This document shows positions 1-64,000 of a stretch of 64,000 bases of DNA, in pieces. The notes under the pieces were generated by a model. That model was not told where the DNA came from. It made no database searches and was given only the letters and a program-made list of their open reading frames with translations. Each line of letters opens with the position of its first letter. Position 1 is the first letter of the stretch. Source of the DNA: Thermococcus thioreducens. GTDB lineage: Archaea; Methanobacteriota_B; Thermococci; Thermococcales; Thermococcaceae. Position numbers and translations under genes: made by a program. The stretch is from NCBI RefSeq assembly GCF_002214545.1, contig NZ_CP015105.1:992001-1056000 (forward strand). Direction: 5' to 3'.

Positions 1-1914
1 GGCCATGAAGAAGTCCAGCGGGTGATGGATAAAGCGGTTGTTGAGCTTCTCCGCTTTCTCTCCAAGTTTTTCTTTCAAAAGCTCACGGTATTTTTCGTCG
101 AGCCCTTCCCTAAGGGAGTCTTTTATCTCTCGTATCTCTTCGAGGACTTCTAAGTTTTCTGGGTTCTCTATAAACTCCTCCCACAGCTCAAGGAGTCTCT
201 TAACTTCCTCTCTTCCTTCAAGGGTTTCTGGCTCGGAGAAACCCATGAGCGAGTCGCCGCTTACCAGGTTGAGGCTCAGGTTTGGCAGGACGTGTTCGTT
301 CTCTCCCAGGTTATCCCAGCGGAAGGCCTTGGGGTTGAGCTTTATCAGTTCCCTCCAGAGGTTCATCTTCGCGACTTCAACCGCGTTCTCGTCCAGATCG
401 ACGGCAAAGACGTGCCTGAGAACCATCTGGGACATAAGGATTCTTTCGTCACCCGGGAAGAGCTTTCTCATCCTTGCGATGCCCTCAATGAGGTTTTTCT
501 TCCCTACCAGCGCCGAGAAATCCCTCACTTTTTTGCCCATGAGCTGGTCTTCCTTCTTCCTGAGTTCTTCAATAACGGCTGAATAAACGCCCCACAGAGC
601 CCTGAGAACCTTGATCAGGAACGAGCCGGAGCCGGAAGCGAGATCAGCCACCCTGATATCAAAAAGCTCCCTGCTGAGCTTTTCTGCGGTTTCAAAGTCG
701 TTGTCTCTTATCGCTCTAGTTATGGCATCTCTGAGTTCTTCCAAGCGTTTTCCAAGGGTTTCCTCGACTATGAACTGGGTAACATATTTTGGCGTGTAGT
801 AGATGCCCTTCTCCTTTCTTTTCTCGGCAAGGTATGTCTCGTATGCCTTTCCAAGAATGTCCTCGTCTATTTGGCTGTAGTCGTACTGGGTTATGCCCAT
901 TTTGAGCCCTGTTTCCTGCCAGGGCGTGAAGCCGAGAACCGTGGCGAGAGCGCTGTAAAAGCGCGCCCAATTCTCAGGTTCGTCCTTAACTTTCTCTAAG
1001 AGACTGTCAGAGAACAGCTCCGTGTCATAGAGCGGGTAGAAGAAGTCGTTTATCTCCTCAAGGAACTTCCTTATGAAGGATTTGTAATACCTCCCCGCAA
1101 CCTTGGGTTTTTCCTTGTGCCTCTCCGCTAATTGGATTCTATCGTAAAAGGTCGTCCACTTCTTGTAGAGCCAGTTGAAGTCTATAACGCCGTAATCGTC
1201 GAGGGTCTGGATGAAGATGAACTTGTTGATGAGGTGGAGGATGAGGTGCATCTTCTCCCTTTCGTCGGCATTAAACTCAACTCCATCAAGGATTTTTATC
1301 CACTCGCGCAGGCTTTCAAAAAACCTGTCATCGAGTTCGCCCTTCTTTATGCCGTGCTCCTTTCTCTCAAGAAGCTCGTAGAGGCTTCCATATCCCTCAA
1401 GGTCGTCCGCAAGGTCGGAAAACGTCGCGTGGTAGAAGGGCTTAAACTCCCTGATGATGGTCTTGGAGCTGAAGAAGTACCAGTCATAAAGGTTCGTCAG
1501 GACTACAAACCTCGCCTGCTCGGAAAAGACGTACCTCTTTATCTGTTCCTCGTGCTCCCTCCAGTCCAGTTCGTTTCTCATGAGCTTGTTCCTCCTCAGC
1601 TCGAAGAGGCGCTTGAACTCGACGATGATTTTCCTCCCAAGGGAGTCCTTGAGTATTAGATCAACGTAGCCAGAACCAATGTTCACTTCGGGAGAACCTC
1701 TAACTCCGAGGAGCTTCATTATAGGTGAGTCTTTATAGAAGAACTTCTGCCTGAGGCTTTCTTCAGGCTTAGCCCTCTCGACGATGGCCTCTAGATACTC
1801 TCTCACGTCTTCACTATTTAGTCCAGACTTTATTTCTTCAAGCCCGGAAAGGGGGATTCTGTCCCTGAGAACGAGTTCCTCAAGGTCAGCACGAAGAGCC
1901 TTGATGTCATCCAT
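1..1914 (-). CDS. Eco57I-like N6-adenine DNA methylase / type IIG restriction-modification protein, N-terminal 638 residues
   Basis: The frame is open from an ATG at 1914 to the window edge, so the C-terminus is missing. A GAGGTGAG ribosome binding site precedes the ATG. The first ~330 residues are charged, with a nuclease-like stretch around SGYVDLILKDSLGRKIIVEF (D..ExK type). They are followed by GIYYTPKYVTQFIVEETL, the usual lead-in to class I methylases, and then ADLASGSGSFLIKVL, the S-adenosylmethionine-binding motif I. The catalytic NPPY motif would lie beyond the edge. A nuclease-like domain ahead of the methylase in one chain is the layout of type IIG enzymes. It is divergent from a VapBC pair. 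Methylase fold: confident. Active nuclease: inferred. Confidence 0.85.
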   Translation of the reverse strand, partial: MDDIKALRADLEELVLRDRIPLSGLEEIKSGLNSEDVREYLEAIVERAKPEESLRQKFFYKDSPIMKLLGVRGSPEVNIGSGYVDLILKDSLGRKIIVEFKRLFELRRNKLMRNELDWREHEEQIKRYVFSEQARFVVLTNLYDWYFFSSKTIIREFKPFYHATFSDLADDLEGYGSLYELLERKEHGIKKGELDDRFFESLREWIKILDGVEFNADEREKMHLILHLINKFIFIQTLDDYGVIDFNWLYKKWTTFYDRIQLAERHKEKPKVAGRYYKSFIRKFLEEINDFFYPLYDTELFSDSLLEKVKDEPENWARFYSALATVLGFTPWQETGLKMGITQYDYSQIDEDILGKAYETYLAEKRKEKGIYYTPKYVTQFIVEETLGKRLEELRDAITRAIRDNDFETAEKLSRELFDIRVADLASGSGSFLIKVLRALWGVYSAVIEELRKKEDQLMGKKVRDFSALVGKKNLIEGIARMRKLFPGDERILMSQMVLRHVFAVDLDENAVEVAKMNLWRELIKLNPKAFRWDNLGENEHVLPNLSLNLVSGDSLMGFSEPETLEGREEVKRLLELWEEFIENPENLEVLEEIREIKDSLREGLDEKYRELLKEKLGEKAEKLNNRFIHHPLDFFMA

Positions 1915-2011
1915 GATTCTCACCTCTACCAACTGCACTGCAGAAAATTATAAAGATTCCGGGATACAAAATGGGGAAAGGGATATAAACTCCCTGCTAA
2001 AACTTAAAAAC

Positions 2012-2224
2012 ATGAAGGTTATCAATGTGGAGGTTCCTGACTGGGTAACGCCCGAAGAGGCTAAGCTTTGGATAGCTGAGGGTCTTGGGAGGAAGATTTC
2101 TAGGAGGATTATCCTCGAGGCCTTAGCTGAGGATATTCCACTCGACGAGAAATCCTTTGAAAATACTCGGGAAGAGGTTTGGAGCGAGATAAAGCGCAAA
2201 TATCTCGAAATGGGATTAATATGA
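2012..2224 (+). CDS. VapB-like antitoxin (70 aa)
   Basis: A short protein starting MKVINVEVPDWV, with an amphipathic region (EEAKLWIAEGLGRKISRRII) like the small helical antitoxins paired with archaeal PIN toxins. It should bind and inhibit the PIN toxin encoded next to it and repress the shared promoter. A TATA-like ATATAAA lies about 25 bases before the ATG, so the message is probably leaderless. Its stop overlaps the toxin start (ATGA). The frame stays open further upstream, but only this ATG fits the promoter. The pairing supports the role more than the sequence does. Confidence 0.75.
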   Translation: MKVINVEVPDWVTPEEAKLWIAEGLGRKISRRIILEALAEDIPLDEKSFENTREEVWSEIKRKYLEMGLI

Positions 2225-2688
2225 AAGTTGTCGTTGATAGCAACATTCTATTCTCCATCATAGTGTCAGGGCGAAAATCCAGAGCCTTTAGACTTCTTGA
2301 ACACTATGATATCACTCTGTTTGCTCCTGAGGAAGTCATTCTTGAGTTTAAGAGGCACAAGGTCAAGCTCCAGAAATTCACGAAAGACTTTGAATATCGC
2401 ACGTTCTTAGCCTTTTCAATGGTGCAGGTAATCCCTCTGGAATTCTACTCCGACAAAATCCGGGAAGCATACATTATTGCTTCAGAATTCGATGAAAAGG
2501 ACACCCCGTTCATAGCGTTGGCTATGAAACTTAACCTCCCTATCTGGACTGGAGACAAAAAGATGCTCTTTGCAGCTCTTTCTACGAAGAAGTTCATTGC
2601 CCTTGATTCCACTGCTTTGGAATCCCTCTTAGAGGGAAAGACATTAGAAGAGGTCATGGGAGAAATGAAAACCCGCTTCAACCCTTAA
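2221..2688 (+). CDS. PIN-domain toxin, VapC family (155 aa)
   Basis: Predicted RNA-cleaving toxin of the PIN family. It begins MKVVVDSNILFS with the first acidic metal ligand at D6, followed by a conserved glutamate in the LEFKRH region and later acids in FDEKDTPFIALAMKL and WTGDKK. This is the usual acidic quartet of PIN nucleases, and the length is normal. The ATG overlaps the antitoxin stop, so the two are translationally coupled. The 3' end overlaps the convergent cysS by 11 bases. RNA target unknown. Confidence 0.88.
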   Translation: MKVVVDSNILFSIIVSGRKSRAFRLLEHYDITLFAPEEVILEFKRHKVKLQKFTKDFEYRTFLAFSMVQVIPLEFYSDKIREAYIIASEFDEKDTPFIALAMKLNLPIWTGDKKMLFAALSTKKFIALDSTALESLLEGKTLEEVMGEMKTRFNP

Positions 2689-4108
2689 CCCTCTTCCATA
2701 TCGTCCCCTGCTGGGTGTCCTCGAGCTGAATGCCCATCTCCCTGAGCTGGGCCCTTATCTTGTCCGCCAGGGCGAAGTTCCTCTCCTTTCTGAGCTGGGC
2801 GCGGACCTCTATAAGGAGCTGGATAAGGGCCTCCTCCTCACCGGCCCTCTGCTCCCTGAAGTAGTCCTCAAAGAGACCGAAGACCTCGCTGACGATCCTG
2901 AAGAACTCCCACGCCTTCCTGAGGATGCTCTCCTTTGGTCTTTCGACCCTGCTGAGGTACCTGTTTACCGCGCCGCTTACCTCGAAGACGGCCTTGAGTG
3001 CCTCTGCCGTGTTGAAGTCGTCGTCCATCGCCTCGTAGAACTTCTTCCTCGCATTCCGTATCGCCTCGTAGGCCTCGAACTCTTCTTTGTCCCACTTAAA
3101 GGAAATCTCTGCCTTCTCCATGGCCACGCGGATGTTCTCAAGGGTGTTGTAAAGCCTCTCCAGGTTGTTCCTGGCGTGCTCCATGCCCTCCTCAGTGTAG
3201 TCGAGCGGCGAGCGGTAGTGCCTCTGGAGGACGAAGAGTCTGATGACCTCTGGGTCGTAGCGTTCGAGCATCTCCCGTATCGTCACGAAGTTGCCGAGGC
3301 TCTTGCTCATCTTCTCGCCGTTGACCATCAGGAAGCCGGTGTGGAGCCAGTATTTGACCCACTGCTGGCCGGTGCATGCCTCGGTCTGGGCTATCTCGTT
3401 CTCGTGGTGCGGGAAGATGAGGTCGTTGCCGCCGCCGTGGATGTCGAAGCTCTCTCCGAGGTACTTAGTGCTCATCGTGGAGCACTCTATGTGCCAGCCG
3501 GGCCTTCCCTCGCCCCATGGGCTTTCCCATTTGGGCTCCCCGGGCTTGGCCTTCTTCCAGAGGGCAAAGTCTTCAGGGTTCTTCTTGCCCTCGCCGGGCT
3601 CAACTCTTGCACCCTTCCTGAGCTCTTCAAGCTTTATCCCGCTGAGCTTTCCGTACTCCCTGAACCTCTGAACCTCGAAGTAAACGCCGTCAGAGCCTTC
3701 GTAGGCGTAGCCCTTCTCCTCCAGCTTTTTCACGAAGTCTATGATGTCCTCGATGTGCTCGGTAACACGCGGGTAAATATCGGCTGGCTTGACCTTGAGG
3801 GCTTTCATGTCCTCAAGGAAGTACTTCAGAAACTTCTCGGCGAGCTCCTTTGGGTCTTCCCCGGTCTCGTTGGCCCTCCGGATTATCTTGTCGTCTATGT
3901 CCGTGAAGTTCATGACCATTAGAACCGTGTAACCGCGGTGCTCCAGGTACCTTCGGATGACGTCGAAGGCTATGTATGTCCGGGCATGCCCGAGGTGAGT
4001 GTAATCGTAGACCGTCGGCCCACAGACGTACATCCTGACCTCGCCTTCCCGTAAGGGCCTGAACTCCTCCTTCTGTTTCGTCAGGGTGTTGTACACTCTT
4101 ATGGCCAT
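2678..4108 (-). CDS. cysS: Cysteine--tRNA ligase
   Basis: Class I aminoacyl-tRNA synthetase charging tRNA-Cys. The 476-residue protein has the HIGH-type motif HLGH at residues 38-41 and KMSKS at 266-270. Zinc ligands C29, C209 and H234 sit in the classical CysRS arrangement, and GGGNDLIFPHHENEIAQ is a family signature. Length matches bacterial and archaeal CysRS. The ATG at 4108 follows GGTGAG. It is a single gene with its own upstream gap, and it converges on and slightly overlaps the vapC toxin gene. Confidence 0.98.
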   Translation of the reverse strand: MAIRVYNTLTKQKEEFRPLREGEVRMYVCGPTVYDYTHLGHARTYIAFDVIRRYLEHRGYTVLMVMNFTDIDDKIIRRANETGEDPKELAEKFLKYFLEDMKALKVKPADIYPRVTEHIEDIIDFVKKLEEKGYAYEGSDGVYFEVQRFREYGKLSGIKLEELRKGARVEPGEGKKNPEDFALWKKAKPGEPKWESPWGEGRPGWHIECSTMSTKYLGESFDIHGGGNDLIFPHHENEIAQTEACTGQQWVKYWLHTGFLMVNGEKMSKSLGNFVTIREMLERYDPEVIRLFVLQRHYRSPLDYTEEGMEHARNNLERLYNTLENIRVAMEKAEISFKWDKEEFEAYEAIRNARKKFYEAMDDDFNTAEALKAVFEVSGAVNRYLSRVERPKESILRKAWEFFRIVSEVFGLFEDYFREQRAGEEEALIQLLIEVRAQLRKERNFALADKIRAQLREMGIQLEDTQQGTIWKRVKG

Positions 4109-4150
4109 CTTCTCACCACCGGGGGAACTTTGGAAGGTTCTTTTATTAGG

Positions 4151-5374
4151 TTATCGTTTGTGGAGGATACCCGCCCTCTTCATGGCTATCACGACGAGCG
4201 CTCCCGCCCCGGAGAGAATTCCCGCTCCGATGAACGCGGGGGAATAGTCAATCGAGCCGCCCATGATCCATGATGCGAGGGTTGGCGACAGGGAAGCCAG
4301 GCCGAAGGCGGTAAAGAGCAGCCCGTAGTTGGCCCCCATGTTTCTGACGCCGAAAGCCAGAGCCGTCAGGGTAGGGAATGACGCGAGCGTTACCGCAAAA
4401 CTCCAGCCTATGATAGCGCTGGCGAGGTACAGGGGGATGTCGCTGGTGACCAGGAACGGAAAGGCCAGAAGTGTAGCCGCCTGGAGGAGGTACGTAACGT
4501 CCATGACCATCAGGGGGCCATATCTGTCGTTGAGGAGGCCAGATAAAGGCCTCCCGAAGCCGTTGAAGAAGGAGAATATCGAGATGGCCAGTGCGGCACG
4601 TGAGGGGCTCAGGTTCAGCACCTGCTCCCCGTAGACCGGGACGAGGCCTATCACGATAAACCCCCCTGAAGCCACGAGCGCAAATGTCAGCCACAGCATC
4701 CAGAAAGTGGGAGTTCGGATGGCTTTCCTCGGCCCGATGTCGTCCTCAGTGTTTGAACTCCCTTTTCTGGCCGGCACATGGAAGCTCTCCGGTGGATTCT
4801 TGACCAGCAGAGACGCCAGGAAGCCAAGCCCCCCGGTTATGAAGCCAAGGGCAAGGAAGGTGGTGGGTATCCCGAGGGTCGGTATCAGGTGCCTGGCCTT
4901 CAGGGGCGCAAAGAGCATTGCGGCTATCCCAAATCCCATCACAGCTATCGATATCGCTAGGGCAGGCCTGTCCGGGAACCACTTTCTTGCCGGGGGTGTT
5001 GTCGACGCGTAGACCAGACCGCAGCCGAGGCCGCCTATGAGTCCATAGGTTATGACCAGCCACCAGGGGCTCTGAAACCTCCCGACGAGTGAAGCGAGAG
5101 AATACGCCACCACAAAGAGCAGGGAGCCAAGCATGGCGGTCTTTCTGGGCCCCTTAACGTCCTGCATCCTGCCGGCAGGGAACATCGTCAGTGTAAAGAC
5201 TATCATGAAGACGGTGTATGGCAGAACTGCCTCCGCCCTGCTCCAGCCGAAGGCCTTCATCATGGGGTAGACGAAGACGCCCCACGCGTAGGAAATACCC
5301 CCGACGAGGCCCATCAGAAAGGTTCCAACGAGAACTACCCATCTCTGTGTACTCGTCACCACTTTTCCCAACAT
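4151..5374 (-). CDS. MFS transporter of the oxalate/formate antiporter-like (OFA) group
   Basis: About twelve hydrophobic segments in two halves separated by a charged loop (around residues 190-210). The N-terminus WVVLVGTFLMGLVGGISYAW and the GRMQD/GRPLSGLLNDRYG loops are typical of OFA-type major facilitator proteins, which carry small organic acids. Substrate unknown. The frame is open to 5446, but ATG 5374 is preferred because TATA-like stretches (5395-5435) fall inside the longer version; this gives 407 residues. No strong ribosome binding site is seen, so the start is uncertain. It is divergent from the FKBP gene. Confidence 0.82.
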   Translation of the reverse strand: MLGKVVTSTQRWVVLVGTFLMGLVGGISYAWGVFVYPMMKAFGWSRAEAVLPYTVFMIVFTLTMFPAGRMQDVKGPRKTAMLGSLLFVVAYSLASLVGRFQSPWWLVITYGLIGGLGCGLVYASTTPPARKWFPDRPALAISIAVMGFGIAAMLFAPLKARHLIPTLGIPTTFLALGFITGGLGFLASLLVKNPPESFHVPARKGSSNTEDDIGPRKAIRTPTFWMLWLTFALVASGGFIVIGLVPVYGEQVLNLSPSRAALAISIFSFFNGFGRPLSGLLNDRYGPLMVMDVTYLLQAATLLAFPFLVTSDIPLYLASAIIGWSFAVTLASFPTLTALAFGVRNMGANYGLLFTAFGLASLSPTLASWIMGGSIDYSPAFIGAGILSGAGALVVIAMKRAGILHKR

Positions 5375-5423
5375 GTCCTGAAATGAACGTCTTAAAACCC
5401 TTTCGGATTCAGTCCCCGGCAAA

Positions 5424-5433
5424 AGCTTAAAAA
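5424..5433 (+). promoter_or_regulatory. TATA box of the FKBP gene
   Basis: GCTTAAAAAC lies about 47 bases before the FKBP ATG, leaving room for a ~20-base leader that contains the GGAGGT ribosome binding site (5467-5472). The same A/T tract read on the other strand (GTTTTTAAGC) can serve the divergent MFS gene. Confidence 0.6.
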
Positions 5434-5479
5434 CCGACTCCTTCAATCGGGGTTAGAGCAGTGAAAGGAGGTTACGGTG

Positions 5480-6565
5480 ATGAAGGTTCAGAAGGGAGAC
5501 GTCATAAGGCTCCACTACACCGGAAAGGTCAAGGAGACCGGTGAGATATTCGACACGACCTTTGAGGATGTCGCCAAGGAGGCCGGGATATACTCCGAGA
5601 AGGGAATCTACGGCCCGGTTCCGATAGCTGTGGGAGCCGGCCACGTTCTCAAGGGACTGGATGAACAGCTTGAGGGCCTTGAGGTTGGAAAGAAGTACGA
5701 GATAATCGTCCCGCCCGAGAAGGGCTTCGGAAAGCGCGACCCCAAGCTCATAAAGACCTTCACCCTCGGCCAGTTCAGGAGGCAGGGCATCTACCCGTTC
5801 CCGGGAATGCCCGTCGAGATAGAGACCGAGAGCGGGAGGAAGCTCAAGGGCAAGGTTCTCACGGTCAGCGGCGGTCGCGTTAGGGTCGACTTCAACCACC
5901 CCTACGCCGGCAAGCACCTCGTATATGAGGTTGAGATCGTCGAGAAGATTGAAGACCCCATCGAGAAGGTCAAGGCCCTCATAGAGCTCCGCATGCCGGT
6001 GGTCGACACCGAGAAGGTCATCATTGAGGTCGGTGAAAAGGACGTTGCCGTTGACTTCGGCCAGCTTCTCAATGAAATCGACAAGAACACCCTTGTCCTC
6101 GGTGAGATACTCCTTGAGAGCGATCTCAAGTTCATAGGCTACGAGGAGGTCACCTTCAAACCGAGCGTTGAGGAGCTCCTCAAGCCTCCTGAGGAGGAGA
6201 AAGAGGTCGCCGAGCTTGAGGGAGAGGCCAGCGAGCCCCTCGTCGAGAAGGCTGAGGCTGCTGAGCCAGCGGAAACAGAGACAGGGGAAAAGCCTGCCGA
6301 AGAGATGAAGGAAGAGCCCGCCGGGGAGACCGCTGAAGACACCAAGGAAGGGGTAAAGACTGAGGAAGCCGCCGAGGAGAAGGCCAAAGAACCAAAGGAA
6401 GCCGAGGAGCCCGAAGAGACAGAGAAAGAGGAGAAGCCCAAGAGGAAGACCACGAGGAAGAGCACCAAGGGCAGGAAGACACGCAGGACGACCACCAAGA
6501 AGACCACCAGCAAGAAGAAGGCCAAGGCCGCCGAGGAGAAGAGCGAGGAATCCAAGGAGGAGTGA
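5480..6565 (+). CDS. FKBP-type peptidyl-prolyl isomerase with an acidic then lysine-rich C-terminal tail
   Basis: Prolyl isomerase and chaperone of the long archaeal SlyD-like type. Residues 1-~150 carry the FKBP core (GDVIRLHYTGKVKETGEIFD, GAGHVLKGLDEQLEGL) with an inserted flap domain (PEKGFGKRDPKL). Residues ~150-235 form an extra C-terminal domain. From about residue 235 the chain turns into low-complexity E/A/P repeats, then a very basic block rich in KRKTTRKSTKGRKTRR-like repeats, then an acidic end. The tail resembles histone H1 or bacterial Hu-tail sequences and should be disordered and able to bind nucleic acid. GGAGGT is 7 bases before ATG 5480; a GTG at 5477 is too close to it. Confidence 0.93.
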   Translation: MKVQKGDVIRLHYTGKVKETGEIFDTTFEDVAKEAGIYSEKGIYGPVPIAVGAGHVLKGLDEQLEGLEVGKKYEIIVPPEKGFGKRDPKLIKTFTLGQFRRQGIYPFPGMPVEIETESGRKLKGKVLTVSGGRVRVDFNHPYAGKHLVYEVEIVEKIEDPIEKVKALIELRMPVVDTEKVIIEVGEKDVAVDFGQLLNEIDKNTLVLGEILLESDLKFIGYEEVTFKPSVEELLKPPEEEKEVAELEGEASEPLVEKAEAAEPAETETGEKPAEEMKEEPAGETAEDTKEGVKTEEAAEEKAKEPKEAEEPEETEKEEKPKRKTTRKSTKGRKTRRTTTKKTTSKKKAKAAEEKSEESKEE

Positions 6566-6598
6566 AAGACTTTTATCCTCCTCCCCCAACTTTTCTCC

Positions 6599-7201
6599 AT
6601 GAGTGTCAGGAGAAATCCCTGGGTTCTCTACATTGCACTGCTACCGTTCATCCTCCTCGTCCGCTCCACCGGGGGCGGAATCTTCCAGTGGGCAGGCTAC
6701 AACCTTCTTTTCTACTTCGCTTCACCCCTGCTCCTCGCAAGTCTGCTTGGCTTTAAGCCCGCCGAACTGGGGGTGAAGGTTGGAAAGAAAGAGGGTTATG
6801 AGCTGGCACTGATACTGTTTCTGCTGACGATCCCTCTGAGCCTCTATGGCACGACCGTGCCCTCTATGAAGGAGTACTACCCGATATTCGAGTACTCCGG
6901 TTGGGGCGACTTCCTCCTCAAGGAGCTGGCCATTGGGGTGATAATGTTCTCCCACGAGGCGTTCTACAGGGGATTTATGCTCTTTCCGCTCGCCAGGAAG
7001 AACGAGTGGCTCGGCATACTCGCACAGGACATCCCCTACACGCTCGTGCACATCGGCAAGCCGGGAATAGAGGTTCCCTACTCTTTCGTGGCGGGGATAG
7101 TCTTCGCCAAGATCGACCTCAAGAGCGGGAGCTTTCTTCCAAGCTTCCTGCTCCACTGGTTCGGGTCGCTTCTCTTTGATATTCTCTGCGTCCTCCTCTG
7201 A
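6599..7201 (+). CDS. CPBP-family intramembrane protease-like protein (200 aa)
   Basis: A membrane protein with 5-6 hydrophobic segments. It has the three CPBP (Abi/CAAX protease-like) motifs: HEAFYRGF in place of the EExxxR motif, TLVH in the second helix, and LLHWFGSLLFD in the third. The family includes Rce1 and bacteriocin self-immunity proteins. The usual first glutamate of EE is histidine here, so catalysis is less certain. It follows the FKBP gene by 33 bases with no ribosome binding site, so it may be leaderless or read from the upstream transcript. Substrate unknown. Confidence 0.78.
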   Translation: MSVRRNPWVLYIALLPFILLVRSTGGGIFQWAGYNLLFYFASPLLLASLLGFKPAELGVKVGKKEGYELALILFLLTIPLSLYGTTVPSMKEYYPIFEYSGWGDFLLKELAIGVIMFSHEAFYRGFMLFPLARKNEWLGILAQDIPYTLVHIGKPGIEVPYSFVAGIVFAKIDLKSGSFLPSFLLHWFGSLLFDILCVLL

Positions 7202-7240
7202 GCGAAAGGTCTATTTAGGGGAAGGCATAAACTCCTTACT

Positions 7241-7987
7241 ATGTTCGACTCCGAGATATACACCGACCGCCGCTACTGGGAAATCGACCTGCTCCGCGGC
7301 ATCGGAATAACGATGATGGTGGTCTCGAACTTCGTGACGGACTTAGGGCTGTTCCTTAACTACTCCTCCCACAGGACTTTCTGGATGGGATTTGCGGTCA
7401 CCACTGCCACTATATTCGTCTTCGCCTCCGGCCTCTCGATGTGGATAAGCTACTCCAGAACGCTGGGAAAAAAGCCTAATCCCCACTGGAAGTATCTCAG
7501 GCGCTTTTTCAAGCTCTTCGGTCTCGGGTTGCTGATTACGGCTGTAACTTATTCCCTTGGCATGACGATCCATTTTGGGATCCTCCACTTCCTCGGCCTT
7601 GCAACGCTCCTCGGAATGCTTTTTTACAGGTTTGGGCGCTTTAACGTGCTCTGGGCGGTGTTTTTTATTCTGGGACATCTGGTTCTCAGGAACTTCCACG
7701 ATGGGCTCTGGCTCCTGCCTATTGGAATAATGCCGGAAAACTATTTCACCCCTGACTACTTCCCGATATTCCCCTGGTTCGGGGTCTTCTTACTCGGAAT
7801 GACTGCGGGGAGCGTTCTCTATCCTGACGGGAGGAGAAAAAGGGATATTGGCCTCCCGTCGAGTCCATTAGTTCACTTCGTTGCCTTTGCCGGGAGGCAC
7901 ACACTCCTGATTTACGTGGTTCACCAGCCGATCCTCGTGGGCCTGCTGAGGCTCATCTACGGTCCTCTTCCCGGCCTTCCAATCTAA
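7241..7987 (+). CDS. DUF1624 / heparan-alpha-glucosaminide N-acetyltransferase-like membrane protein (248 aa)
   Basis: Multi-spanning protein starting near WEIDLLRGIGITMMVVSNF, the signature of the DUF1624 group of membrane acyltransferases related to lysosomal HGSNAT. About seven membrane segments follow. A conserved-type histidine lies in TIHFGILHFLG and another in VVHQPILVGLL near the end. In prokaryotes these proteins are thought to acylate sugars or lipids at the membrane; the substrate here is unknown. A TATA-like GCATAAAC lies only ~15 bases from the ATG, so the true promoter may be the ATTTAGG stretch slightly further up. Confidence 0.78.
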   Translation: MFDSEIYTDRRYWEIDLLRGIGITMMVVSNFVTDLGLFLNYSSHRTFWMGFAVTTATIFVFASGLSMWISYSRTLGKKPNPHWKYLRRFFKLFGLGLLITAVTYSLGMTIHFGILHFLGLATLLGMLFYRFGRFNVLWAVFFILGHLVLRNFHDGLWLLPIGIMPENYFTPDYFPIFPWFGVFLLGMTAGSVLYPDGRRKRDIGLPSSPLVHFVAFAGRHTLLIYVVHQPILVGLLRLIYGPLPGLPI

Positions 7988-8025
7988 CCGGAAAATTTAA
8001 AAGGCTCATTCCAACTTCAAATCGT

Positions 8026-8640
8026 ATGATAGTGGAAATCAGAGCCGTGCCAGAGGATAACGATCCAAAGGAGTGCATAAAGAGGGCCGCGCTCGACGCG
8101 CTGGTGGACGAGACGGTCCGCGTTCCAGGGAAATTCACGAGCGCACTTTTTCACCCGGGACCCTGGGAACGTTTTAAGGAATGTGCCCGACCAAAGGCGA
8201 GTGTCGAGTTCTCGGCGGGAGGTTTATTCATCGCCCGGGGCGAGGAGGACTATCTCAGATTCGCGGAAGGAATTTTAAGCATCGGGGCCCTCGCAAGGGG
8301 CAGGTTCATGCGGACCTTCCAGCTGGCGGAACTTACCGGAACTCCCCTACTGGCGGACCCTCTTGATGATGGAATAAGACTGTCGTTCGCGGGCTTCTAC
8401 GGCGCGGTAGTGCTTTCCCCTGGTGAAATAACCTTCTCGACAGAGGATTCGGCCATGAAGGTTCCCCTTGGAGATTTTCTCAGAGCTGAGGAGCACTTCT
8501 TGAGCTCCCTTGCCTTTGACCTCGGAGAGCTCTTTGAGGTCTGCTCAAAGCACGGGCTTGAGAGGGCGTTCCTTGAGAACACCCGGCCGGTGAGGCTTCT
8601 CCTGAAGGTGGTTGGCTATGAGAACAGGCTGGAATATTGA
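8026..8640 (+). CDS. Unrecognised protein (204 aa), paired with the next gene
   Basis: A soluble protein with no known motif that I recognise. The TATA-like ATTTAAAAGG lies about 30 bases before ATG 8026, suggesting a leaderless message. The second half has an order of elements also seen in the following gene: a GGLFIARG-like strand, a helical stretch, a short beta part, then VPLGDFLRAEEHF and a helix ending in KHGLERA. The downstream protein shows QGDLLVFG, then VPLEEWLDSTVEL and RYGLANA in the same order. The two therefore probably share a domain by duplication. The last 23 bases overlap the next gene. Confidence 0.7.
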   Translation: MIVEIRAVPEDNDPKECIKRAALDALVDETVRVPGKFTSALFHPGPWERFKECARPKASVEFSAGGLFIARGEEDYLRFAEGILSIGALARGRFMRTFQLAELTGTPLLADPLDDGIRLSFAGFYGAVVLSPGEITFSTEDSAMKVPLGDFLRAEEHFLSSLAFDLGELFEVCSKHGLERAFLENTRPVRLLLKVVGYENRLEY

Positions 8641-9751
8641 GACGGAAAGGGAATCCCTCCTTGAGAGACTCGCGGAGCTGGCGAAGACCGGGGACTTCCT
8701 TGAGTACCTCCGCTTTGAGTGGGACGACTACGGAATTTTAAGCCTCTGGCAGGGAGACCTCCTCGTCTTCGGGGCGGACGTGTTTCTCGGGAGCGCGCTG
8801 GAGGAGCTGGCCCTTTTGAACTTTCACCTGCTAGATGTCAAACCGCCTATCGACGTTGGAGAGCTGCGTAGGGCCAAGCTAGATGAGAGGCCATTCTACC
8901 GGGCCCTCGCGGGGAAGAACTTCGATGTGTTCCTGGAGGAGCATCCCGTGGTGAGCCTTGGCTCCTACGATCCCGGGATAGACCTGCACCTGGTGAGGGA
9001 CGGGGAAACCCTGAAGGTTCTTTCCCTCAAATGGTACGGGCCTCATCAGGAGCTCTACTTTGAAGTCCCCCTTGAGGAGTGGCTTGATTCAACTGTGGAG
9101 CTCTTCGCGATGATAGTTAGGGATTTCGAGAAAATGAGGGAGACGCTCCTCAGGTACGGCCTCGCGAATGCCCCTCATAAAATCGGACGATATCGGGCAC
9201 TGCTGAGGGGGCTCATTGATGCCAATCCAATTGACGTTGACGCCCTTCCGATGGCCTACGCTCCATGGGATGTTGATGAAGTCGTCAGAACCGCCTCTGA
9301 GCTATTGTTTATGGGGAGCATTGAGGGTGCAAAGTGTGTCCTCGACTCGCTCGAGAACCCCAATCACTACAGGCAGGCCCTTTTCAGAGTCCACAGCAAG
9401 CCTGAGATTCTCGAAAGTCTCTACCGTCTCCTCGAAAAGCCGTACCGGTCCGAGATGTTATCCCATCTGGCGTACCTCTACACGGTGGAAGGAAAGCCTG
9501 AAGAGGGAGAGAGGATTGCGAAGGAGCTCAGGAGTGATACAGCCTACTGGAATCTCGCCCTGGGACTCATAAGAACCGAACATTATGGAGATGCCTTTGA
9601 AGCGGGAAAAAAGATCAAAAACCCCTGGCTCAGGGGAGAGGTTCTCCTCAAAATCTATTTCGAGCGGCCGGGGCTGGCCGGGGAAATAAAGGAGAAAGCC
9701 CCTGAACACGTGAGGGTTTTCATTGATGAGAAGGAAAAAGGGAGATTATGA
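8618..9751 (+). CDS. Unrecognised protein with a helical-repeat C-terminus (377 aa)
   Basis: ATG 8618 has GGTGG 7 bases upstream and lies inside the end of the previous gene, so the two form a coupled operon. The N-terminal ~180 residues look like a longer version of the domain in the previous protein. The rest is helical, with TPR-like helix pairs such as MLSHLAYLYTVEGKPEEGER and a run of leucine/alanine-rich helices. This points to a scaffold or binding protein, not an enzyme. No catalytic motif is visible. Confidence 0.72.
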   Translation: MRTGWNIETERESLLERLAELAKTGDFLEYLRFEWDDYGILSLWQGDLLVFGADVFLGSALEELALLNFHLLDVKPPIDVGELRRAKLDERPFYRALAGKNFDVFLEEHPVVSLGSYDPGIDLHLVRDGETLKVLSLKWYGPHQELYFEVPLEEWLDSTVELFAMIVRDFEKMRETLLRYGLANAPHKIGRYRALLRGLIDANPIDVDALPMAYAPWDVDEVVRTASELLFMGSIEGAKCVLDSLENPNHYRQALFRVHSKPEILESLYRLLEKPYRSEMLSHLAYLYTVEGKPEEGERIAKELRSDTAYWNLALGLIRTEHYGDAFEAGKKIKNPWLRGEVLLKIYFERPGLAGEIKEKAPEHVRVFIDEKEKGRL

Positions 9752-9756
9752 TTTCT

Positions 9757-11652
9757 TCATAGTTTAGATATCCTTGCCGTCCCGTAGCCGACGAAGAGCA
9801 CCTTGTCCGGATCCAAAGCCTTTAGAACCTCCGGCCTGTGGGTAATTATGAGCGCCGTTATGCCCGCCTCCCTTACTATCTCCGCGACCTTCTTGGCCAC
9901 CCTCATTGCCGTGAGCGTATCGAGGTGGGCCGCGAACTCGTCCATCAGGAGGAGGTTTGGCTTCTCGGCCAGAAGCGAGGCTATCTTTGCCCTCTCTTTT
10001 TGCCCGGTGCTCAGCTCCGAGAACCTGGCCCTATACAGCACCGCATCGCTCAGGCCGGCCCTGTTGAGTATCTCCACCGCGGCGTTTATGTCCCTGATCT
10101 TCCGGTAAACGTGCTCCAAGATACTCTCGGAGCCGAAGTTGGGCTCGAACTCACCGGGTATCAGGACGGAGGCCTTTACGTTCCCGGGCACCTCTATCCG
10201 ACCGGTGGTTGGTCTGTATTTCTCCTCCCACCAGCCGTTTGCAGAGCCGAGGATCAGCCTCAGGAGAGTCGTCTTCCCGGCCCCGCTCGCACCCACTATT
10301 GCAACCAGCTCCCCGGGCCCTATCTCGAAGTTGAGGTTCCTCAGGACAGGCCTCTGAATGACGCGGTGCCTTACGCCGAAAGCCTTCAGAAGTTCCTGAA
10401 TCTCCTCCGGCAATCCCCTAATGTCGAGCTCGCTCTCGAAGACCTTGGAGACGTTGACGAAGCGTATCGGCCCGTTCAGGGGTTCAACATTCCCGTAGCT
10501 TGGCCTCCAAAGCCTTCCTTCGGGAGGTGCGTAGGGGTCTTCCTTCAAAAAGAGGTCAATGTATTCTCTGGCGTCTTCGCTCAGCGGGTAGAATAGGACG
10601 GGCCTCCCGCTCGCCGTCTCCCAGAGGAACTTGAAGCCGACCTTCTCGAAGAAGGGGTTGTACCTCGCCATCTGGGCTATTGTCTCGACGAGGTGCTTCC
10701 TCTTCCTCATCTCGGGAACCCTGCGCTCGGCTATCCATTCGAGGGCGGATTTAACGCTTAACTGCCCCAGTCCATCGGAGCGGTAGTCTGGATGAACCAC
10801 AACGCGCGCAATCCTCGCTCCAGCGGTGTTGGTCTCCGCCAAGGCCTTCCATTTGGCCTCTTCCCAGAGGTATGAGCGCGCTATTCTTTTCTTGTATTTC
10901 TTCCTCAGCTCCTCGTAAAGCTCTCTCATTATCCTCTCAGGCCAGAAAGCCGGGTGAAACCACTCCTCCGGGAATACCTTTTCCCGGATGTTTTTCTCAA
11001 CTTCGCCGTTCGGCAGTCTGCGGTGCATGAGGGGTATGGGCGGGTCAATCCGGACGTAGCTCAGGATCTTTGGCTCGTACTCCTCCCTTTCGACGAGCTC
11101 AAGGATCAGGAAACGCGATGCCGGAGTAGAACCCTTTATCTCAAGGATGTGCACATCCTCGCTCCCGCAGACGGGACATCTCTGCTTGGTGTTTGCCTCG
11201 AAGATGTGCCCGTTCTCACAGCGCCACAGGGCGACCTTCTCCTTCTGGCTCGCGTAGTGGTACTGCTCAAGCTCCGCTATGGCCTCAAAATCGCTCTCGT
11301 ATCTGGCCTCCCTCGCGCGGAGTCTGTAGGTGTAGAGCAGCTCACCGGTTAAAGGCGAGTAGCGCTTTGCCTCGACGGTTTTCTCGAAGAGGGGCCAGAC
11401 CGGGATTTTATCCCCACCGTAGAACTTCCAGAGACGGTAGTCGTCGAAGTCAAGGACCTTAGCCCCGTTTCTCTCCCCCGGCTCGTTGAGAACCTCTATC
11501 TCCACCTCGTCGCCCGTCAGGAACCACTGGGCGACATTACCCGTCATGTAGAGGCGGTATTTTCCCTCCCCGGCCTCAACTTCAAGGATTCCAAACCAGC
11601 GGTGTTTGAAGCGCGGGATTTCGCTCCCGACGACCTTCCCGCGTATCATCAT
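9757..11652 (-). CDS. ABC-type ATPase fused to a GNAT-like acetyltransferase domain (COG2401 type)
   Basis: A 631-residue fusion. The N-terminal ~110 residues form a small beta domain. A zinc ribbon follows (CENGH...CPVCG), then a GNAT-like part (ARIARVVVHPDYRSDGLGQL, the acetyl-CoA-binding region). The last ~250 residues are an ABC ATPase with Walker A GASGAGKTT, signature LSTGQKERAKIA and Walker B LLLMDEFAAHLD. No membrane segment is present, so it is not a transporter. Its role is unknown; the zinc ribbon plus acetyltransferase suggests modification of RNA or a translation component. ATG 11652 is preferred over GTG 11661 because GGGGTGG sits 5 bases before it. Confidence 0.88.
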   Translation of the reverse strand: MMIRGKVVGSEIPRFKHRWFGILEVEAGEGKYRLYMTGNVAQWFLTGDEVEIEVLNEPGERNGAKVLDFDDYRLWKFYGGDKIPVWPLFEKTVEAKRYSPLTGELLYTYRLRAREARYESDFEAIAELEQYHYASQKEKVALWRCENGHIFEANTKQRCPVCGSEDVHILEIKGSTPASRFLILELVEREEYEPKILSYVRIDPPIPLMHRRLPNGEVEKNIREKVFPEEWFHPAFWPERIMRELYEELRKKYKKRIARSYLWEEAKWKALAETNTAGARIARVVVHPDYRSDGLGQLSVKSALEWIAERRVPEMRKRKHLVETIAQMARYNPFFEKVGFKFLWETASGRPVLFYPLSEDAREYIDLFLKEDPYAPPEGRLWRPSYGNVEPLNGPIRFVNVSKVFESELDIRGLPEEIQELLKAFGVRHRVIQRPVLRNLNFEIGPGELVAIVGASGAGKTTLLRLILGSANGWWEEKYRPTTGRIEVPGNVKASVLIPGEFEPNFGSESILEHVYRKIRDINAAVEILNRAGLSDAVLYRARFSELSTGQKERAKIASLLAEKPNLLLMDEFAAHLDTLTAMRVAKKVAEIVREAGITALIITHRPEVLKALDPDKVLFVGYGTARISKL

Positions 11653-11692
11653 GATGACCACCCCTATGAACTCGTCGCCAAAGGTTATAACG

Positions 11693-12985
11693 TTAGCCCA
11701 GAAGTTCCTTAACTTTTCTCACAACCTCCCGCGCGTCCCTTCCGAAGACCAGAACCATCGGCTCCTTGCCCCAGTCGCCGAGGTGGTATATTACGTCGGG
11801 CCTCTCCCTGACCCTCCTTATCGCCGTCTCTATACCCCATTCCATCGTTCCCCTCTCGGCTCTCTTTACTTCCCCCGGCTCCTCCCGCCTGTCGTAGAAG
11901 GAAACCGTGAGGCCCAGTTTTTCTGTCCTCTCGATGAGCTCCCTTGAATAGCGGAGGTTGATAACAGCCCTTACCTCAGGATAAAACTCGCGGAACTTGA
12001 GGAGGGCTCGTTTTAGGTGGTCCGACGCGTTTAGCTCGACCGGTCCAATTGGTTTAATCGTTTTTCCGTAGCGCACTATCCTGCCCTTCACCGCGAAGAC
12101 CTCGCCTTGGGGAGTGGCGTAGGCGAAGTTCGTCCCAACCTCCGGAACGAAGGGATTCAAAAGCTCACCCATCTCCACGAGTCTTTTCACTGCATTTTTG
12201 AGCCCTGAATAGGTCCTCCAGCGCTCGACGTCGATTTCAAGCGGTGCGAGGGGATTGATGCACTTGCCCTCGCTGGAGGAGAACACTATCGCAGTTTCAA
12301 CGAAGCGCTTTGCTTCCTCCACGGCCTCCGGAAGCCCCATCCCCTTGGCGAGGAGGGAAGCCAAAGCCGAGGAAAATGCGCAGCCCGTTCCGTGGGTGAA
12401 GCCTTCAATCATTTCACCCCGGAACTCGTAGAACTCTCCATTCCAGTAGAGGACGTCGGTGTAGTCGAGGTGTCCCCCCTTAACGACGGCCGTCTTGGCT
12501 CCGAACTCATCAACGAGAATCCTGGCAGCCTTCTTCATGTCCTCAACGCTTGAAACCTTCATCCCCGTAAGCTTCTCGGCCTCTGGAACGTTCGGCGTGA
12601 CTATAGAACCTGGAATCAGGAGGTCCTTTAGCGTCTCGACGCCTTCCACGTCTATCAGGGGATGACCGGTGGAGGAAGTCAAAACAGGGTCAAGAACCCT
12701 CAAAAGGCCCCTCGTTTCCTCGGCGACTATTTTTACAGCCTCCCCGCTCCCAAGCACGCCCACTTTGACTGCCTTAATATCGAAGTGCCCCCTAACGGCC
12801 CGTATCTCCTCCCTCACGACCTCTGCTGGAAGGGAAAAATAGCCGGAAACCTTCTCGGGGTTCTGGTAGGTAACCGAAGTGAGAACCGGGAGCGGGTGCT
12901 CCCCTAAAGCCGAGACCGTCTCGATGTCCGCTTTTAGACCCGCTCCACCGCCGGTGTCGAGGCCCGCTATTATCAAGACGGCCAT
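11693..12985 (-). CDS. thiDN: Bifunctional HMP(-P) kinase / thiamine-phosphate synthase (ThiD-ThiN)
   Basis: Residues 1-~255 are ThiD, which phosphorylates hydroxymethylpyrimidine and its monophosphate. It has IIAGLDTGGGAGLKADI at the N-terminus, DPVLTSSTGHPL in the middle and the anion-hole region FTHGTGCAFSSAL. The last ~175 residues are ThiN, which joins HMP-PP and thiazole phosphate to thiamine phosphate (VGTNFAYATPQGEVFAVKGR; YHLGDWGKEPMVLVFG). ATG 12985 follows the thiE stop by one base, with GGGGGTG 6 bases upstream. It is the last gene of the leftward thi4-thiM-thiE-thiDN operon. Confidence 0.96.
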   Translation of the reverse strand: MAVLIIAGLDTGGGAGLKADIETVSALGEHPLPVLTSVTYQNPEKVSGYFSLPAEVVREEIRAVRGHFDIKAVKVGVLGSGEAVKIVAEETRGLLRVLDPVLTSSTGHPLIDVEGVETLKDLLIPGSIVTPNVPEAEKLTGMKVSSVEDMKKAARILVDEFGAKTAVVKGGHLDYTDVLYWNGEFYEFRGEMIEGFTHGTGCAFSSALASLLAKGMGLPEAVEEAKRFVETAIVFSSSEGKCINPLAPLEIDVERWRTYSGLKNAVKRLVEMGELLNPFVPEVGTNFAYATPQGEVFAVKGRIVRYGKTIKPIGPVELNASDHLKRALLKFREFYPEVRAVINLRYSRELIERTEKLGLTVSFYDRREEPGEVKRAERGTMEWGIETAIRRVRERPDVIYHLGDWGKEPMVLVFGRDAREVVRKVKELLG

Positions 12986-12986
12986 G

Positions 12987-13604
12987 TCAAACACCCCCAA
13001 CGACGTTTTTCAGTTCTTGAGTGGCTTTTTTGACGTCGGGGGCACACATAACGGTGGAGATGACCGCCACGCCGTCCACACCGGTCTTCATGACCTCCCC
13101 CGCGTTCTCCTGGGTTATTCCCCCTATGGCAACCACAGGAATGCTGACCCTTTTGACTACCTCCCTGAGGCCCCCAAGCCCCAGTATCCGGGCTTCCGGC
13201 TTTGTGGGGGTTGAAAAAACCGCCCCCGCTCCCAGATAATCGGCCCCAAGCTCTTCCGCCTTCAGGGCCTCATCCACACTGTAAACAGAGGCACCCACTA
13301 TGAGATTGGGCGCAACATTCTTTGCCACCTCTATTGGTATGTCTCCAGGCCCCAGCTGAACACCGTCCGCATCGAGGGCAATGGCCAGGTCTATCCTGTC
13401 GTCAACGAAGAAGAGGGCCCCATATTCCCGGGTCAGCTTTCTTATCTCCCTTCCCGCGAGATAGGCTTCCCTTGCGGTAACACTTTTTGCTCTGAGCTGG
13501 ATTGATGTGGCGCCTCCCTCAAGGGCCTCCCTGACGCGCCGAACCTCCTCCCTATCCCCGCGGGCTGTAATAACATAAAGGCGGAGGGCCTTGCGGAGCC
13601 CCAA
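12987..13604 (-). CDS. thiE: Thiamine-phosphate synthase ThiE
   Basis: TIM-barrel enzyme that couples HMP-PP with hydroxyethylthiazole phosphate. Family motifs are visible: IQLRAKSVTAREAY, FVDDRIDLAIALDADGVQLG, IVGASVYSVDEALKAEELGADYLGAGAVF and VVAIGGITQENAGEV. The length of 205 is normal. The start is TTG 13604, two bases past the thiM stop, with GGGGGG 6 bases before it; no ATG is available. The operon also encodes ThiN, a non-homologous enzyme for the same reaction. Confidence 0.96.
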   Translation of the reverse strand: MGLRKALRLYVITARGDREEVRRVREALEGGATSIQLRAKSVTAREAYLAGREIRKLTREYGALFFVDDRIDLAIALDADGVQLGPGDIPIEVAKNVAPNLIVGASVYSVDEALKAEELGADYLGAGAVFSTPTKPEARILGLGGLREVVKRVSIPVVAIGGITQENAGEVMKTGVDGVAVISTVMCAPDVKKATQELKNVVGGV

Positions 13605-13605
13605 C

Positions 13606-14397
13606 TCAAACCCCCCTTACCTTCGCCATCCTGACTACAGTCTCTGAGTCTATGGCGTAGAGGTAGTCGTAGAGCCTGACGTGGAACGTGCCCGGGTACT
13701 TGGCCTCGCTCGCAAGCTCCGCCGCGACCTCAAAGGTCACGAGGGCCGAGACCGTCGCCTTCAGGGGCTCCTCTACCGCAAGGAATGCCCCAGTGATAGC
13801 GGTTGCCATGCATCCCGTCCCGGTGACTTTTCCAAGGAGCTTGTGGCCGTTTTCCACGGCATAAGTTCTTTTTCCGTCGCTTACAAAGTCCACCGGACCT
13901 GTCACCGCCACGACCGTTCCGAACTCCCCGGCGGCCCTCTCGGCGAGCTGGCTCGCAGACTCAAGGGAGTATTCAGCGGAATCAACACCTCTTGTCTTCC
14001 CGTGCTCTCCGAGGAGGGCAGAAATCTCCCCAAAATTTCCCCTGATAACGGAGATATCGCCCATCTCAAGGAGCTTCATGGCGGTTGATGTCCTCAGTTT
14101 CGTCGCCCCTGCTCCGACGGGGTCGAGCACAACGGGCTTTCCAAGCTCGGAAGCCGCTTTAACTGCTTTTTCCATCGAGGCTATCCAGGGGGGAGAGAGG
14201 GTGCCTATGTTTATCACAAGCGAATCCGCTATGGATACCATCTCCCCGACCTCTTCAATGGCATGCGCCATAACCGGCGATGCCCCAAGGGCGAGGAGGG
14301 CGTTGGCGGTCTCGTTCATGACTACGTAGTTGGTGATGTTGTGGACGAGGGGCCTCTTCTCTCTCACTTTTCTGAGGGCGTCTCCAATCCACTCCAT
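13606..14397 (-). CDS. thiM: Hydroxyethylthiazole kinase
   Basis: Phosphorylates hydroxyethylthiazole, a salvage entry to thiamine. Typical ThiM motifs are HNITNYVVMNETANALLALG near the N-terminus, KPVVLDPVGAGAT in the middle and LLGKVTGTGCMATAITGAF in the C-terminal ATP-binding region. Its 263 residues match the family. It starts one base after the thi4 stop, in the middle of the thiamine operon. Confidence 0.97.
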   Translation of the reverse strand: MEWIGDALRKVREKRPLVHNITNYVVMNETANALLALGASPVMAHAIEEVGEMVSIADSLVINIGTLSPPWIASMEKAVKAASELGKPVVLDPVGAGATKLRTSTAMKLLEMGDISVIRGNFGEISALLGEHGKTRGVDSAEYSLESASQLAERAAGEFGTVVAVTGPVDFVSDGKRTYAVENGHKLLGKVTGTGCMATAITGAFLAVEEPLKATVSALVTFEVAAELASEAKYPGTFHVRLYDYLYAIDSETVVRMAKVRGV

Positions 14398-14398
14398 C

Positions 14399-15157
14399 TC
14401 AACCCCTCCCCAGCTTTTCTAGAATTTCGAAGGCCGCTTTCCTTCCGCTCAGGAACATTCCGCCGAATATCGGGCCCATTCTCGGGGCACCGCTTATCGC
14501 GTTCGCGGCCATTCCAGTGACGTAGAGGCCGGGAAAGATTTCCCTTGTGTGCTCGACGGTCAGTTCTTCACCCTTCTCGGCCCACATCGGACCCTCCCCG
14601 GGAACCTCAAGCATGCCGCGCCTGACGAGGTGCTGACTTATCTGCGCCCCGTGACCCGTTGAATCGATTACAAACTTCGCCTCAACTGTTAAAGGGTCCA
14701 CGTGGAGGCCCGTCATGAGAACCGGCGTCCAGTTGATTACTATTCCAGCCACGCGGTCGTCCTTGACAACCAGGTCCTCGACCTCGACCATGTTGAAGAA
14801 CCGCACACCTGCCTTTACAGCCTTGCTCGCTATCGTCGTTGCCGTCTCGATTGCATCCGCCACGTAGAGGCCTTTTCCGAGGGGCTTGTACGTTATCCCG
14901 AACTCGTCGAGGATTTCCCTTGCTTCTTCCTGCACGACTATTTTGTTGAAGCCCATCGCGCCGCCCCAGATTCCGCCGCCGATTGAGAGCTTCTTCTCGA
15001 AGACCGCAACCTTGGCCCCGTTCTTGGCGAGGTAGTAGCTGGCAACCATTCCCGAGGGGCCCGCGCCCACAATAGCGACGTCGAGGCTCAAGCTCTCGAG
15101 AAGCTCCCTCGTGTAGGCCTCGATTATCGCCCTGCTTATCTCCATCTCCCTCATCAT
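14399..15157 (-). CDS. thi4: Thiazole synthase Thi4 (archaeal, probably sulfide-dependent)
   Basis: Makes the ADP-thiazole precursor from NAD and glycine. The FAD/NAD-binding GAGPSGMVASYYLAKNG is near the N-terminus, followed by GGGIWGGAMGFNK and the C-terminal ISGAPRMGPIFGGMFLSG. The yeast enzyme donates sulfur from an active-site cysteine. Methanogen enzymes have histidine instead and use free sulfide as a catalyst. The protein has no cysteine, and the matching segment here reads GLHVDPLT, so sulfide use is inferred. ATG 15157 is chosen from GTG/GTG/ATG options because GGGTGGT is correctly spaced. Confidence 0.95.
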   Translation of the reverse strand: MMREMEISRAIIEAYTRELLESLSLDVAIVGAGPSGMVASYYLAKNGAKVAVFEKKLSIGGGIWGGAMGFNKIVVQEEAREILDEFGITYKPLGKGLYVADAIETATTIASKAVKAGVRFFNMVEVEDLVVKDDRVAGIVINWTPVLMTGLHVDPLTVEAKFVIDSTGHGAQISQHLVRRGMLEVPGEGPMWAEKGEELTVEHTREIFPGLYVTGMAANAISGAPRMGPIFGGMFLSGRKAAFEILEKLGRG

Positions 15158-15168
15158 AGCCACCACCC

Positions 15169-15238
15169 AAAACCTTTTAAGCCGCGGTAAAAACTGAGTT
15201 TTTAAATTTAAAAACTTTGTTATAAACGGGTTTTAAAA
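15169..15238. repeat. 70-bp direct repeat, copy A (thi4/thiC intergenic element)
   Basis: This stretch matches 16929-16998 in the same orientation with 65 of 70 bases identical and no gaps; the offset is exactly 1760. The last ~35 bases are identical. Within it lies an 18-bp perfect palindrome (15198-15215) of the form GTTTTTAAATTTAAAAAC. Copy A borders thi4 on its left and copy B borders thiC on its right, so each copy looks like the whole original divergent promoter. Confidence 0.9.
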
Positions 15239-15286
15239 ATCAGCTTTAGACCATAAATCTACAGATAAAATCAAAAAGGGTGGAAA

Positions 15287-16870
15287 TCAATGATCTGTTG
15301 GGTTTTCAGGATTCTCCATGGGACAGTACCTCTTGTGTGGATCACAGGGAGGATTGTATCCTAAACTCCCAGGTATGAAGATATCTCCGAACATTCCCGT
15401 GAGGGGATATTTCCTGCCCTTGTACTCAAGCCTAACCTTACTGGAGTATATCGTGAGACGAACGTTGGTGTCTTTGTACGTTTCTTTTAGTGCCAATGAG
15501 ACGCTGACCAGTGAGGACGTTCTTGTTTCTTTGGTTAACCCCACACCAATCGCCAAGGTAAAAGGTGCAACTTTTGTGTTTCCGCTTCCGATGATACCCA
15601 GTACCGGCGCTGAAGCCGAAAACAGTGGAAGAGTGTCCACCCTGTGACCAAAGTAGTAAGTATTGGTGAGGATTCCTCCCTTGCCCTCGATATTACCTTT
15701 AGTATCCCAATACCAATGCACGAACCACATAGTTCTACTCATTGGCCCACCACTATTTCTTGGCCATCCGGGTTCAACGAATTTCCTTAGACTCATGTCC
15801 TTTTCATCAGGCTTTCCAAGAATCACATAGGCATAAGTGTCCAGGGGCTTCTTGTTCCAGACTTTCCCGTTGACATAGTCCACTCTATAGAGCCTGTACT
15901 TAGAAAATACAGCACTTCCCCCAATCCCTGCCCCGACAACAGATGGTGATGTTAATTCTGAGCCCCATATCTTAACTGTCGATTCCGGGATCCTTAGTGA
16001 TCTACTGTCTATTGTGTAGGAATAACCCAGTATTTTTCCCTCCCCTGAACCGCCGACACTGCCTTTCTCAATAGCTCCCACTGCAGAAAAAGCCAGCTCC
16101 GCACTGTTGTCAGATATTGCATCATAATTCAAAGAAATGAAAATGCTGTTCACCTTATCAGTATCGCCAGTCACTTGGAAAGCGGCCACTGGAATGATGC
16201 TGGCCCTCCCCAATGTCTTCTCGTGGAACCACTCGAAGCAGTACCATGTCCAATCACCGTCCTCATAGAACGGAGGTGAACATGAAGATCCTAATAGTGA
16301 TGATCCATCGGAAGACGCGCCTACAATTTCCCTTGGGATTACTCTTTTGGAATCATGGAGGATCTTCTCAACTTCGCTTTTGCTATAAAGCCTGCTCAAT
16401 GCTGAATTATTGAGTTGGACTTTAACTCTCATTCCAGACACGATTCTGCCAATGTTGAGGGGAACCGTTTTCATGAAGTAGTTTAGATTGCCGTCTCTGT
16501 CAACCGTAGTCCCCAGCAGAAGCAGTGAAGGTTTAACACTCTCGGGGTTTATGCCTTCTGCCCTCAGGTATCTATTCCATTCACGCATGGCGTAAAGTAC
16601 CCGGCGGAAGTCTATTGAGATTTTGCCTTTGCCGGAATACACTCCAAGATCCACCATAGAGCCGTTGGGCATGAGCATTGAGACCGTGACCGTTGCTGGG
16701 TCGCTGGTTGGTAGCTCGACCTCAAAGGAGGGGCCAAGAAACGTGCCCCTGTAATACTCAACCTTCGTTCCGGCGTACTCCATTGAGGTTATGGGAATCT
16801 GCAACGCGGCTGAAAGTGCCGTTAATACTAAGCCTAAACCTACCAAAATTGCTATTATTAGTTTTTTCAT
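15287..16870 (-). CDS. Secreted protein of unknown function (527 aa) between the two thi promoter copies
   Basis: The N-terminus MKKLIIAILVGLGLVLTALS is a signal peptide or membrane anchor. The remainder is beta-rich and Ser/Gly/Thr-rich, with several cysteines (for example SCSPPF and NPPCDPHKRYCPM) that may form disulfides. No enzymatic motif is recognised. It has its own promoter (TATA-like CTTTTTAAAG near 16905) and GAGGTGAC before ATG 16870. Codon use is less GC-rich than in the flanking thi genes. It is the only gene inside the 1.76-kb unit bounded by the direct repeats, which suggests later arrival. Confidence 0.8.
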   Translation of the reverse strand: MKKLIIAILVGLGLVLTALSAALQIPITSMEYAGTKVEYYRGTFLGPSFEVELPTSDPATVTVSMLMPNGSMVDLGVYSGKGKISIDFRRVLYAMREWNRYLRAEGINPESVKPSLLLLGTTVDRDGNLNYFMKTVPLNIGRIVSGMRVKVQLNNSALSRLYSKSEVEKILHDSKRVIPREIVGASSDGSSLLGSSCSPPFYEDGDWTWYCFEWFHEKTLGRASIIPVAAFQVTGDTDKVNSIFISLNYDAISDNSAELAFSAVGAIEKGSVGGSGEGKILGYSYTIDSRSLRIPESTVKIWGSELTSPSVVGAGIGGSAVFSKYRLYRVDYVNGKVWNKKPLDTYAYVILGKPDEKDMSLRKFVEPGWPRNSGGPMSRTMWFVHWYWDTKGNIEGKGGILTNTYYFGHRVDTLPLFSASAPVLGIIGSGNTKVAPFTLAIGVGLTKETRTSSLVSVSLALKETYKDTNVRLTIYSSKVRLEYKGRKYPLTGMFGDIFIPGSLGYNPPCDPHKRYCPMENPENPTDH

Positions 16871-16928
16871 AATGTCACCTCAACAGCTAATAATACTTAC
16901 AACTTTAAAAAGTTTTCTCCAGGCATCA

Positions 16929-16998
16929 AAAACCTTTTAAGGCCCGCTAAAAACTAAGTTTTGAAATTTAAAAACTTTGTTATAAACGGGTTTTAAAA
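16929..16998. repeat. 70-bp direct repeat, copy B, containing the thiC promoter
   Basis: Copy of 15169-15238 (65/70 identical). The 18-bp palindrome of copy A has one mismatch here (16958-16975). The TATA-like GTTATAAAC at its right end lies ~27-30 bases before thiC ATG 17012, so it should be the working thiC promoter. The left half resembles the thi4 promoter, now separated from thi4 by 1.76 kb. Confidence 0.88.
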
Positions 16999-17011
16999 CC
17001 GGGTGATGGGA

Positions 17012-18301
17012 ATGACCCAGCTTGAGGAGGCCAAACGCGGGGTAATCACGGAGGAGATGAAGTTCATCGCCGAGAGGGAAAGCATAGACCCCGAAAAGCT
17101 CAGGAGGAGCGTGGCCAAAGGACACACCGTCATCTTCCGCAACGTCCGCCACGACTGGGTGAAGCCCGTCGCGGTCGGCGACGTCGTTCGTGTGAAGGTG
17201 AACGCCAACATAGGCACCTCCCGTGACATCGTCGACCTCAAGGCCGAGATAGAGAAGGCTAAGGTGGCCATAAGATACGGCGCTGACACGATAATGGACC
17301 TCTCCACCGGCGGTGACCTCGACTCCATAAGGAAGGCCATAATGCACGCCGTTGACGTCCCCATCGGAACGGTGCCGATTTACCAGGCCGCCGAGGAGAT
17401 GCTGGCCAAGGGGAAGGCCATCATCGAGATGAGCGAGGACGACATGTGGAAAGCTGTTGAGAAGCACTTCAAGGACGGCGTTGATTACACGACCATTCAC
17501 GTTGGAGTAACCAGGGAAGTCGTCGAGAAGATGACGAGGGTAAAGAGAGTTGTCGGCATGATCTCGCGCGGAGGAACATTTTTGGCGGCATGGATACTCC
17601 ACTGGGGCGAGGAGAACCCCTTCTACAGGGACTACGACTACCTTCTCGAGCTGGCCAAAGAGTACGACATCGTTCTCAGCCTCGGCGACGGGTTAAGACC
17701 GGGTGGACTTCCAGATGCCGGCGATGAGCTTCAAATAGCGGAACTCTACACCCTCGGGAGGCTCGTGAAGCGCGCGAGGGAAGCGGGCGTCCAGACGATG
17801 GTCGAGGGGCCGGGCCACGTCCCGATTGACCAGATACCGATGCAGATAAAGCTCGCCAAGGTTGCAACAGACAACGCGCCCTTTTACGTCCTCGGCCCGC
17901 TCGTCACGGACATCTTCCCGGGCTACGATCACATAAGCGCGGCCATAGGCGGGGCGATAGCGGCCATGAACGGCGCAGACTTCCTCTGCTACGTAACGCC
18001 GGCGGAGCACCTCGGACTGCCAACGGTGGAGCACGTGAGGGAGGGCGTGATTGCAGCAAAGATAGCGGCCCACGCCGTCAATTTGACCCGCTTCGAGGCG
18101 GACTTCAGGAAGGACTACCTCATGAGCGTCGCGAGGGGCAGGCTCGACTGGGCAAAGCAGTTCGAGCTGAGCGGGGACAGGGACAGGTTCATTGAGATAA
18201 GGAAGGAGAGGCCTACAAAGACCGAGGCATGCTCGATGTGCGGTGACCTCTGCGCGATAAAGCTCATCAACGACATGCTGAGGAAGGGTGAGGCCGAGTG
18301 A
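17012..18301 (+). CDS. thiC: Phosphomethylpyrimidine synthase ThiC
   Basis: Radical SAM enzyme converting aminoimidazole ribotide (AIR) to HMP phosphate. Family blocks include GADTIMDLSTGGDLDSIR, GLRPGGLPDAGDELQ and MVEGPGHVPIDQIPMQIKLA. The C-terminal cluster motif reads CSMCGDLC, that is CX2CX3C, one residue shorter than the CX2CX4C usual in bacteria. ATG 17012 is preferred (TATA ~28 bases upstream, near-leaderless); GTG 17003 and ATG 17006 are alternatives. The stop overlaps purC, so thiamine and purine synthesis are coupled in one transcript at their shared AIR branch. Confidence 0.97.
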   Translation: MTQLEEAKRGVITEEMKFIAERESIDPEKLRRSVAKGHTVIFRNVRHDWVKPVAVGDVVRVKVNANIGTSRDIVDLKAEIEKAKVAIRYGADTIMDLSTGGDLDSIRKAIMHAVDVPIGTVPIYQAAEEMLAKGKAIIEMSEDDMWKAVEKHFKDGVDYTTIHVGVTREVVEKMTRVKRVVGMISRGGTFLAAWILHWGEENPFYRDYDYLLELAKEYDIVLSLGDGLRPGGLPDAGDELQIAELYTLGRLVKRAREAGVQTMVEGPGHVPIDQIPMQIKLAKVATDNAPFYVLGPLVTDIFPGYDHISAAIGGAIAAMNGADFLCYVTPAEHLGLPTVEHVREGVIAAKIAAHAVNLTRFEADFRKDYLMSVARGRLDWAKQFELSGDRDRFIEIRKERPTKTEACSMCGDLCAIKLINDMLRKGEAE

Positions 18302-18957
18302 GGCTCATCTACCGCGGCAAAACGAAGGACGTTTACGAGGATGGCCCGTATCTAGTCTTTTACTTCAAGGACTCCCTGCTGGGCGAAGACGGCAGAGAGG
18401 ACACGGGTGGCAACGAGGTGATAGGCGAGAGACCGGGCAAGGGGAGTGCAGTTCTCGGGCAGACGGAGTTCTTCTTCAGCCTGCTGGAAAGGAACGGGAT
18501 AAGGACCCACTTCGTCGAGCGGATTGACGAGAGAAGGGCACGCTTTCTGAAGGCAGAGAGGATTCCGCTGGAGACTATATACCGCTTTAAGGCTTACGGA
18601 AGCTTTCTCAGGAGATACAGATGCTGGGTGAAGTCCCTCCAAGAGCTGGGAATAGTTGAGTTCACCCTCAAGGACGACTCGCTCGGCGACCCACTCATAA
18701 CCGAAGAAGCAATATTACAGCTAGGTATAGCGAGCGAAGGGGAGCTGGAGAAAATGAAGGAGGTAACGAAAAGGGTCGCCGAAATCCTGGCGGAGTTCTT
18801 CTCCGCAAAGGGGCTTGAGCTAATAGACTTCAAGCTGGAGTTCGGCAGGCTGAACGGGGGGCTAATCATCATCGATGAGCTTAGCGGGGACACGATGCGC
18901 GTTATGAAGGGTGGAAGGCTTTTGAGCCAGGAAGAGCTCCTGGAGGTGGTAGAATGA
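18298..18957 (+). CDS. purC: SAICAR synthetase
   Basis: Joins CAIR and aspartate in purine synthesis. The N-terminus MRLIYRGKTKDVYEDGPYLV is the family start. The middle has KAYGSFLRRY and the C-terminal region has ELIDFKLEFGR and IIIDELSGDTMRVM. The 219 residues match the short archaeal type. The GTG start overlaps the thiC stop (GTGA) and follows GGTGAG. Its stop overlaps the purP start (ATGA). Confidence 0.96.
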   Translation: MRLIYRGKTKDVYEDGPYLVFYFKDSLLGEDGREDTGGNEVIGERPGKGSAVLGQTEFFFSLLERNGIRTHFVERIDERRARFLKAERIPLETIYRFKAYGSFLRRYRCWVKSLQELGIVEFTLKDDSLGDPLITEEAILQLGIASEGELEKMKEVTKRVAEILAEFFSAKGLELIDFKLEFGRLNGGLIIIDELSGDTMRVMKGGRLLSQEELLEVVE

Positions 18958-19886
18958 TAATCTCCACCATAGCTTCCCATTCCTCACTTCAGATACTCCT
19001 AGGGGTAAAGAGAGAGGGTTTCAGAACGAGGCTCTACGTCAAACCGGGCAGAAAGGCTTTCTATTCCTCTATCCCGCCTGTCGATGAAATCGTCGTAACG
19101 GAAAACATGAGGGAAGTACTCGGTGATGACGGCATCATCGTACCCCACGGCTCTTTCGTGGCATACCTTGGCATAGAGGCCATCGAGAAAGCAAAGGCTA
19201 AGTTCTTCGGCAACAAGCGTTTCCTCAAGTGGGAAACCAGCTTTGAACTGCAGGATAAGGCCCTCGACGAGGCAGGGATTCCGAGGGTTGAAGTAGTTGA
19301 ACCAGAAGAGGCTAAGCCAGACGAGCTTTACTTTGTCCGCCTTGAGGGGCCGAGGGGCGGAAGCGGGCACTTCTTGGCTTACGGTTATGAACTGGAGGAG
19401 AAGATCAAAGGCCTGAGCGAACCCTACAGGATTGAACGCTTCACAGACGGCGTTTACCTCTACGTTCACTTCTTCTATTCGCCGATTTTAAACCGTTTGG
19501 AGCTCTTTGGCGTTGATGAGCGCCTGGTCATCGCGGACGCAAACAAGAGGCGGCCCTTCAGGACCCTCCCTTACACCATAGCAGGAAACAAGGCCGTAGC
19601 GCTGAGAGAGTCGCTCATTCCAGTGCTCTACGATTACGGATTGGCCTTCGTCGAGGCCATGGAGGAGCTTGAACCTCCCGGCATCGTAGGTCCCTTCGCC
19701 CTCCACTTCGCCTACGACGGAAACTTCAAGGCGATAGGCTTTGCCTCGCGGATAGACGGTGGCTCGAACGCGCTCCACTGGTACGGACGGCTCTACTGGG
19801 ACGAGCCCATGAGCGTGGGCAGGAGGATAGCGCGCGAGATTAAGCTTGCCCTCGAGAAGGACCGCCTTAAGGAGGTGGTTACGTGA
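18954..19886 (+). CDS. purP: FAICAR synthetase PurP (formate-dependent)
   Basis: Archaeal ATP-grasp enzyme that formylates AICAR using formate and ATP, replacing the folate-dependent PurH domain. Typical features are the N-terminal IASHSSLQILLGVKREGF, IVPHGSFVAYLG, RLEGPRGGSGHF in the grasp region, and the C-terminal FASRIDGGSNALHWYG. Length 310 is a little short of the ~335-360 of some homologues but complete in its motifs. It overlaps both neighbours by 4 bases. Confidence 0.95.
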   Translation: MIISTIASHSSLQILLGVKREGFRTRLYVKPGRKAFYSSIPPVDEIVVTENMREVLGDDGIIVPHGSFVAYLGIEAIEKAKAKFFGNKRFLKWETSFELQDKALDEAGIPRVEVVEPEEAKPDELYFVRLEGPRGGSGHFLAYGYELEEKIKGLSEPYRIERFTDGVYLYVHFFYSPILNRLELFGVDERLVIADANKRRPFRTLPYTIAGNKAVALRESLIPVLYDYGLAFVEAMEELEPPGIVGPFALHFAYDGNFKAIGFASRIDGGSNALHWYGRLYWDEPMSVGRRIAREIKLALEKDRLKEVVT

Positions 19887-20470
19887 CCTACACGGGTAGA
19901 ACTCTGGGAATCGGCCTGATGAACGGCAAACCCTTCGCCTTCTACCTTCTCTGCTCCCGCTCCTTCCCGAAGAGAAAGGTCATCGTTAAAGGAAGGGCAG
20001 TTTACATCGAGAACTTAACAGAGACGGACAACCCCTACGTGAGCTACCCAGTCGTGAGGCTCCTCGATGAGTACACCGTAGTCACCAACGGCCTCCAGAC
20101 GGACTTTATTGCTCAAACCCTTGAGTGGGAGAGCCCCAGGAAGGCTCTAATCCACGTCCTCGATGCCCTCGACTACGAAAGGGACAATTACAGCACGCCG
20201 AGAATAGCGGGTATAATCGGGACCGATAGCAGGGGCTGGCTTGGCTTCGCCGGCAGGGACGAGTTCTGGGTGAAGACTCTGGGACTCAAAGATGGAAAGG
20301 CCTTCGTAACGGCAACATACGATCTCGGCCTTGTCGAGCTCGATTTCCCGGTCTTTGGGAGTGCAGAGGAGCTTGCCGAGAAGGCTATGGAGTTGCCCTT
20401 CGAGAACAGGGTGCTCGCGATTGGTGTGGTTAGTGAGGGTAGTAAGTGGAAAGTGAGGGCCTTTCCCTAA
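19883..20470 (+). CDS. purO: Archaeal IMP cyclohydrolase
   Basis: Closes the ring of FAICAR to IMP, the last step of the pathway. The N-terminus TYTGRTLGIGLMNGKPFAFY and the segment PRIAGIIGTDSRGWLGFAGR match the archaeal PurO family, which is unrelated to bacterial PurH. GTG 19883 overlaps the purP stop. It ends the thiC-purC-purP-purO transcript. Confidence 0.95.
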   Translation: MTYTGRTLGIGLMNGKPFAFYLLCSRSFPKRKVIVKGRAVYIENLTETDNPYVSYPVVRLLDEYTVVTNGLQTDFIAQTLEWESPRKALIHVLDALDYERDNYSTPRIAGIIGTDSRGWLGFAGRDEFWVKTLGLKDGKAFVTATYDLGLVELDFPVFGSAEELAEKAMELPFENRVLAIGVVSEGSKWKVRAFP

Positions 20471-20512
20471 ACATTTTTATGCCCTTCGTCGAACGTTAAG
20501 ATGGTGGTTTTC

Positions 20513-21973
20513 ATGGAAGACCCCTACGCATGGATGGAAAACCTCGAAGATGAGCGGGTTATCAGGCTCGTTGAGGAGGAGAACAAACGCTTCAGGGAGT
20601 TCATTGGGGAGCTGAGTGACGAACTGTTCCCGGGGGTATGGGAGTACTATTCGATGCCAACCCTCTACGGTGCGAAGCTCACCGAGAAGGGCATCATAGC
20701 AATGTACAAGGAGAGGGAAAGACAGCTTATTAGATGGCTCGGTGGCGATGTCATAGTCGATTCCAAGGCCCTTGAGGAGGAGCTCAACGACGAGGTTCTG
20801 CTCCAGGGCTTCACCGCCGACGGGAAGGGGAGGTTTTTGGCTTACAGTTTTTCAATAGGCGGCGCCGACGAGGGCATAACCCGAATCATAGACCTCGAAA
20901 CCAGGAAGCTCATCGACGAGATTAGGCCCTCGGTCTGGAACGTGACCTTCCTCGGGGACGGCTACTACTTTTCCCGCTTCTACCGGCACGGGGAGACGCC
21001 CGATGGGGTTAAGGCCCCAGCGGTGAGGCTCTTCTGGAAGGACGGCAGTGGGGAGAGAATGGTCTTCGGCAAGGGTCTCGGCTCCGGCTACTTCATCTCG
21101 CTGAGGAAGAGCACCGACGGAAAGACTGCGATGGTAACGGTGACCTTCGGCTGGAACAGGGCGGAGATATACGTCGGGCCGATTGAGGAGCCGGGAATGT
21201 GGAAGAAGGCCTATTCGGCGGAGGTTCCGGCGGAGCCGATTGACGTGATCGATGGAAAGCTCTACGTCCTCACGAGGGAAGGAAAGGGCCTCGGAAAGGT
21301 AATAACGGTGGAAGACGGCGAAGTTACCGAGATCATCCCTGAAGGGAAATTCCCGCTGGAGTGGGCGGTTATCGTGGACGGAAAAATTCTCGCCGGCAGG
21401 CTCGTCCATGCCAGCCACAGGCTTGAGGTCTATTCCCTTGAAGGGAACAAGCTTGATGAGGTGACCTTTGACCTTCCGGGAAGTGTTTATCCACTCGACA
21501 CCGACGGGAAGAGAGCTTTACTCCGCTACGAGAGCTTCACGGTTCCGTACAGGCTCTACGGGTTCGATGGGAAGTTCAACCTCATAGAGGGGCAAGAAGT
21601 TCAGGGGGACTTCATGGTCAAGGAGGACTTTGCCGTCTCCAAAGACGGGACGAGGGTTCACTACTTCCTCGTTAAGGGAACCAGAGATGAGAAGAAGGCG
21701 TGGGTCTTCGGCTACGGCGGCTTCAACATAGCCCTGACCCCGAGGTTCTTCCCGCAGGCGATACCCTTCATAAAGCGCGGCGGAACCTTCGCCATGGCCA
21801 ACCTCCGTGGTGGTTCCGAGTACGGTGAGGAGTGGCACCGCGCCGGAATGAGGGAGAACAAACAGAACGTCTTCGATGACTTCATAGCCGTGCTCGAGAA
21901 GCTGAAGGGGGAGGGTTATAAGGTCTCCGCCTGGGGAAGGAGCAGCTGCAGATTGTTGATCTACACTAAATAA
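20513..21973 (+). pseudogene. Prolyl oligopeptidase, N-terminal part, broken at the catalytic serine
   Basis: Serine peptidase of family S9 that cuts after proline. This part has the N-terminal MEDPYAWMENLEDERV, the beta-propeller and the start of the hydrolase domain (VFGYGGFNIALTPRF, ANLRGGSEYGEEWHRAGM). Homology stops at SAWGRS, where the serine (codon 21941-21943) is the catalytic residue of the GRSNGG motif; the next codons are foreign and reach a stop at 21973. The remaining 55 C-terminal codons are found at 25032-25199. About 80 residues, including the catalytic aspartate region, are lost compared with the usual ~616. ATG 20513 follows GGTGG; ATG 20501 is an alternative. Confidence 0.9.
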
Positions 21974-23333
21974 TCTTTTTTGCCCAGGGGATCATGAGGA
22001 AGAAAATTATGGCGATGAGTGCTGAGACCACATTGCTCATTCCTAAGCCCCAAAACAAACCTGCAGATGAGTTGAAAATAATATATCCAAAAAGATATGT
22101 TAGTGGCAATCTAAGGCCCCAAAGCCTTATCATTCTAAGCACCATGGACTCCCTTGTGTGTCCAGAATACTTGAAGACGTTGTTCACTATCAAGAATATC
22201 CCCGTAAAGAAAGGCACTGAGAGAATTAAAGGGATGACATTCTTACTCTCCATCAAGACCTGAACGTCGCTTACAAATACTCTTACAATATACTCTCTTG
22301 AAACAGCTAATGATAGAGCTACAATACTAGAAACCGCAAAATTCAACACCATGGCCCTTCTTGCTATTTTTTCTGCTCTTTCATATTTTTCAGCCCCAAT
22401 ATTTTGGGAGATCATTATACCTGTGCCACTTGCTATTCCAACGGTAAAACTCTCTAAGAGCTTCACCATTCTCATAATGATCAAATAAGCTGCGTATGTT
22501 GCTATCCCAAATCCATAGATCAATCTAATCATGATGATTGTTGTTATGTCATTTACCAATGAACCAAAGGCAAGGGGTATACCCTTTCTCAGGATTTTCC
22601 CATAGAATCTCAAATCAGGTTTTATGTCCTGAGCTTTTACTGGTATCCCCATTTCCCCAGAGAAAACAATATAAAGGGAGATTATACAGACGATTACATC
22701 CGCTGTAACAGTTGAGAGAGCGGCACCCCTAACGCCCAGGCGTGGAAGGCTGAACAGGCCAAAAATCATTACTGGATCAAGAATCATGTTGATCGCAATT
22801 GCTAAGATGCTGAGCTTCATAACGAGTTTGGTTCTCCCGAATGCTTTTATTACAGACAAACTTGCCGCAAACAAAAAAGAGAAGGGAATCCCAACATAGA
22901 GTATTAGAAGATAATCCCTAACATACGAATAAGCAGAGGGAGGGATCCTCATGAACTCCAGGGCGTAAGGGATTATAAGTATCCCCAAGACTGAGGTGAT
23001 AATAGAAGAAATCAGCATAAAAGAATAGACCGCACCAATTAATTTTCTGTACTTTTTATATTCCCCCGCTCCAACGTATTGTCCAATGAATATTGCACCC
23101 ACTGCTGAAAACTCCAGGCCAACGTGCATTAAGGTCGTTACTAACGGCAGTGCAGTTCCAGGTGTGGAGAGAGCGACTTTTCCAAAAAATCCGAGCCAAA
23201 AAGTATCGACTAAGTTATAAAGCTGCTGAATCAATGTTGAAAAAACTAGAGGCAAAGAAAGTTTAAGGATAGTTCTTGTTATATCACCACTAAGTATCTC
23301 CTGTCTAATTTCCTGGATTTTGTTGTGCTGCAT
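21966..23333 (-). CDS. MATE-family efflux transporter
   Basis: A protein of ~455 residues with twelve membrane segments in two homologous halves. It has the MATE signature LSLPLVFSTLIQQLYNLVDTFWLG near the N-terminus and VNDITTIIMIRLIYGFG at the start of the second half. MATE proteins export small molecules using sodium or proton gradients. Here it is the last gene of a three-gene set with a radical SAM protein and a short peptide, so it may export the modified peptide. ATG 23333 follows GGTGAG. It is AT-rich unlike the host genes around it and overlaps the broken peptidase 3' end. Confidence 0.93.
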   Translation of the reverse strand: MQHNKIQEIRQEILSGDITRTILKLSLPLVFSTLIQQLYNLVDTFWLGFFGKVALSTPGTALPLVTTLMHVGLEFSAVGAIFIGQYVGAGEYKKYRKLIGAVYSFMLISSIITSVLGILIIPYALEFMRIPPSAYSYVRDYLLILYVGIPFSFLFAASLSVIKAFGRTKLVMKLSILAIAINMILDPVMIFGLFSLPRLGVRGAALSTVTADVIVCIISLYIVFSGEMGIPVKAQDIKPDLRFYGKILRKGIPLAFGSLVNDITTIIMIRLIYGFGIATYAAYLIIMRMVKLLESFTVGIASGTGIMISQNIGAEKYERAEKIARRAMVLNFAVSSIVALSLAVSREYIVRVFVSDVQVLMESKNVIPLILSVPFFTGIFLIVNNVFKYSGHTRESMVLRMIRLWGLRLPLTYLFGYIIFNSSAGLFWGLGMSNVVSALIAIIFFLMIPWAKKII

Positions 23334-23373
23334 TTTTCTCACCAAAGGGGAAAATCAACACAGAGTATTCTGG

Positions 23374-24501
23374 CTAAGTTAAGTATTCCTCTATCAACTC
23401 CCTGCTTTTCCTTGGCAAATGGGGCAATATCTCCCTATCAAAGAACTCCATCATCTTGCAGGTAACAGGATCCACTTCAATGAGTTTTCCTGTTTCTAAA
23501 AATGCATTCGCTCTGCAACCAGCACCACATATTTTTACATACCTACAACTTAAGCATTTTTTGATGTCTCTTATCCGTATTCTCAGCACTCTTTCACTAC
23601 CCTGATCCGGGCTCTCCAGAATATCCCTCAGGGGTCTCTCTCTAATATTTCCTATACTAAATGGCAAACTTGGGCAAAGCGTTACAGAACCATCTGTTCT
23701 AATTGTTACTGAGGGTAAATAGCTGCATGGATGGGACTCTAGGTCAAAACTATAGATTCTATCTTTGATTTTGTCAGGATATAGTAGGCTCTCCCTAAAT
23801 ATTGAGAATATTGCAAGTTTGAACGGGGGTCTCTCGTCAATGTAACGTAAGATTAATCTTTTTAAAACTGGTGCCATATCGGACCAAGAGGGTCTAAGTG
23901 CATCCATCGCGGAGATATATCTTCCTCTGATGATTGGGAGATCAATTGACCAACCGGAAATTGCCTCATGTTGCTCGATCCATTCATACATTTTTTCAAG
24001 TTCGTGGAGATTTTCAGTTGTTATCATAGTATTTATGTGTACTGGTATATCCGTCATTTTACCAATAAAGTCAATATTCCGTACGATAACTTTTGCATCC
24101 ACTCCTCTAACTTTTTTATTTGCATCAAAACCGTCCAGGGAAACTCTTAATTCTAGAAGTTTTGGAATATTTCCTAATTTTCCTACTGTTTGTTCGTCGA
24201 GAAGAGTTCCATTAGTTATAATTGTTTTCCAGAAATTCTCTGAAGTTTCACTGCTAAGTATTTCCAAGAAATCCGGTCTCATAAATGCTTCTCCTCCAGA
24301 AAAAGTCAGAAACTTAACTCCAACTCCTGCCAACTGATCCATCCAATCCAAGATTTCATCTTTTGAGGGATCTCCATCAGGCAATTGGACGTAAGGATCC
24401 TCATAATAAAAGCAGTACATACATTTCAAATTACATTTATTAGTGACATCTATATGGGCTGAAATCGGTTCAAGATAAAAGCGGCCATTGATATATTTCA
24501 T
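23374..24501 (-). CDS. Radical SAM/SPASM protein, probable peptide maturase
   Basis: A 375-residue radical SAM enzyme. The cluster motif CNLKCMYC has C23, C27 and C30, followed by FLTFSGGEAFMRPDFLEI (the GGE SAM-binding motif). The C-terminal ~110 residues contain the SPASM-type cysteines for extra Fe-S clusters: HPCSY, TLCPS, KKCLSCRYVKICGAGC and VTCKMMEFFD. SPASM enzymes next to short peptides usually form cross-links or epimerise residues. No separate RRE domain (peptide-binding) gene is seen, but the N-terminal ~15 residues are short, so leader binding is unclear. GGGGTGAT precedes ATG 24501. AT-rich. Confidence 0.93.
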   Translation of the reverse strand: MKYINGRFYLEPISAHIDVTNKCNLKCMYCFYYEDPYVQLPDGDPSKDEILDWMDQLAGVGVKFLTFSGGEAFMRPDFLEILSSETSENFWKTIITNGTLLDEQTVGKLGNIPKLLELRVSLDGFDANKKVRGVDAKVIVRNIDFIGKMTDIPVHINTMITTENLHELEKMYEWIEQHEAISGWSIDLPIIRGRYISAMDALRPSWSDMAPVLKRLILRYIDERPPFKLAIFSIFRESLLYPDKIKDRIYSFDLESHPCSYLPSVTIRTDGSVTLCPSLPFSIGNIRERPLRDILESPDQGSERVLRIRIRDIKKCLSCRYVKICGAGCRANAFLETGKLIEVDPVTCKMMEFFDREILPHLPRKSRELIEEYLT

Positions 24502-24576
24502 TTAATCACCCCTACTCCCTTTGATTACGCAATGCTAAACATTGTTAGATGATCAAATCAAAATAAATTATTAAAA

Positions 24577-24723
24577 TCAGGACTCCATTAAAAACGGGTC
24601 TGCATTGTTGTGATTTGCAAGATGTCCTTTCAGAGTCACTCCAACGAATTTTCCTTCGTCGACTTCACTCCATGCCTGTGCCAATCTTCTTTCAAATCGT
24701 TGTATCTTGTAATTTTCCTCCAT
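24577..24723 (-). CDS. Small peptide (48 aa), candidate RiPP precursor
   Basis: A short frame directly upstream of, and in line with, the radical SAM gene (75 bases apart). It starts MEENYKIQRFERRLAQAW, continues SEVDEGKFVGVTLKGHLANH and ends NNADPFLMES. GGTGATG is 6 bases before the ATG, and A/T-rich TATA-like sequence lies at ~24755-24766. The first half is a charged helix like RiPP leader peptides. The second half has glycine, histidine, asparagine and an aromatic residue near the end, as in core peptides. It has no cysteine, so thioether links are excluded. The role is inferred from position and size. Confidence 0.7.
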   Translation of the reverse strand: MEENYKIQRFERRLAQAWSEVDEGKFVGVTLKGHLANHNNADPFLMES

Positions 24724-25031
24724 AGAGCCATCACCACTATTTATCATTAGAATTTAAGATTTAAATTTTTTGTTATCATTAAGTTATTAACCAAAAGTTA
24801 TCAACACTATCATGAGAAATAGTTCAAACTAATCTTTAGGGCTACGAACTAAGATGAATTAAGAGACTGTGGAGAGTTCGGGAAATCTCTTCATAAAACC
24901 AAAATACGAGAGGAGAGCATATTAACAGAGCCTGAAGGAGTGTGCAATCCAGTAAAACGAAAACGAAAGTTGTCTGATTTTCATGAGGGATTAAGACCCT
25001 GTTTTGAACTTCTCTGGATTCCTGTTGGAAT
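24724..25031. other. Gene-free AT-rich tract up to the right insertion junction
   Basis: The left part holds the promoter of the peptide gene. From ~24870 to 25031 the sequence has only short open stretches and no gene I can support. One plus-strand frame (from the codons reading VKRKRKLSDFHEGLRP) runs without a start into the peptidase remnant. It may be debris from whatever brought the cassette in. No inverted repeat matching the left junction is visible. Confidence 0.5.
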
Positions 25032-25199
25032 GACTGCGTTCACCCCGCCCACGCCCTCAAGTTCTTCATGAAGCTGAAGGAGGTAGGTGCCCCCGTCTAT
25101 CTCCGCGTCGAGACTAAGAGCGGCCACATGGGCGCCTCACCAGAAACGAGGGCGAGGGAGCTGACGGATTTGCTGGCGTTTGTCATCAAGACCCTCTAA
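25032..25199 (+). pseudogene. Prolyl oligopeptidase, C-terminal remnant (55 codons)
   Basis: Reads DCVHPAHALKFFMKLKEVG, then APVYLRVETKSGHMGAS, ending DLLAFVIKTL and TAA. This is the end of family S9 prolyl oligopeptidases; the catalytic histidine is in SGHMGA, and VHPAHALKFF normally follows the catalytic DDR. It has no start codon or ribosome binding site, so it cannot be expressed alone. Host-like GC-rich codons resume exactly here, marking the right edge of the inserted cassette. Confidence 0.9.
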
Positions 25200-25284
25200 T
25201 TTCACCCATGTCTTTTCATTTTGTCCGGGAAGCTCGAAAAGTTCTTATATCTAGGAATGAGAGTAATAGATTAGGGGCGGAATC

Positions 25285-25989
25285 ATGTACGGCAAACGAA
25301 TATCAACGGGCATCCGGGGACTCGATGTCATGCTCAGGGGCGGTTTAATTCCCGGAAGGACGTACCTGGTAAAAGGTGCTCCGGGAACCGGTAAAACCAC
25401 GCTCGCAATGCACTTTGCAATGGCAGGAATAGCCAATGGCGAGGACGTTCTGTATGTGACCCTTGAAGAGCCCTCCGAAAACCTGCGGGCAGACATGGCC
25501 AAGATGGGTTTTAGAATCAATGACAGCAGGTTCACCCTGATAGACGCCACCCCCACCTCCGAGCGGTACGTTCTGGTCGAGGACTTCTTCGAGTCCTTTG
25601 CCGGAAGTATGGAGAAGATGACGGCGGCAATAAAAGAGAAACTCAGAGAGAGGCGCTATACGCGCATCGTCCTGGATCCAATAACCATGCTAAAGCTCAC
25701 GTCCCCCCAGGAGATGGAATACAGGAAGGCATTTCTGAGCTTCGTGAAGAGTATGGCCAAAATGGGGGCAACCGTCCTGATGACCTCGGAGCTCCAGAAG
25801 ACAGACATCGAGGAGTACCTCGTCAGCGGGGTTATAGAGCTGAGAATGTTTGACATCCAGGGGACGCTTTACCGGGGGTTGAAGATACTAAAGTTCCGAG
25901 GGAGTAGCTTTGACCACAGTATGCGCCCCTACGAGATAACCGACAGGGGGATAGTTGTCCACCACGACCGCGTCATTTCACTGCCCTGA
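25285..25989 (+). CDS. KaiC/RadA-like RecA-superfamily ATPase (234 aa)
   Basis: Single-domain KaiC-like protein. The start is STGIRGLDVMLRGGLIPG, Walker A GAPGTGKTT lies at residues 31-39, and Walker B is RIVLDPITML. These archaeal proteins are thought to act in signalling or regulation; some interact with archaellum or stress systems. The TATA-like TTCTTATATC (~25240) and AGGGGCGG before ATG 25285 give an independent transcript. The 3' end overlaps convergent lhr by 12 bases. Confidence 0.92.
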   Translation: MYGKRISTGIRGLDVMLRGGLIPGRTYLVKGAPGTGKTTLAMHFAMAGIANGEDVLYVTLEEPSENLRADMAKMGFRINDSRFTLIDATPTSERYVLVEDFFESFAGSMEKMTAAIKEKLRERRYTRIVLDPITMLKLTSPQEMEYRKAFLSFVKSMAKMGATVLMTSELQKTDIEEYLVSGVIELRMFDIQGTLYRGLKILKFRGSSFDHSMRPYEITDRGIVVHHDRVISLP

Positions 25990-28581
25990 TGCACCTATCA
26001 TCGCCATTATCTTTCTGTGGAGCTGTTTTATCATCTCCCTTCTGTCCTCCATGAGGACCACGTCGCTTGAGCCTATCACCTCAAGGTTGAAGGCGAATGG
26101 ACTTGGGAGTTCGTTGTGCTCGACCACCACCCTTATCCTCCCCTCTTTAATCCAGCCCAGGAAGAGTTCGGCAGCCTCAACGTCCATCTTGTCCTCCATT
26201 ATCTCGCGGTAGACCTCCTTGAGAAGCGGAAAGTCCGGATGGTTTTCCTTGAGAATCCTCAGCAGTGTCACTGCCATGACCTGCTGTCTGCCAAGCCTTT
26301 TGCTCCTTCCAATGTATCTCCTAAGTATTAGAAGCCCGCGGTTGGCGACGTGCCTGAAGCGCCTCTTGAGGAGCTCGGTGTTGTCAAGGGCCCTCCTAAG
26401 AACCTCGCGGAGGTCTTCGATTTTAAACAGGGCCATTATCTCCTCTTCGCTCAACCTCTTATCCGGGGGAAGGAGCAGGGCGAAGCCGTTGTCGTTTATG
26501 GCAACACCGACGTTGGTCTTCTTTTTCTTGCTCACGAGATATGCAAAGGCCCTGCTCAGGGCGTCGTTTGCGCGCCTCCCGATGAGTGTGTGAAAGAAAT
26601 AGCGGTTCCTCTTCCCCCCGAGGACTTCCTCAACGAGAACCGTCTCGTCGTCGGGCACCGTTGAGTACTTCGCCTGCTCGCGGAAGTAGGCGAGAATAGC
26701 CTTCGCGGCTCTCTCGTCTATCCCGTACTTTTTCATCAGGAAGCTCCTGGCGCGTTTGCTGTCCACAAGGGAGTAGACCTCCTTCCTGAAGCGCTGGATG
26801 TCGAGGGCCAGGTCGAAGCTCAGGGGGAGCATCTCCGAGAACCAGGCTGGAATGGTGGGCTTCGCACCCTCGCGCGGAATTACATAAATCTTGTTCCCCC
26901 TGCTCTTGATGAACTCGTAGGTTCTCCCCGCCAAAACGAAGATGTCACCGGGCATCAGCCTCTCAGCAAACTCCTCCTCAACCGTTCCGATCATCTGCTT
27001 GTCCATGGTGTAGACCCGTATCTTTGCTTCGTCAGGTATCGTGCCGACGTTCATATAGTAGATTGCCCTTGTCATCTTGCCGCGTCTCCCAAAGCGGCCG
27101 TCCTCAAGCCATATCTTCGCGTAGACCTTCCTCTCCTCTAAGCCGGCGTATTCCCCGGCAAGATAGCGGAGAACGCTCATGAAGTCTTCAAACGGCAGGT
27201 CGCGGTATGGGTAGGCGCGCCTCACGAGCCTGTATGCCTCCTCCACGTCCCACACCTGGTTGAGCGCCATCCCGAGGAGGTGCTGGACGAGGACATCGAG
27301 GGGGTTCTTGGGAATCCTTATCCGGTCGAGCCTCCTGTTGCGGGCGTTGTGCGCCAAGACTGTAACCTCTACGAGGTCGTCGCGGTCGAGGGCGAGGATT
27401 ACTCCTTTGCTGACGTCGTGGAGCCTGTGGCCGGCCCTTCCAATCCTCTGTAAGGCCCTATTAACGCTTTTCGGCGAACCGATAAGAATTACAAGGTCAA
27501 TTGTACCGATGTCAATCCCGAGCTCAAGGCTTGTCGATGTGACAACACAACGAAGTTCTCCCCTCTTGAGCTTCTCCTCCACATCAAGGCGAACCCCCCT
27601 TGAAAGGCTTGAGTGATGTGCCTCTATCAGCCCCTCGAACTCAGGATAGCGCTTTTTCAGGTTGTATGCGACCCTCTCGGCACCGCTCCTTGTGTTGGTG
27701 AATATTAGCGTTGTCCTGTGCTCCCTGATGAGCTCTGCCAGACGGCGGTACAGGGCATTGCTGAGCATCCCAGCGTCCGTGTAAACGAGGTCATCTACAA
27801 CGCTCTCGACCCATATCTTAGTCTCCTTGGTGAAGCTGACGTCGACTATCAGGCCCGGCCTGGGCTTTCCATCGTCACCGAAGCCGAAGACGAATTTGGC
27901 GACCTCCTCAAGCGGATGAATCGTCGCGCTCAGTCCTATCCTCACGAACTCGTTCTCCGACCAGTGGGCGAGCCTCTCGACGCTGAGCGCGAGGTGAGTG
28001 CCGCGCTTGTTCTCGGCTAAGGCGTGAACCTCGTCTATGATGAGGTATTTGACCGTCTTAAGCCTCTCGCGGAACTTGGGGGCGTTCAGGGCTATGGCGA
28101 GGCTCTCGGGGGTTGTGATCAGGATGTGCGGCGGCTTCTTGACCATCTTGCTCTTCTCGTAGCTTGAGGTATCGCTCGTCCTTATGCCCACCCTTATGTC
28201 CGGAATCTCGTAGCCGAGCTCCTTTGCCACTTCCTTTATCTCGGCCAGGGGCCCCTCCAAATTGCGCTTGATGTCGTTGTTCAAAGCCCTCAGCGGGGAG
28301 ACGTAGAGCACGTAGATTTTGTCCTCAAGCTTTCCGGCCTTGGCCAAGAGTATCAGCTCGTTTATGGCCGCGAGGAAAGCCGAGAGGGTCTTTCCAGAAC
28401 CTGTTGGAGACGAGATAAGCACGTTCTCTCCCCTGTGGATCTCGATGACCGCGTAGCGCTGGGGAGGGGTGAAGGTTCCAAACTTTCGCCTAAACCACTC
28501 CCTAACCGGCTCGCTGAGTATCTCAAATATCTCCTCGTCCGTGTATTCTCTCTCGGCGTGGCGTATCCTTTCTCCGCTCAT
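25978..28581 (-). CDS. Lhr-like ATP-dependent helicase
   Basis: Superfamily 2 helicase of 867 residues, the archaeal Lhr core length. Walker A is SSPTGSGKTL near residue 60 and DEVH is in LIIDEVHALAENKRGTHL. Motif III-like LSATIHPLEEV follows, and motif VI is RIGRAGHRLHD. A winged-helix and the Lhr C-terminal region follow (~residues 430-867). Lhr proteins unwind DNA or RNA-DNA hybrids in repair. It is divergent from the NifU-like gene, with a TATA-like GCTTAAAAATC ~25 bases before the ATG, so probably leaderless. Confidence 0.95.
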   Translation of the reverse strand: MSGERIRHAEREYTDEEIFEILSEPVREWFRRKFGTFTPPQRYAVIEIHRGENVLISSPTGSGKTLSAFLAAINELILLAKAGKLEDKIYVLYVSPLRALNNDIKRNLEGPLAEIKEVAKELGYEIPDIRVGIRTSDTSSYEKSKMVKKPPHILITTPESLAIALNAPKFRERLKTVKYLIIDEVHALAENKRGTHLALSVERLAHWSENEFVRIGLSATIHPLEEVAKFVFGFGDDGKPRPGLIVDVSFTKETKIWVESVVDDLVYTDAGMLSNALYRRLAELIREHRTTLIFTNTRSGAERVAYNLKKRYPEFEGLIEAHHSSLSRGVRLDVEEKLKRGELRCVVTSTSLELGIDIGTIDLVILIGSPKSVNRALQRIGRAGHRLHDVSKGVILALDRDDLVEVTVLAHNARNRRLDRIRIPKNPLDVLVQHLLGMALNQVWDVEEAYRLVRRAYPYRDLPFEDFMSVLRYLAGEYAGLEERKVYAKIWLEDGRFGRRGKMTRAIYYMNVGTIPDEAKIRVYTMDKQMIGTVEEEFAERLMPGDIFVLAGRTYEFIKSRGNKIYVIPREGAKPTIPAWFSEMLPLSFDLALDIQRFRKEVYSLVDSKRARSFLMKKYGIDERAAKAILAYFREQAKYSTVPDDETVLVEEVLGGKRNRYFFHTLIGRRANDALSRAFAYLVSKKKKTNVGVAINDNGFALLLPPDKRLSEEEIMALFKIEDLREVLRRALDNTELLKRRFRHVANRGLLILRRYIGRSKRLGRQQVMAVTLLRILKENHPDFPLLKEVYREIMEDKMDVEAAELFLGWIKEGRIRVVVEHNELPSPFAFNLEVIGSSDVVLMEDRREMIKQLHRKIMAMIGASGQ

Positions 28582-28671
28582 CGAGGTTCGGTTGGGTTTT
28601 CGATTTTTAAGCTATTCGGTTATCTTAACAAACTTTTTAAGTGCCAATTAAGAACTAAAATCGGTGAGAGG

Positions 28672-28983
28672 ATGGAAAGGAAGATTGGGCAACTGAAGGG
28701 GATCATTGAGGAGTTCAACAGACTCCACGGAAGCGAGGCTCAGGCGAGAATACTTCGGGTTGAGGGAGACGAGGTCATCATTGAGTTCTCCGGCTCATTC
28801 TGCGCCACGTGCGGGCTCTACGACTACTTCGATGATATCAAGTGGGAGGCCATGGACTTCGGCCTGGAAATAGAGCCGGTGGAGGTTCTTGAGGCTGAGG
28901 AAGATGAGTTCGAGCACGGCAGGTACGTGGTGAGGTACAGGGTTGGAAAATTCCTCTCCCTTGAACTTCCGGATAAAGATTAA
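28672..28983 (+). CDS. Small NifU-C-like protein with a CxxC motif (103 aa)
   Basis: The middle of the protein, ARILRVEGDEVIIEFSGSFC followed by ATC, has the beta-beta-CxxC layout of the NifU C-terminal domain that carries Fe-S clusters. The rest is acidic. The assignment is by pattern only; a redox or metal-binding role is possible. GGTGAG lies 4 bases before ATG 28672 and a TATA-like CTTTTTAAG lies ~38 bases upstream. A longer frame starts within lhr but lacks signals. Confidence 0.65.
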   Translation: MERKIGQLKGIIEEFNRLHGSEAQARILRVEGDEVIIEFSGSFCATCGLYDYFDDIKWEAMDFGLEIEPVEVLEAEEDEFEHGRYVVRYRVGKFLSLELPDKD

Positions 28984-29044
28984 AAGCTCCTCTTTACCAA
29001 AAACTATTTATGCATGGTGGATTGACTAAAAAAATGGTGATTGC

Positions 29045-29263
29045 ATGGAAACTCTGGTGAAAAGGTTCGACCCCCAGGGGCGACTTCTCCTGCCGAAGGA
29101 GCTGAGGGAAAAGCTTGGGGAGGAAGTGATAATAGTTGACCTCGGCGACAGGGTGGAGTTATTGCCAAGGAGAAGGGTCGACCTAAAAAAGTTCTTTGAC
29201 AGCATCGAGGTGGGGGAGCTGAAGGGGTGGGAAGAGCTTAAAAAGGAGCTGTGGGCGGAATGA
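29045..29263 (+). CDS. AbrB/SpoVT-like antitoxin (72 aa)
   Basis: Swapped-hairpin DNA-binding protein: FDPQGRLLLPKELREKLGEE is the classical AbrB motif, and LGDRVELLPRR completes the barrel. The C-terminal helix (LKGWEELKKELWAE) should wrap the toxin. It is coupled by an ATGA overlap to a PIN toxin. TGGTGATT precedes the ATG and a TATA-like CTATTTATG lies at ~29004. Confidence 0.88.
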   Translation: METLVKRFDPQGRLLLPKELREKLGEEVIIVDLGDRVELLPRRRVDLKKFFDSIEVGELKGWEELKKELWAE

Positions 29264-29676
29264 GGTTCATCGATGCAAACGTCTTTATTTATGCGTTTTT
29301 GAAGCCAAGAAAGGAACCCCCAGGGAACGTCAAACTCATCAAGAAAAAAGCACAGGATATACTTGGACGGATCAGCGGGGGTGAGAGAGTGGTTACCACA
29401 GTTGTCCACCTGAGCGAAGTTGCCAACGTCATTGAAAGCAGGGGTGGAAAGAGAAAAGCCGCTGAAGTCCTTTTGGCGATTCTGACAATCGAGAACATCG
29501 AGGTTCTGCCGGTTTCCGCGGGAGACTACCTCAAGGCCTCGCTTATAGCTGAAGAGAGAGACCTTGGGATGAACGATGCTTTGGCCTACATTAAGATGAA
29601 AGAGCTTGGGATAGAGGAGATTTACACCTTTGATCGAGATTTCGAAAAGCTGGACGTCACCGTAGTGCGTGAATAG
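29260..29676 (+). CDS. PIN-domain toxin, VapC family (138 aa)
   Basis: Begins MRFIDANVFIYAFLKPRK with D5 as first metal ligand. A second acid lies in VVHLSEVANV, and the C-terminal acids are in LGMNDALAYIKM and YTFDRDFEKL. All four PIN positions are present. ATG 29260 overlaps the antitoxin stop; a GTG at 29251 is less likely. Unlike the pair at 2.0-2.7 kb, its partner is of the AbrB type. Confidence 0.9.
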   Translation: MRFIDANVFIYAFLKPRKEPPGNVKLIKKKAQDILGRISGGERVVTTVVHLSEVANVIESRGGKRKAAEVLLAILTIENIEVLPVSAGDYLKASLIAEERDLGMNDALAYIKMKELGIEEIYTFDRDFEKLDVTVVRE

Positions 29677-29769
29677 GTCCTCCGCTGGTAAATTTTAGGG
29701 TTTAACGCGCTATATCGTGGGTTCTTAGATATCGACACAATTAAAAATTCCATATCCCAAACTATTCCC

Positions 29770-30819
29770 ATGAACCCGCTCCTACTCGGTCTTTTCGTCA
29801 TCCTCCTCTGGGACGGTTACTTTTTCTTCAATTACATAATTAGCCTTTTCAAGAATTACAGAATTCGGGAATGGTCGCCCAAAGTCTCAATCATTATCCC
29901 TGCTTACAACGAAGGAGAAAGGATCCTTAGGGCGATAAAATCTGCTCTAGCCCAGGATTATCCCGACTTTGAGGTTATAGTAATCGACGATGGAAGCAAG
30001 GACAACACCTTCGAGGTGGCTTTCTCCGTAAAAGACCCCCGCCTGAGGGTTTACAGGAAGAATCACGGAGGAAAGGCCAAAGCCTTGAACTTCGGCCTCT
30101 CGAAGGCCAGTGGGGAGATTGTAGTCACGACCGACGCCGACAGCCGTCTCGAACCCGATGCAGTTAAGGAGTTGGTGAGACGCTTCTATTCGGATGAAAT
30201 CCTCGGCGTCGGCGGTCAGGTTCGCGTCGCGGGAGAATCTTTCCTTGAGATTGCCCAAGATGCGGAGCACCTTCGAATAGCGATGTTCCGCAGGGCGAAG
30301 GAGCTGGACGACCTGAGCCTAGCCCCGGGCCCAATAGCGGCCTTCCGAAGGGAGGTCCTTGGGAGGATCGGCGGCTTTGTTGAGGAAATCGTCGAGGACT
30401 ACGCCACGACGAAGGCCGTTAAGGAGTTTGGGAAGGTCGTCTACGCTCCCCGCGCGAAGGTCTGGACAGAGATGCCAAAGAGCATTAGTGTGCTCTGGCG
30501 CCAGAGGAAGCGCTGGTTCCTCGGCGACCTGAAAAACCTCGGCGGTGGTTTTACCAAGGACTGGATCTTTTTGATTCTCGGGGATGTTGTGGCGTTTTTT
30601 GATGTGATTGTTCCTCCTCTTCTCCTCATCACCGGACATTTTGAGCTCTTCGCCCTATGGTGGTTCTTCGAGACCTTCACAATGCTTTTACCGACCCTCT
30701 TCGAGGGGGGAAGGCTGATAAACACTTTCCTGTTCCCGGTAATCGTCTGGTTCTGGGCGGCCTTTTACCTTGCCCTCCACATCTACGGCTACCTCTCGGT
30801 GCTCCTCGGGAGGGTATGA
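29770..30819 (+). CDS. Family 2 glycosyltransferase, membrane-bound (349 aa)
   Basis: One N-terminal membrane segment (LLLGLFVILLWDGYFFF) is followed by a GT-A domain: VSIIIPAYNEGERI, VIVIDDGSKDNTFE, TTDADSRLEPDA (the DxD-type metal site), EIVEDYATT and QRKRWFLGDL (the QxxRW motif of processive enzymes). Three membrane segments follow. The layout matches hyaluronan/PgaC-type synthases that polymerise and export a polysaccharide. The sugar is unknown. It is a single gene with a TATA-like ATTAAAAATTCC upstream. Confidence 0.93.
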   Translation: MNPLLLGLFVILLWDGYFFFNYIISLFKNYRIREWSPKVSIIIPAYNEGERILRAIKSALAQDYPDFEVIVIDDGSKDNTFEVAFSVKDPRLRVYRKNHGGKAKALNFGLSKASGEIVVTTDADSRLEPDAVKELVRRFYSDEILGVGGQVRVAGESFLEIAQDAEHLRIAMFRRAKELDDLSLAPGPIAAFRREVLGRIGGFVEEIVEDYATTKAVKEFGKVVYAPRAKVWTEMPKSISVLWRQRKRWFLGDLKNLGGGFTKDWIFLILGDVVAFFDVIVPPLLLITGHFELFALWWFFETFTMLLPTLFEGGRLINTFLFPVIVWFWAAFYLALHIYGYLSVLLGRV

Positions 30820-30864
30820 TGCAACACTGAGCGAAAACCTTTTAAGTGCTCAACCATGTGCTAC

Positions 30865-30902
30865 ATAGACTATATAGATTATGTGTCAACAAATAGACTA
30901 TA
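30865..30902. promoter_or_regulatory. Repeated ATAGACTATA boxes upstream of the phosphate permease
   Basis: ATAGACTATA occurs at 30865-30874 and 30893-30902, 28 bases apart, with a similar ATAGATTA between them. They lie downstream of a TATA-like CTTTTAAG (~30840), where a bound repressor would block transcription of the phosphate permease. Confidence 0.45.
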
Positions 30903-30905
30903 GTG

Positions 30906-31820
30906 ATGGCGATGATAACGGCGCTCTTCATGGCGTGGGCGATAGGCGCGAACGACAGCGCAAAGGCCGTTGGGACGGCCGTTGGGTCGGGAGTCATAGG
31001 CTTCAAGAGGGCAGTGCTCCTAATAGGTGTATTCACCACCTTAGGCGTTTTTCTCGGCGGCTCCGGCGTTTCCGGAACGGTCTCCGGGCTGGCCGAGGGC
31101 ATGACTGCTGGCGAGGTCGGTCTCGTCCTCTTCAGCGCGGCCTCGGCAGTAACCATAGCCAGCCTCTGGGGAAGGCCAATCTCAACGACCCAGTCCATAA
31201 TAGGCGGCCTCGTCGGGGCCTCCCTCGCCCTCGGACTGCCGGTTGACTGGTGGACTGTCGGCAGAATAGCATCTGCATGGGTTCTCTCACCGATCGTCGC
31301 CGCTCTCTTCGCGTTGGCCGTCTACAGGCTCTACAAGCCCCTGCGGAGAAGGGTAAAGTGTCTGCGGAACCTTGAGCTGGCCCAGAAGTGGCTCGTCTTC
31401 ACGGCGGCGGCTTTTTCAGCCTTCAACCTCGGCGCCAACGAGCTCTCCAACGTCGCCGGGCTGATGGAAGGGCTCGGAGTGAACGGACCGTTTAAGCTCC
31501 TCCTGGCGCTTATCCTAACCCTGGGGGCGCTGACCTTCAGCTACGACGTTATGATGACGGTCGGAAGGGACATCTCGCCGCTCGGGCCGACCTCGGCCTT
31601 TTCGAGCCAGTTCGGAGCATCTCTGGCCGTCAGCGCGGCCAACCTGATAGGCCTGCCCGTCAGCTCGGGCCAGGCCATAGTCGGGGCCATAAGCGGCCTG
31701 GGCCTCTACAAGGGCGAGCATGTGAACCTCAAACTCCTCGTGGGAATCGTGAAGGGCTGGGTAATGGCCCCGGTTTTCGCGGGTGCGATATCCTACGTCC
31801 TCATAACGTTTCTGGCTTAG
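30906..31820 (+). CDS. PiT-family inorganic phosphate transporter
   Basis: About nine hydrophobic segments with the duplicated PiT signature: AWAIGANDSAKAVGTAVGSG near the N-terminus and FNLGANELSNVAGLMEG in the second half. Substrate is phosphate carried with sodium or protons. It is short (304 residues), since the first helix present in some relatives is reduced. The start could be GTG 30903, ATG 30906 or ATG 30912; no clear ribosome binding site is present. Confidence 0.9.
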   Translation: MAMITALFMAWAIGANDSAKAVGTAVGSGVIGFKRAVLLIGVFTTLGVFLGGSGVSGTVSGLAEGMTAGEVGLVLFSAASAVTIASLWGRPISTTQSIIGGLVGASLALGLPVDWWTVGRIASAWVLSPIVAALFALAVYRLYKPLRRRVKCLRNLELAQKWLVFTAAAFSAFNLGANELSNVAGLMEGLGVNGPFKLLLALILTLGALTFSYDVMMTVGRDISPLGPTSAFSSQFGASLAVSAANLIGLPVSSGQAIVGAISGLGLYKGEHVNLKLLVGIVKGWVMAPVFAGAISYVLITFLA

Positions 31821-31861
31821 GCTTTTAAACCGACCACCGAAGGTTCTTGAGGTGTTGAGAG

Positions 31862-33604
31862 ATGGTCGAGTTTAAGTTCGAGGTAAAGGCGAGAGACGCC
31901 GCCGGAAGGATCGGGAAGTTAACTGTCAACGGAAAAACGATAGAGACCCCTGCCATAATGCCGGTCATCAACCCAAAGCAACTGATAGTGACACCGAAGG
32001 AACTCAAGGAGATGGGCTTTGGAATGATAATCACCAACTCCTACATCATCTACAAGACGCCTGAACTCAGGGAGAGGGCCCTTGAGTTTGGAATCCACAG
32101 GCTCCTCGACTACGACGGCATAATCGAGGTCGATTCCGGCTCGTTCCAGCTCATGCGCTACGGCGGCGTGGACGTTACGAACAGGGAGATAATCGAGTTC
32201 CAGGAGGGGATAGGCGTCGATATAGGCACCTTCCTCGACATTCCGACCCCACCGGATGCACCGAGGGAAAAAGCAGAGGAAGACCTCAGGGTGACCCTTG
32301 AAAGGGCAAAGGAAGCCGAGGAAGTCAAGAACATCGCGATGAACGCGGCAGTCCAGGGATCCACCTATCCAGACCTGAGAACCTATGCCGCTAAAAAGCT
32401 CAGCGATATGAACTTTGAGATTCACCCGGTTGGGGCAGTCGTCCCGCTCATGGAGAGCTACAGATATAAAGACCTTGTTGATGTAGTTATCGCTTCAAAG
32501 CAGGGGCTCAGGCCCGACAGGCCGGTTCACCTCTTCGGCGCAGGTCACCCGATGATTTTCGCTTTAGCGGTCGCGATGGGGATAGACCTCTTCGATTCCG
32601 CGAGCTATGCCCTCTATGCCAAAGACGACCGCTACATGACGCCCGAGGGGACGAAAAGGCTGGAAGAGCTCGAATACTTCCCCTGCTCCTGTCCGGTCTG
32701 CCCCCGCCACACTCCCCAGGAGCTTCGCGAGATGCCGAAGGAAGAGAGGACGAGGCTTCTGGCTCTCCACAACCTCTGGGTAATCCGCGAGGAGCTCAAC
32801 CGGGTCAAGCAGACGATAAAGGAGGGAACCCTCTGGGAGCTCGTCGATGAGCGCGCCCGCTCCCACCCGAAGATGTTCGCCGCCTACAAGAGGCTGTTGG
32901 AGTACAGGGACTACCTCGAAAAGAACGAGCCGATAACCAAGGCCTCCGCTTTCTTCAAGGTGAGCGAGGAGGCACTGCGCTGGCCGACTGCTGTGAGGGC
33001 TAAGGAGAGGGCAGAGCGCGTTAAGAGCAGGTTTCCTGGGACGATAGAACACCCGATATTCGGAGAGATACCTAGGTACCTCGGCTTGACCTACCCCTTT
33101 GCGCAGAGCGAGGGCGAGGAGGACTTCACCATAACCAAGCCCGCCAGGGGAGAGGCGAGGAGCTACATCATGGCCATAGCGGAGTACCAGTTCGGAGAAG
33201 GCGCTGGGGAAGCGTTCAGAGATGCCTTCGTCGAGCTGTCGAGAAAGACCGGAATGCCGAGGCAGATTAAGGTGAAGGGCAAACACCTCGCGACCTTCAG
33301 GGCTGAGGACGGCCTCCTGACCCTCGGCATCGAGGGGGCTAAAAGGCTCCACGAGATACTGCCGTTCCCGAGGATGCGCGTTGTGGTCAACGAAGATGCA
33401 GAGCCCTTCGCACGGAAGGGCAAGAACGTCTTCGCAAAGTTCGTGGTGGACGCTGACCCCGAGATAAGGCCCTACGACGAGGTTCTGGTCGTGAACGAGA
33501 ACGACGAGCTCCTTGCAACGGGTCAAACGCTGCTCAGCGGCGAGGAGCTGAAGGTGTTCCAGAGCGGTTTAGCCGTGAAGGTTCGCAGGGGCGTTGGGAA
33601 GTAG
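31862..33604 (+). CDS. tgtA: tRNA-guanine(15) transglycosylase (archaeosine synthesis)
   Basis: Exchanges guanine 15 of tRNA for preQ0, the first step to archaeosine. The catalytic barrel has IEVDSGSFQLMRYG and FLDIPTPPDAPRE. The zinc site is in CSCPVCPRH. The C-terminal PUA domain (from ~residue 500: MRVVVNEDAEPFARKGKNVF and VNENDELLATGQTLLSG) binds tRNA. 580 residues is the archaeal length. ATG 31862 follows GAGGTG. The tRNA-Val gene lies just downstream. Confidence 0.97.
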   Translation: MVEFKFEVKARDAAGRIGKLTVNGKTIETPAIMPVINPKQLIVTPKELKEMGFGMIITNSYIIYKTPELRERALEFGIHRLLDYDGIIEVDSGSFQLMRYGGVDVTNREIIEFQEGIGVDIGTFLDIPTPPDAPREKAEEDLRVTLERAKEAEEVKNIAMNAAVQGSTYPDLRTYAAKKLSDMNFEIHPVGAVVPLMESYRYKDLVDVVIASKQGLRPDRPVHLFGAGHPMIFALAVAMGIDLFDSASYALYAKDDRYMTPEGTKRLEELEYFPCSCPVCPRHTPQELREMPKEERTRLLALHNLWVIREELNRVKQTIKEGTLWELVDERARSHPKMFAAYKRLLEYRDYLEKNEPITKASAFFKVSEEALRWPTAVRAKERAERVKSRFPGTIEHPIFGEIPRYLGLTYPFAQSEGEEDFTITKPARGEARSYIMAIAEYQFGEGAGEAFRDAFVELSRKTGMPRQIKVKGKHLATFRAEDGLLTLGIEGAKRLHEILPFPRMRVVVNEDAEPFARKGKNVFAKFVVDADPEIRPYDEVLVVNENDELLATGQTLLSGEELKVFQSGLAVKVRRGVGK

Positions 33605-33642
33605 AAAATTTTATAACGTCCCTCCCTTCTCCTATTTCGGGC

Positions 33643-33719
33643 GGGCCCGTGGTCTAGATGGTTATGACGCCACCCTTACAAGGTGGAGGTCCGGGGTTCG
33701 AATCCCCGCGGGCCCACCA
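33643..33719 (+). tRNA. tRNA-Val (anticodon UAC), CCA encoded
   Basis: The acceptor stem GGGCCCG pairs with CGGGCCC. The anticodon arm CCACC-CTTACAA-GGTGG has TAC in the loop. The T arm CGGGG-TTCGAAT-CCCCG is perfect, and the gene ends ACCA. Its 3' part from the anticodon arm onward is the attachment core of the integrated element, and the gene remains complete after integration. Confidence 0.97.
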
Positions 33720-33842
33720 GTTCTCGATTAACCGCCAAATAACATCCTCATACGTTTCTCCCAACCGACCAATCCGCCTCAACTCCTCCTTCAACTCCAC
33801 ACTCACCCAAATAGTCGTATTCCGTCTTGCTTTCTCCCCCAC
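33654..33842 (-). pseudogene. Integrase N-terminal fragment (intN) at attL
   Basis: Start GTG 33842 has GGAGGT 7 bases upstream. The protein starts GEKARRNTTIWVSVELKEEL, resembling a ribbon-helix-helix segment, and runs through the att core as WWARGDSNPGPPPCKG before a stop inside the tRNA gene. The same eight-plus residues occur at the attR end in the intC frame, so joining the two across the att core restores one integrase. This split is the hallmark of SSV-type integrases. Confidence 0.88.
33672..33722. repeat. attL: 51-bp core in tRNA-Val
   Basis: The 51 bases from ACCCTTACAAGG to CCCACCAGTT are identical to 41862-41912. They cover the anticodon loop to the 3' end of tRNA-Val plus three bases. 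Confidence 0.97.
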
Positions 33843-33857
33843 TGCCAGCACCTCCGA

Positions 33858-33881
33858 CTATAGCGCCTATAGCGACTATAG
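33858..33881. repeat. Three CTATAG boxes at 9-bp spacing upstream of intN
   Basis: CTATAG occurs at 33858, 33867 and 33876. They lie 16 bases before the intN start, where they could serve as TATA/operator sites for integrase control, perhaps for one of the excisionase-like proteins. Confidence 0.5.
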
Positions 33882-34029
33882 GGGATACGTATACACAATT
33901 ATGCCCCATCCTACATAGGACTTGTCCAGAAAGAAGAACGACTAAAACAAAGTGAAAATGAGGAACCAGCCCGGGCGGGACACAAGAGAGCGAGAGGCGA
34001 GGAAGGGACAAAACCTAGGGCATAGTAAT

Positions 34030-34971
34030 CTATAGTAGTTCTACCCTCTCTCCCTGACTCCTCTTCCGCCTTACTTGGACGTCATATCCTGGCCACGGCA
34101 GATACTCAAACCGGAAGAAACCATACCTCCCCCACTCGATATAAGCGTATCCATCATCCAGCATCGAGACGTAACCTTGCTTGACCTTTGACCCCTTCCT
34201 GACCTGGGCTCCTCTCAGGTAAATATAAGCTGGAATTTTCGTGCGAATTCTCCAATCAACGTTGCTAACTGTATGAGTCGAGAGGACAAGGGATACTAGG
34301 GCCTTCCTCAAGTCTTTGAGGATATCTTTGACCCAATCCTGAAGGGTGAACTGAGTGCCCGGTGCAGTTTCAGGGAAAATATCATCAGCTTCATCGATGA
34401 AAACTGCATACCACTCTCTATCATCACGAGTGAGTAGGCAGTAGAGGAGCTCAAACCAGAAGTAGACAGGCCTGTCTTCCTCCAGTTTCTCTGGTGGGAT
34501 AACCCTCCCAGTCTTCTCCTTCACATCCTTGGCTAGCTCTGGGGAGACTCTATATGAGGCAGGCTCATAGATGACGTTAATCTTGTCCTTACGGAGTTTC
34601 CGAATGGCATCCTTCGCATCCCTGTACCTGACGACGGGAACATCAATCACTTCTGCTTCTCCTCCATAGGGAATTTTGAGGAACTCTACTTCATCGTCCT
34701 CATGCACTAGTATCTGGATCTTCTTCTCCCAGTTTGGAAACTTGTGCCACTGGGCAAGGAAGCGGCCACGCCAGATAACGTATTCTTCGCCCCTGAACCG
34801 TAAGGCCAGTCTGCCCATTAGTGAAGTCTTCCCAGCCCCTTGTTCCCCAGTAATCATGACAAGCCTGCCGCCCCTTCCGGGATTCCTCTCTAGGAGCCTG
34901 TCCAAGAGTTCAGCACCAATCTGAGCAGCAATCTGGGCTCCACTCGCCAGGGACAAGATACCACGCTTCAT
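34030..34971 (-). CDS. P-loop ATPase of the element (313 aa), possible packaging or DNA-transfer ATPase
   Basis: Walker A is ITGEQGAGKTSLMGRLALR (around residue 43) and Walker B is WYAVFIDEADDIFPE, followed by a sensor-like SLVLSTHTVSN. The beginning (GAQIAAQIGAELLDRLLERN) and the C-terminal beta-rich tail are not diagnostic. The general form resembles Zot/FtsK-like ATPases of archaeal viruses and plasmids, but the exact family is not certain. ATG 34971 overlaps the stop of the upstream coiled-coil gene. Confidence 0.8.
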   Translation of the reverse strand: MKRGILSLASGAQIAAQIGAELLDRLLERNPGRGGRLVMITGEQGAGKTSLMGRLALRFRGEEYVIWRGRFLAQWHKFPNWEKKIQILVHEDDEVEFLKIPYGGEAEVIDVPVVRYRDAKDAIRKLRKDKINVIYEPASYRVSPELAKDVKEKTGRVIPPEKLEEDRPVYFWFELLYCLLTRDDREWYAVFIDEADDIFPETAPGTQFTLQDWVKDILKDLRKALVSLVLSTHTVSNVDWRIRTKIPAYIYLRGAQVRKGSKVKQGYVSMLDDGYAYIEWGRYGFFRFEYLPWPGYDVQVRRKRSQGERVELL

Positions 34972-35207
34972 CCCACGTCACCTCCCAGCTCTTCTATGAC
35001 CCTCTCCAGAATCTCTAACTGTCTCTTCCTCTCCTCCAACTGCTCCTGAAGAGAGATGACCTTCTCCTCCAGTGCTGAGACTTGAATCTCTATGAGCTTC
35101 TTTCGGGCCTTCAAGTAGTTTTGGAGACTCTGGGGGCTACCATGGGTCTTGATGTTCTTCGGAATCTTCACTCCTGCCTCTTCTACAAGGCGGATAACCT
35201 CTTCCAT
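34968..35207 (-). CDS. Coiled-coil protein (79 aa) coupled to the ATPase
   Basis: The N-terminus is MEEVIRLVEEAGVKIPKN. Residues ~30-75 form a heptad-rich helix (VSALEEKVISLQEQLEER and further leucines). It may be a partner or oligomerisation adaptor of the ATPase. ATG 35207 has GGTGAGGGG just before it; the longer frame to 35246 crosses the promoter. The direct repeat ATTGTAC at ~35219-35235 and the shared GTCCAAAAAG box (35248-35258) lie upstream. Confidence 0.72.
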   Translation of the reverse strand: MEEVIRLVEEAGVKIPKNIKTHGSPQSLQNYLKARKKLIEIQVSALEEKVISLQEQLEERKRQLEILERVIEELGGDVG

Positions 35208-35247
35208 ACCCCTCACCAATTGTACATAATTGTACGTTCTACACATA

Positions 35248-35258
35248 CTTTTTGGACA
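35248..35258 (-). promoter_or_regulatory. Shared GTCCAAAAAG promoter box (1 of 3)
   Basis: Read on the minus strand as TGTCCAAAAAG, 41-51 bases before the coiled-coil gene start. The same box occurs at 38516-38526 and 39801-39810 before other leftward genes of the element. Confidence 0.65.
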
Positions 35259-35308
35259 TTCTAGAGGTACAGAAACATGGAGATATGTGGCCGTGTAAAA
35301 GATAGAAG

Positions 35309-36073
35309 TCAGAGTTGAGTCTTAACATAGTAGATAATCAGATTGTCAACAACTTTAGGAATCGTCTGGTTCCACCCGCTCCCAGTATCAGCTTCAATCA
35401 ACTTCTGGAGAAACTCTCTGTTTTCTTCGACAAACTCTCCTGCCCAACGATGAATTGTTAAGAATGCGCACTTCTCAATTTCCAGCCAGAAATCAGGAAT
35501 TCCTAGGGCCCTTATAGTGTAGGTTCTATCAATAGGGACTATAAGGTTAGGGAAGAGGAAGTGCATTAGCTTCGAGTTCCCAACCAACTTAGTCTTAGTG
35601 CGCGTCACTTTCAAACTCCCATAGAACCTTAGTACATTCATTACTGTTGGACTATTCACATCTTTAAATACTTCAATAGAAGATTCCAAGAGAGAGCCAT
35701 CAATCAAACTCACAGCGCTCTGGAGCTCTTTCTTGAAGTCATCATACTCCTTCAGAGAGGCTCTTCTCTTGTTCATTCCCCAACTTTCTAAAGTCTCGTA
35801 GAGGACCTTTGGTAGTTCATCTCCCATTAAGCCCTTCCTCATATTTTCGGGAGTGGATTTCTTAGTGAATTCTAGAACCCTAAGATAAGCCTCTAAATCA
35901 TGGGCTCTTTCAGTACTATTTGCTTTGGCATTCAACTCCTTCACAAAATCCATCACATCTTCCTTGACCTTCCGCCTGAGCAGATTAGCAAGAGCTGTGG
36001 ATCTCTCACTTACTCTTCGTTGGAACTTGTCAAAATTCCTGTATACAGACCTCCCTTGAATACACTCTTCCAT
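35309..36073 (-). CDS. Unknown protein of the element (~254 aa) with a PIDRTYT motif
   Basis: A mostly helical protein. The central GNSKLMHFLFPNLIVPIDRT followed by YTIRAL resembles a motif (SK-lHhl-P-l-PIDR-YT) that I recall from uncharacterised proteins in bacterial defence islands; this is memory-based, not searched. The C-terminal part is acidic and aromatic. The frame is open to a TTG at 36187, but neither start has a good ribosome binding site; ATG 36073 is used here. It is separated from the ATPase/coiled-coil transcript by a promoter. Confidence 0.6.
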   Translation of the reverse strand: MEECIQGRSVYRNFDKFQRRVSERSTALANLLRRKVKEDVMDFVKELNAKANSTERAHDLEAYLRVLEFTKKSTPENMRKGLMGDELPKVLYETLESWGMNKRRASLKEYDDFKKELQSAVSLIDGSLLESSIEVFKDVNSPTVMNVLRFYGSLKVTRTKTKLVGNSKLMHFLFPNLIVPIDRTYTIRALGIPDFWLEIEKCAFLTIHRWAGEFVEENREFLQKLIEADTGSGWNQTIPKVVDNLIIYYVKTQL

Positions 36074-36430
36074 AATACAGTAAGCGAAGTTTTTCCTAAT
36101 AGATGTTTCGTGTCGTTGAGGATATGGGTTGGGGGATGTGAGGACGCGTCCAGCCCCTCCTGATTTCTTTCTACTCTCTAAAGTCAAGGACTAGGGAAAG
36201 GAGAGGGCTGCACACTAGGAATACTCAGTGGCTAGTAGTTCAGAAAAAATCCTGCAAGTTTGTGAAGCGGTTGATTTGGAAAATCAGGATTTTCCGAGAA
36301 GTTTGATTTTGGAACGCATAATATAATAATATGCAAATCTCCATTTTGCGTTGAGTTTTTAATCTCGTCAAGATGCCAAGTTCTCTGGAAGAAAAGTTTT
36401 TAGAGGACAGTAAGAATTTTTCTGAACATA
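36074..36430. other. AT-rich intergenic tract with a perfect inverted repeat; possible origin
   Basis: The stretch 36188-36430 has no gene. It contains GGAAAATC-AG-GATTTTCC (36278-36295), a perfect 8-bp inverted repeat, then an A/T run ATAATATAATAATATGC (~36319). It lies at the 3' end of the helicase gene. Such a palindrome plus melting tract is what a replication origin would look like, but terminator or operator roles are equally possible. The part from 36074 to 36187 may be the start of the unknown protein gene. Confidence 0.4.
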
Positions 36431-38242
36431 TTAGCTGTGAACATAGAGGAAATACTTCTTGGGTCTTCCACGTTTTCCGCTCTTCTTGGTATAAACGGTA
36501 AACTGGTGGGACAACTCCTGTATGACCTTGCTAAGTATTGGTTCAGCGAACCCACAAGCTTCAAGATACTGCCTAACTTCCGAGAATGGCACATAGTCGT
36601 CGTCATAGTTTACTATAAATTCTGTCGCCCTCTTTATGGCCAGTTTTAGTGTTGCAGGAGTTTTAGGATACCGCTTGACCTTCTTGATGTCGTCGAGTGT
36701 TTTAACTGAGAGCATAGGTTCAAGGCGTTCTGGGAGTAGGCCAAACAGGAACGTTACAGTGTCCTCGCTAAATGGCCTAATCCTGAAGATTGCTTGAAGT
36801 TGTGTCTCATCCTCCCAATATTTCCTAATCTCGTCAATGTCTGGGAGGGCTTGGCTACTGTACTTCCACCTGCTGTCCTTATCCCGATAAGACTGTATGC
36901 CAATGGTGTCGGGGTCAATCAGGAAGTAGGAGAGGAGGATTTCCCGGAAAGCGTCAGGCCCGACAGTGAATGTGCCGACAATGAAGAGAAACTTCAGGCC
37001 TTCAAAGTCCCTGCTACTCCTCAGGCTTGAGCCGAAGTGCATTGTCCTAACTGTGAGGTCGTGATATCCATGTTTTTCTAGGCCTCTTTGGATGAGGATA
37101 CCTAGTCTGTCTTCGAATTGTTTGTAGGTGATTATGGGGACTATTCCACGATTGTCTATGACGAATTGGGGATAGAGGTATTCCACAATCTTCACTATCT
37201 TCTTGGCAATGCCCTCAAGCGAAGGTATGTTCTGGTTAGCAAGGGTCTGCTTTGTGTATTTAGCCTGTGGAATCTTCTTAGGCACAACCCTCACGACAAC
37301 ACTACTCTTTGAGGACTCGTGGACTGGTATCTCGATAATCTCGGGGTCTGGGAGGTCCATGTTGTAAACAGGGTCTATAGTTGCCCTCTGCTTCAAGTAT
37401 TCCCACACAGCCTCGTTGAAAGAGGCGTCGGTGTTGATGACCTTTGCTCCTTTCTTCCGAGCATACTCGAAGAGGAGCAGAGCATAGGGGATGACAACCT
37501 TGTCGAGAGAGTTAGGAACTTGCTGGGAACGGGCATACCTGAGGTAGAGGCCAATTTCACATGGGCTCTGTGCGAATAAGTCTCTCACAGCCTCTCGTAC
37601 AAAGTCGAGGTCAGGAGCGTGATACAAGTTTTCTAGGAGCTTTCTTTGTAGTTCAACTGTCAGCTCCTCACAGTGGTTGATGTAGTCATCTTCAGTGAGA
37701 TCTCGCCCAAGAGCTATAGAATGCAAGTGCATGACCTTAGGGTCAGGAGGCTCAATGACTTTTCCGTTGAACAGGGATTCCTCGGCTATGATAACATCAG
37801 GTTCAAGGCGTTCGAGTTGTTTTGTCTGAAGATAGGCGAGTGGAGCGAGAACTACCCTTTTGTCCTCCTTAAAGGCTTGGTGATACGGGCAATTAGCATA
37901 CGTGTTAGGGAATTTCTCCTTGCAGATAGAGCATGCAATTCTGGGAGGGAAGCCACGGAAGACGTCAAGGTGTTGGCAAGACCGCTCGAAGCCCTTCCAG
38001 TGGACAACTTCACTGGAGGGCAGAAGTCTCTCATACAAGTCGAGGATGGTATGAGCTTCAGCAAGGATGAGGAACTTTTTCTCGCTCTCTGATTTGATTA
38101 GTTCGATGTTTCTGTGAGTCTTGCCAGAACCTGGGAAAGACTTGTCCACGATAAACTCGATGGTTGGGTCTTCAACTAGTTTCCTAAGCCTCCAAAAAGC
38201 CTTTGTACGGTGACCAGCATAAACACTACTGGGCTCGGGCAT
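36431..38242 (-). CDS. XPD/DinG-like superfamily 2 helicase with predicted Fe-S cluster (603 aa)
   Basis: Walker A is SFPGSGKTH (K41). Between it and motif II are four cysteines, C89, C104, C107 and C118, spaced C-x14-C-x2-C-x10-C and followed by PYHQ...VVLAPLAYLQ; this is the layout of the 4Fe-4S domain of XPD/Rad3 helicases. Motif II reads DVIIAEES (149-156) instead of DEAH, so hydrolysis may differ. The C-terminal helicase domain is diverged, and the last ~90 residues look like a winged helix ending in a basic KSGKRGRPKKY. It is probably the element's replication helicase. ATG 38242 follows GGTGAAAGGT. Confidence 0.78.
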   Translation of the reverse strand: MPEPSSVYAGHRTKAFWRLRKLVEDPTIEFIVDKSFPGSGKTHRNIELIKSESEKKFLILAEAHTILDLYERLLPSSEVVHWKGFERSCQHLDVFRGFPPRIACSICKEKFPNTYANCPYHQAFKEDKRVVLAPLAYLQTKQLERLEPDVIIAEESLFNGKVIEPPDPKVMHLHSIALGRDLTEDDYINHCEELTVELQRKLLENLYHAPDLDFVREAVRDLFAQSPCEIGLYLRYARSQQVPNSLDKVVIPYALLLFEYARKKGAKVINTDASFNEAVWEYLKQRATIDPVYNMDLPDPEIIEIPVHESSKSSVVVRVVPKKIPQAKYTKQTLANQNIPSLEGIAKKIVKIVEYLYPQFVIDNRGIVPIITYKQFEDRLGILIQRGLEKHGYHDLTVRTMHFGSSLRSSRDFEGLKFLFIVGTFTVGPDAFREILLSYFLIDPDTIGIQSYRDKDSRWKYSSQALPDIDEIRKYWEDETQLQAIFRIRPFSEDTVTFLFGLLPERLEPMLSVKTLDDIKKVKRYPKTPATLKLAIKRATEFIVNYDDDYVPFSEVRQYLEACGFAEPILSKVIQELSHQFTVYTKKSGKRGRPKKYFLYVHS

Positions 38243-38276
38243 ACCTTTCACCTTGAATCAGTTTTTATTGGTGTTC

Positions 38277-38471
38277 TCAGTTTCTTGATTTCTCGGGATT
38301 GAGGAGCCTCTCGACTTCCTCCCTTGGGATTCTCCACCAGCCTCGTTTAGTGGGTTGGATTGCTTTGATTTTGCCCTCCTGAACCCAGCCAAAGACGGTC
38401 ACGTAGTGGACACCGAGCATCCTAGCAACTTCCCCAGTTGTGTAGTACTCTTTTTCAAGTTTGATGGCCAT
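38277..38471 (-). CDS. Excisionase/MerR-like HTH protein (64 aa)
   Basis: YYTTGEVARMLGVHYVTVFG is the classical HTH of MerR/Xis proteins, followed by WVQEGKIKAIQPTKRGWWRI, the wing. Size and fold fit an excisionase or small repressor. AGAGGTGAG precedes ATG 38471. It has its own GTCCAAAAAG promoter box and is followed by the helicase after 34 bases. Confidence 0.88.
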   Translation of the reverse strand: MAIKLEKEYYTTGEVARMLGVHYVTVFGWVQEGKIKAIQPTKRGWWRIPREEVERLLNPEKSRN

Positions 38472-38515
38472 GTTGTCTCACCTCTAATATTTCTTGTATC
38501 CTTAGTATACATAAC

Positions 38516-38526
38516 CTTTTTGGACA
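38516..38526 (-). promoter_or_regulatory. Shared GTCCAAAAAG promoter box (2 of 3)
   Basis: Minus strand TGTCCAAAAAGG, followed by TTATGTATAC. It lies 45-55 bases before the 64-aa HTH gene. Confidence 0.65.
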
Positions 38527-38587
38527 TACCTGGAAGCTTTATTTAGTCATCAAAACCCTAAAATGCCCAAGAATAGAAAAAGAGGAT

Positions 38588-38818
38588 TCAATGTTTCTCC
38601 TTTAGCATGACCATTGCCTCAAGCACATCAAGGTCCTTTTCGGTTATGCAGGGGTTGAGGCGTCTTAGGAGTCTCAGAACCTCACTCCGAGGTATCATAG
38701 TTTTGCCGTCAATGACTTTGTACTTGAGCCTCCCAGAAACTGTTGCCCAGAAGACCTCTTCTTCGGGAACCATGAAGATTCTAGTAAATTCTTGAATTGT
38801 GTAGTACTTTTTCGCCAT
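38588..38818 (-). CDS. Excisionase-like HTH protein (76 aa)
   Basis: KKYYTIQEFTRIFMVPEEEV followed by a wing segment (SGRLKYKVIDGKTMIPRSEV) repeats the HTH17/Xis layout in diverged form. A short helical tail follows. GAGGGAGG is 3 bases before the ATG, which lies inside the 3' end of the triple-HTH gene, so the genes are coupled. DNA target unknown. Confidence 0.78.
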   Translation of the reverse strand: MAKKYYTIQEFTRIFMVPEEEVFWATVSGRLKYKVIDGKTMIPRSEVLRLLRRLNPCITEKDLDVLEAMVMLKEKH

Positions 38819-39362
38819 ATTCCTCCCTCAGTATCTCTTTTGCTTTCTCCAATTCACTCTTTGGGATGTACCATCTCTTACCTACCGCGACGCCCTGAAT
38901 TTCTCCACTTAGAATCAAGTCAACTATCCGGCCTACTCTCCTCCTAGGAATTCCGAGGACTTCTACTAGCTGGGACTCAGTGTAGAGTTGTTCTGGTGGG
39001 AGTTGCCTTGCTTCTAGGAGCATGTCAACTACTTCTTTTGGGATTCTCCAGTGTTTGTGGAATGAAGGTTGGACTGCCCTAATTTTGCCTCTTCGAATCC
39101 ACTCGTAGACTGTGTTTCGTGTCACGTTGAGGATTTTTGCGACTTCTCCAGTAGTGTAGCAGTCTTTTGACCCCATCATCTTCTTGAGGCGTTTGACCTC
39201 ATCCTTGTGAATCCAATAATACATACACTTCTTGTAGCGAGTTTTCAGGGCGTTGACCTTCCTTTTTTCTATCAGTGTGTAGAGTCTGAAGATGTCTATG
39301 TCCAACTCTCGTGCCACTTCTCTTGGGCTATAGTATGGGCCTTCAGGTCTTGGTGTAGCCAT
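38781..39362 (-). CDS. Protein of three tandem excisionase-like HTH domains (193 aa)
   Basis: Three copies of the same fold in one chain. Domain 1 (~residues 10-60) has YYSPREVARELDIDIFRLYT. Domain 2 (~65-115) has CYTTGEVAKILNVTRNTVYE and the wing KIRAVQPSFHKHWRIPKEV, very close to the 64-aa protein. Domain 3 (~125-185) has LYTESQLVEVLGIPRRRVGR and VAVGKRWYIPKSELEKA. Such a protein could bridge several sites or form filaments as lambda Xis does. ATG 39362 has AGGAGGTG upstream; GTG 39371 is less likely. Confidence 0.85.
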   Translation of the reverse strand: MATPRPEGPYYSPREVARELDIDIFRLYTLIEKRKVNALKTRYKKCMYYWIHKDEVKRLKKMMGSKDCYTTGEVAKILNVTRNTVYEWIRRGKIRAVQPSFHKHWRIPKEVVDMLLEARQLPPEQLYTESQLVEVLGIPRRRVGRIVDLILSGEIQGVAVGKRWYIPKSELEKAKEILREEYGEKVLHNSRIY

Positions 39363-39567
39363 TAGCCTCACCTCCTATAACCCTCATCTCAAGGATTTGT
39401 CCTTTTCTAACAACAGCATAAGGGCTCTTTCTCTTTGACCTAACAAGTACGACACAATCTGCAAGGTATATGAAGAACCTGTCTTCGTGCTCTAGTGTCC
39501 CAATGTACTTTGCTCTGGGAGTTGTTAAGTAGACTTGTTTTCCTACAAACTTTTCAAACTGCTTCAT
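39343..39567 (-). CDS. LSm/Sm-fold-like protein (74 aa)
   Basis: Residues 8-45 follow the Sm1 pattern: FVGKQVYLTTPRAKYIGTLE then HEDRFFIYLADCVVL. The G, alternating hydrophobics, YxGxL, D and the LxD ending all fall in place. VVRKGQILEMRVI (~52-65) sits where Sm2 should be, though without the usual IRG. An RNA-binding ring is therefore plausible. AAAGGAGGTGA precedes ATG 39567. It overlaps the genes on both sides, so it is part of the regulatory operon. Assignment by pattern only. Confidence 0.62.
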   Translation of the reverse strand: MKQFEKFVGKQVYLTTPRAKYIGTLEHEDRFFIYLADCVVLVRSKRKSPYAVVRKGQILEMRVIGGEANGYTKT

Positions 39568-39746
39568 GGTTTGTCACCTCCTTTGCCATTGTTGTTCAGC
39601 AACCTGTCTAGCTCTTCTACTGTGTTGATGGCCTCCTCTAGGTTCTTTCCAACGCTTCTCCAGTACCTTGACACTCTCGTGGCCCTGATGTAGTAGAGGT
39701 TTGTCTTTAGGCTTTTCACCAACCGGCGGGCTTGTCTTACATCCAC
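39564..39746 (-). CDS. Small basic helical protein (60 aa), first gene of the leftward operon
   Basis: Start GTG 39746 has GGTGAGG upstream. The protein (VDVRQARRLVKSLKTNLYY near the start, ending NNNGKGGDKP) is basic at the front and helical, with no recognised motif. Its stop overlaps the LSm-like gene start. An operator-like inverted repeat and a GTCCAAAAAG box lie upstream. Confidence 0.68.
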   Translation of the reverse strand: MDVRQARRLVKSLKTNLYYIRATRVSRYWRSVGKNLEEAINTVEELDRLLNNNGKGGDKP

Positions 39747-39764
39747 GAGTCCTCACCCCGCTCC

Positions 39765-39779
39765 GTTAGTGATACTAAC
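39765..39779. promoter_or_regulatory. Operator-like inverted repeat GTTAGT-GAT-ACTAAC
   Basis: Perfect 6-bp arms with a 3-bp spacer, 19 bases before the leftward operon start and just after the expected transcription start. It is a likely repressor site in the divergent control region of the element. Confidence 0.55.
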
Positions 39780-39800
39780 TGTCAGTAAGCGGTAGTTAAC

Positions 39801-39810
39801 CTTTTTGGAC
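39801..39810 (-). promoter_or_regulatory. Shared GTCCAAAAAG promoter box (3 of 3)
   Basis: Minus strand GTCCAAAAAG followed by GTTAACTACC, 55-64 bases before the first gene of the leftward operon. Confidence 0.65.
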
Positions 39811-39901
39811 TTTTTCTGGTATTCAATGTAGGAACTACATCTGCAGAAGTCTCCAAAATTGTAGTATACAATAACCAGCTAATTTTCTATTGGTGAGAGC
39901 C

Positions 39902-40194
39902 ATGTCCCTCTGGAACAGACCGATACAGGACCAGGAACCTCATCATCTTCACAAACATACCAGTCATCTCCATTTGTAACTCAAGAGGAAGACAAGAAGG
40001 ATGAGACTACTTCTACAACAATCCAGAGACATGAGACAAGGCCAGAGAAGATTTCAGACCCAACACACCGCCGCAGGGAGAGCCTCCCACTGCCTGATGT
40101 TCCTGTCCAAACAAAGCCAAAGAAGAACCATAATTCAACCCCTTCACTTCAACTATTAAGAGGTTATTCAGACCGTATCCCGCAACATATGTGA
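39902..40194 (+). pseudogene. Possible frameshifted gene of the element
   Basis: An ATG at 39902 has GGTGAG 4 bases upstream but its frame ends after 25 codons of odd composition. The neighbouring frame is open for 101 codons (39892-40194) with a hydrophilic, Ser/Thr/Lys/Pro-rich product (for example SSSSQTYQSSPFVTQEEDKK and ESLPLPDVPVQTKPKKN) but has no start codon. One single-base shift near 39930 would join them. It may be a decayed structural gene, or simply a real gene with a sequencing error. Confidence 0.4.
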
Positions 40195-40199
40195 GGCAC

Positions 40200-40364
40200 T
40201 TGAGTGCTCTACCAACAGAACCAAAGACCCGTAAAAGAAAATCCCGGAAGAAAGTTAAGAAGGCTAAGAAATCTTTTAAATGGCAAAAAAGAGTTCAGTA
40301 CTCTTACTACTTGTCAGGGTTTGGGAAAGCTATGAGCATGATGAACTTGTCAGGTCTAAGGTAG
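40200..40364 (+). CDS. Small, very basic protein (54 aa), tentative
   Basis: A TTG start at 40200 follows GTGAGG and lies 5 bases past the preceding stop. The product begins SALPTEPKTRKRKSRKKVKK, then AKKSFKWQKRVQYSYYLSGF, ending MSMMNLSGLR. The run of lysine and arginine fits nucleic-acid condensation or virion packaging. An overlapping frame (GTG 40204, 43 codons) is less convincing. Confidence 0.45.
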   Translation: MSALPTEPKTRKRKSRKKVKKAKKSFKWQKRVQYSYYLSGFGKAMSMMNLSGLR

Positions 40365-40386
40365 TCCGGAGTTGAACTCCATCTAC

Positions 40387-40425
40387 CTCTACACTTCCTC
40401 TTGTTTTTCTAGGGTAAGTGTAGAG
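40387..40425. other. Stem-loop with 10-bp perfect stem
   Basis: CTCTACACTT (40387-40396) and AAGTGTAGAG (40416-40425) are perfect complements around a T-rich 19-base loop. It lies in the 160-base gap between two small plus-strand genes. It could be a terminator or a replication/processing structure. Confidence 0.5.
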
Positions 40426-40528
40426 AAATCCTGGAGAAAATCTACACATACAGTATGAAAGTGTAAGGTTTCCAATCACCAAAACCACTACATACTAGGA
40501 GGGCCAAAATCAAAATGGTGAGGGGAGG

Positions 40529-40747
40529 ATGTTGGGCTGGTTATTCGGCAAGAAGACAACAGAAGGTATAATCAAGTCCATCGCCAAAAACAGCCCAAAC
40601 TTTAAAGAGTGGCAAAGACTTGAAAAGAGGAAACTACAACTTCTCGACAAGAGGGCTGAGTTAATAGAGGGGATTAACAGGATTGACGCTGAAATTCGGA
40701 TGATTGAGTCCTACCAATCCATGCTGATGAGGCAAGATACCCTGTAA
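40529..40747 (+). CDS. Small coiled-coil protein (72 aa)
   Basis: GGTGAGGGGAGG precedes ATG 40529. The N-terminus MLGWLFGKKTTEGIIKSIAK is amphipathic, and residues ~30-65 form a coiled coil (RLEKRKLQLLDKRAELIEGI and onward). No known family is recognised. It is a plus-strand gene near attR, with the small membrane protein next. Confidence 0.7.
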   Translation: MLGWLFGKKTTEGIIKSIAKNSPNFKEWQRLEKRKLQLLDKRAELIEGINRIDAEIRMIESYQSMLMRQDTL

Positions 40748-40884
40748 CCTTATTTTCTCACCACTTTCTTGTTGCCAAGGGCTGGTTGTATTCAATTAGA
40801 CTACTGTCGAATGCTAACTAACAACTTGACGAACAGAAAGCTTTTTGTATTCCGCGGCGTGAAAGTATTATGTAAGGAGGTGAT

Positions 40885-41010
40885 ATGAGAATGTTCCGAA
40901 AAGGAACCGGAGAAATAGACAAAGCTACTGAACTTGTAGGGGCAGCGATAGTGCTAGTTGTTGGGGCATATGTCATCTACCAGATAGCAATTACCCTTTT
41001 TGGGTCTTAA
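40885..41010 (+). CDS. Single-span membrane peptide (41 aa)
   Basis: AAGGAGGTGAT before ATG 40885 is a strong ribosome binding site. The product has a charged start (MRMFRKGTGEIDKATE) and one hydrophobic span (LVGAAIVLVVGAYVIYQIAI) ending LFGS. Size and shape fit a viral envelope/structural peptide, holin-like or pilin-like protein. The stop overlaps the intC 3' end on the other strand by 4 bases. It is too short for standard gene calling. Confidence 0.65.
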   Translation: MRMFRKGTGEIDKATELVGAAIVLVVGAYVIYQIAITLFGS

Positions 41011-41912
41011 CCCCCTAATCTTTCTATTTTAACTGCCCTAATTAGTCTATTTACATTTTCCTTGTAAGCCCGCTTAGCTTGGTTAAACAGGTTGATGTAG
41101 TGAGTTGCTAGTATATCCCCACTCTGGCTATGTCCGACCATGAACTTGACGACACTCTCCTGAACTCCTGCTTCAATCATTTTGTTTATGAACCACTTCC
41201 TGGCATACTTCAAGGGAAGGCCACGCTTGACGTAGTAGCTCCCGACAGCATCATAGGTAATCTTGAACCTCCTCAGCTTTTTCGCCAACTCTACTGGCAT
41301 AAAGACGTAGTAGCTGATTTTCCCGCCCCTCCTCCAGCCAAGCTCGTAGTAGGCGATATTACCGTCAATGTGGAGTTTCGCCTTGTCGAATGTGTTCACC
41401 AGCTTGATAGCCTCTTTGATTCGTATCCCACTAAAGAGGCAGAGGAGGCCGACAATCAGCATCTCTTCCCTCTCGACCTTGGCTAATGCCTGCCTGACTT
41501 CCTCATCACTCGGCAACCTGACGTCAATCCCGTCAGGCCGCTCTCTCAGGAGTTTCAGGAGGCTTGCTGCGAACTCCTCACTAATCATTCCATTTTCTAG
41601 TTCAAACCGGATTAGTGCTCGGATACTCCTAACGAAGAAGTTCCAGCGGCCACTCTTGCCATTGTCAACCTTGGTGAGGATTCCTCTCAAATCGGCCGGG
41701 CTCTTGATGTCAGCCTGTCCAACGTACTTGTCTAGGTAGCGGATATAGTCCCGAGCGACATCCCTACTGAGACGTTCATGGAGGTAGTGGGCGAACTCGT
41801 CCCTGACGGTGGCGTATTTGAGTGTATCCGCTGTTACGTTGGCTGTTTGGCGGTTTAGCTGACCCTTACAAGGTGGAGGTCCGGGGTTCGAATCCCCGCG
41901 GGCCCACCAGTT
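41007..41912 (-). pseudogene. Integrase C-terminal catalytic part (intC) at attR
   Basis: Tyrosine recombinase domain. CLFSGIRIKEAIKLVN carries the first catalytic Arg, YARKWFINKM and FMVGHSQSGD carry the middle Arg/His box, and ATHYINL carries the nucleophilic Tyr. It enters through the att core as WWARGDSNPGPPPCKG, the same residues as at the end of intN. The open frame continues past attR to 42161 but that part is host sequence. There is no start of its own, so it is restored only after excision. Confidence 0.92.
41862..41912. repeat. attR: 51-bp copy of the tRNA-Val 3' end
   Basis: Identical to 33672-33722. It carries only the tRNA 3' part, so no functional tRNA is made here. Confidence 0.97.
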
Positions 41913-41913
41913 A

Positions 41914-42530
41914 CAAACTTCGCCTGCGCGAAGTTTGATCAAGGTTTGTGGCTCTTTCTTGGAGCTTGCATCTAAAGTGTGATTGTCGCTAAATTCAACC
42001 TCCAGAGTGTTGGAATCTGCTATAGGGTTCCCTTTCGTGAGGAGTTCACTTTTAAACCGACGCCCAAAGGGCGTCAATGGGAAGGAACTCCTTTTAACTT
42101 GCGAAGTGAGATAGATTCCAAGGTGAAAAGCTCCAGTTAAAGTAATCACACTCAAACACATCCAAATTCAAGGAGAGCCACAAACTTTAGTGAAACTTTG
42201 CCCAGCAAAGTTTCTTTGGTGAAGCTTTTCCCAAAAGCTTCAGCGCTGGCGGAAAACAAGATGCATTTTTAAAGAGTGTGCGTTTTGAGGCGGTTTCCTT
42301 CTCATGTGCTTCTTGGGGAGTGTTTCACTCAAGAAGGCGTCCTTCGGACGCCAAAGGTAAAGTTGGAACCGCTTGAAAATGCTTGTTTACGCCTTAAATC
42401 CATAATTAGAGTTGCACTCGGTTGGTGCACGACTAATTTTCGCCCTTTGGTGCTAAGGGTGCTTTTCGGTCAAACTTTGCTTTGCAAAGTTTGTTCGCCT
42501 GCGCGACGTCGAGCTTTGCTCGACGCAAGA
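41914..42530. repeat. Gene-free array of hairpins and long imperfect inverted repeats
   Basis: At least seven perfect hairpins with 3-5-base loops: AAACTTCGC-type at 41914-41937, GACGCCC/GGGCGTC at 42059-42075, AAACTTTG/CAAAGTTT near 42193-42213, GAAGCTTTT/AAAAGCTTC at 42221-42241, GCGTCC/GGACGC at 42337-42351, CAAACTTTGC/GCAAAGTTTG at 42471-42493 and CGTCGAGC/GCTCGACG at 42507-42525. The hairpin at 42059 is the centre of ~120-bp arms (41941-42058 and 42076-42190) that share five blocks in inverted order. The one at 42337 is the centre of another pair (42254-42299 and 42366-42389). No gene is supported here. Confidence 0.8.
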
Positions 42531-42555
42531 GGCGATGTTTCTGCAATAACCCGCT

Positions 42556-43644
42556 TTATCTCCTCAGCGCGAACTCCAGCACGGGGTCGGCTATTTGGTA
42601 GGTGATGTTCCTGCCGTTGATCTTTTTCTCTATAAACGAGGCCTTGAGGAGAGCGTCAAGGAGCCTCGCAAGGGTTGCATCCGTTATCTCACGCTTTTCC
42701 GCTTTTTCGAGTTCCGTCTTCAGCTCGCTCCAGGTGTTTCTTCCGCGGGCTATCGCATGGAGAATTGCCAGATATCGCTTTCTTGCGAGGGGTCTCTTCT
42801 CAAGGAAGCGGTCAAGCTCTCCCAAAGCCATCTTCGACGCTTCTTCAAGAACCCTATCCACTGTTCTTCTGCTCAGTCCCTCTCTGAGAGAGATTACTCC
42901 GAATTTAACAAGCCATCCAACTATGCCGTCAAGCCTGTTGACTGCATCTTCCAGAATCTCCTCAGGGGCTTTTATTCCTGCCTGTTCAAAGCCTTTACGC
43001 AAAAAATCGAGGCTCTGCTCTCTTGAGAACCGTGAAAGCTCTATCTCGTGAAAAACTCTCCCGTAAAGGGGGGCAGTGGGGTCCTCAATACCTGCGAAGT
43101 CATAGAGCAGCCCGACCTCACTTCCGGTTAATATGAAGCTCGTCTCTCCGTAGTCGTAGAAATGGGCTATCAATGAAGCCAGCTCCTTTCCGGCTGGCCC
43201 TCTAATCTCCTGAACCTCATCGAACGCTATTACAAATCCCTCGCTTTCAAGGGCGGAGATCAGGGAATACAACGTTTCGGGGTTCTTCCACGAGAGCGAG
43301 ACTCCCACACCGGAAATCCTCACGCCGTCTATGAGCTTTATCCTGTCCTTCAATCTTTTGAGGAGGGGAGCGTTTTTCGAGAGGTATTCGTTGAGTGCCG
43401 CCTGGAAGCGGAGGTAGAGGTCGCGCCGTGAGTTGGGGTTCACTCCCCTGAGGTCGACTATAACGTGAGGGAGTTTCGCTTCGTTGAGGGCCACTCTTAG
43501 GAGGGAGGTCTTTCCAAGCCTGCGTATTCCTTTGAGCAGTATGAGGGGCTTCCGTGAGTTTATGGAGCTCAGTAGCTCTCCCAGCTCCCTCTCCCTGTCA
43601 TAGAGGTCATCTCTCCTGACCTTTGGTCTTTCATCAAAGTACAA
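42556..43644 (-). CDS. Archaeal ATPase (Arch_ATPase/SSO1545-like), 362 aa
   Basis: AAA-type STAND-like ATPase common in archaea. It has FDERPKVRRDDLYDRERELG, Walker A LKGIRRLGKTSLLRVAL and Walker B GFVIAFDEVQEIRG, a sensor-like FILTGSEVGLL, then a winged helix at the C-terminus (ITDATLARLLDALLKAS). Such proteins often have repetitive genomic neighbours and unclear roles. The start is TTG 43644 with GGTGGT upstream. A 16-bp palindrome overlaps its likely transcription start, suggesting self-control. Confidence 0.9.
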   Translation of the reverse strand: MYFDERPKVRRDDLYDRERELGELLSSINSRKPLILLKGIRRLGKTSLLRVALNEAKLPHVIVDLRGVNPNSRRDLYLRFQAALNEYLSKNAPLLKRLKDRIKLIDGVRISGVGVSLSWKNPETLYSLISALESEGFVIAFDEVQEIRGPAGKELASLIAHFYDYGETSFILTGSEVGLLYDFAGIEDPTAPLYGRVFHEIELSRFSREQSLDFLRKGFEQAGIKAPEEILEDAVNRLDGIVGWLVKFGVISLREGLSRRTVDRVLEEASKMALGELDRFLEKRPLARKRYLAILHAIARGRNTWSELKTELEKAEKREITDATLARLLDALLKASFIEKKINGRNITYQIADPVLEFALRR

Positions 43645-43654
43645 ACTACCACCC

Positions 43655-43680
43655 CGATAGTATACTATCGCCCCGATAGT
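43655..43680. promoter_or_regulatory. Palindromic operator CGATAGTATACTATCG plus a third half-site
   Basis: A perfect 16-bp palindrome (43655-43670), with another CGATAGT at 43674-43680. It lies between the TATA-like CTTTTAAC (~43684 on the minus strand) and the ATPase start, the position of a repressor site. Confidence 0.7.
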
Positions 43681-43698
43681 TAAAAGGATATCGCCTAT

Positions 43699-44847
43699 TC
43701 ACGTCGCCCTCTTATCTTCCTCCGGGAACTTCCAGTTTTTGGTTATCTTCGTCACGTTCCGGACGAGGGCCCTTTCCCAGGGATGCCTTGAGACGAGCTC
43801 CTCAAGGAAGGAAATAAGCTCGTCGTAGGCGGGCTTGTCTATCGGGAACGGCACTCTGTCCTTGCCCCCAACGGCGTAGGTGAACTTGAAGGGATCAGGC
43901 GGGTGCGTCACCGGGTCCTTCCAGCTCGGGTGGACGTCGTAGACGAGCTCAAGGACGAGCGAGAGAGCGCGCAAAGTGCTCGGGCCGAGGCCCTTCAATA
44001 GCAAAAACTCCTCGTAGTTGCTCACACTAAGCTCACGGGCAAACTCTAATGCCCTCTTGTTCAGCTCAAACCTTCCCAGACTTTCGTAGCGCCTTAGGAT
44101 GGAAACCTCATTGACGTTGCGGGGCTTGTAGTAAACGAGCGGGCGGTAGCCTTTTGCGAGCGCTTTCAAACTCTCCAGCTCGCGCTCTATTTTAACCGGG
44201 TCCTCCTGAACCACATCGAGGAGCGTCTTCTGGTATTCTTTGGCTTCCTTTGAGACAGTGTTGAGGGCGAACTCTCTCCTGAGCCCGGAGATAGCCTTAT
44301 GGGGATCGAGGGTGAAGGTCTCAGCATCGAACCAGTGGAAGCGCCTCGCCATCCTCTCCCTCTCGTTCATGCCCTGCTGTACCACCGCCCAGTTGCCTTC
44401 CTCATCGAGGAAGAAGACGTGGTGGTAGAGCCCGTAGCCGGTCTGGAGCGCAACCGTGTCGACTTTGGCCACTAGCCTGGATGTCCTCACATAGGGCTCG
44501 GGGTCGAGGTCGTAAAGCTCCGCTATCCTCCTAAGCTCCTCCGGTGTAGCACGGCTCTTCTTCCCCTTGCCCCCGGCGGCTTTAACCCCCAGCTCCTCCC
44601 TCCAGAGGGCGTCCTTTATCATGCCCGCCGTTACCGTCGTGCTTCCCGAGGAGTCCCAGTCCATCCCGATGACGTTGTTAAACGCCTGGAACCAGACCGG
44701 GTCGGAGAGCCTCTCAAGGAGGCCCTTCGTCCCGTACTCCTCAACCGCCAGAACCAGCACTAACCTTGTAAGCCTCCTCATCCTCTGCGCCAGCCACGCC
44801 GGAACATGGCCGCCGTGAAGGGGCAAATCTGCAACGTTCCTCATCAT
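43699..44847 (-). CDS. DUF763 protein (382 aa)
   Basis: The N-terminus RNVADLPLHGGHVPAWLAQR is the DUF763 signature, and VIGMDWDSSGSTTVTAGMIK follows. A helix-hairpin-helix-like FLLLKGLGPSTLRALSLVLE near residue 285 suggests DNA contact. Function is not established for the family. GAGGA precedes ATG 44847. It is divergent from serK. Confidence 0.92.
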   Translation of the reverse strand: MMRNVADLPLHGGHVPAWLAQRMRRLTRLVLVLAVEEYGTKGLLERLSDPVWFQAFNNVIGMDWDSSGSTTVTAGMIKDALWREELGVKAAGGKGKKSRATPEELRRIAELYDLDPEPYVRTSRLVAKVDTVALQTGYGLYHHVFFLDEEGNWAVVQQGMNERERMARRFHWFDAETFTLDPHKAISGLRREFALNTVSKEAKEYQKTLLDVVQEDPVKIERELESLKALAKGYRPLVYYKPRNVNEVSILRRYESLGRFELNKRALEFARELSVSNYEEFLLLKGLGPSTLRALSLVLELVYDVHPSWKDPVTHPPDPFKFTYAVGGKDRVPFPIDKPAYDELISFLEELVSRHPWERALVRNVTKITKNWKFPEEDKRAT

Positions 44848-44939
44848 TATTTCCTCGTATCAAGACGATTTAACCTTTGCCACAACCTTTTTATCCCCCG
44901 GCACGTTTACTCCATCGTAAACCCACGGGAGGTATGATC

Positions 44940-45668
44940 ATGGGAGTTGAAAAGGTTCCGAAGTACGACATTCCAACCAAGAAGGTTGACTACGTTTTTA
45001 TCGAACTCGACAAGATGAAGCCCCACGAACAGCTCGTTCAGAAGGAGCTTGAGGCCTTCATCGAGAGCGTTACCGGTAGTGGAATCTTCTGGAAGCCCAT
45101 GCTCCTCGCCAAGGTTCCCGGTGAGGATATGTACCTCATCGTTGACGGCCACCACCGCTGGGCCGGTTTGCAAAAACTCGGTGCCAAGAAGGCTCCTTCC
45201 GTTATACTCGACTACTTCAGTGATGATGTCAAGGTTTACACCTGGTATCCGGCCTTCAAGGGAAGCCTTGAGGAGGTTCTTGAGAGGCTTAAGAAGGAAG
45301 GCCTCAAAGTCATCGAGGACCCCAATGCTGAGGAGAAGGCCGAGAGGGGCGAGATAGCATTCGCCCTTGTCGGTGAGAAGAGTTTTGCCATACCCGGCGG
45401 CCTCGATGAGCAGAAGAAGGTCAGCAAGGTTCTCGACGAGATGAGCGTTGAGGGTAAAATCGAGCTCATCTACTACGGCCTCAAGGAAGACGCCAGAGAG
45501 GACATGGCAAAGGGCGAGATTGACTACGTCTTCATCAGGAAGGCCCCGAGCAAGGAGGAAGTCATGGAGCTCGTCAAGCGCGGTGAGGTCTACTCCCCGA
45601 AGACCACCAGGCACGTCCTGCCGTTCAACCCGGACAAGATTGATGTCAAGCTCGAGGAGCTGTTCTGA
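44940..45668 (+). CDS. serK: ADP-dependent serine kinase SerK (ParB/Srx fold)
   Basis: Phosphorylates free serine with ADP to phosphoserine, feeding cysteine synthesis; characterised in T. kodakarensis. The ParB-like core is present: VFIELDKMKPHEQLVQKELE with the catalytic glutamate E30, then LIVDGHHRWAGLQKLGAKKA. The C-terminal part (residues ~120-242) is specific to SerK (FALVGEKSFAIPGGLDEQKK; VFIRKAPSKEEVMELV). GGGAGGT is 6 bases before ATG 44940; ATG 44934 is too close. It is relevant to cysS upstream in the window only by pathway. Confidence 0.95.
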   Translation: MGVEKVPKYDIPTKKVDYVFIELDKMKPHEQLVQKELEAFIESVTGSGIFWKPMLLAKVPGEDMYLIVDGHHRWAGLQKLGAKKAPSVILDYFSDDVKVYTWYPAFKGSLEEVLERLKKEGLKVIEDPNAEEKAERGEIAFALVGEKSFAIPGGLDEQKKVSKVLDEMSVEGKIELIYYGLKEDAREDMAKGEIDYVFIRKAPSKEEVMELVKRGEVYSPKTTRHVLPFNPDKIDVKLEELF

Positions 45669-45756
45669 AGGTTTTTAACTCCCTTTTCCCACTTTTTACG
45701 CCGATGACGAGGGATCAACCGGCTGAAGGGTGATGACCAGTCCAGGAGGCCGAGGC

Positions 45757-46416
45757 ATGCTTAAGGGATTGATATTCGACGTTGATGAAACCCTGGTTTA
45801 CTATGAGGGTTACAATCACAGGGAATGGTATGAGATGTGGGTTATGCCGGCCCTTCAGGAGCATGGCATCAAGCTGGACTACGAGACGTACAAAAAAACG
45901 GTAACCGGTGAGCTTCCCAGGAGCTACGTCGAGCGCTTTGGCATAGACCACGTGGAGTTCTGGAAAATCGTGGACGCGGTGAACCTCCGCTACCGGAGGG
46001 AAATGGCGCGGCTCGGCAGGATAAAGCCGTTCCCCGATGTTGGTGCCCTGGGAGAACTGAAAAAGATGGGTCTGAGGCTGGCTGCGGTGAGCAACGCCTC
46101 CCAGGAGTGCACGGAGTTCGTTTTGAACCTCTTTGACTTGGGGAAGTACTTCGACGTTGTGTACGGCAAGGACTACTCCAACCTTGACGGCGTCAAGCCG
46201 AGCCCCTACCTCGTTGAAAAGGCCCTGAGAGTGCTCGGCCTTAGACCGGAGGAGGCAATGATGGTAGGCGACAGTCATCATGACGTGCTCGCAGGAAAGC
46301 GTGCCGGCATGAAAACCGTCAACGTTACGCGCTTCGGGGAAATCGGGGGTGCCGACTACTATGTGAAGGATCTCTGGGAGCTTGTGGGATTGATAAGAAA
46401 AATTCTGGGGACTTAA
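45757..46416 (+). CDS. HAD-family hydrolase (219 aa)
   Basis: Haloacid dehalogenase-type phosphatase. Motif I is GLIFDVDETLVYYEG, motif II is AAVSNAS, the lysine is in DGVKPSPYL and motif III/IV is AMMVGDSHHDVLAGKRAGM. The cap is of the helical type. Substrate unknown. ATG 45757 follows GGAGGC by 7 bases; the longer frame from 45730 lacks support. It converges on the diiron/MBL gene with a 4-base overlap. Confidence 0.92.
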   Translation: MLKGLIFDVDETLVYYEGYNHREWYEMWVMPALQEHGIKLDYETYKKTVTGELPRSYVERFGIDHVEFWKIVDAVNLRYRREMARLGRIKPFPDVGALGELKKMGLRLAAVSNASQECTEFVLNLFDLGKYFDVVYGKDYSNLDGVKPSPYLVEKALRVLGLRPEEAMMVGDSHHDVLAGKRAGMKTVNVTRFGEIGGADYYVKDLWELVGLIRKILGT

Positions 46417-47186
46417 TCCCCGTAGAATTCCTTTTCAAAGACGTCTATTCCAACTTCCAGGCTTTCAAGCCAGTCAAGGAATTTTCCAACGTTCTCGTCC
46501 CTGAATATCGCACCGTGCTGGGGGGCTATGACCTTTGGGTTCAACTTTCTAACTGAGCGAACCCATGCCCTCAAAGCTTTAGTCGAGCTCATATATCTCT
46601 GGTGAAAGCCTTCCATGAGCTTGACGTGTTCTTCGAAGTCTTCAACGAAGAGGTACCATTCCCCCTCGGGGAAGGCAGCCGCCCCTATGTCTGTACTGAA
46701 GAGTATCCCGCTCTTCTCGTCGTAGAACGAGAAGTTGCCCGGACTGTGCAGGTAATGGGACGGGATTGCCTTTATCACCGAGTTTCCAAGTTTGAACTCA
46801 GTCCCCTTATCGGGAATTCCAATGGTTCTCCCGGCACTCAGTACTGCCATATGGGGAATGAAGCGAACCCAGAGCTTGGAAACGGCGACCTTTGCGAGCG
46901 GGGCGTACTCAAACCAGAGGTTCAGGCCCGCAACAACATCTGGGTCCTGGTGGGAGTACATGAGGTACCTTATCTGCGTAGGCGGAATTAGCGATGAGAC
47001 GTTTTTGAGCACTCGCGAGAAGACAAAGAAGCCACCGGGCTCTATCAAAGCTCCTTCGTTCCCATCTATAACAAGGTATTGATTCGTGAGGATGCCCTTC
47101 TCGTCTTCAGCCTCTTCAATACCGAGCCAGTAGACCCTGTGCTCTCCGTCATCGTAGAGGGGGTAGCTGTTCATATTCCGTATCAT
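46413..47186 (-). CDS. Metallo-beta-lactamase-fold diiron (ODP-type) protein (257 aa)
   Basis: The motif LMYSHQDPDVVAGLNLWFEY is the HxDPD form of the diiron oxygen- or NO-binding proteins (FprA/ODP group). Further ligands are in AIPSHYLHSPGNFSFYDE, LFSTDIGAAAF and VIAPQHGAIFRD. It may sense or reduce oxygen, or act as a phosphodiesterase-like regulator. ATG 47186 has GGGAGGTG upstream and lies 1 base beyond the stop of the previous gene; the longer frame to 47216 overlaps it. Last of a three-gene operon. Confidence 0.88.
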   Translation of the reverse strand: MIRNMNSYPLYDDGEHRVYWLGIEEAEDEKGILTNQYLVIDGNEGALIEPGGFFVFSRVLKNVSSLIPPTQIRYLMYSHQDPDVVAGLNLWFEYAPLAKVAVSKLWVRFIPHMAVLSAGRTIGIPDKGTEFKLGNSVIKAIPSHYLHSPGNFSFYDEKSGILFSTDIGAAAFPEGEWYLFVEDFEEHVKLMEGFHQRYMSSTKALRAWVRSVRKLNPKVIAPQHGAIFRDENVGKFLDWLESLEVGIDVFEKEFYGD

Positions 47187-47187
47187 C

Positions 47188-47982
47188 TCAAACACCTCCC
47201 ACGGGAACCCAGACATTAACCATGTACGCCCCTTCGATCCTGGAGACTATTTCGAGGGCTTTTCTGGCGGTTTCATCGTCCTTGACTTTCACAATCTGAG
47301 TGCCGTTCTGGTCCCTGTACTCGACCGCGAGCACTTGACTTCCTTTGATGAGAAGTTTAAACGCTTTCAGCCCATCTTGAGTTATCCCGGACACGTAGAG
47401 AACGCTGTCGCTCAGCTTTCCACGCACCTCCATAATGACGTCAAAGAGACCGCCCTTTTGGATTATGTGGAGTCCGCTGTGAACCATCTTTGACTTGGAA
47501 AGGAAAGACGCCACACTCATAGGGTCTGAAAAGTCCACATTATCAGCGATACCTGCCGAGGCCGATAGTGATGGAACCGCATCAAGGTTCTCGGCCAGCT
47601 CCTTCAGGCTCTTGGCGATTCCACTGACGAGTATTTCAAGGGTTTTTCCGAGCAGAAATTCACCGCGTCCCTGGTAGGAGAGCTCGATATCCGCAGTAAC
47701 GCTCTTCTGCCACTCTTTCATCCCAATTGTAACCGTGAGATGGCTCCTCCCTCCAACCCCGTCGTAAATGTAGCTGTTGCTGTCGTTCATTACTGTAAAT
47801 GTGTAGGTGTCCCCGAACTTGAAGACGAACCTCGGAAGTAGTACCTCCACCTGAACGCCGTTTCTGGTGTTTACCCTGACCACATACGGCCAGTTGGTGA
47901 TGAACTGGGGGGCGTCTTCAAGTACATGCTCAACACTCTTCCGGGGGGCGTTTATCTCCACGGAGGTGCTTTTACGCTTCAT
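47188..47982 (-). CDS. SRPBCC-like unknown protein (264 aa)
   Basis: The beginning SVEINAPRKSVEHVLEDAPQ with a following beta-rich part (VVRVNTRNGVQVEVLLPRFV, TADIELSYQGRGEFLLGKTL and a long C-terminal helix) fits a START/SRPBCC ligand-binding fold. The second half is a separate beta domain. Ligand unknown. ATG 47982 overlaps the stop of the upstream gene (ATGA). Confidence 0.62.
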   Translation of the reverse strand: MKRKSTSVEINAPRKSVEHVLEDAPQFITNWPYVVRVNTRNGVQVEVLLPRFVFKFGDTYTFTVMNDSNSYIYDGVGGRSHLTVTIGMKEWQKSVTADIELSYQGRGEFLLGKTLEILVSGIAKSLKELAENLDAVPSLSASAGIADNVDFSDPMSVASFLSKSKMVHSGLHIIQKGGLFDVIMEVRGKLSDSVLYVSGITQDGLKAFKLLIKGSQVLAVEYRDQNGTQIVKVKDDETARKALEIVSRIEGAYMVNVWVPVGGV

Positions 47983-48290
47983 AGAACCTCACCCAGGATT
48001 TCCTGGAGGCGGAGGTAGGCACCTTCCACACCCTCCAAAGGATTCACCGGCACAAGAAAGTATACCCTGTGGCCCTCTCTGAAAACCAGCGGTCTCTCCC
48101 GATCATGGAACACTACCTCTATCTCTACCTCGGTTATTCTGCCATCGATGACCTCAAGCGTCCCGATGAGATGGGGAATCGCGTTCTCAGGGGGTTTGCT
48201 CAGGTATCCCCACAGCCTGTAAAGATACTCGAATGGATTAACGGCCCAGATGAGAGATGTCCGAACTGGATTCTTTACTTCTGATATCAT
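47979..48290 (-). CDS. Unknown protein (103 aa), first gene of the ODP operon
   Basis: Starts MISEVKNPVRTSLIWAVNPF. It is a mixed alpha/beta protein with a beta-rich middle (VIDGRITEVEIEVVFHDRER) and an acidic helix at the end. No known motif. ATG 48290 follows AAAGGTGG; GTG 48299 is less likely. It is co-transcribed with the SRPBCC-like and diiron genes. Confidence 0.65.
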   Translation of the reverse strand: MISEVKNPVRTSLIWAVNPFEYLYRLWGYLSKPPENAIPHLIGTLEVIDGRITEVEIEVVFHDRERPLVFREGHRVYFLVPVNPLEGVEGAYLRLQEILGEVL

Positions 48291-48385
48291 TTTACCCACC
48301 TTTGCATGATCTCCAGCCTTTTGTGTTTTAGATCAAATCAGCTGGTTTGTATTTTAAACCTTTGGTTTCAATTTCATAACAAGTA

Positions 48386-48404
48386 GATTTCAAATTTCGA
48401 AATC
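48386..48404. other. Small inverted repeat GATTTC/GAAATC in a divergent promoter
   Basis: 6-bp arms with a 7-base spacer in the AT-rich 215-base gap between the leftward ODP operon and the rightward zinc-ribbon operon; possible operator. A TATA-like CCTTAAATAC lies at ~48462 for the rightward genes. Confidence 0.4.
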
Positions 48405-48505
48405 TCTACTTTTAATTTTCTTCCCATTTGGAATTCAAACCTGGCCTGGGGGAATGCACTACCCTTAAATACAGGGAGTCCCGAAATAACCAGGACGTGG
48501 TGGCT

Positions 48506-49501
48506 ATGGAGGCCGTTGGATTCAAATGTGAGAGGTGCGGTGCGCCTCTGGGTGTATCCCCCGAAACTATAGTTTCCATCTGCCCGTACTGCGGTTTTCC
48601 GAACCATATAAGCGGCAACCTGAGGACGGAAAACATCTACATCGTCCCCACGAAGGACAAAAACGCCATAGCCAAGGGCTTCTGGAAAAGGGTCGAACGG
48701 GACTTTGACCTCAAGCGCATGAAGGAGGAGATTGAGATAGTTGACATCGAAGGCCACTACGCCCCGTACTGGGTGGGTAGCGTTCACGTCGAGGGTGACG
48801 TTGAATACATGGTGCGCGAGGAGGAGTGCCACACGGACTCGGAGGGCGAAACCCACTGCCACACCGTCGAAAGGCACTACCACGACTACGTCGACGAGGT
48901 TTTGAGCCTCATCGGCTCCGCGAGGAGGCAGATCAAGAGCTTCGGCGTTGATGACATCATTGTCCACTATTCCAGAGCCCGCCCTAAGGGGATGAAGCTC
49001 CTTGAGCTGGACGAGGATCAGTGGGGGAAGATAAAGCTGGAGATACTCAACACGGAGATAGACGAGACCCAGGCGAAGGTGATAATGCGCGAGGATGCGA
49101 TAGACGTCATAAGGGATCGCTACTCCGCCAAGGCCGACAGGATAGAGCGCTTTGATATCCAAGCAGACGAGCCTGAAAGTGTTCGCCTCATTCTCCTGCC
49201 GATGTGGACGGTTTATTACAGGTTTGAAAACTCGATATTCTACACCGTTTTCGCGGGCTGGGACGGGAAGGACGTCCTCTCAACGGAGCCAATGCCTACT
49301 TGGAGGAGGGCACAGTACTTGGCAGGAACCGTCCTAGGGACTCTGGTGGGTGCTTTAGGCGTGGCCTACGGGGGTGCAAACGGCTCTGCGGTGATTTCTC
49401 TCATAGCGATTCTCCTTGGTGCTGGGGTGAGCGGCTACTTCGGTTCGCTCGTGCTTGAAGGGCAGAGGATAGAGCGCACCGGGGGAATCCTTGGGAGGTG
49501 A
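48506..49501 (+). CDS. Zinc-ribbon membrane protein, YdjG-like (331 aa)
   Basis: An N-terminal zinc ribbon (CERCGAPLGVSP...CPYCGF) is followed by a soluble domain with a His/Glu-rich loop (REEECHTDSEGETHCHTVER) and two C-terminal membrane segments (~residues 275-320). Bacterial YdjG-type proteins have this layout and sit with SPFH proteins in membrane-stress operons. ATG 48506 follows GTGGTGG; the open frame to 48428 crosses the promoter. The next gene overlaps closely and is a paralogue. Confidence 0.75.
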   Translation: MEAVGFKCERCGAPLGVSPETIVSICPYCGFPNHISGNLRTENIYIVPTKDKNAIAKGFWKRVERDFDLKRMKEEIEIVDIEGHYAPYWVGSVHVEGDVEYMVREEECHTDSEGETHCHTVERHYHDYVDEVLSLIGSARRQIKSFGVDDIIVHYSRARPKGMKLLELDEDQWGKIKLEILNTEIDETQAKVIMREDAIDVIRDRYSAKADRIERFDIQADEPESVRLILLPMWTVYYRFENSIFYTVFAGWDGKDVLSTEPMPTWRRAQYLAGTVLGTLVGALGVAYGGANGSAVISLIAILLGAGVSGYFGSLVLEGQRIERTGGILGR

Positions 49502-49506
49502 AAGGA

Positions 49507-50406
49507 ATGGAGGTTCAGTGTCCAACCTGCTCGGCAAAGTTTAAGATTCCAGAAACGGTCAGCGTGGCCACGTGCCCCTACTGCGGCACGACCTTCCATA
49601 TCCACACGGGGGAGAAAAGCGAGAAGGAGCACTTCTTCTTCCCACCGATGAGAAAAGATCCAGCCGGGGTTCTCCTCAAGTTCCTCTCAAGGCAGTACGG
49701 CGCTCCAGCTGACATAACCGGCGCGAAGGTGACAAAGAAAGAGCTTCACTGGGTTCCGGTTTATTTCTTCTACCTCCACGGGAGGAGCAGACTTTGGTCA
49801 ACGGTTGAGGAGGCCAGATTTTTGGGAATTCCGGCCGCTTCAAGGTTCATGAATCTGCTTAACCACTACCCGTTTCCGATAAGGGGTAAGCGCTTCTTCG
49901 ATGAGAGCATCGTCGGAAAGGGCAGGTATTACGAACCTGAACTTGACAGGGAGCAGGCGGAAGCAATGGCAAGGGCAGAGATGGAAAATGCCCTGAGAAG
50001 CGAGGCCCGCCAGGAGGACAAATCAGCGGGAGAGATGGAAATCGTGGTTCGCTACCTCGGGCTGGTTCACTACCCGATCTGGGAGGTTCATTATGAATAC
50101 AGAGGGGAAAGATTTACAGGCTACGTGGACGGAACCGACGGAAGGGTAATCCTCGGAGAATACCCGCTGATGAGCGATGCGAGGAAAAAAGCTACCTTCC
50201 TTGGGGCGGGTGTCGTAGGAGCGGGCCTGGTCTTTGGAATAGTTGCAACGGCCATCTACGGAAGCGCCTGGGGGCTCATAGGGGGACTTATCTCGGCCGG
50301 TGCCGGGGCTTTTGGGATATTCCGGAAGGGCTCGGTCAAGAGGAGGAAGGTTAGCGAGGTTATGAAAACGGGAGAAGGAAACCTGTACTTCCGGCCAATG
50401 AGGTGA
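49507..50406 (+). CDS. Zinc-ribbon membrane protein, paralogue of the previous gene (299 aa)
   Basis: Zinc ribbon CPTCSAKF...CPYCGTTF, then a soluble domain with WVPVYFFYLHGRSRLWS, and two membrane segments near residues 225-265 (VVGAGLVFGIVATAIYGSAW). The layout is that of the previous gene without the His-rich loop. GGGAGGTG lies 7 bases before ATG 49507. Confidence 0.75.
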   Translation: MEVQCPTCSAKFKIPETVSVATCPYCGTTFHIHTGEKSEKEHFFFPPMRKDPAGVLLKFLSRQYGAPADITGAKVTKKELHWVPVYFFYLHGRSRLWSTVEEARFLGIPAASRFMNLLNHYPFPIRGKRFFDESIVGKGRYYEPELDREQAEAMARAEMENALRSEARQEDKSAGEMEIVVRYLGLVHYPIWEVHYEYRGERFTGYVDGTDGRVILGEYPLMSDARKKATFLGAGVVGAGLVFGIVATAIYGSAWGLIGGLISAGAGAFGIFRKGSVKRRKVSEVMKTGEGNLYFRPMR

Positions 50407-50410
50407 TAAT

Positions 50411-50905
50411 ATGGGGAAGGAAACCAAACTTCTGGAGAAGATAGAGCTCGTAATTCCCGGCTTCCACGGCTACAAGAAGAAGGAGCTCATTAGGGAAGAC
50501 GACAGGCTCGTCCGAGGCAGGGTGGCAGATATCCTTGCCCAGGCTCGAAGGGAGATGGAGCGCGCCCTTCAGAGGTGCGCCATGGTGAGCTGTGCCCAGC
50601 TGATGGCTATAGACAATCTGAGAAAGAAGCTGATGATGCTCGAAAGCAGAGTTCGTCATGCCGAAGCCGGCTACCGCGGCTACTTTGACAGGGTGAAGTT
50701 CAAGGAGAAGGAACTTAACAGGCTCCTGGAATACGACGCCAAGATGATAGAGCTGGCGGAGGAGATACTCAACGAGGTTAAAGCCTTAAACGGTGAGATA
50801 ACAAACCCCCAAGCTCTGGGCATGGCGGTTCTAAACCTCGACGATAAGCTTGTCAACTTTGAGGAAGTTCTCAACGGAAGGATGAGCTTCGCGGCGGGTG
50901 AGTAA
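50411..50905 (+). CDS. Helical coiled-coil protein (164 aa) of the SPFH module
   Basis: Almost entirely helical and charged (ELIREDDRLVRGRVADILAQ through VNFEEVLNGRMSFAAGE). No motif is recognised. In bacteria the matching position in YdjFGHI operons is held by PspA-like coiled-coil proteins; this one is smaller and not clearly homologous, so the analogy is by position. The next gene starts 1 base after its stop. Confidence 0.68.
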   Translation: MGKETKLLEKIELVIPGFHGYKKKELIREDDRLVRGRVADILAQARREMERALQRCAMVSCAQLMAIDNLRKKLMMLESRVRHAEAGYRGYFDRVKFKEKELNRLLEYDAKMIELAEEILNEVKALNGEITNPQALGMAVLNLDDKLVNFEEVLNGRMSFAAGE

Positions 50906-50906
50906 G

Positions 50907-51908
50907 ATGGTGCAAGTAATAGAATGGGTGAACCCCGGAGAGGACGAGATAATCTGGAGGTATCCAAACGAGGTCATAAAGTGGGGTGCGCAGCTTATAG
51001 TCCACGAGTACGAGGTAGCGGTCTTTATGCGCGACGGAAAAATCTACGACGTTCTCGGCCCGGGAAGGCACACACTGACAACCCAGAATCTGCCGCTCCT
51101 CTACAAGCTCGTCGGCGGTTCAAACAGCCCCTTCAAGGCAACGGTGATCTTCGTCAGCATGAAGCAGTTCCAGGGGAGGTATGGAGGAGAGACGCAGACG
51201 AGGGAACTGGCACCGGTCAAGTACTACGGCGTCTACTGGTTCAAGGTCGCCGATCCCGTGCTCTTCATCACTGAGGTCGTTGGCGGTCAGAGCCTATACG
51301 ACACAAGCGACGTCACCAAGTTCATCAGGGCATACTTCAACGAGGGGATGATGAAGCACCTCAGCGCTTACTCTATAGTCGACCTCTTCCAGAACCTCGA
51401 CATAGTGAGCACGCAGGTCAAGGTCAAGCTCATGGAGGACTTCCGCAGGCTCGGCCTTGAGCTGGTCGATGTCAAGATTGAAGGAGTGAACACCACCGAC
51501 GAGTGGCGCCAGAGGCTCTTCTGGATAATGCAGACCGGCAACGCTCAGGCGGTTATGCAGATGGACACGGCGAAGCAGGTGGCGGCGGAACTTGGAAAGA
51601 GTGAAGGGGCCGCGATAGGGACTGGTATGGTCATAATGCCCCAGCTCCTCCAGCAACCGGTTCAGTCAGCTCAACCGGCGCAACCCTACGCCGGTGGGGC
51701 AGTTCCTTCGGCAGGTTATCAGGGGGCACCTCAGCCGGGAGCACCGGCTCAACCTAACCAGGAAATCTGTCCCTATTGCGGCAAGCCAATCCCGCCGGGA
51801 GCGCGCTTCTGCCCCTACTGCGGCAAGCAAATACACCGCTGCCCCAACGGGCACATAGTTCCGGAGGGGGCGAAGTTCTGTCCGGTTTGTGGGGCGAAGA
51901 TTGAGTGA
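50907..51908 (+). CDS. SPFH-domain protein with zinc-ribbon tail, YdjI-like (333 aa)
   Basis: The first ~230 residues are SPFH/band-7 like the YdjI or virion-core-protein group (IIWRYPNEVIKWGAQLIVHE, YYGVYWFKVADPVLFITEVV, LVDVKIEGVNTTDEWRQRLF). A Pro/Ala/Gln-rich linker follows, then two zinc ribbons (ICPYCGKPIPPGARFCPYCG and RCPNGHIVPEGAKFCPVCGA). Such proteins assemble at membranes. ATG 50907 follows GGTGAG. Confidence 0.85.
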   Translation: MVQVIEWVNPGEDEIIWRYPNEVIKWGAQLIVHEYEVAVFMRDGKIYDVLGPGRHTLTTQNLPLLYKLVGGSNSPFKATVIFVSMKQFQGRYGGETQTRELAPVKYYGVYWFKVADPVLFITEVVGGQSLYDTSDVTKFIRAYFNEGMMKHLSAYSIVDLFQNLDIVSTQVKVKLMEDFRRLGLELVDVKIEGVNTTDEWRQRLFWIMQTGNAQAVMQMDTAKQVAAELGKSEGAAIGTGMVIMPQLLQQPVQSAQPAQPYAGGAVPSAGYQGAPQPGAPAQPNQEICPYCGKPIPPGARFCPYCGKQIHRCPNGHIVPEGAKFCPVCGAKIE

Positions 51909-52010
51909 GTTCCCTTTTCTTTTTCCCCAGGGTGGTAAGGCTTATATGGTCCCGAAGGGTATATTATTCCGTCGGCTTTACCTCACATGGTAACGTCGCG
52001 GTGATGGTTT

Positions 52011-54380
52011 ATGAGGTCGGTAATTGCCCTTTCTCTGCTCCTGCTCGTTCTTCTGGCACCATTAGCGGGAGCCGAGGAATGGTCTCCAATAGACGTCATC
52101 AAGTTCCAGGGAGTTCAGAACCCCGAACTGGTTCTCCGCCAGATAGCTAAGGGTGAATACGATATCGGGCTCTTCTCCCTTCCGGCCGATGAATACCGCC
52201 GTCTTGATGAAGACCTCCTCAAAAACCTCGAACTCTACAAGACAGTCGTCTCCTACAACGAGCTGACATTCAACACCTATCACGATCCGGACAAGGATGC
52301 CCCAATCGTTACCGTGGGGAACGAGACCTACTTCAATCCCTTCGCAATCAGAGAAGTCAGGTTTGCAATGAACTACCTCATAAGCAGGGAATACATCGTT
52401 CGGGAGATTTACAGGGGTGGTGCCGCGCCCATGTTCGGTTGTATCAGGCCGAGCCATCCGGCCGACAAATACTTCGAGCCGGTCTATGCCGCTCTGAACC
52501 TTACGGCTGAGGGTAACGAGGAACTTGCCCTCCAGATGATAGAGACGGCAATGGGGGAAGCCGCTGAGAGTGTTGCGGAGTACGGCCACAGGCTGGAGAA
52601 GGTAAACGGGACGTGGTACTTCGACGGGAAGCCTGTGACTATCAAGTTCGTCATCCGCATCGAGGACGAGAGGAAAGGGATAGGGATGTACGTCTCAAAA
52701 CAGCTCCAGAAAGCCGGCTTCGCCGTTGAGGAGCTCCTCTGGGACAGGCAGAAGGCCGGTCAGGTCGTCTTTGCCAGGCCGTCCAGCAACTACGAGTGGA
52801 ACATCTACACCGGAGGCTGGAAGGTGAGGGGACAGCCGGAGCTCTGGGTTGACGACTACGCCGCATGGTTCTACTCGGCCTGGTACGGCTACCTTCCGGG
52901 GGCAGTTGAACCCAAACACGTCAACACCGTCACGGTCATGGATTTTCTAAGGGAAGCCGGCAACGGCGACCCGGACAACGGCCTTAGGGTCATCGGTGCA
53001 GAGTACTACAGCAAAGCCTCGGAACTGGGAGGGATTCTCAACTGGACGGAGGAGGAGCTGACGAGGCTCCTCTTTAATCTCAGCACTGAGGTAAACGGCG
53101 AAAGCTACGCGATAACCAGCGCTCGCCAGTACTGGGACCTGCAGAAGATAGCCATAGGCATCGGAATAATGGAGAGTGCCAGGATCTTCCTTGTCGAGGA
53201 GTGGGAGCTCTCGCCTGTAAACAGGGAGGGGGTTGTCGGCATAACACCCGACCCAACCACAGGAATCCTCAACCGCTGGAGCCTCCTGGATGTCAGGACA
53301 CCGGGCGGCGTGCTAAGGGTTGCCTACTTTGTCCCGACCTGCGGGGGTTTATGTCTTCCATTCAACCCAGTTAGTGGCTTTGATACCCACATTTTCCCTG
53401 CCAACCTGTGGGGGCTCGTCCACGACCCCGGGATATTCCTCGGCCCGAACGGCCTCTACACTCCTTATCGGTGCAACTGGACGGTCGAGCGCGGTGAGTT
53501 CACCGTTCCTGACGATGCGGTCATCTACAACCAGACCCAGGGCTGGATCAGCCTCCACAAAGGTGAGACGGCCAACGTCAGGGTCACCGTTGCCTGCAAC
53601 CTCGGCGAGTGGCACGATGGGGTCAAAATGAGGACTGAAGACATTAGGTACTACATAGCCTTCCTGTACACCTGGGCTTACAGGGACGGTGCCGACGACC
53701 CCTACTACGACGGGAGCCTCTCAGATGCCGCAGAATCGCTCTCCAGGGTTCTTGGCTTTGAGTTCGCCGACAACGGCTACGTGGTTTACGGTAACTACGC
53801 CCACCCGTTCGCCGACGACCTCACGGCAAAAACCTACGTCTTCTATCCGGCGTTTCCCTGGGAGCTCTATTATGCCATGGGCGAGCTGGTGGCCAGATCC
53901 CAGGCATACGGAATCCCCAGGAAATACTCATTCAGTGAGGGTGGAAAGGACGTGAGCTGTCTCAACCTTCTGGCGAGGGAGCACGCGGCAGACATGACGG
54001 AAGTTCTGGAGGTTTTAAGGGAGGAGAAGGCGGTTCCCGAGGCAATCGCTGACGATGTGAGCAACCCGGAAGAGGGCTATACACTGGCCATCGAGTGGAT
54101 CAGAGGCATGGGCCATGCGGTAATAAGCAACGGGCCGTTCTACGTTGATAACTATGTGCCCGAGAACCTGTCTCTGGAGCTAAGGCGGTTCCATGGGCGG
54201 TCGCCGGTAGTTCCTTCGAGTCCAACCCCACCACCATCCGGCACTCCGAACCAATCCCGAACCGAATCCACCACCCCGGCGGCACCTCCGGCTGACCAGA
54301 AAAGCGATATTCGTGTGTATGCAGTGGGTCTGGTTACTCTCCTGATATTGGCGCTACTCTTCGCCGGCAGAAGGAAGTGA
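52011..54380 (+). CDS. Extracellular solute-binding protein, peptide/nickel ABC family, membrane-anchored (789 aa)
   Basis: Signal peptide SVIALSLLLLVLLAPLAGAE; family 5 binding fold (FNPFAIREVRFAMNYLISRE, RQYWDLQKIAIGIGIMESAR). A Pro/Ser/Thr linker (SPTPPPSGTPNQSRTESTTP) leads to a C-terminal membrane helix and RRK. This is the usual anchor of Thermococcales binding proteins. No permease or ATPase gene is adjacent, so the transporter lies elsewhere. Oligopeptides or sugars are possible ligands. TATA-like GGCTTATATGG at ~51938. Confidence 0.88.
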   Translation: MRSVIALSLLLLVLLAPLAGAEEWSPIDVIKFQGVQNPELVLRQIAKGEYDIGLFSLPADEYRRLDEDLLKNLELYKTVVSYNELTFNTYHDPDKDAPIVTVGNETYFNPFAIREVRFAMNYLISREYIVREIYRGGAAPMFGCIRPSHPADKYFEPVYAALNLTAEGNEELALQMIETAMGEAAESVAEYGHRLEKVNGTWYFDGKPVTIKFVIRIEDERKGIGMYVSKQLQKAGFAVEELLWDRQKAGQVVFARPSSNYEWNIYTGGWKVRGQPELWVDDYAAWFYSAWYGYLPGAVEPKHVNTVTVMDFLREAGNGDPDNGLRVIGAEYYSKASELGGILNWTEEELTRLLFNLSTEVNGESYAITSARQYWDLQKIAIGIGIMESARIFLVEEWELSPVNREGVVGITPDPTTGILNRWSLLDVRTPGGVLRVAYFVPTCGGLCLPFNPVSGFDTHIFPANLWGLVHDPGIFLGPNGLYTPYRCNWTVERGEFTVPDDAVIYNQTQGWISLHKGETANVRVTVACNLGEWHDGVKMRTEDIRYYIAFLYTWAYRDGADDPYYDGSLSDAAESLSRVLGFEFADNGYVVYGNYAHPFADDLTAKTYVFYPAFPWELYYAMGELVARSQAYGIPRKYSFSEGGKDVSCLNLLAREHAADMTEVLEVLREEKAVPEAIADDVSNPEEGYTLAIEWIRGMGHAVISNGPFYVDNYVPENLSLELRRFHGRSPVVPSSPTPPPSGTPNQSRTESTTPAAPPADQKSDIRVYAVGLVTLLILALLFAGRRK

Positions 54381-54444
54381 TGTCGTGGTTATTGGCATTT
54401 TCTTCTGTCCCCTTTTTCACCACAAATAGATGGAAAAAGAATAC

Positions 54445-55461
54445 CTAAGTCCCGAACCTCTCTTCAATGTAGGCCCTTATCAGCTCCTTTGTGGCAAGCA
54501 GGCCCCTAATGTGCGTCCTCTCCATGCCGTGGCTGGCATGGACTCCTGGGCCGATTAAAGCAACTCTAACGTCCCATCCCGCCCTCAAGGCCGCCGAGCC
54601 GTCGGAGCCGTAGTAGGGGAACACGTCAACGACGTGGGGAATGTCGTGCTTCTCAGCGAGCTCGATTAGCCTGGTGGTTATCTCGTAGTCGTAGGGGCCG
54701 CTTGAATCTTTGGCCGCTATTGAAACGGCAGTTTCCTTGCCCGCGACGCCCTCTCCAACAACGCCCATGTCGACGACGAGGAGCTCCTTCATGCTCCTCG
54801 GATAGCCCGCCGAACCGCCGTGTCCGACCTCCTCGTAGGGCGAGAAGAAGAACGCCACTGGGAGCTTTTCGAGTTCGCCCGTCAAATCGAGCATCAGGTC
54901 TATCATCACCGCGGCACTTGCCTTGTCGTCGAGGAAGTGGGCCTTGACAAAGCCGTTCACGTACTCGAACTTGGGGTCGAAGGCTATGAAGTCCCCGGGC
55001 CTTATGCCGAGCTTCTCCGTGTCCTCCTTCTTCTCGACGAGCTCGTCGAGGCGAATGTACATGTTCTCCTCCTTGCGCTCCTTCTTACCGGCCTCCTTGT
55101 TCACGTGGACGCTCGGATTCTTGAGGAGAAGCGTCCCGCGGTAGCGCTTGCCCGAGCGGGTGATTATCGTGCAGTATTCCCCTTCGAAGGCCGGAAGGTG
55201 AAGGCCGCCTATCCTGGTGAAGCTCAGGTGCCCGTCGGGCAGGATTCCCCTTACCATTGCACCGAGGGTGTCCACGTGGGCCGCTATGACGAGTTCTGGC
55301 TCGGGATGATTGCCGGCTATCAGGGCGCCTTTGTTGGTGTAAAACGTCTTTATACCGCTCTCGTTTAGGAGCTGAGAGATATACGCCATAACTTCCCTTG
55401 TATAGCCTGTTGGGGACGGTATCTCAAGTATCTCTTTCAGAATCTCGACCACTCGCTCCAT
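54445..55461 (-). CDS. M42-family aminopeptidase (338 aa)
   Basis: Cobalt/zinc metallopeptidase of the TET type. Ligand and catalytic motifs: IAAHVDTLGAM, HFLDDKASAAVMIDLM, SPYEEVGHGGSAG and VALIGPGVHASHGMERTH. TET complexes degrade peptides from the N-terminus. ATG 55461 follows GGTGAT; GTG 55470 is an alternative. It is next to the AEC carrier on the same strand. Confidence 0.95.
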   Translation of the reverse strand: MERVVEILKEILEIPSPTGYTREVMAYISQLLNESGIKTFYTNKGALIAGNHPEPELVIAAHVDTLGAMVRGILPDGHLSFTRIGGLHLPAFEGEYCTIITRSGKRYRGTLLLKNPSVHVNKEAGKKERKEENMYIRLDELVEKKEDTEKLGIRPGDFIAFDPKFEYVNGFVKAHFLDDKASAAVMIDLMLDLTGELEKLPVAFFFSPYEEVGHGGSAGYPRSMKELLVVDMGVVGEGVAGKETAVSIAAKDSSGPYDYEITTRLIELAEKHDIPHVVDVFPYYGSDGSAALRAGWDVRVALIGPGVHASHGMERTHIRGLLATKELIRAYIEERFGT

Positions 55462-55509
55462 TGGAATCACCGTTAAAAGAATGGTCGAAGGGTTGAAAAG
55501 ACCACCGGT

Positions 55510-56391
55510 TTATGGGCCAGCCAGCGCACTGAAGGCGAGGAAAAACGCCAGAACCAGGAGCGTCAGGACCACCGTTACGCCGATGGCCTCCTCCGCTTTC
55601 AGGCCGTAGTGGGCGAGTATTACGTTCGCCATTATAGCTGGTGGCATCGAAGCCTCCACAAGGACGGCGTAATAAACGTCTCCAGTCCCCCGAAGGGTTA
55701 GAAAGACAAAGATGAACGGAATAAGGCTCCTGAAGAGCCCGACCTCCAGCAGGTGGCTCCACCTGAATTCCCTCAGGTTTATTATGGAGCCGAAGTATAT
55801 GAGAAGCAGGGGTATGCTCCACCAGCCCACTGCCTTGGCCGGCTCAAGAATCCATTCTGGGAGCCTGATCCCCAGGAGTACGAGGGCAATGGCCAGCAAG
55901 TTGGCAGCAGTTGGAGGGAACTTCAGGGCCTTAATAAGGCTGTTTTTCACCGAGGCCTTTCCGCTTGAGTAGTGGGCCGCTATGAACGTTGCCAGCGGGA
56001 GGACGATGAGGCTGTTGGTGGTCGAGTAGAGTATGGCTGGTGTTATATCGCTGAGGAAGAGGCTTGCTATCGGAAAGCCCATGGCGGCCGTGTTCGGATA
56101 AGCCGAGAGGATCATAAGCGCCCCGGCCCAGTTCTCGTCCCCAACAAAGCGGCGGGCGTAGATGTAGGAGAGACCGAGGCTCAGCCCTATCACAAGAAGG
56201 ACGTATAAGAAAACAAGTCTTATACTTAGGAGGTAGCCCAGATCCTTGCTCGCGACATTGCCGAAGACGAAGAGCGTCAGGAGGATGCGGGTGGAGAAGA
56301 GGTTGAGCCAATGGAATGGCCTCTCGTCCTTAATTAAGCGCTTCAGGACGTATCCGAGAGCTATGAGGGCGAGCATCTGATAGACGTCCAT
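55510..56391 (-). CDS. AEC-family carrier (auxin efflux carrier-like), 293 aa
   Basis: Ten hydrophobic segments with a charged central loop and the conserved helix breaks SAYPNTAAMGFPIASLFL and EASMPPAIMANVILAHYG. Members export organic acids or similar solutes. A TATA-like ACTTTTAAACG lies 25-30 bases before ATG 56391 (leaderless). An inverted ATGTCGAAC motif like that at the RND/PadR operator lies next to it. Confidence 0.9.
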   Translation of the reverse strand: MDVYQMLALIALGYVLKRLIKDERPFHWLNLFSTRILLTLFVFGNVASKDLGYLLSIRLVFLYVLLVIGLSLGLSYIYARRFVGDENWAGALMILSAYPNTAAMGFPIASLFLSDITPAILYSTTNSLIVLPLATFIAAHYSSGKASVKNSLIKALKFPPTAANLLAIALVLLGIRLPEWILEPAKAVGWWSIPLLLIYFGSIINLREFRWSHLLEVGLFRSLIPFIFVFLTLRGTGDVYYAVLVEASMPPAIMANVILAHYGLKAEEAIGVTVVLTLLVLAFFLAFSALAGP

Positions 56392-56420
56392 GCTAAAAGC
56401 TCGGACTTAGCGTTTAAAAG

Positions 56421-56433
56421 TATGTCGAACATA
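56421..56433. promoter_or_regulatory. TATGTCGAACATA motif at the AEC promoter
   Basis: A near-palindromic 13-mer directly upstream of the AEC TATA box; it contains ATGTCGAA, the half-site of the perfect operator at 60579-60599. Confidence 0.5.
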
Positions 56434-56486
56434 AGAATGAAAGGAGTTGGGGCGAAGGAACGAACAAAAATAAAAACAGAGCGGGA

Positions 56487-59400
56487 CTACTCTTTCCTCC
56501 CTTTGTGCAGAGGCCACCAGGCCTTTTCCCCGAAGAGCGCCATCGTGGCCGGGCCGATGAAGTAGACCGCCGCTGTTGCTGTCAGCAGCACTCCGATGGC
56601 CAGTGCAAAACCTATCTCCCTGATGCCCCAGGTAGCTCCAGTCATCAGTGAGCCGTAGGTCACCGCCAGCACCGCCGCGAGGCCGACGACGAGGGTGTCC
56701 ATCGTTCCAGCGGCGACCACTAGCGCGTCCCTCGCGCTCCTGCGCTCGAACTCGTCCCTTGCCTTGACGAGGTAGAAGCTGTTATAGTCTATGCCAACGC
56801 CCATGAGCACCACGAAGACCATCATAGGCAAGAACCACATAACCTGCTGGCCAAAGACCCTCTCGAAGAGCCAGCTGGAGACGGTTATGCTGAGGAGCAC
56901 GCCGACTGCTATGGTGCCTATGGTGGTTATAACCGCCGGCAACCCCTTGAGTGTTGGTATCAGCGAGAGGAACATCAGCAGCAGTGCCACCGGGAAGATT
57001 CTGTGCCAGAAGACGTCGTTGATGAGGTCGCTGAGGTCGAGGGCCAAAGCTGTGTTCCCTCCGACCATTCCGGACTTTATCGCTCCCGATTTTTCCCCGT
57101 CTTTCACTATTGCCCTTATCTCCCTCACCATGTCCTTGGAGCGGTCGTCCGTTGCTTCATACTTCCCGGTTACCTGAATTAGCACCTTGGTGCCGTCTTC
57201 CGAGATGTAGCGGTCGCCGCCAATGCTCTTCAGCTCCTCCACGCTGACGTTTACGGGCCTCCCGTAGGGCCGGGTCACGGTGTAGACGTACTCGACGCCC
57301 TCCACCTTTGAAATCCTTCCCGCGAGCGCCTCGATGGTCTTGAGGTCGCCATCGCTCAGCGGGTGGCCCAGGTCTATGACGACGTAAGTCGGCGAAGTAA
57401 CGCCCGCACCAACCGTGCTCTCGCTGAGCTGGAGGAAGTTGTAGGTCTCGCTGTCCTTGGGGATGAAGAGCTTTATGTCGTGGGTTCCGTTGAAGTTGGC
57501 GAAGTTGTAGGCCGCGGGAACGGCCAGGAGCAAAGCAATGACCACCACTATCTTGGCGTGCTTAACAGCCCACTCTGCGATCCTGCTCCTCTCGTGGAGG
57601 TTTACGTTGCTGAGGTGGTGCTCGATGTGCCTCGGCCACCAGAAGGCCGGTTTGTCGCCTATGAGGACCGTTATCGCTGGAATAAAGGTCAGGCTGGCGA
57701 GGAGCACTATGATGACCGCCAGGGGCGCTATGATGCCCATTGTCTTGAATATCGGGAACTCCCAGGCAAGGATAAAGCTCGCGAAGGCTATGATGTCCGT
57801 TGATGCGCTCGCGAGGACGGCATCTTTTGCCCTCTTTAACGCCTCGCTCGCGGCCTTGCTGTGGTCGTAGCCCTCAGCGAGGTACTCCCTAAACCTGTGC
57901 AGGTAGTAGGTGGAGTAGTCTATGCCCAGTCCGAGCGCGGTTGTAACGGTCAGCATCTGGGCCCAGCTTCCAACATCGAGGTAGTCACCCTTCGCGAGCA
58001 GGTAGAGTATTCCCAGCGCGGTGAGGGTTGCAGTCGCGACGCCGGTGAAGGGGAGGAGCGTCGCCAGCAGAGCCGCACCCATGAGTACCAGGAGCACGAG
58101 CAGTGCCCCAGCTATGCTGAACTTGGTGGTCTTGTCGTTGTCCTCCTTGCCGTACTTGATGGCCTCATAGGTCTGGATGGGGGTTCCGGTGACGTAGGCC
58201 TTGACCTCCGGCGATACCTTCCCGAACTCCTTCAGCGCGACCTCCTTGACCTTCAGCGAGCTCTCGTACTGCGCTTTGCTCTGCTTCTCCAGGTCGCTGA
58301 CTCCATTCAGACCCTTGGGGACGAAGAGTATCAGCATCGTCCTGTTGTCGGGGCTCTTGAGCATGCCGATATAGCTCTTCGCGAGGCTGTAAATGGACGG
58401 GTAGACCTGCTCCTCAATGGGCTTGACGTCCTCATTGGTGATGGCGTCAGGATTGTTCCTGAATTCGAAGGCGATGTTCACAAGCTCGGCCGCGTTGATG
58501 TGGAGCGGAACCCCGAGGTCAATCTCCCCTGCGAACTTCTCGACGAGCTTAAGGGTCTTCACCTTGACAAGGGCTTCTACCTCCGAGTCGCTCATGGGGT
58601 AGTCCCTGGCAACGGTGAGCATTATCTCTCTCAGCGCTTCCTTGACGTCCTCCGGAGCGCTGACGTTGGCGAGCTTCTCATCAACCCCTTGCTCAAACAG
58701 GCTGTAGGCTATCTCCTCCGGACTCTTGCCGGCGTAAACCTCGTCCACAGCTTTGCCGAGGTCTATCGGGACGTCTCCGGCCAGGCTCGTGATTATCTCC
58801 TTGACGGTCTCTTTAACGCCCTTGCCTTTCTCTAGCTCCTCGGGGTTCTTGAGGACGGTATCAACGATGGCTTCAGCAACCTTCTCACTTCCAACCTCCT
58901 CGGAGGTCTTTTGAATCAGAATCTCCCTCGCAATCGGGGCGACGTTCCCGTTGGAGTCGTAGACCTCGCTAATAACGCTCTCAGGGAGCTCAACGCCCCT
59001 CTCCTTAAGCATCTCTGTGAGCAGTGAGACGGTGGCCTTCTTCAGAAGGGTAGGATCCTTGGACAGAACCCCCGTGGCGTTCGGGTCAAAGTTCACAACG
59101 GTTCTGACTATCGGCTCTGCTAAATCTTTCTGCTCCTCCGGGAGCTTCTCTTTGAGCACTCCGGCGAGCAGATTTTCCTCAAGTCCCCTCGTCGGGCCGT
59201 AGACGAGGAGCGTCCTAAGTATCTCGTCCGCATTGGGCATCTCAAGGAGGGGGATTCCCTTCATGAGTGCATTTGTGGCCTCAATGGTTGCGTTCTCGAT
59301 CGCTGAAGCACTCGGGTTCCTTCCGAGACTTATCGAGACGTTGACGATGTAAGCTAAAGTCTCCGCCGGAACCTTGCCGAAGCCCGGAACATCATAGCTT

Positions 59401-60539
59401 CCCCCAACCCCTTCGACGACGAGCGGGGGGTTTTTGAGGGCGTTGATTGCTATCCCATCAACGGACTTAACCGCGTTCTCGCCAAGCTGAATGAGGGCGT
59501 AGTTGCTTCCGGCTTGCCCGTCGAATGCCACGACGCCCTGATAAAAGGCAACAGAATACGCCTCGGTGAGGTTCTTCTGCATCGGGTCGCTAATCTGGCC
59601 GAGAACCATCGCCTTGGTGACGTTGGCCAGGAAGCCGTCGGTTATTGCCCCTGAACCATATGCGGAGTAGGCCGGGTAGGTGGAGTTGTAAACCGCGTAA
59701 ACGAGCTCGACGGGAACGCCGAGCTTTTCAGCTATGGCCTGAGCCGTTGCCCCATCGAGGCCCCCCTCGTAGGCCCCGGCCTGAACGAGCGCGCCGTAGG
59801 CCCCTATCGTTCCGAGGTAAGTTCCCGCGTAGTTATCGCTCAGGTTGTATAGGCCCGCGTTAAGGCCTGCTATAGTTGAGTTCAGCGCTTTCAGCTGTTC
59901 GCTGGCCCCGGTGAGGTTCTCGTGGAGGACCACGTAGGCATTATCGGTCTCGTTGATGGCCTTTCTGAGGGCGAGACTCTGGTTGTAGAGAACCGTCAGG
60001 TTGGCCTCAAGCGCTAGGTAGGCTCTGGCCAGCTGGGGGACGGTTCCATTGAGGGTCTTGACCTGCTCGCTGAGATTCTCAACCTGTGAGAGAAGGGTTA
60101 CATAGGCGTTGCTGGCGTTGATTGCCGAGCTGTAGAAGATTCCCGTCAGGTTGGCGGTCGTCTGGGTGAGGTTGAGCGCTATCTCATAGGACTTGTTGTG
60201 AAGCAGATCAACGGCATCGTAGTATGAGGTGAAATTGCTCCCGTAGGGCTTTGCTTCGGCCTTGAAGCGCTCGTAGGCCTCTTTCGTTGCCGGGTCGTTG
60301 ATATCAACGCCGCTCACTATCATGTAGGTCTGGTTGTCGCTGGTCGAGAACTCAGGGAACTCCTTTGCCAGGGTGTCCTGAACCTTGACGGACTCCACGT
60401 CCTTCGGGAGGAACTGATCCATGCTGTAGTTGGTGAGGTTGCTCAGCTTCACCGCCAGGGGCATCGCGGCTATAACTGCTATTATCCAGATGGCCACGAT
60501 GGCTTTTGCGTGCTTGACTATCCAGTCGTTCCAGGGCAT
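56487..60539 (-). CDS. Giant RND/MMPL-type exporter with very long first ectodomain (1350 aa)
   Basis: Two homologous RND halves. Membrane segment 1 (AIVAIWIIAVIAAMPLAVKL) is followed by an extracellular domain of ~700 residues with coiled-coil-like and Asn-glycosylation-rich stretches. Segments 2-6 include GLGIDYSTYYLHRFREYL. The second half has a short ~170-residue ectodomain and GVGIDYNSFYLVKARDEFER. Relatives are HAE3/MMPL transporters of hydrophobic compounds. ATG 60539 has GGTGGTGG upstream; ATG 60551 is the alternative. It shares a 21-bp operator with divergent padR. Confidence 0.93.
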   Translation of the reverse strand: MPWNDWIVKHAKAIVAIWIIAVIAAMPLAVKLSNLTNYSMDQFLPKDVESVKVQDTLAKEFPEFSTSDNQTYMIVSGVDINDPATKEAYERFKAEAKPYGSNFTSYYDAVDLLHNKSYEIALNLTQTTANLTGIFYSSAINASNAYVTLLSQVENLSEQVKTLNGTVPQLARAYLALEANLTVLYNQSLALRKAINETDNAYVVLHENLTGASEQLKALNSTIAGLNAGLYNLSDNYAGTYLGTIGAYGALVQAGAYEGGLDGATAQAIAEKLGVPVELVYAVYNSTYPAYSAYGSGAITDGFLANVTKAMVLGQISDPMQKNLTEAYSVAFYQGVVAFDGQAGSNYALIQLGENAVKSVDGIAINALKNPPLVVEGVGGSYDVPGFGKVPAETLAYIVNVSISLGRNPSASAIENATIEATNALMKGIPLLEMPNADEILRTLLVYGPTRGLEENLLAGVLKEKLPEEQKDLAEPIVRTVVNFDPNATGVLSKDPTLLKKATVSLLTEMLKERGVELPESVISEVYDSNGNVAPIAREILIQKTSEEVGSEKVAEAIVDTVLKNPEELEKGKGVKETVKEIITSLAGDVPIDLGKAVDEVYAGKSPEEIAYSLFEQGVDEKLANVSAPEDVKEALREIMLTVARDYPMSDSEVEALVKVKTLKLVEKFAGEIDLGVPLHINAAELVNIAFEFRNNPDAITNEDVKPIEEQVYPSIYSLAKSYIGMLKSPDNRTMLILFVPKGLNGVSDLEKQSKAQYESSLKVKEVALKEFGKVSPEVKAYVTGTPIQTYEAIKYGKEDNDKTTKFSIAGALLVLLVLMGAALLATLLPFTGVATATLTALGILYLLAKGDYLDVGSWAQMLTVTTALGLGIDYSTYYLHRFREYLAEGYDHSKAASEALKRAKDAVLASASTDIIAFASFILAWEFPIFKTMGIIAPLAVIIVLLASLTFIPAITVLIGDKPAFWWPRHIEHHLSNVNLHERSRIAEWAVKHAKIVVVIALLLAVPAAYNFANFNGTHDIKLFIPKDSETYNFLQLSESTVGAGVTSPTYVVIDLGHPLSDGDLKTIEALAGRISKVEGVEYVYTVTRPYGRPVNVSVEELKSIGGDRYISEDGTKVLIQVTGKYEATDDRSKDMVREIRAIVKDGEKSGAIKSGMVGGNTALALDLSDLINDVFWHRIFPVALLLMFLSLIPTLKGLPAVITTIGTIAVGVLLSITVSSWLFERVFGQQVMWFLPMMVFVVLMGVGIDYNSFYLVKARDEFERRSARDALVVAAGTMDTLVVGLAAVLAVTYGSLMTGATWGIREIGFALAIGVLLTATAAVYFIGPATMALFGEKAWWPLHKGRKE

Positions 60540-60578
60540 GTCCACCACCATTGTCGCTTATCAACATGATGAACTATA

Positions 60579-60599
60579 ACATGTCGAAGTTCGACATGT
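60579..60599. promoter_or_regulatory. Operator ACATGTCGAA-G-TTCGACATGT between the RND exporter and padR
   Basis: Perfect 10-bp inverted repeat with a one-base centre. It lies 40 bases before the RND start and next to the padR TATA box (GTTTATAAG, ~60613), so one bound dimer can block both genes. Confidence 0.85.
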
Positions 60600-60656
60600 C
60601 GTTGAGAGAAGCGTTTATAAGGATTGTGGTTCAACCTTCGACCATAGGTGATGAAG

Positions 60657-61142
60657 ATGGGAGAAGACGTGGAGCGGAGGATAATCAAGGGGCTCTTCAC
60701 GGTTCCACTGAAGAACATCATACTCGTCATCGTCGGCCTGAAGGGAGAAGCTCACGGCTACGAGATTCTAAAGGAGCTGGAGAAGTTCGCCATTGGGCTC
60801 TGGAAGCCGAGCCACAGCAATCTCTACACGCTCCTCAACAAGATGGTCGAAGAGGGACTTCTGGAGCCGAGGGAGGAGTACCGCGGAAGGGTCAGGAGGG
60901 TTAAATACAGCCTCACCGAGAAGGGCTGGGAGTATCTGAAAACCTCCAATGACCTTGCATTGAGGGTTCTGTACACGTCCGTAAACTACCACGAGGCCCT
61001 GAAGAAGAAGCTCGAGAAGATGGAGCTTAAGAGGCCGGTGGACAGGGAGACCGTCAAGACGTATCTGGAACTCCTCAAGAGGATACGCGACATACTGGAC
61101 GAGGAGATAAGGGCGATAGAGACCGAGCTGGCGAGGGGCTGA
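60657..61142 (+). CDS. PadR-family transcriptional regulator (161 aa)
   Basis: Winged HTH: LKNIILVIVGLKGEAHGYEI, then KPSHSNLYTLLNKMVEEGLL and REEYRGRVRRVKYSLTEKGW (wing). A C-terminal coiled-coil helix follows for dimerisation. PadR proteins respond to toxic small molecules and often control neighbouring exporters; the giant RND gene opposite is its likely target. AGGTGAT is 4 bases before ATG 60657; GTG 60648 and ATG 60651 are alternatives. Confidence 0.93.
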   Translation: MGEDVERRIIKGLFTVPLKNIILVIVGLKGEAHGYEILKELEKFAIGLWKPSHSNLYTLLNKMVEEGLLEPREEYRGRVRRVKYSLTEKGWEYLKTSNDLALRVLYTSVNYHEALKKKLEKMELKRPVDRETVKTYLELLKRIRDILDEEIRAIETELARG

Positions 61143-61327
61143 GGTTTTTCTTTTAACAAGCCTCGCCCTTCAGGACTGGGGGGAGGTCAGTCTTTCTCCA
61201 CTTTCTTGTTATGAGGAGTTTTGTTTGGCGTGGCCGTTTTGGCACATAGACCGATAAACTTATATATACCTACAGTGCCAGTTAAGTACAGAAAAATGTA
61301 CTACAAAAATCTGTACCTGGTGGTAGC
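61143..61327. other. Intergenic promoter region
   Basis: No gene. Terminator-like T-rich start after padR, then the TATA box AACTTATATATACC (~61257-61270) and the operator of the ArsR gene. Confidence 0.6.
61285..61302. promoter_or_regulatory. Operator-like AGTACA-GAAAAA-TGTACT before the ArsR gene
   Basis: Perfect 6-bp arms with a 6-base spacer, located 15 bases after the TATA box where transcription should begin. A further CTGTAC lies at 61311-61316. Self-repression by the ArsR-type protein is likely. Confidence 0.6.
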
Positions 61328-61738
61328 ATGGAGGACCTCAGAGTTCAGCTGGAAGAGCTGAAGAAAAGGCTGGAGGTGCTGGAGGAGAGCATTGACCCGG
61401 TTGATGAGGTCATGCTCTCCATCAAGATGCGCCTCCGGCGAAAACTTGAGGGGGGAGCCCTGCCGGAGATTGATGAAGAGAAGGCCGCGAAGACCCTTAA
61501 GGCCCTCGCCAATCCCGACAGGATAAGAATACTCAAGATGCTCTCCGAGAGGCCCATGGGCTTCAAGGAGATAAAGGAAGCGCTCGGAGTTGAGAGCCCC
61601 ACGGTCTCCCACCACCTGAAGCTCCTTCTCCGGACAAGAATGGTGAAGAAAGGGGACAAATACGAGATCTCGCCCGACGGACGTTTGTTTTTGCGCTTGC
61701 TTGAGATAATAACCGCCCTTGAGGAGGTGGAAGAATGA
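61328..61738 (+). CDS. ArsR-like HTH regulator with N-terminal coiled coil (136 aa)
   Basis: Residues 1-~45 are a coiled coil (QLEELKKRLEVLEESIDPVD). The HTH follows as ALANPDRIRILKMLSERPMG, then GVESPTVSHHLKLLLRTRMV and a wing (KKGDKYEISPDGRLFLR). No metal-binding cysteines are present, so it is not a metal sensor of the classical kind. TGGTGG precedes ATG 61328. Its stop overlaps the next gene (ATGA), so it controls its own operon. Confidence 0.9.
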   Translation: MEDLRVQLEELKKRLEVLEESIDPVDEVMLSIKMRLRRKLEGGALPEIDEEKAAKTLKALANPDRIRILKMLSERPMGFKEIKEALGVESPTVSHHLKLLLRTRMVKKGDKYEISPDGRLFLRLLEIITALEEVEE

Positions 61739-63030
61739 GTTTTGGATGGAAGTACCAAGCCTATCATAAAAGCCCAAGGTTTAAGCTGGCGGAGTACCTT
61801 AAGGCCCTCACGGCGATACTGCTCATTGCATGGCTGTTCAAGGGGCCGCTGAGGCTTGAGGCATACAACGACGGGCTGGTGTACGCGATAATAGCCTTGA
61901 TCTTCGCCTTCGAGCTGCTCTCAGTTGGCAAGTGGTTCGGGGTGACGGTAAGCGGAATAGTCTTTGCTTTGGCTAAAGGCTTCTTCTGGACGAGCATTTT
62001 CCTGTTCTTCGGCCAGTGGCTGGGGATTGGCAGGCTCCACGACTACGCGGGAACGGCCTTCGCTTATTCAGTCGTCCTCGTCATAGCGGGAATCCTGCTG
62101 GCAAAATTCGACGAGAGAAAGCTTGACCTCAAAGTTGAGGGCAGGGCCTACGAGTTTAGCGGGGCAGACTTCGGCGAGGTGAAGCTCAAGGGAACCGGCA
62201 AGGCCTACCCCGTGAAGTTCGGAAGGAAGAATGTTGCCTGGGTGATAGATGGAAGCGTTGAGGTCGAAGCTGAAACACCGCTCGGAAGGATAACGAAAAG
62301 ACTCCTCAGCCCGGTCATCGTGTGGACCGAGGAGAGGATAGCCGGACGGAAAACTTCCGCGGATCCCGGCTTTGTCTCAAGGGTGAACGACCTCGTGAAC
62401 CCCGACAGGCTTTACAAGAAGGGCAAGAGGGACAGTGTGGTCGACCTCGGCTTCATCAAGGTCTACGAGGGTGAAGGCTTTGAGTACGTGAAGCTGCCCT
62501 TCATCGAGGTCATAGAGACGCCGGGCGGTGAGGAGGTCAGGATAGGGCCCATGCGGTTCAGGGAGGGCAACCCGGAGATGCCTCCGGCGGACATGCTGAC
62601 CATCAGGGAGCTCCGCAACGGCTTCCAGCTGACCAGGGTGGGGGAGAGGCTGAAGATTCAGACGGACGAATACTCCATTGAGGTCGACGGTGAGAGGGTG
62701 ACCTACCGGAGCGGAAACGAAGTTCTGAGCCTTGGTGAGACTGTCTCGCTCCGCTCGGGAGACGTCTCGGTCAGCGTTGGCAGGGGGAGGGCCAAGATAC
62801 GCATCGAGGACGTCGTCATTTCCGCCAGAGAGGGCAGGGTCAGGATAAGGGCCGGCGGAAGGACTTACACGGTGGAAGACCCAGATGCATACAGGCTCGT
62901 CATGAGGAAGGCGAAGGAGATAGTGGAGGAGCAGAGCGCCGAGCTGATAGAGGGCCTTGGCATAGACAGGGCGCTCCTCAACAAGCGCGTGAAGGAGCTC
63001 CTCGACGAGCTGATGGGCTATATCGGGTGA
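61735..63030 (+). CDS. Membrane protein with beta-rich C-terminal domain (431 aa), unknown
   Basis: Four hydrophobic segments in the first ~125 residues (ALTAILLIAWLFKGPL, LVYAIIALIFAFELL, VTVSGIVFALAKGFF, YSVVLVIAGILLAKF) are followed by ~300 residues of beta-rich, repetitive sequence (EVKLKGTGKAYPVKFG; SVSVGRGRAKIRIEDVVISA) and a helical end. It resembles membrane-anchored beta-helix or bactofilin-like proteins but no family is recognised. Second gene of the ArsR operon. Confidence 0.75.
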   Translation: MSFGWKYQAYHKSPRFKLAEYLKALTAILLIAWLFKGPLRLEAYNDGLVYAIIALIFAFELLSVGKWFGVTVSGIVFALAKGFFWTSIFLFFGQWLGIGRLHDYAGTAFAYSVVLVIAGILLAKFDERKLDLKVEGRAYEFSGADFGEVKLKGTGKAYPVKFGRKNVAWVIDGSVEVEAETPLGRITKRLLSPVIVWTEERIAGRKTSADPGFVSRVNDLVNPDRLYKKGKRDSVVDLGFIKVYEGEGFEYVKLPFIEVIETPGGEEVRIGPMRFREGNPEMPPADMLTIRELRNGFQLTRVGERLKIQTDEYSIEVDGERVTYRSGNEVLSLGETVSLRSGDVSVSVGRGRAKIRIEDVVISAREGRVRIRAGGRTYTVEDPDAYRLVMRKAKEIVEEQSAELIEGLGIDRALLNKRVKELLDELMGYIG

Positions 63031-63035
63031 GGGGA

Positions 63036-63164
63036 ATGGAAGCCACTGCCGTCCAGAGGCCTCCGCAGAGGGATTCCGTCGGTGGAAATGGAGATGGGGG
63101 GCTCAAAAAGGCATCGGGGCATGAAAAGCCCCTTTTTGATTTCCTCCCGGAGGGATGGCTGTGA
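63036..63164 (+). CDS. Small protein (42 aa), tentative, coupled to the next gene
   Basis: ATG 63036 has GAGGGGA next to it and the frame ends at 63164, overlapping the next GTG start (GTGA). The product (EATAVQRPPQRDSVGGNGDG, ending LFDFLPEGWL) is hydrophilic with a hydrophobic end and no motif. Coupling on both sides supports translation; a hairpin with GGGGCT/AGCCCC arms lies inside it. Confidence 0.5.
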   Translation: MEATAVQRPPQRDSVGGNGDGGLKKASGHEKPLFDFLPEGWL

Positions 63165-63835
63165 GGTTTGAAGGCATCGAAGAGGTCTGGATGAAGCTCG
63201 TCGACGTTGACCTCAAAATAGCCGCCTGGGACAGGGACTACGTGGAGCTTAATCCCCGCTCAGAGAAGGGCATCAAAGTCCGGGTCAAAGACGGCAGGCT
63301 TTCGGTGGACTACAAGGCCCTATGGAAGCTCGGAAAGACCATAAAGCGGGACAGGGGCCTGGAACCCCTGGAACTCCGCGTCCCTTTCGGGGTTCCGGTT
63401 TCGGTAGGGATTAAGAGAGGAGAAGTCACGGCAGAGGGCGTGCGCTTTGAGAGCCTTTCGGTCGGCGAGTGCAAAACCTCGCTAAAAGGATGCATCATTG
63501 GAGACCTAATCTCCGCCGTCTCCACCCTCAGCGGATCAGTTGTGGTGAAGGAAAAGGCGTCCGTAATGGCAATAGCCGGGAGGGTCACCCTGAAGGTTGA
63601 GGAACTTGATGGGGACATCAAGGCTGTCAGCAATATGGGAATACTAAAGCTGGCTATCCCGATTGACTCCGACGCCTCGATAAAAGTTGAGGACAACGGA
63701 GGGGTCGTTAAGCTGGAAGGTATCAACCCGAAAGACCCCATCCTCGGGGATGGAAGGAACACGGTAACGCTCAGGGCGGAGATTGGGGGGATACTGGAGC
63801 TGTCCATCTTGGAAGGTGATGAGGATGATATTTGA
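63161..63835 (+). CDS. DUF4097-like beta-helix protein (224 aa)
   Basis: Repeated beta strands (VWMKLVDVDLKIAAWDRDYV; VSVGIKRGEVTAEGVRFESL; DGDIKAVSNMGILKLAIPID) form the right-handed beta-helix layout of DUF4097 adhesin-like proteins. GTG 63161 has GGAGG 7 bases upstream and overlaps the small-protein stop; ATG 63155 is too close. The next gene is a paralogue that begins the same way. Confidence 0.75.
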   Translation: MRFEGIEEVWMKLVDVDLKIAAWDRDYVELNPRSEKGIKVRVKDGRLSVDYKALWKLGKTIKRDRGLEPLELRVPFGVPVSVGIKRGEVTAEGVRFESLSVGECKTSLKGCIIGDLISAVSTLSGSVVVKEKASVMAIAGRVTLKVEELDGDIKAVSNMGILKLAIPIDSDASIKVEDNGGVVKLEGINPKDPILGDGRNTVTLRAEIGGILELSILEGDEDDI

Positions 63836-64000
63836 AAACGTCAAGAAAGTTGAACTGAACACCTTTGGTGCTCAGGTGAAGATTGAGGGGTGGGAAAACG
63901 ACTACGTGGAAGTGAACTACGTTCTCCATGGCGAGGTTAACGTGAGCGTTGAGCAGAGGGGAAGCAGGCTCATCATAAAGGAGGAATGGAAAAAGAAGTT
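63825..64000 (+). CDS. DUF4097-like protein, N-terminal part, cut by the window edge
   Basis: ATG 63825 follows GGTGAT and overlaps the previous stop by 11 bases. The start IFENVKKVELNTFGAQVKIE then GWENDYVEVNYVLHGEV matches the previous protein (FEGIEEVWMKLVDVDLKIAA then WDRDYVEL), so it is a tandem duplicate. Only 58 codons are visible. Confidence 0.75.
   Translation, partial: MIFENVKKVELNTFGAQVKIEGWENDYVEVNYVLHGEVNVSVEQRGSRLIIKEEWKKK

Follow-up and report, generated by a model that had tools for sequence, protein, structure and literature searches.

Extragenic palindromes are a familiar feature of bacterial genomes, in which REP sequences and BIMEs form mosaics that often lie directly behind genes. 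MITEs and PATEs are likewise short and gene-less, with inverted ends and many copies, and the hairpins at the ends of IS200/IS605 elements are not inverted repeats of each other. In Thermococcus, IS elements are rare and integrase-driven recombination at tRNA genes has been published (PMC5495485, PMC8371274). The integrase of pTN3 is reported to recombine segments about 100 bp long, and inversion breakpoints have been placed in pairs of tRNAs (PMC5495485). A figure legend records a strictly conserved sequence immediately after tRNA-Gly genes (PMC5495485 / PMC8371274); going by the legend, this sequence might be the repeat considered here. An earlier description of such repeats was not found in the open-licence literature, and one published in a subscription journal may have escaped the search. 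In a word check, the main text of a T. kodakarensis transcriptome paper (PMC4247193) contained neither 'repeat' nor 'palindrom', and the passages seen mention no such units. The stretch analysed here, 41914-42530 of a 64-kb window of Thermococcus thioreducens DNA, is a mosaic of two units (A and B) of a dispersed non-coding repeat family.

Hairpins and unit anatomy at 41914-42530

The preliminary description of this DNA counted seven or more hairpins. Seven perfect hairpins with a stem of at least 7 are present, at 41914-41937, 42059-42075, 42192-42214, 42220-42242, 42336-42352, 42471-42493 and 42507-42525. All four stem-10 hairpins of the window are located here, as are 4 of its 5 hairpins with a stem of at least 9. 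Every block named for the fold-back arms was recovered. Around 42067 the mirrored blocks are TTTGTGGCTCT/AGAGCCACAAA, AGTGTGATT/AATCACACT, TTGGAATCT/AGATTCCAA, AGGAGTTC/GAACTCCT and GACGCCC/GGGCGTC; a smaller pair, GGCGGTTTCC/GGAACCGC, surrounds 42344, and an AATTAG/CTAATT pair is centred at about 42421. A 32-nt inverted pair shows 81% complementarity. The folding energy of the plus strand was -243.8 kcal/mol, compared with -184.5 +/- 6.1 for shuffled sequences (z -9.8), and the minus strand gave a z of -8.95. The stretch holds no recognised gene, in keeping with its description as gene-free; a mechanical ORF of 109 aa overlaps it. At the gathering score of Rfam, tRNA-Val was the sole match in the whole window and 41914-42530 had none, and a known RNA family was rejected on this ground. 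CRISPR and tandem repeats were ruled out because the arrangement is a dyad and not one of direct repeats.

Unit A (41914-42214, plus strand) is proximal to the tRNA. Its left terminal hairpin, CAAACTTCGCCTGCGCGAAGTTTG (41914-41937), is followed by the left inverted-repeat end ATCAAGGTTTGTGGCTCTT (41938-41956), which pairs with 42173-42191. The central hairpin GACGCCCAAAGGGCGTC lies at 42059-42075, the right inverted-repeat end AGAGCCACAAACTTTAGT at 42174-42191 and the right terminal hairpin GAAACTTTGCCCAGCAAAGTTTC at 42192-42214; both terminal hairpins are perfect. The same order of ends and hairpins is found in 72 distinct units from T. thioreducens and related genomes, mostly 297-314 nt (about 300 nt) long. 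In these, a terminal hairpin such as CAAACTTTTGCCAAGCAAAAGTTTG precedes the inverted-repeat end ATCAAAGTTCGTGATTCC and a T-rich arm, the perfect central hairpin is GCGCTCCnnnGGAGCGC or GACGCCCnnnGGGCGTC (the GACGCCC and GCGCTCC alternatives), and an A-rich arm leads to the mirrored end GGAATCACGAACTTTGATG and the second terminal hairpin. Runs of four or more T are enriched in the left arm (2.6 vs 1.4 in shuffled sequence) and mirrored as A-runs in the right arm; in half of the copies the first T-run of this length comes about 43 nt from the start of the unit.

Unit B (42220-42493, plus strand), with a left border somewhere in 42215-42242, occurs elsewhere directly behind tRNAs and an H/ACA-like RNA. 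Also on the plus strand, it comprises a first hairpin (42220-42242) followed by GCGCTGGCGGAA, the pair of GGCGGTTTCC (42289-42298) with GGAACCGC (42365-42372), a central hairpin (42336-42352), the AATTAG/CTAATT hairpin (42404-42438) and a terminal hairpin (42471-42493). A truncated branched terminal module (42494-42535, plus strand; hairpin 42507-42525) completes the array; the T. thioreducens genome has fuller copies of this module at 676.8 kb and 860 kb. Behind tRNA-Lys(TTT) and tRNA-Leu(CAA) of a related genome (G001), and at locus L006, the simple terminal hairpin gives way to a branched terminal module of three hairpins, AAACTTCGCCTGCGCGACGTCGAGC...GGGACGACAGTCCCGTTGAGTTTG. A second, unrelated-looking repeat, CGAAAGACAAGGGGGCTCCGCCCCCTTATCTCTCTGTACTCTCAAACCCCC (family C), likewise begins immediately after tRNAs and after a C/D sRNA. 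Its sites in T. thioreducens are at 1798.7 kb behind tRNA-Arg CCG, 2002.8 kb (tRNA-His), 2006 kb (sR36) and 467.8 kb, and it occurs at three other fetched loci (L100, L094, L302).

Distribution and position behind stable-RNA genes

A search of the genome and its relatives for the hairpin units, as the preliminary description had proposed, found many copies in both. The 617-base stretch matched 34 of 61 genomes (T. thioreducens included), all within the genus, and none of 24 genomes sampled beyond the order. A unit consensus typed from the T. thioreducens copies was detected in 75 of the 94 genomes of the family. With a model (R1) of the 47-nt unit end, mostly sequence with 4 base pairs, matches were obtained in 76 of the 94 genomes of the order, covering 5 of 6 genera, and in 0 of 9 genomes of genus g12. 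The complete 2.07-Mb T. thioreducens genome, to which Thermococcus MAGs are close in protein sequence, carries 33 unit ends at E <=1e-3 and 41 at E <=0.1 by this model, the genome searches having scored a limited number of candidates, by which weak copies may be missed. The repeat is multi-copy and conserved in relatives; it is thus not the single-copy, unconserved sequence that the preliminary description had set against its own proposals, and the guess of a repeat family of its own was the correct one.

Units start 0-6 nt past the mature 3' end of a tRNA, behind CCA, or sometimes behind an sRNA gene or a stop codon instead. Unit A is present on 19 of the 40 transcript-terminal tRNAs of T. 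thioreducens, and at 18 of these it starts at -1 to +5 nt. By the default search, 14 of 20 arrays in this genome are at a tRNA, compared with 0.44 expected from random placement. The corresponding counts are 10/18 and 11/19 in two more members of the genus and 4/5 in one genome of another genus; pooled over the four genomes, 39 of 62 arrays are at a tRNA, whereas random placement would put about 1.3 there.

Six T. thioreducens arrays were not at a tRNA of the default search. Two of them are at tRNAs that contain an intron (Trp, and one with a CAT anticodon), and the third is at the tRNA-Val half in the window. The fourth is behind an RNA upstream of the gene for ribosomal protein L37Ae (L096, 860 kb), which ends in ACA, has no Rfam match and is, on our reading of its sequence, probably H/ACA-like. 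The fifth lies about 170 nt behind the C/D sRNA sR36 (2006 kb), with a different repeat between, and the sixth is a truncated unit A that begins 2 nt past the stop codon of a diadenylate cyclase gene (DacZ; L095, 1087.5 kb). An ARAGORN call of an intron-containing tRNA-Ser(aga) was rejected; by sequence it is an intron-bearing CAT (Met) tRNA. In other genomes, several of the non-tRNA exceptions examined proved to be tRNA halves adjoining integrase-bearing elements. At orthologous H/ACA-like loci (L003, L006, L015, L120) the RNA is immediately followed by unit A, by unit B or by the branched variant, depending on the species. Two genera have a unit at the stop codon of cbf5, which encodes the pseudouridine synthase of H/ACA RNPs: G101, from outside the genus, has one that overlaps this codon (L282; cbf5 identified by sequence), and at L027 of G015 unit B lies directly behind a cbf5-like stop codon.

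On contigs chosen by the neighbouring protein DPH5 alone, and not by the repeat, unit A or B was directly behind tRNA-Val(CAC) in 9 of 13. The unit is A in some genomes and B in others, and the first hairpins differ among the carriers of A. Among 192 distinct tRNA 3' flanks, 101 carry A, 20 carry B, 4 carry C and 67 carry none, totals that give no frequency estimate since the flanks come largely from loci fetched by a match.

In the window, the repeat is separated from the intact tRNA gene. A 51-bp direct repeat, identical at 33672-33722 and 41862-41912, brackets an element of about 8 kb (33672-41912), and its left copy falls inside/behind the intact tRNA-Val(TAC) at 33643-33719. The right copy (plus strand), an attachment site composed of the 3' half of tRNA-Val, CCA and GTT, would be the original upstream neighbour of the repeat. 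At the right end of the element, a tyrosine-integrase reading frame (41007-41861, minus strand), which belongs to the element and not to the repeat, matches the archaeal phage integrase family PF16795 (E 1.9e-43, 41010-41813) and reads away from the palindromes. Genomes other than this one have the repeat immediately behind an unsplit tRNA-Val(TAC) (L029, 97% over 100 nt), which argues that the element arrived after the repeat. Most likely, to judge from these sequences, it integrated into a tRNA-Val that already bore the repeat, displacing the latter 8 kb from the intact gene. A split tRNA adjoins a unit at four loci (the window, L131, L137 and L293). Both the tRNA half and the genome-wide placement lie outside the coordinates covered by the preliminary description and had been overlooked there.

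Pairing, turnover and possible origins

The inner inverted ends were paired in 94.4% of cells, compared with 47.8-56.5% when the partner was slid by 1-3 columns. Double changes were seen in 39 cells at the unit ends vs 17.2 expected from shuffles, although the end words (GTGATT/AATCAC, GTAGCT/AGCTAC, GTGGTT/AACCAC and GTGGCT/AGCCAC) represent few subtypes and independent events are therefore fewer than the cell count. In the interior arms, pairing within a unit's own arms was 51.7 compared with 44.9 for swapped arms. This gain is slight, so the interior fold-back is mostly a family-wide pattern. The covariation fits an RNA structure; pairing at the level of DNA would look the same. The strand test of G.T vs A.C mismatches gave a weak, composition-biased excess (347 vs 257). 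The earlier suggestion of a structured RNA may hold, in that the ends covary, but the mismatch test adds little. The suggestion of a decaying palindromic element is mostly wrong. The arm interiors do diverge rapidly and truncated copies exist, but from species to species the repeat retains its ends, its length, its hairpins and the pairing of one end with the other.

Comparison of T. thioreducens (G000) with G001 revealed exchange at the same tRNA. At tRNA-Val(CAC) the interior is the same and the first hairpin is exchanged, at tRNA-Lys(TTT) a simple hairpin is swapped for a branched one, and at tRNA-Leu(CAA) the whole unit is exchanged while the flank beyond is still homologous. Across species, what follows the same tRNA can be unit A, B or C or a different hairpin allele. 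The two genomes yielded no clean empty site and no target duplication, the spacers behind their tRNAs being replaced too fast.

For this multi-copy, genus-wide repeat, with its fixed anatomy and start position, its covarying ends and the replacement of units and first hairpins at the same tRNA, our own reading is that of a BIME/MITE-like palindromic repeat at stable-RNA 3' ends that turns over by cassette exchange. The stretch forms a two-unit mosaic of this gene-less Thermococcales repeat, docked behind stable-RNA 3' ends; that the repeat spreads and turns over as a non-autonomous element rather than being a gene has in our estimate about an even chance. Copies linked to tRNAs have tRNA 3' halves and hairpin ends in common, and ectopic recombination between them, possibly aided by tRNA-targeting integrases, could drive spread and turnover. 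The persistence of the repeat would be due to the safety of a site behind a transcript end and to the T-tracts on both strands, which could stop transcription from either side. Against this explanation, no enzyme moving the unit was identified, tRNA-anchored recombination does not account for the copies behind the H/ACA-like RNA or stop codons, and exchange of this kind was not caught in closely related strains.

The units may instead be a functional 3' trailer, or a bidirectional terminator or insulator, of tRNA and sRNA genes, selected and co-transcribed with them. The fixed distance to RNA 3' ends, the covarying unit ends and the T-tracts on both strands would suit such a role, which we consider possible but somewhat unlikely, since the unit is lacking at roughly half of the tRNAs and in each of the nine g12 genomes, three types of module that share no evident sequence hold the same place, and the mismatch test for RNA structure is weak. 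Co-directional genes start within 300 nt of 9/40 and 11/39 tRNAs, and only 2 and 3 of these have a unit; this rarity, together with the T-tracts, fits a terminator and also the removal of harmful insertions. A related and more doubtful proposal is that a cassette system places and exchanges interchangeable palindromic modules at the stable-RNA 3' boundary regardless of gene sequence. The address would then be the RNA or transcript end and not a DNA motif, and the cassettes would act as bidirectional terminators or trailers.

An origin from integrative plasmids or viruses with tRNA 3' ends as their targets, as a remnant or attachment flank, appears improbable. Integrase-bearing elements do occupy the same tRNA 3' ends, as at the four split-tRNA loci, and Thermococcales att sites of up to 243 bp have been reported (PMC8371274). 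However, searches of 72,556 plasmid records and 50,697 phage records gave no match to the repeat, the array in the window has no recognisable tRNA fragment at its far end, units also occur at the ends of sRNA and protein genes, and the integrated element of the window is clearly later than the repeat. A non-autonomous HUH-class DNA transposon (a REP/BIME moved by RAYT, or an IS200/IS605-derived PATE) would explain the hairpin-bearing ends, the extragenic mosaic arrays and the copies directly behind stop codons, but this origin is disfavoured and very improbable, as the Y1 (RAYT) transposase PF01797 had no match in T. thioreducens, is also absent from several repeat-rich genomes, occurs in 25 of 94 genomes with no tracking of repeat number, and the ends are mirrored, unlike the IS200/IS605 hairpins.

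Comparison with known systems

At least three modules (A, B and C) with no evident shared sequence lie directly behind tRNAs, with single cases at an H/ACA-like RNA, a C/D sRNA and a stop codon; the presence of such unlike modules there suggests that RNA 3' ends are a privileged address. The shared repeats also provide homology beside tRNA genes, the reported break and inversion points of Thermococcus chromosomes, and may help to explain their shuffling. T. kodakarensis, a genetic model, allows a direct test of the placement.

With the tRNA-targeting integrative elements pTN3 and pT26-2 of Thermococcales the repeat has in common its address, tRNA 3' ends. In contrast to them, it has no gene and no att-type tRNA repeat, and it is not restricted to tRNAs. 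It is similar to MITEs and PATEs in being a short gene-less unit with terminal inverted repeats, but no target duplication, parent transposon or longer, gene-bearing version was found among the fetched loci, and its start is fixed 0-6 nt behind RNA genes. The likeness to REP/BIME is that of a many-copy extragenic palindromic mosaic. There is no REP transposase in the T. thioreducens genome, and the repeat differs further in its units of about 300 nt, its hairpin-bearing inverted ends, its anchoring at stable-RNA 3' ends and its archaeal host.
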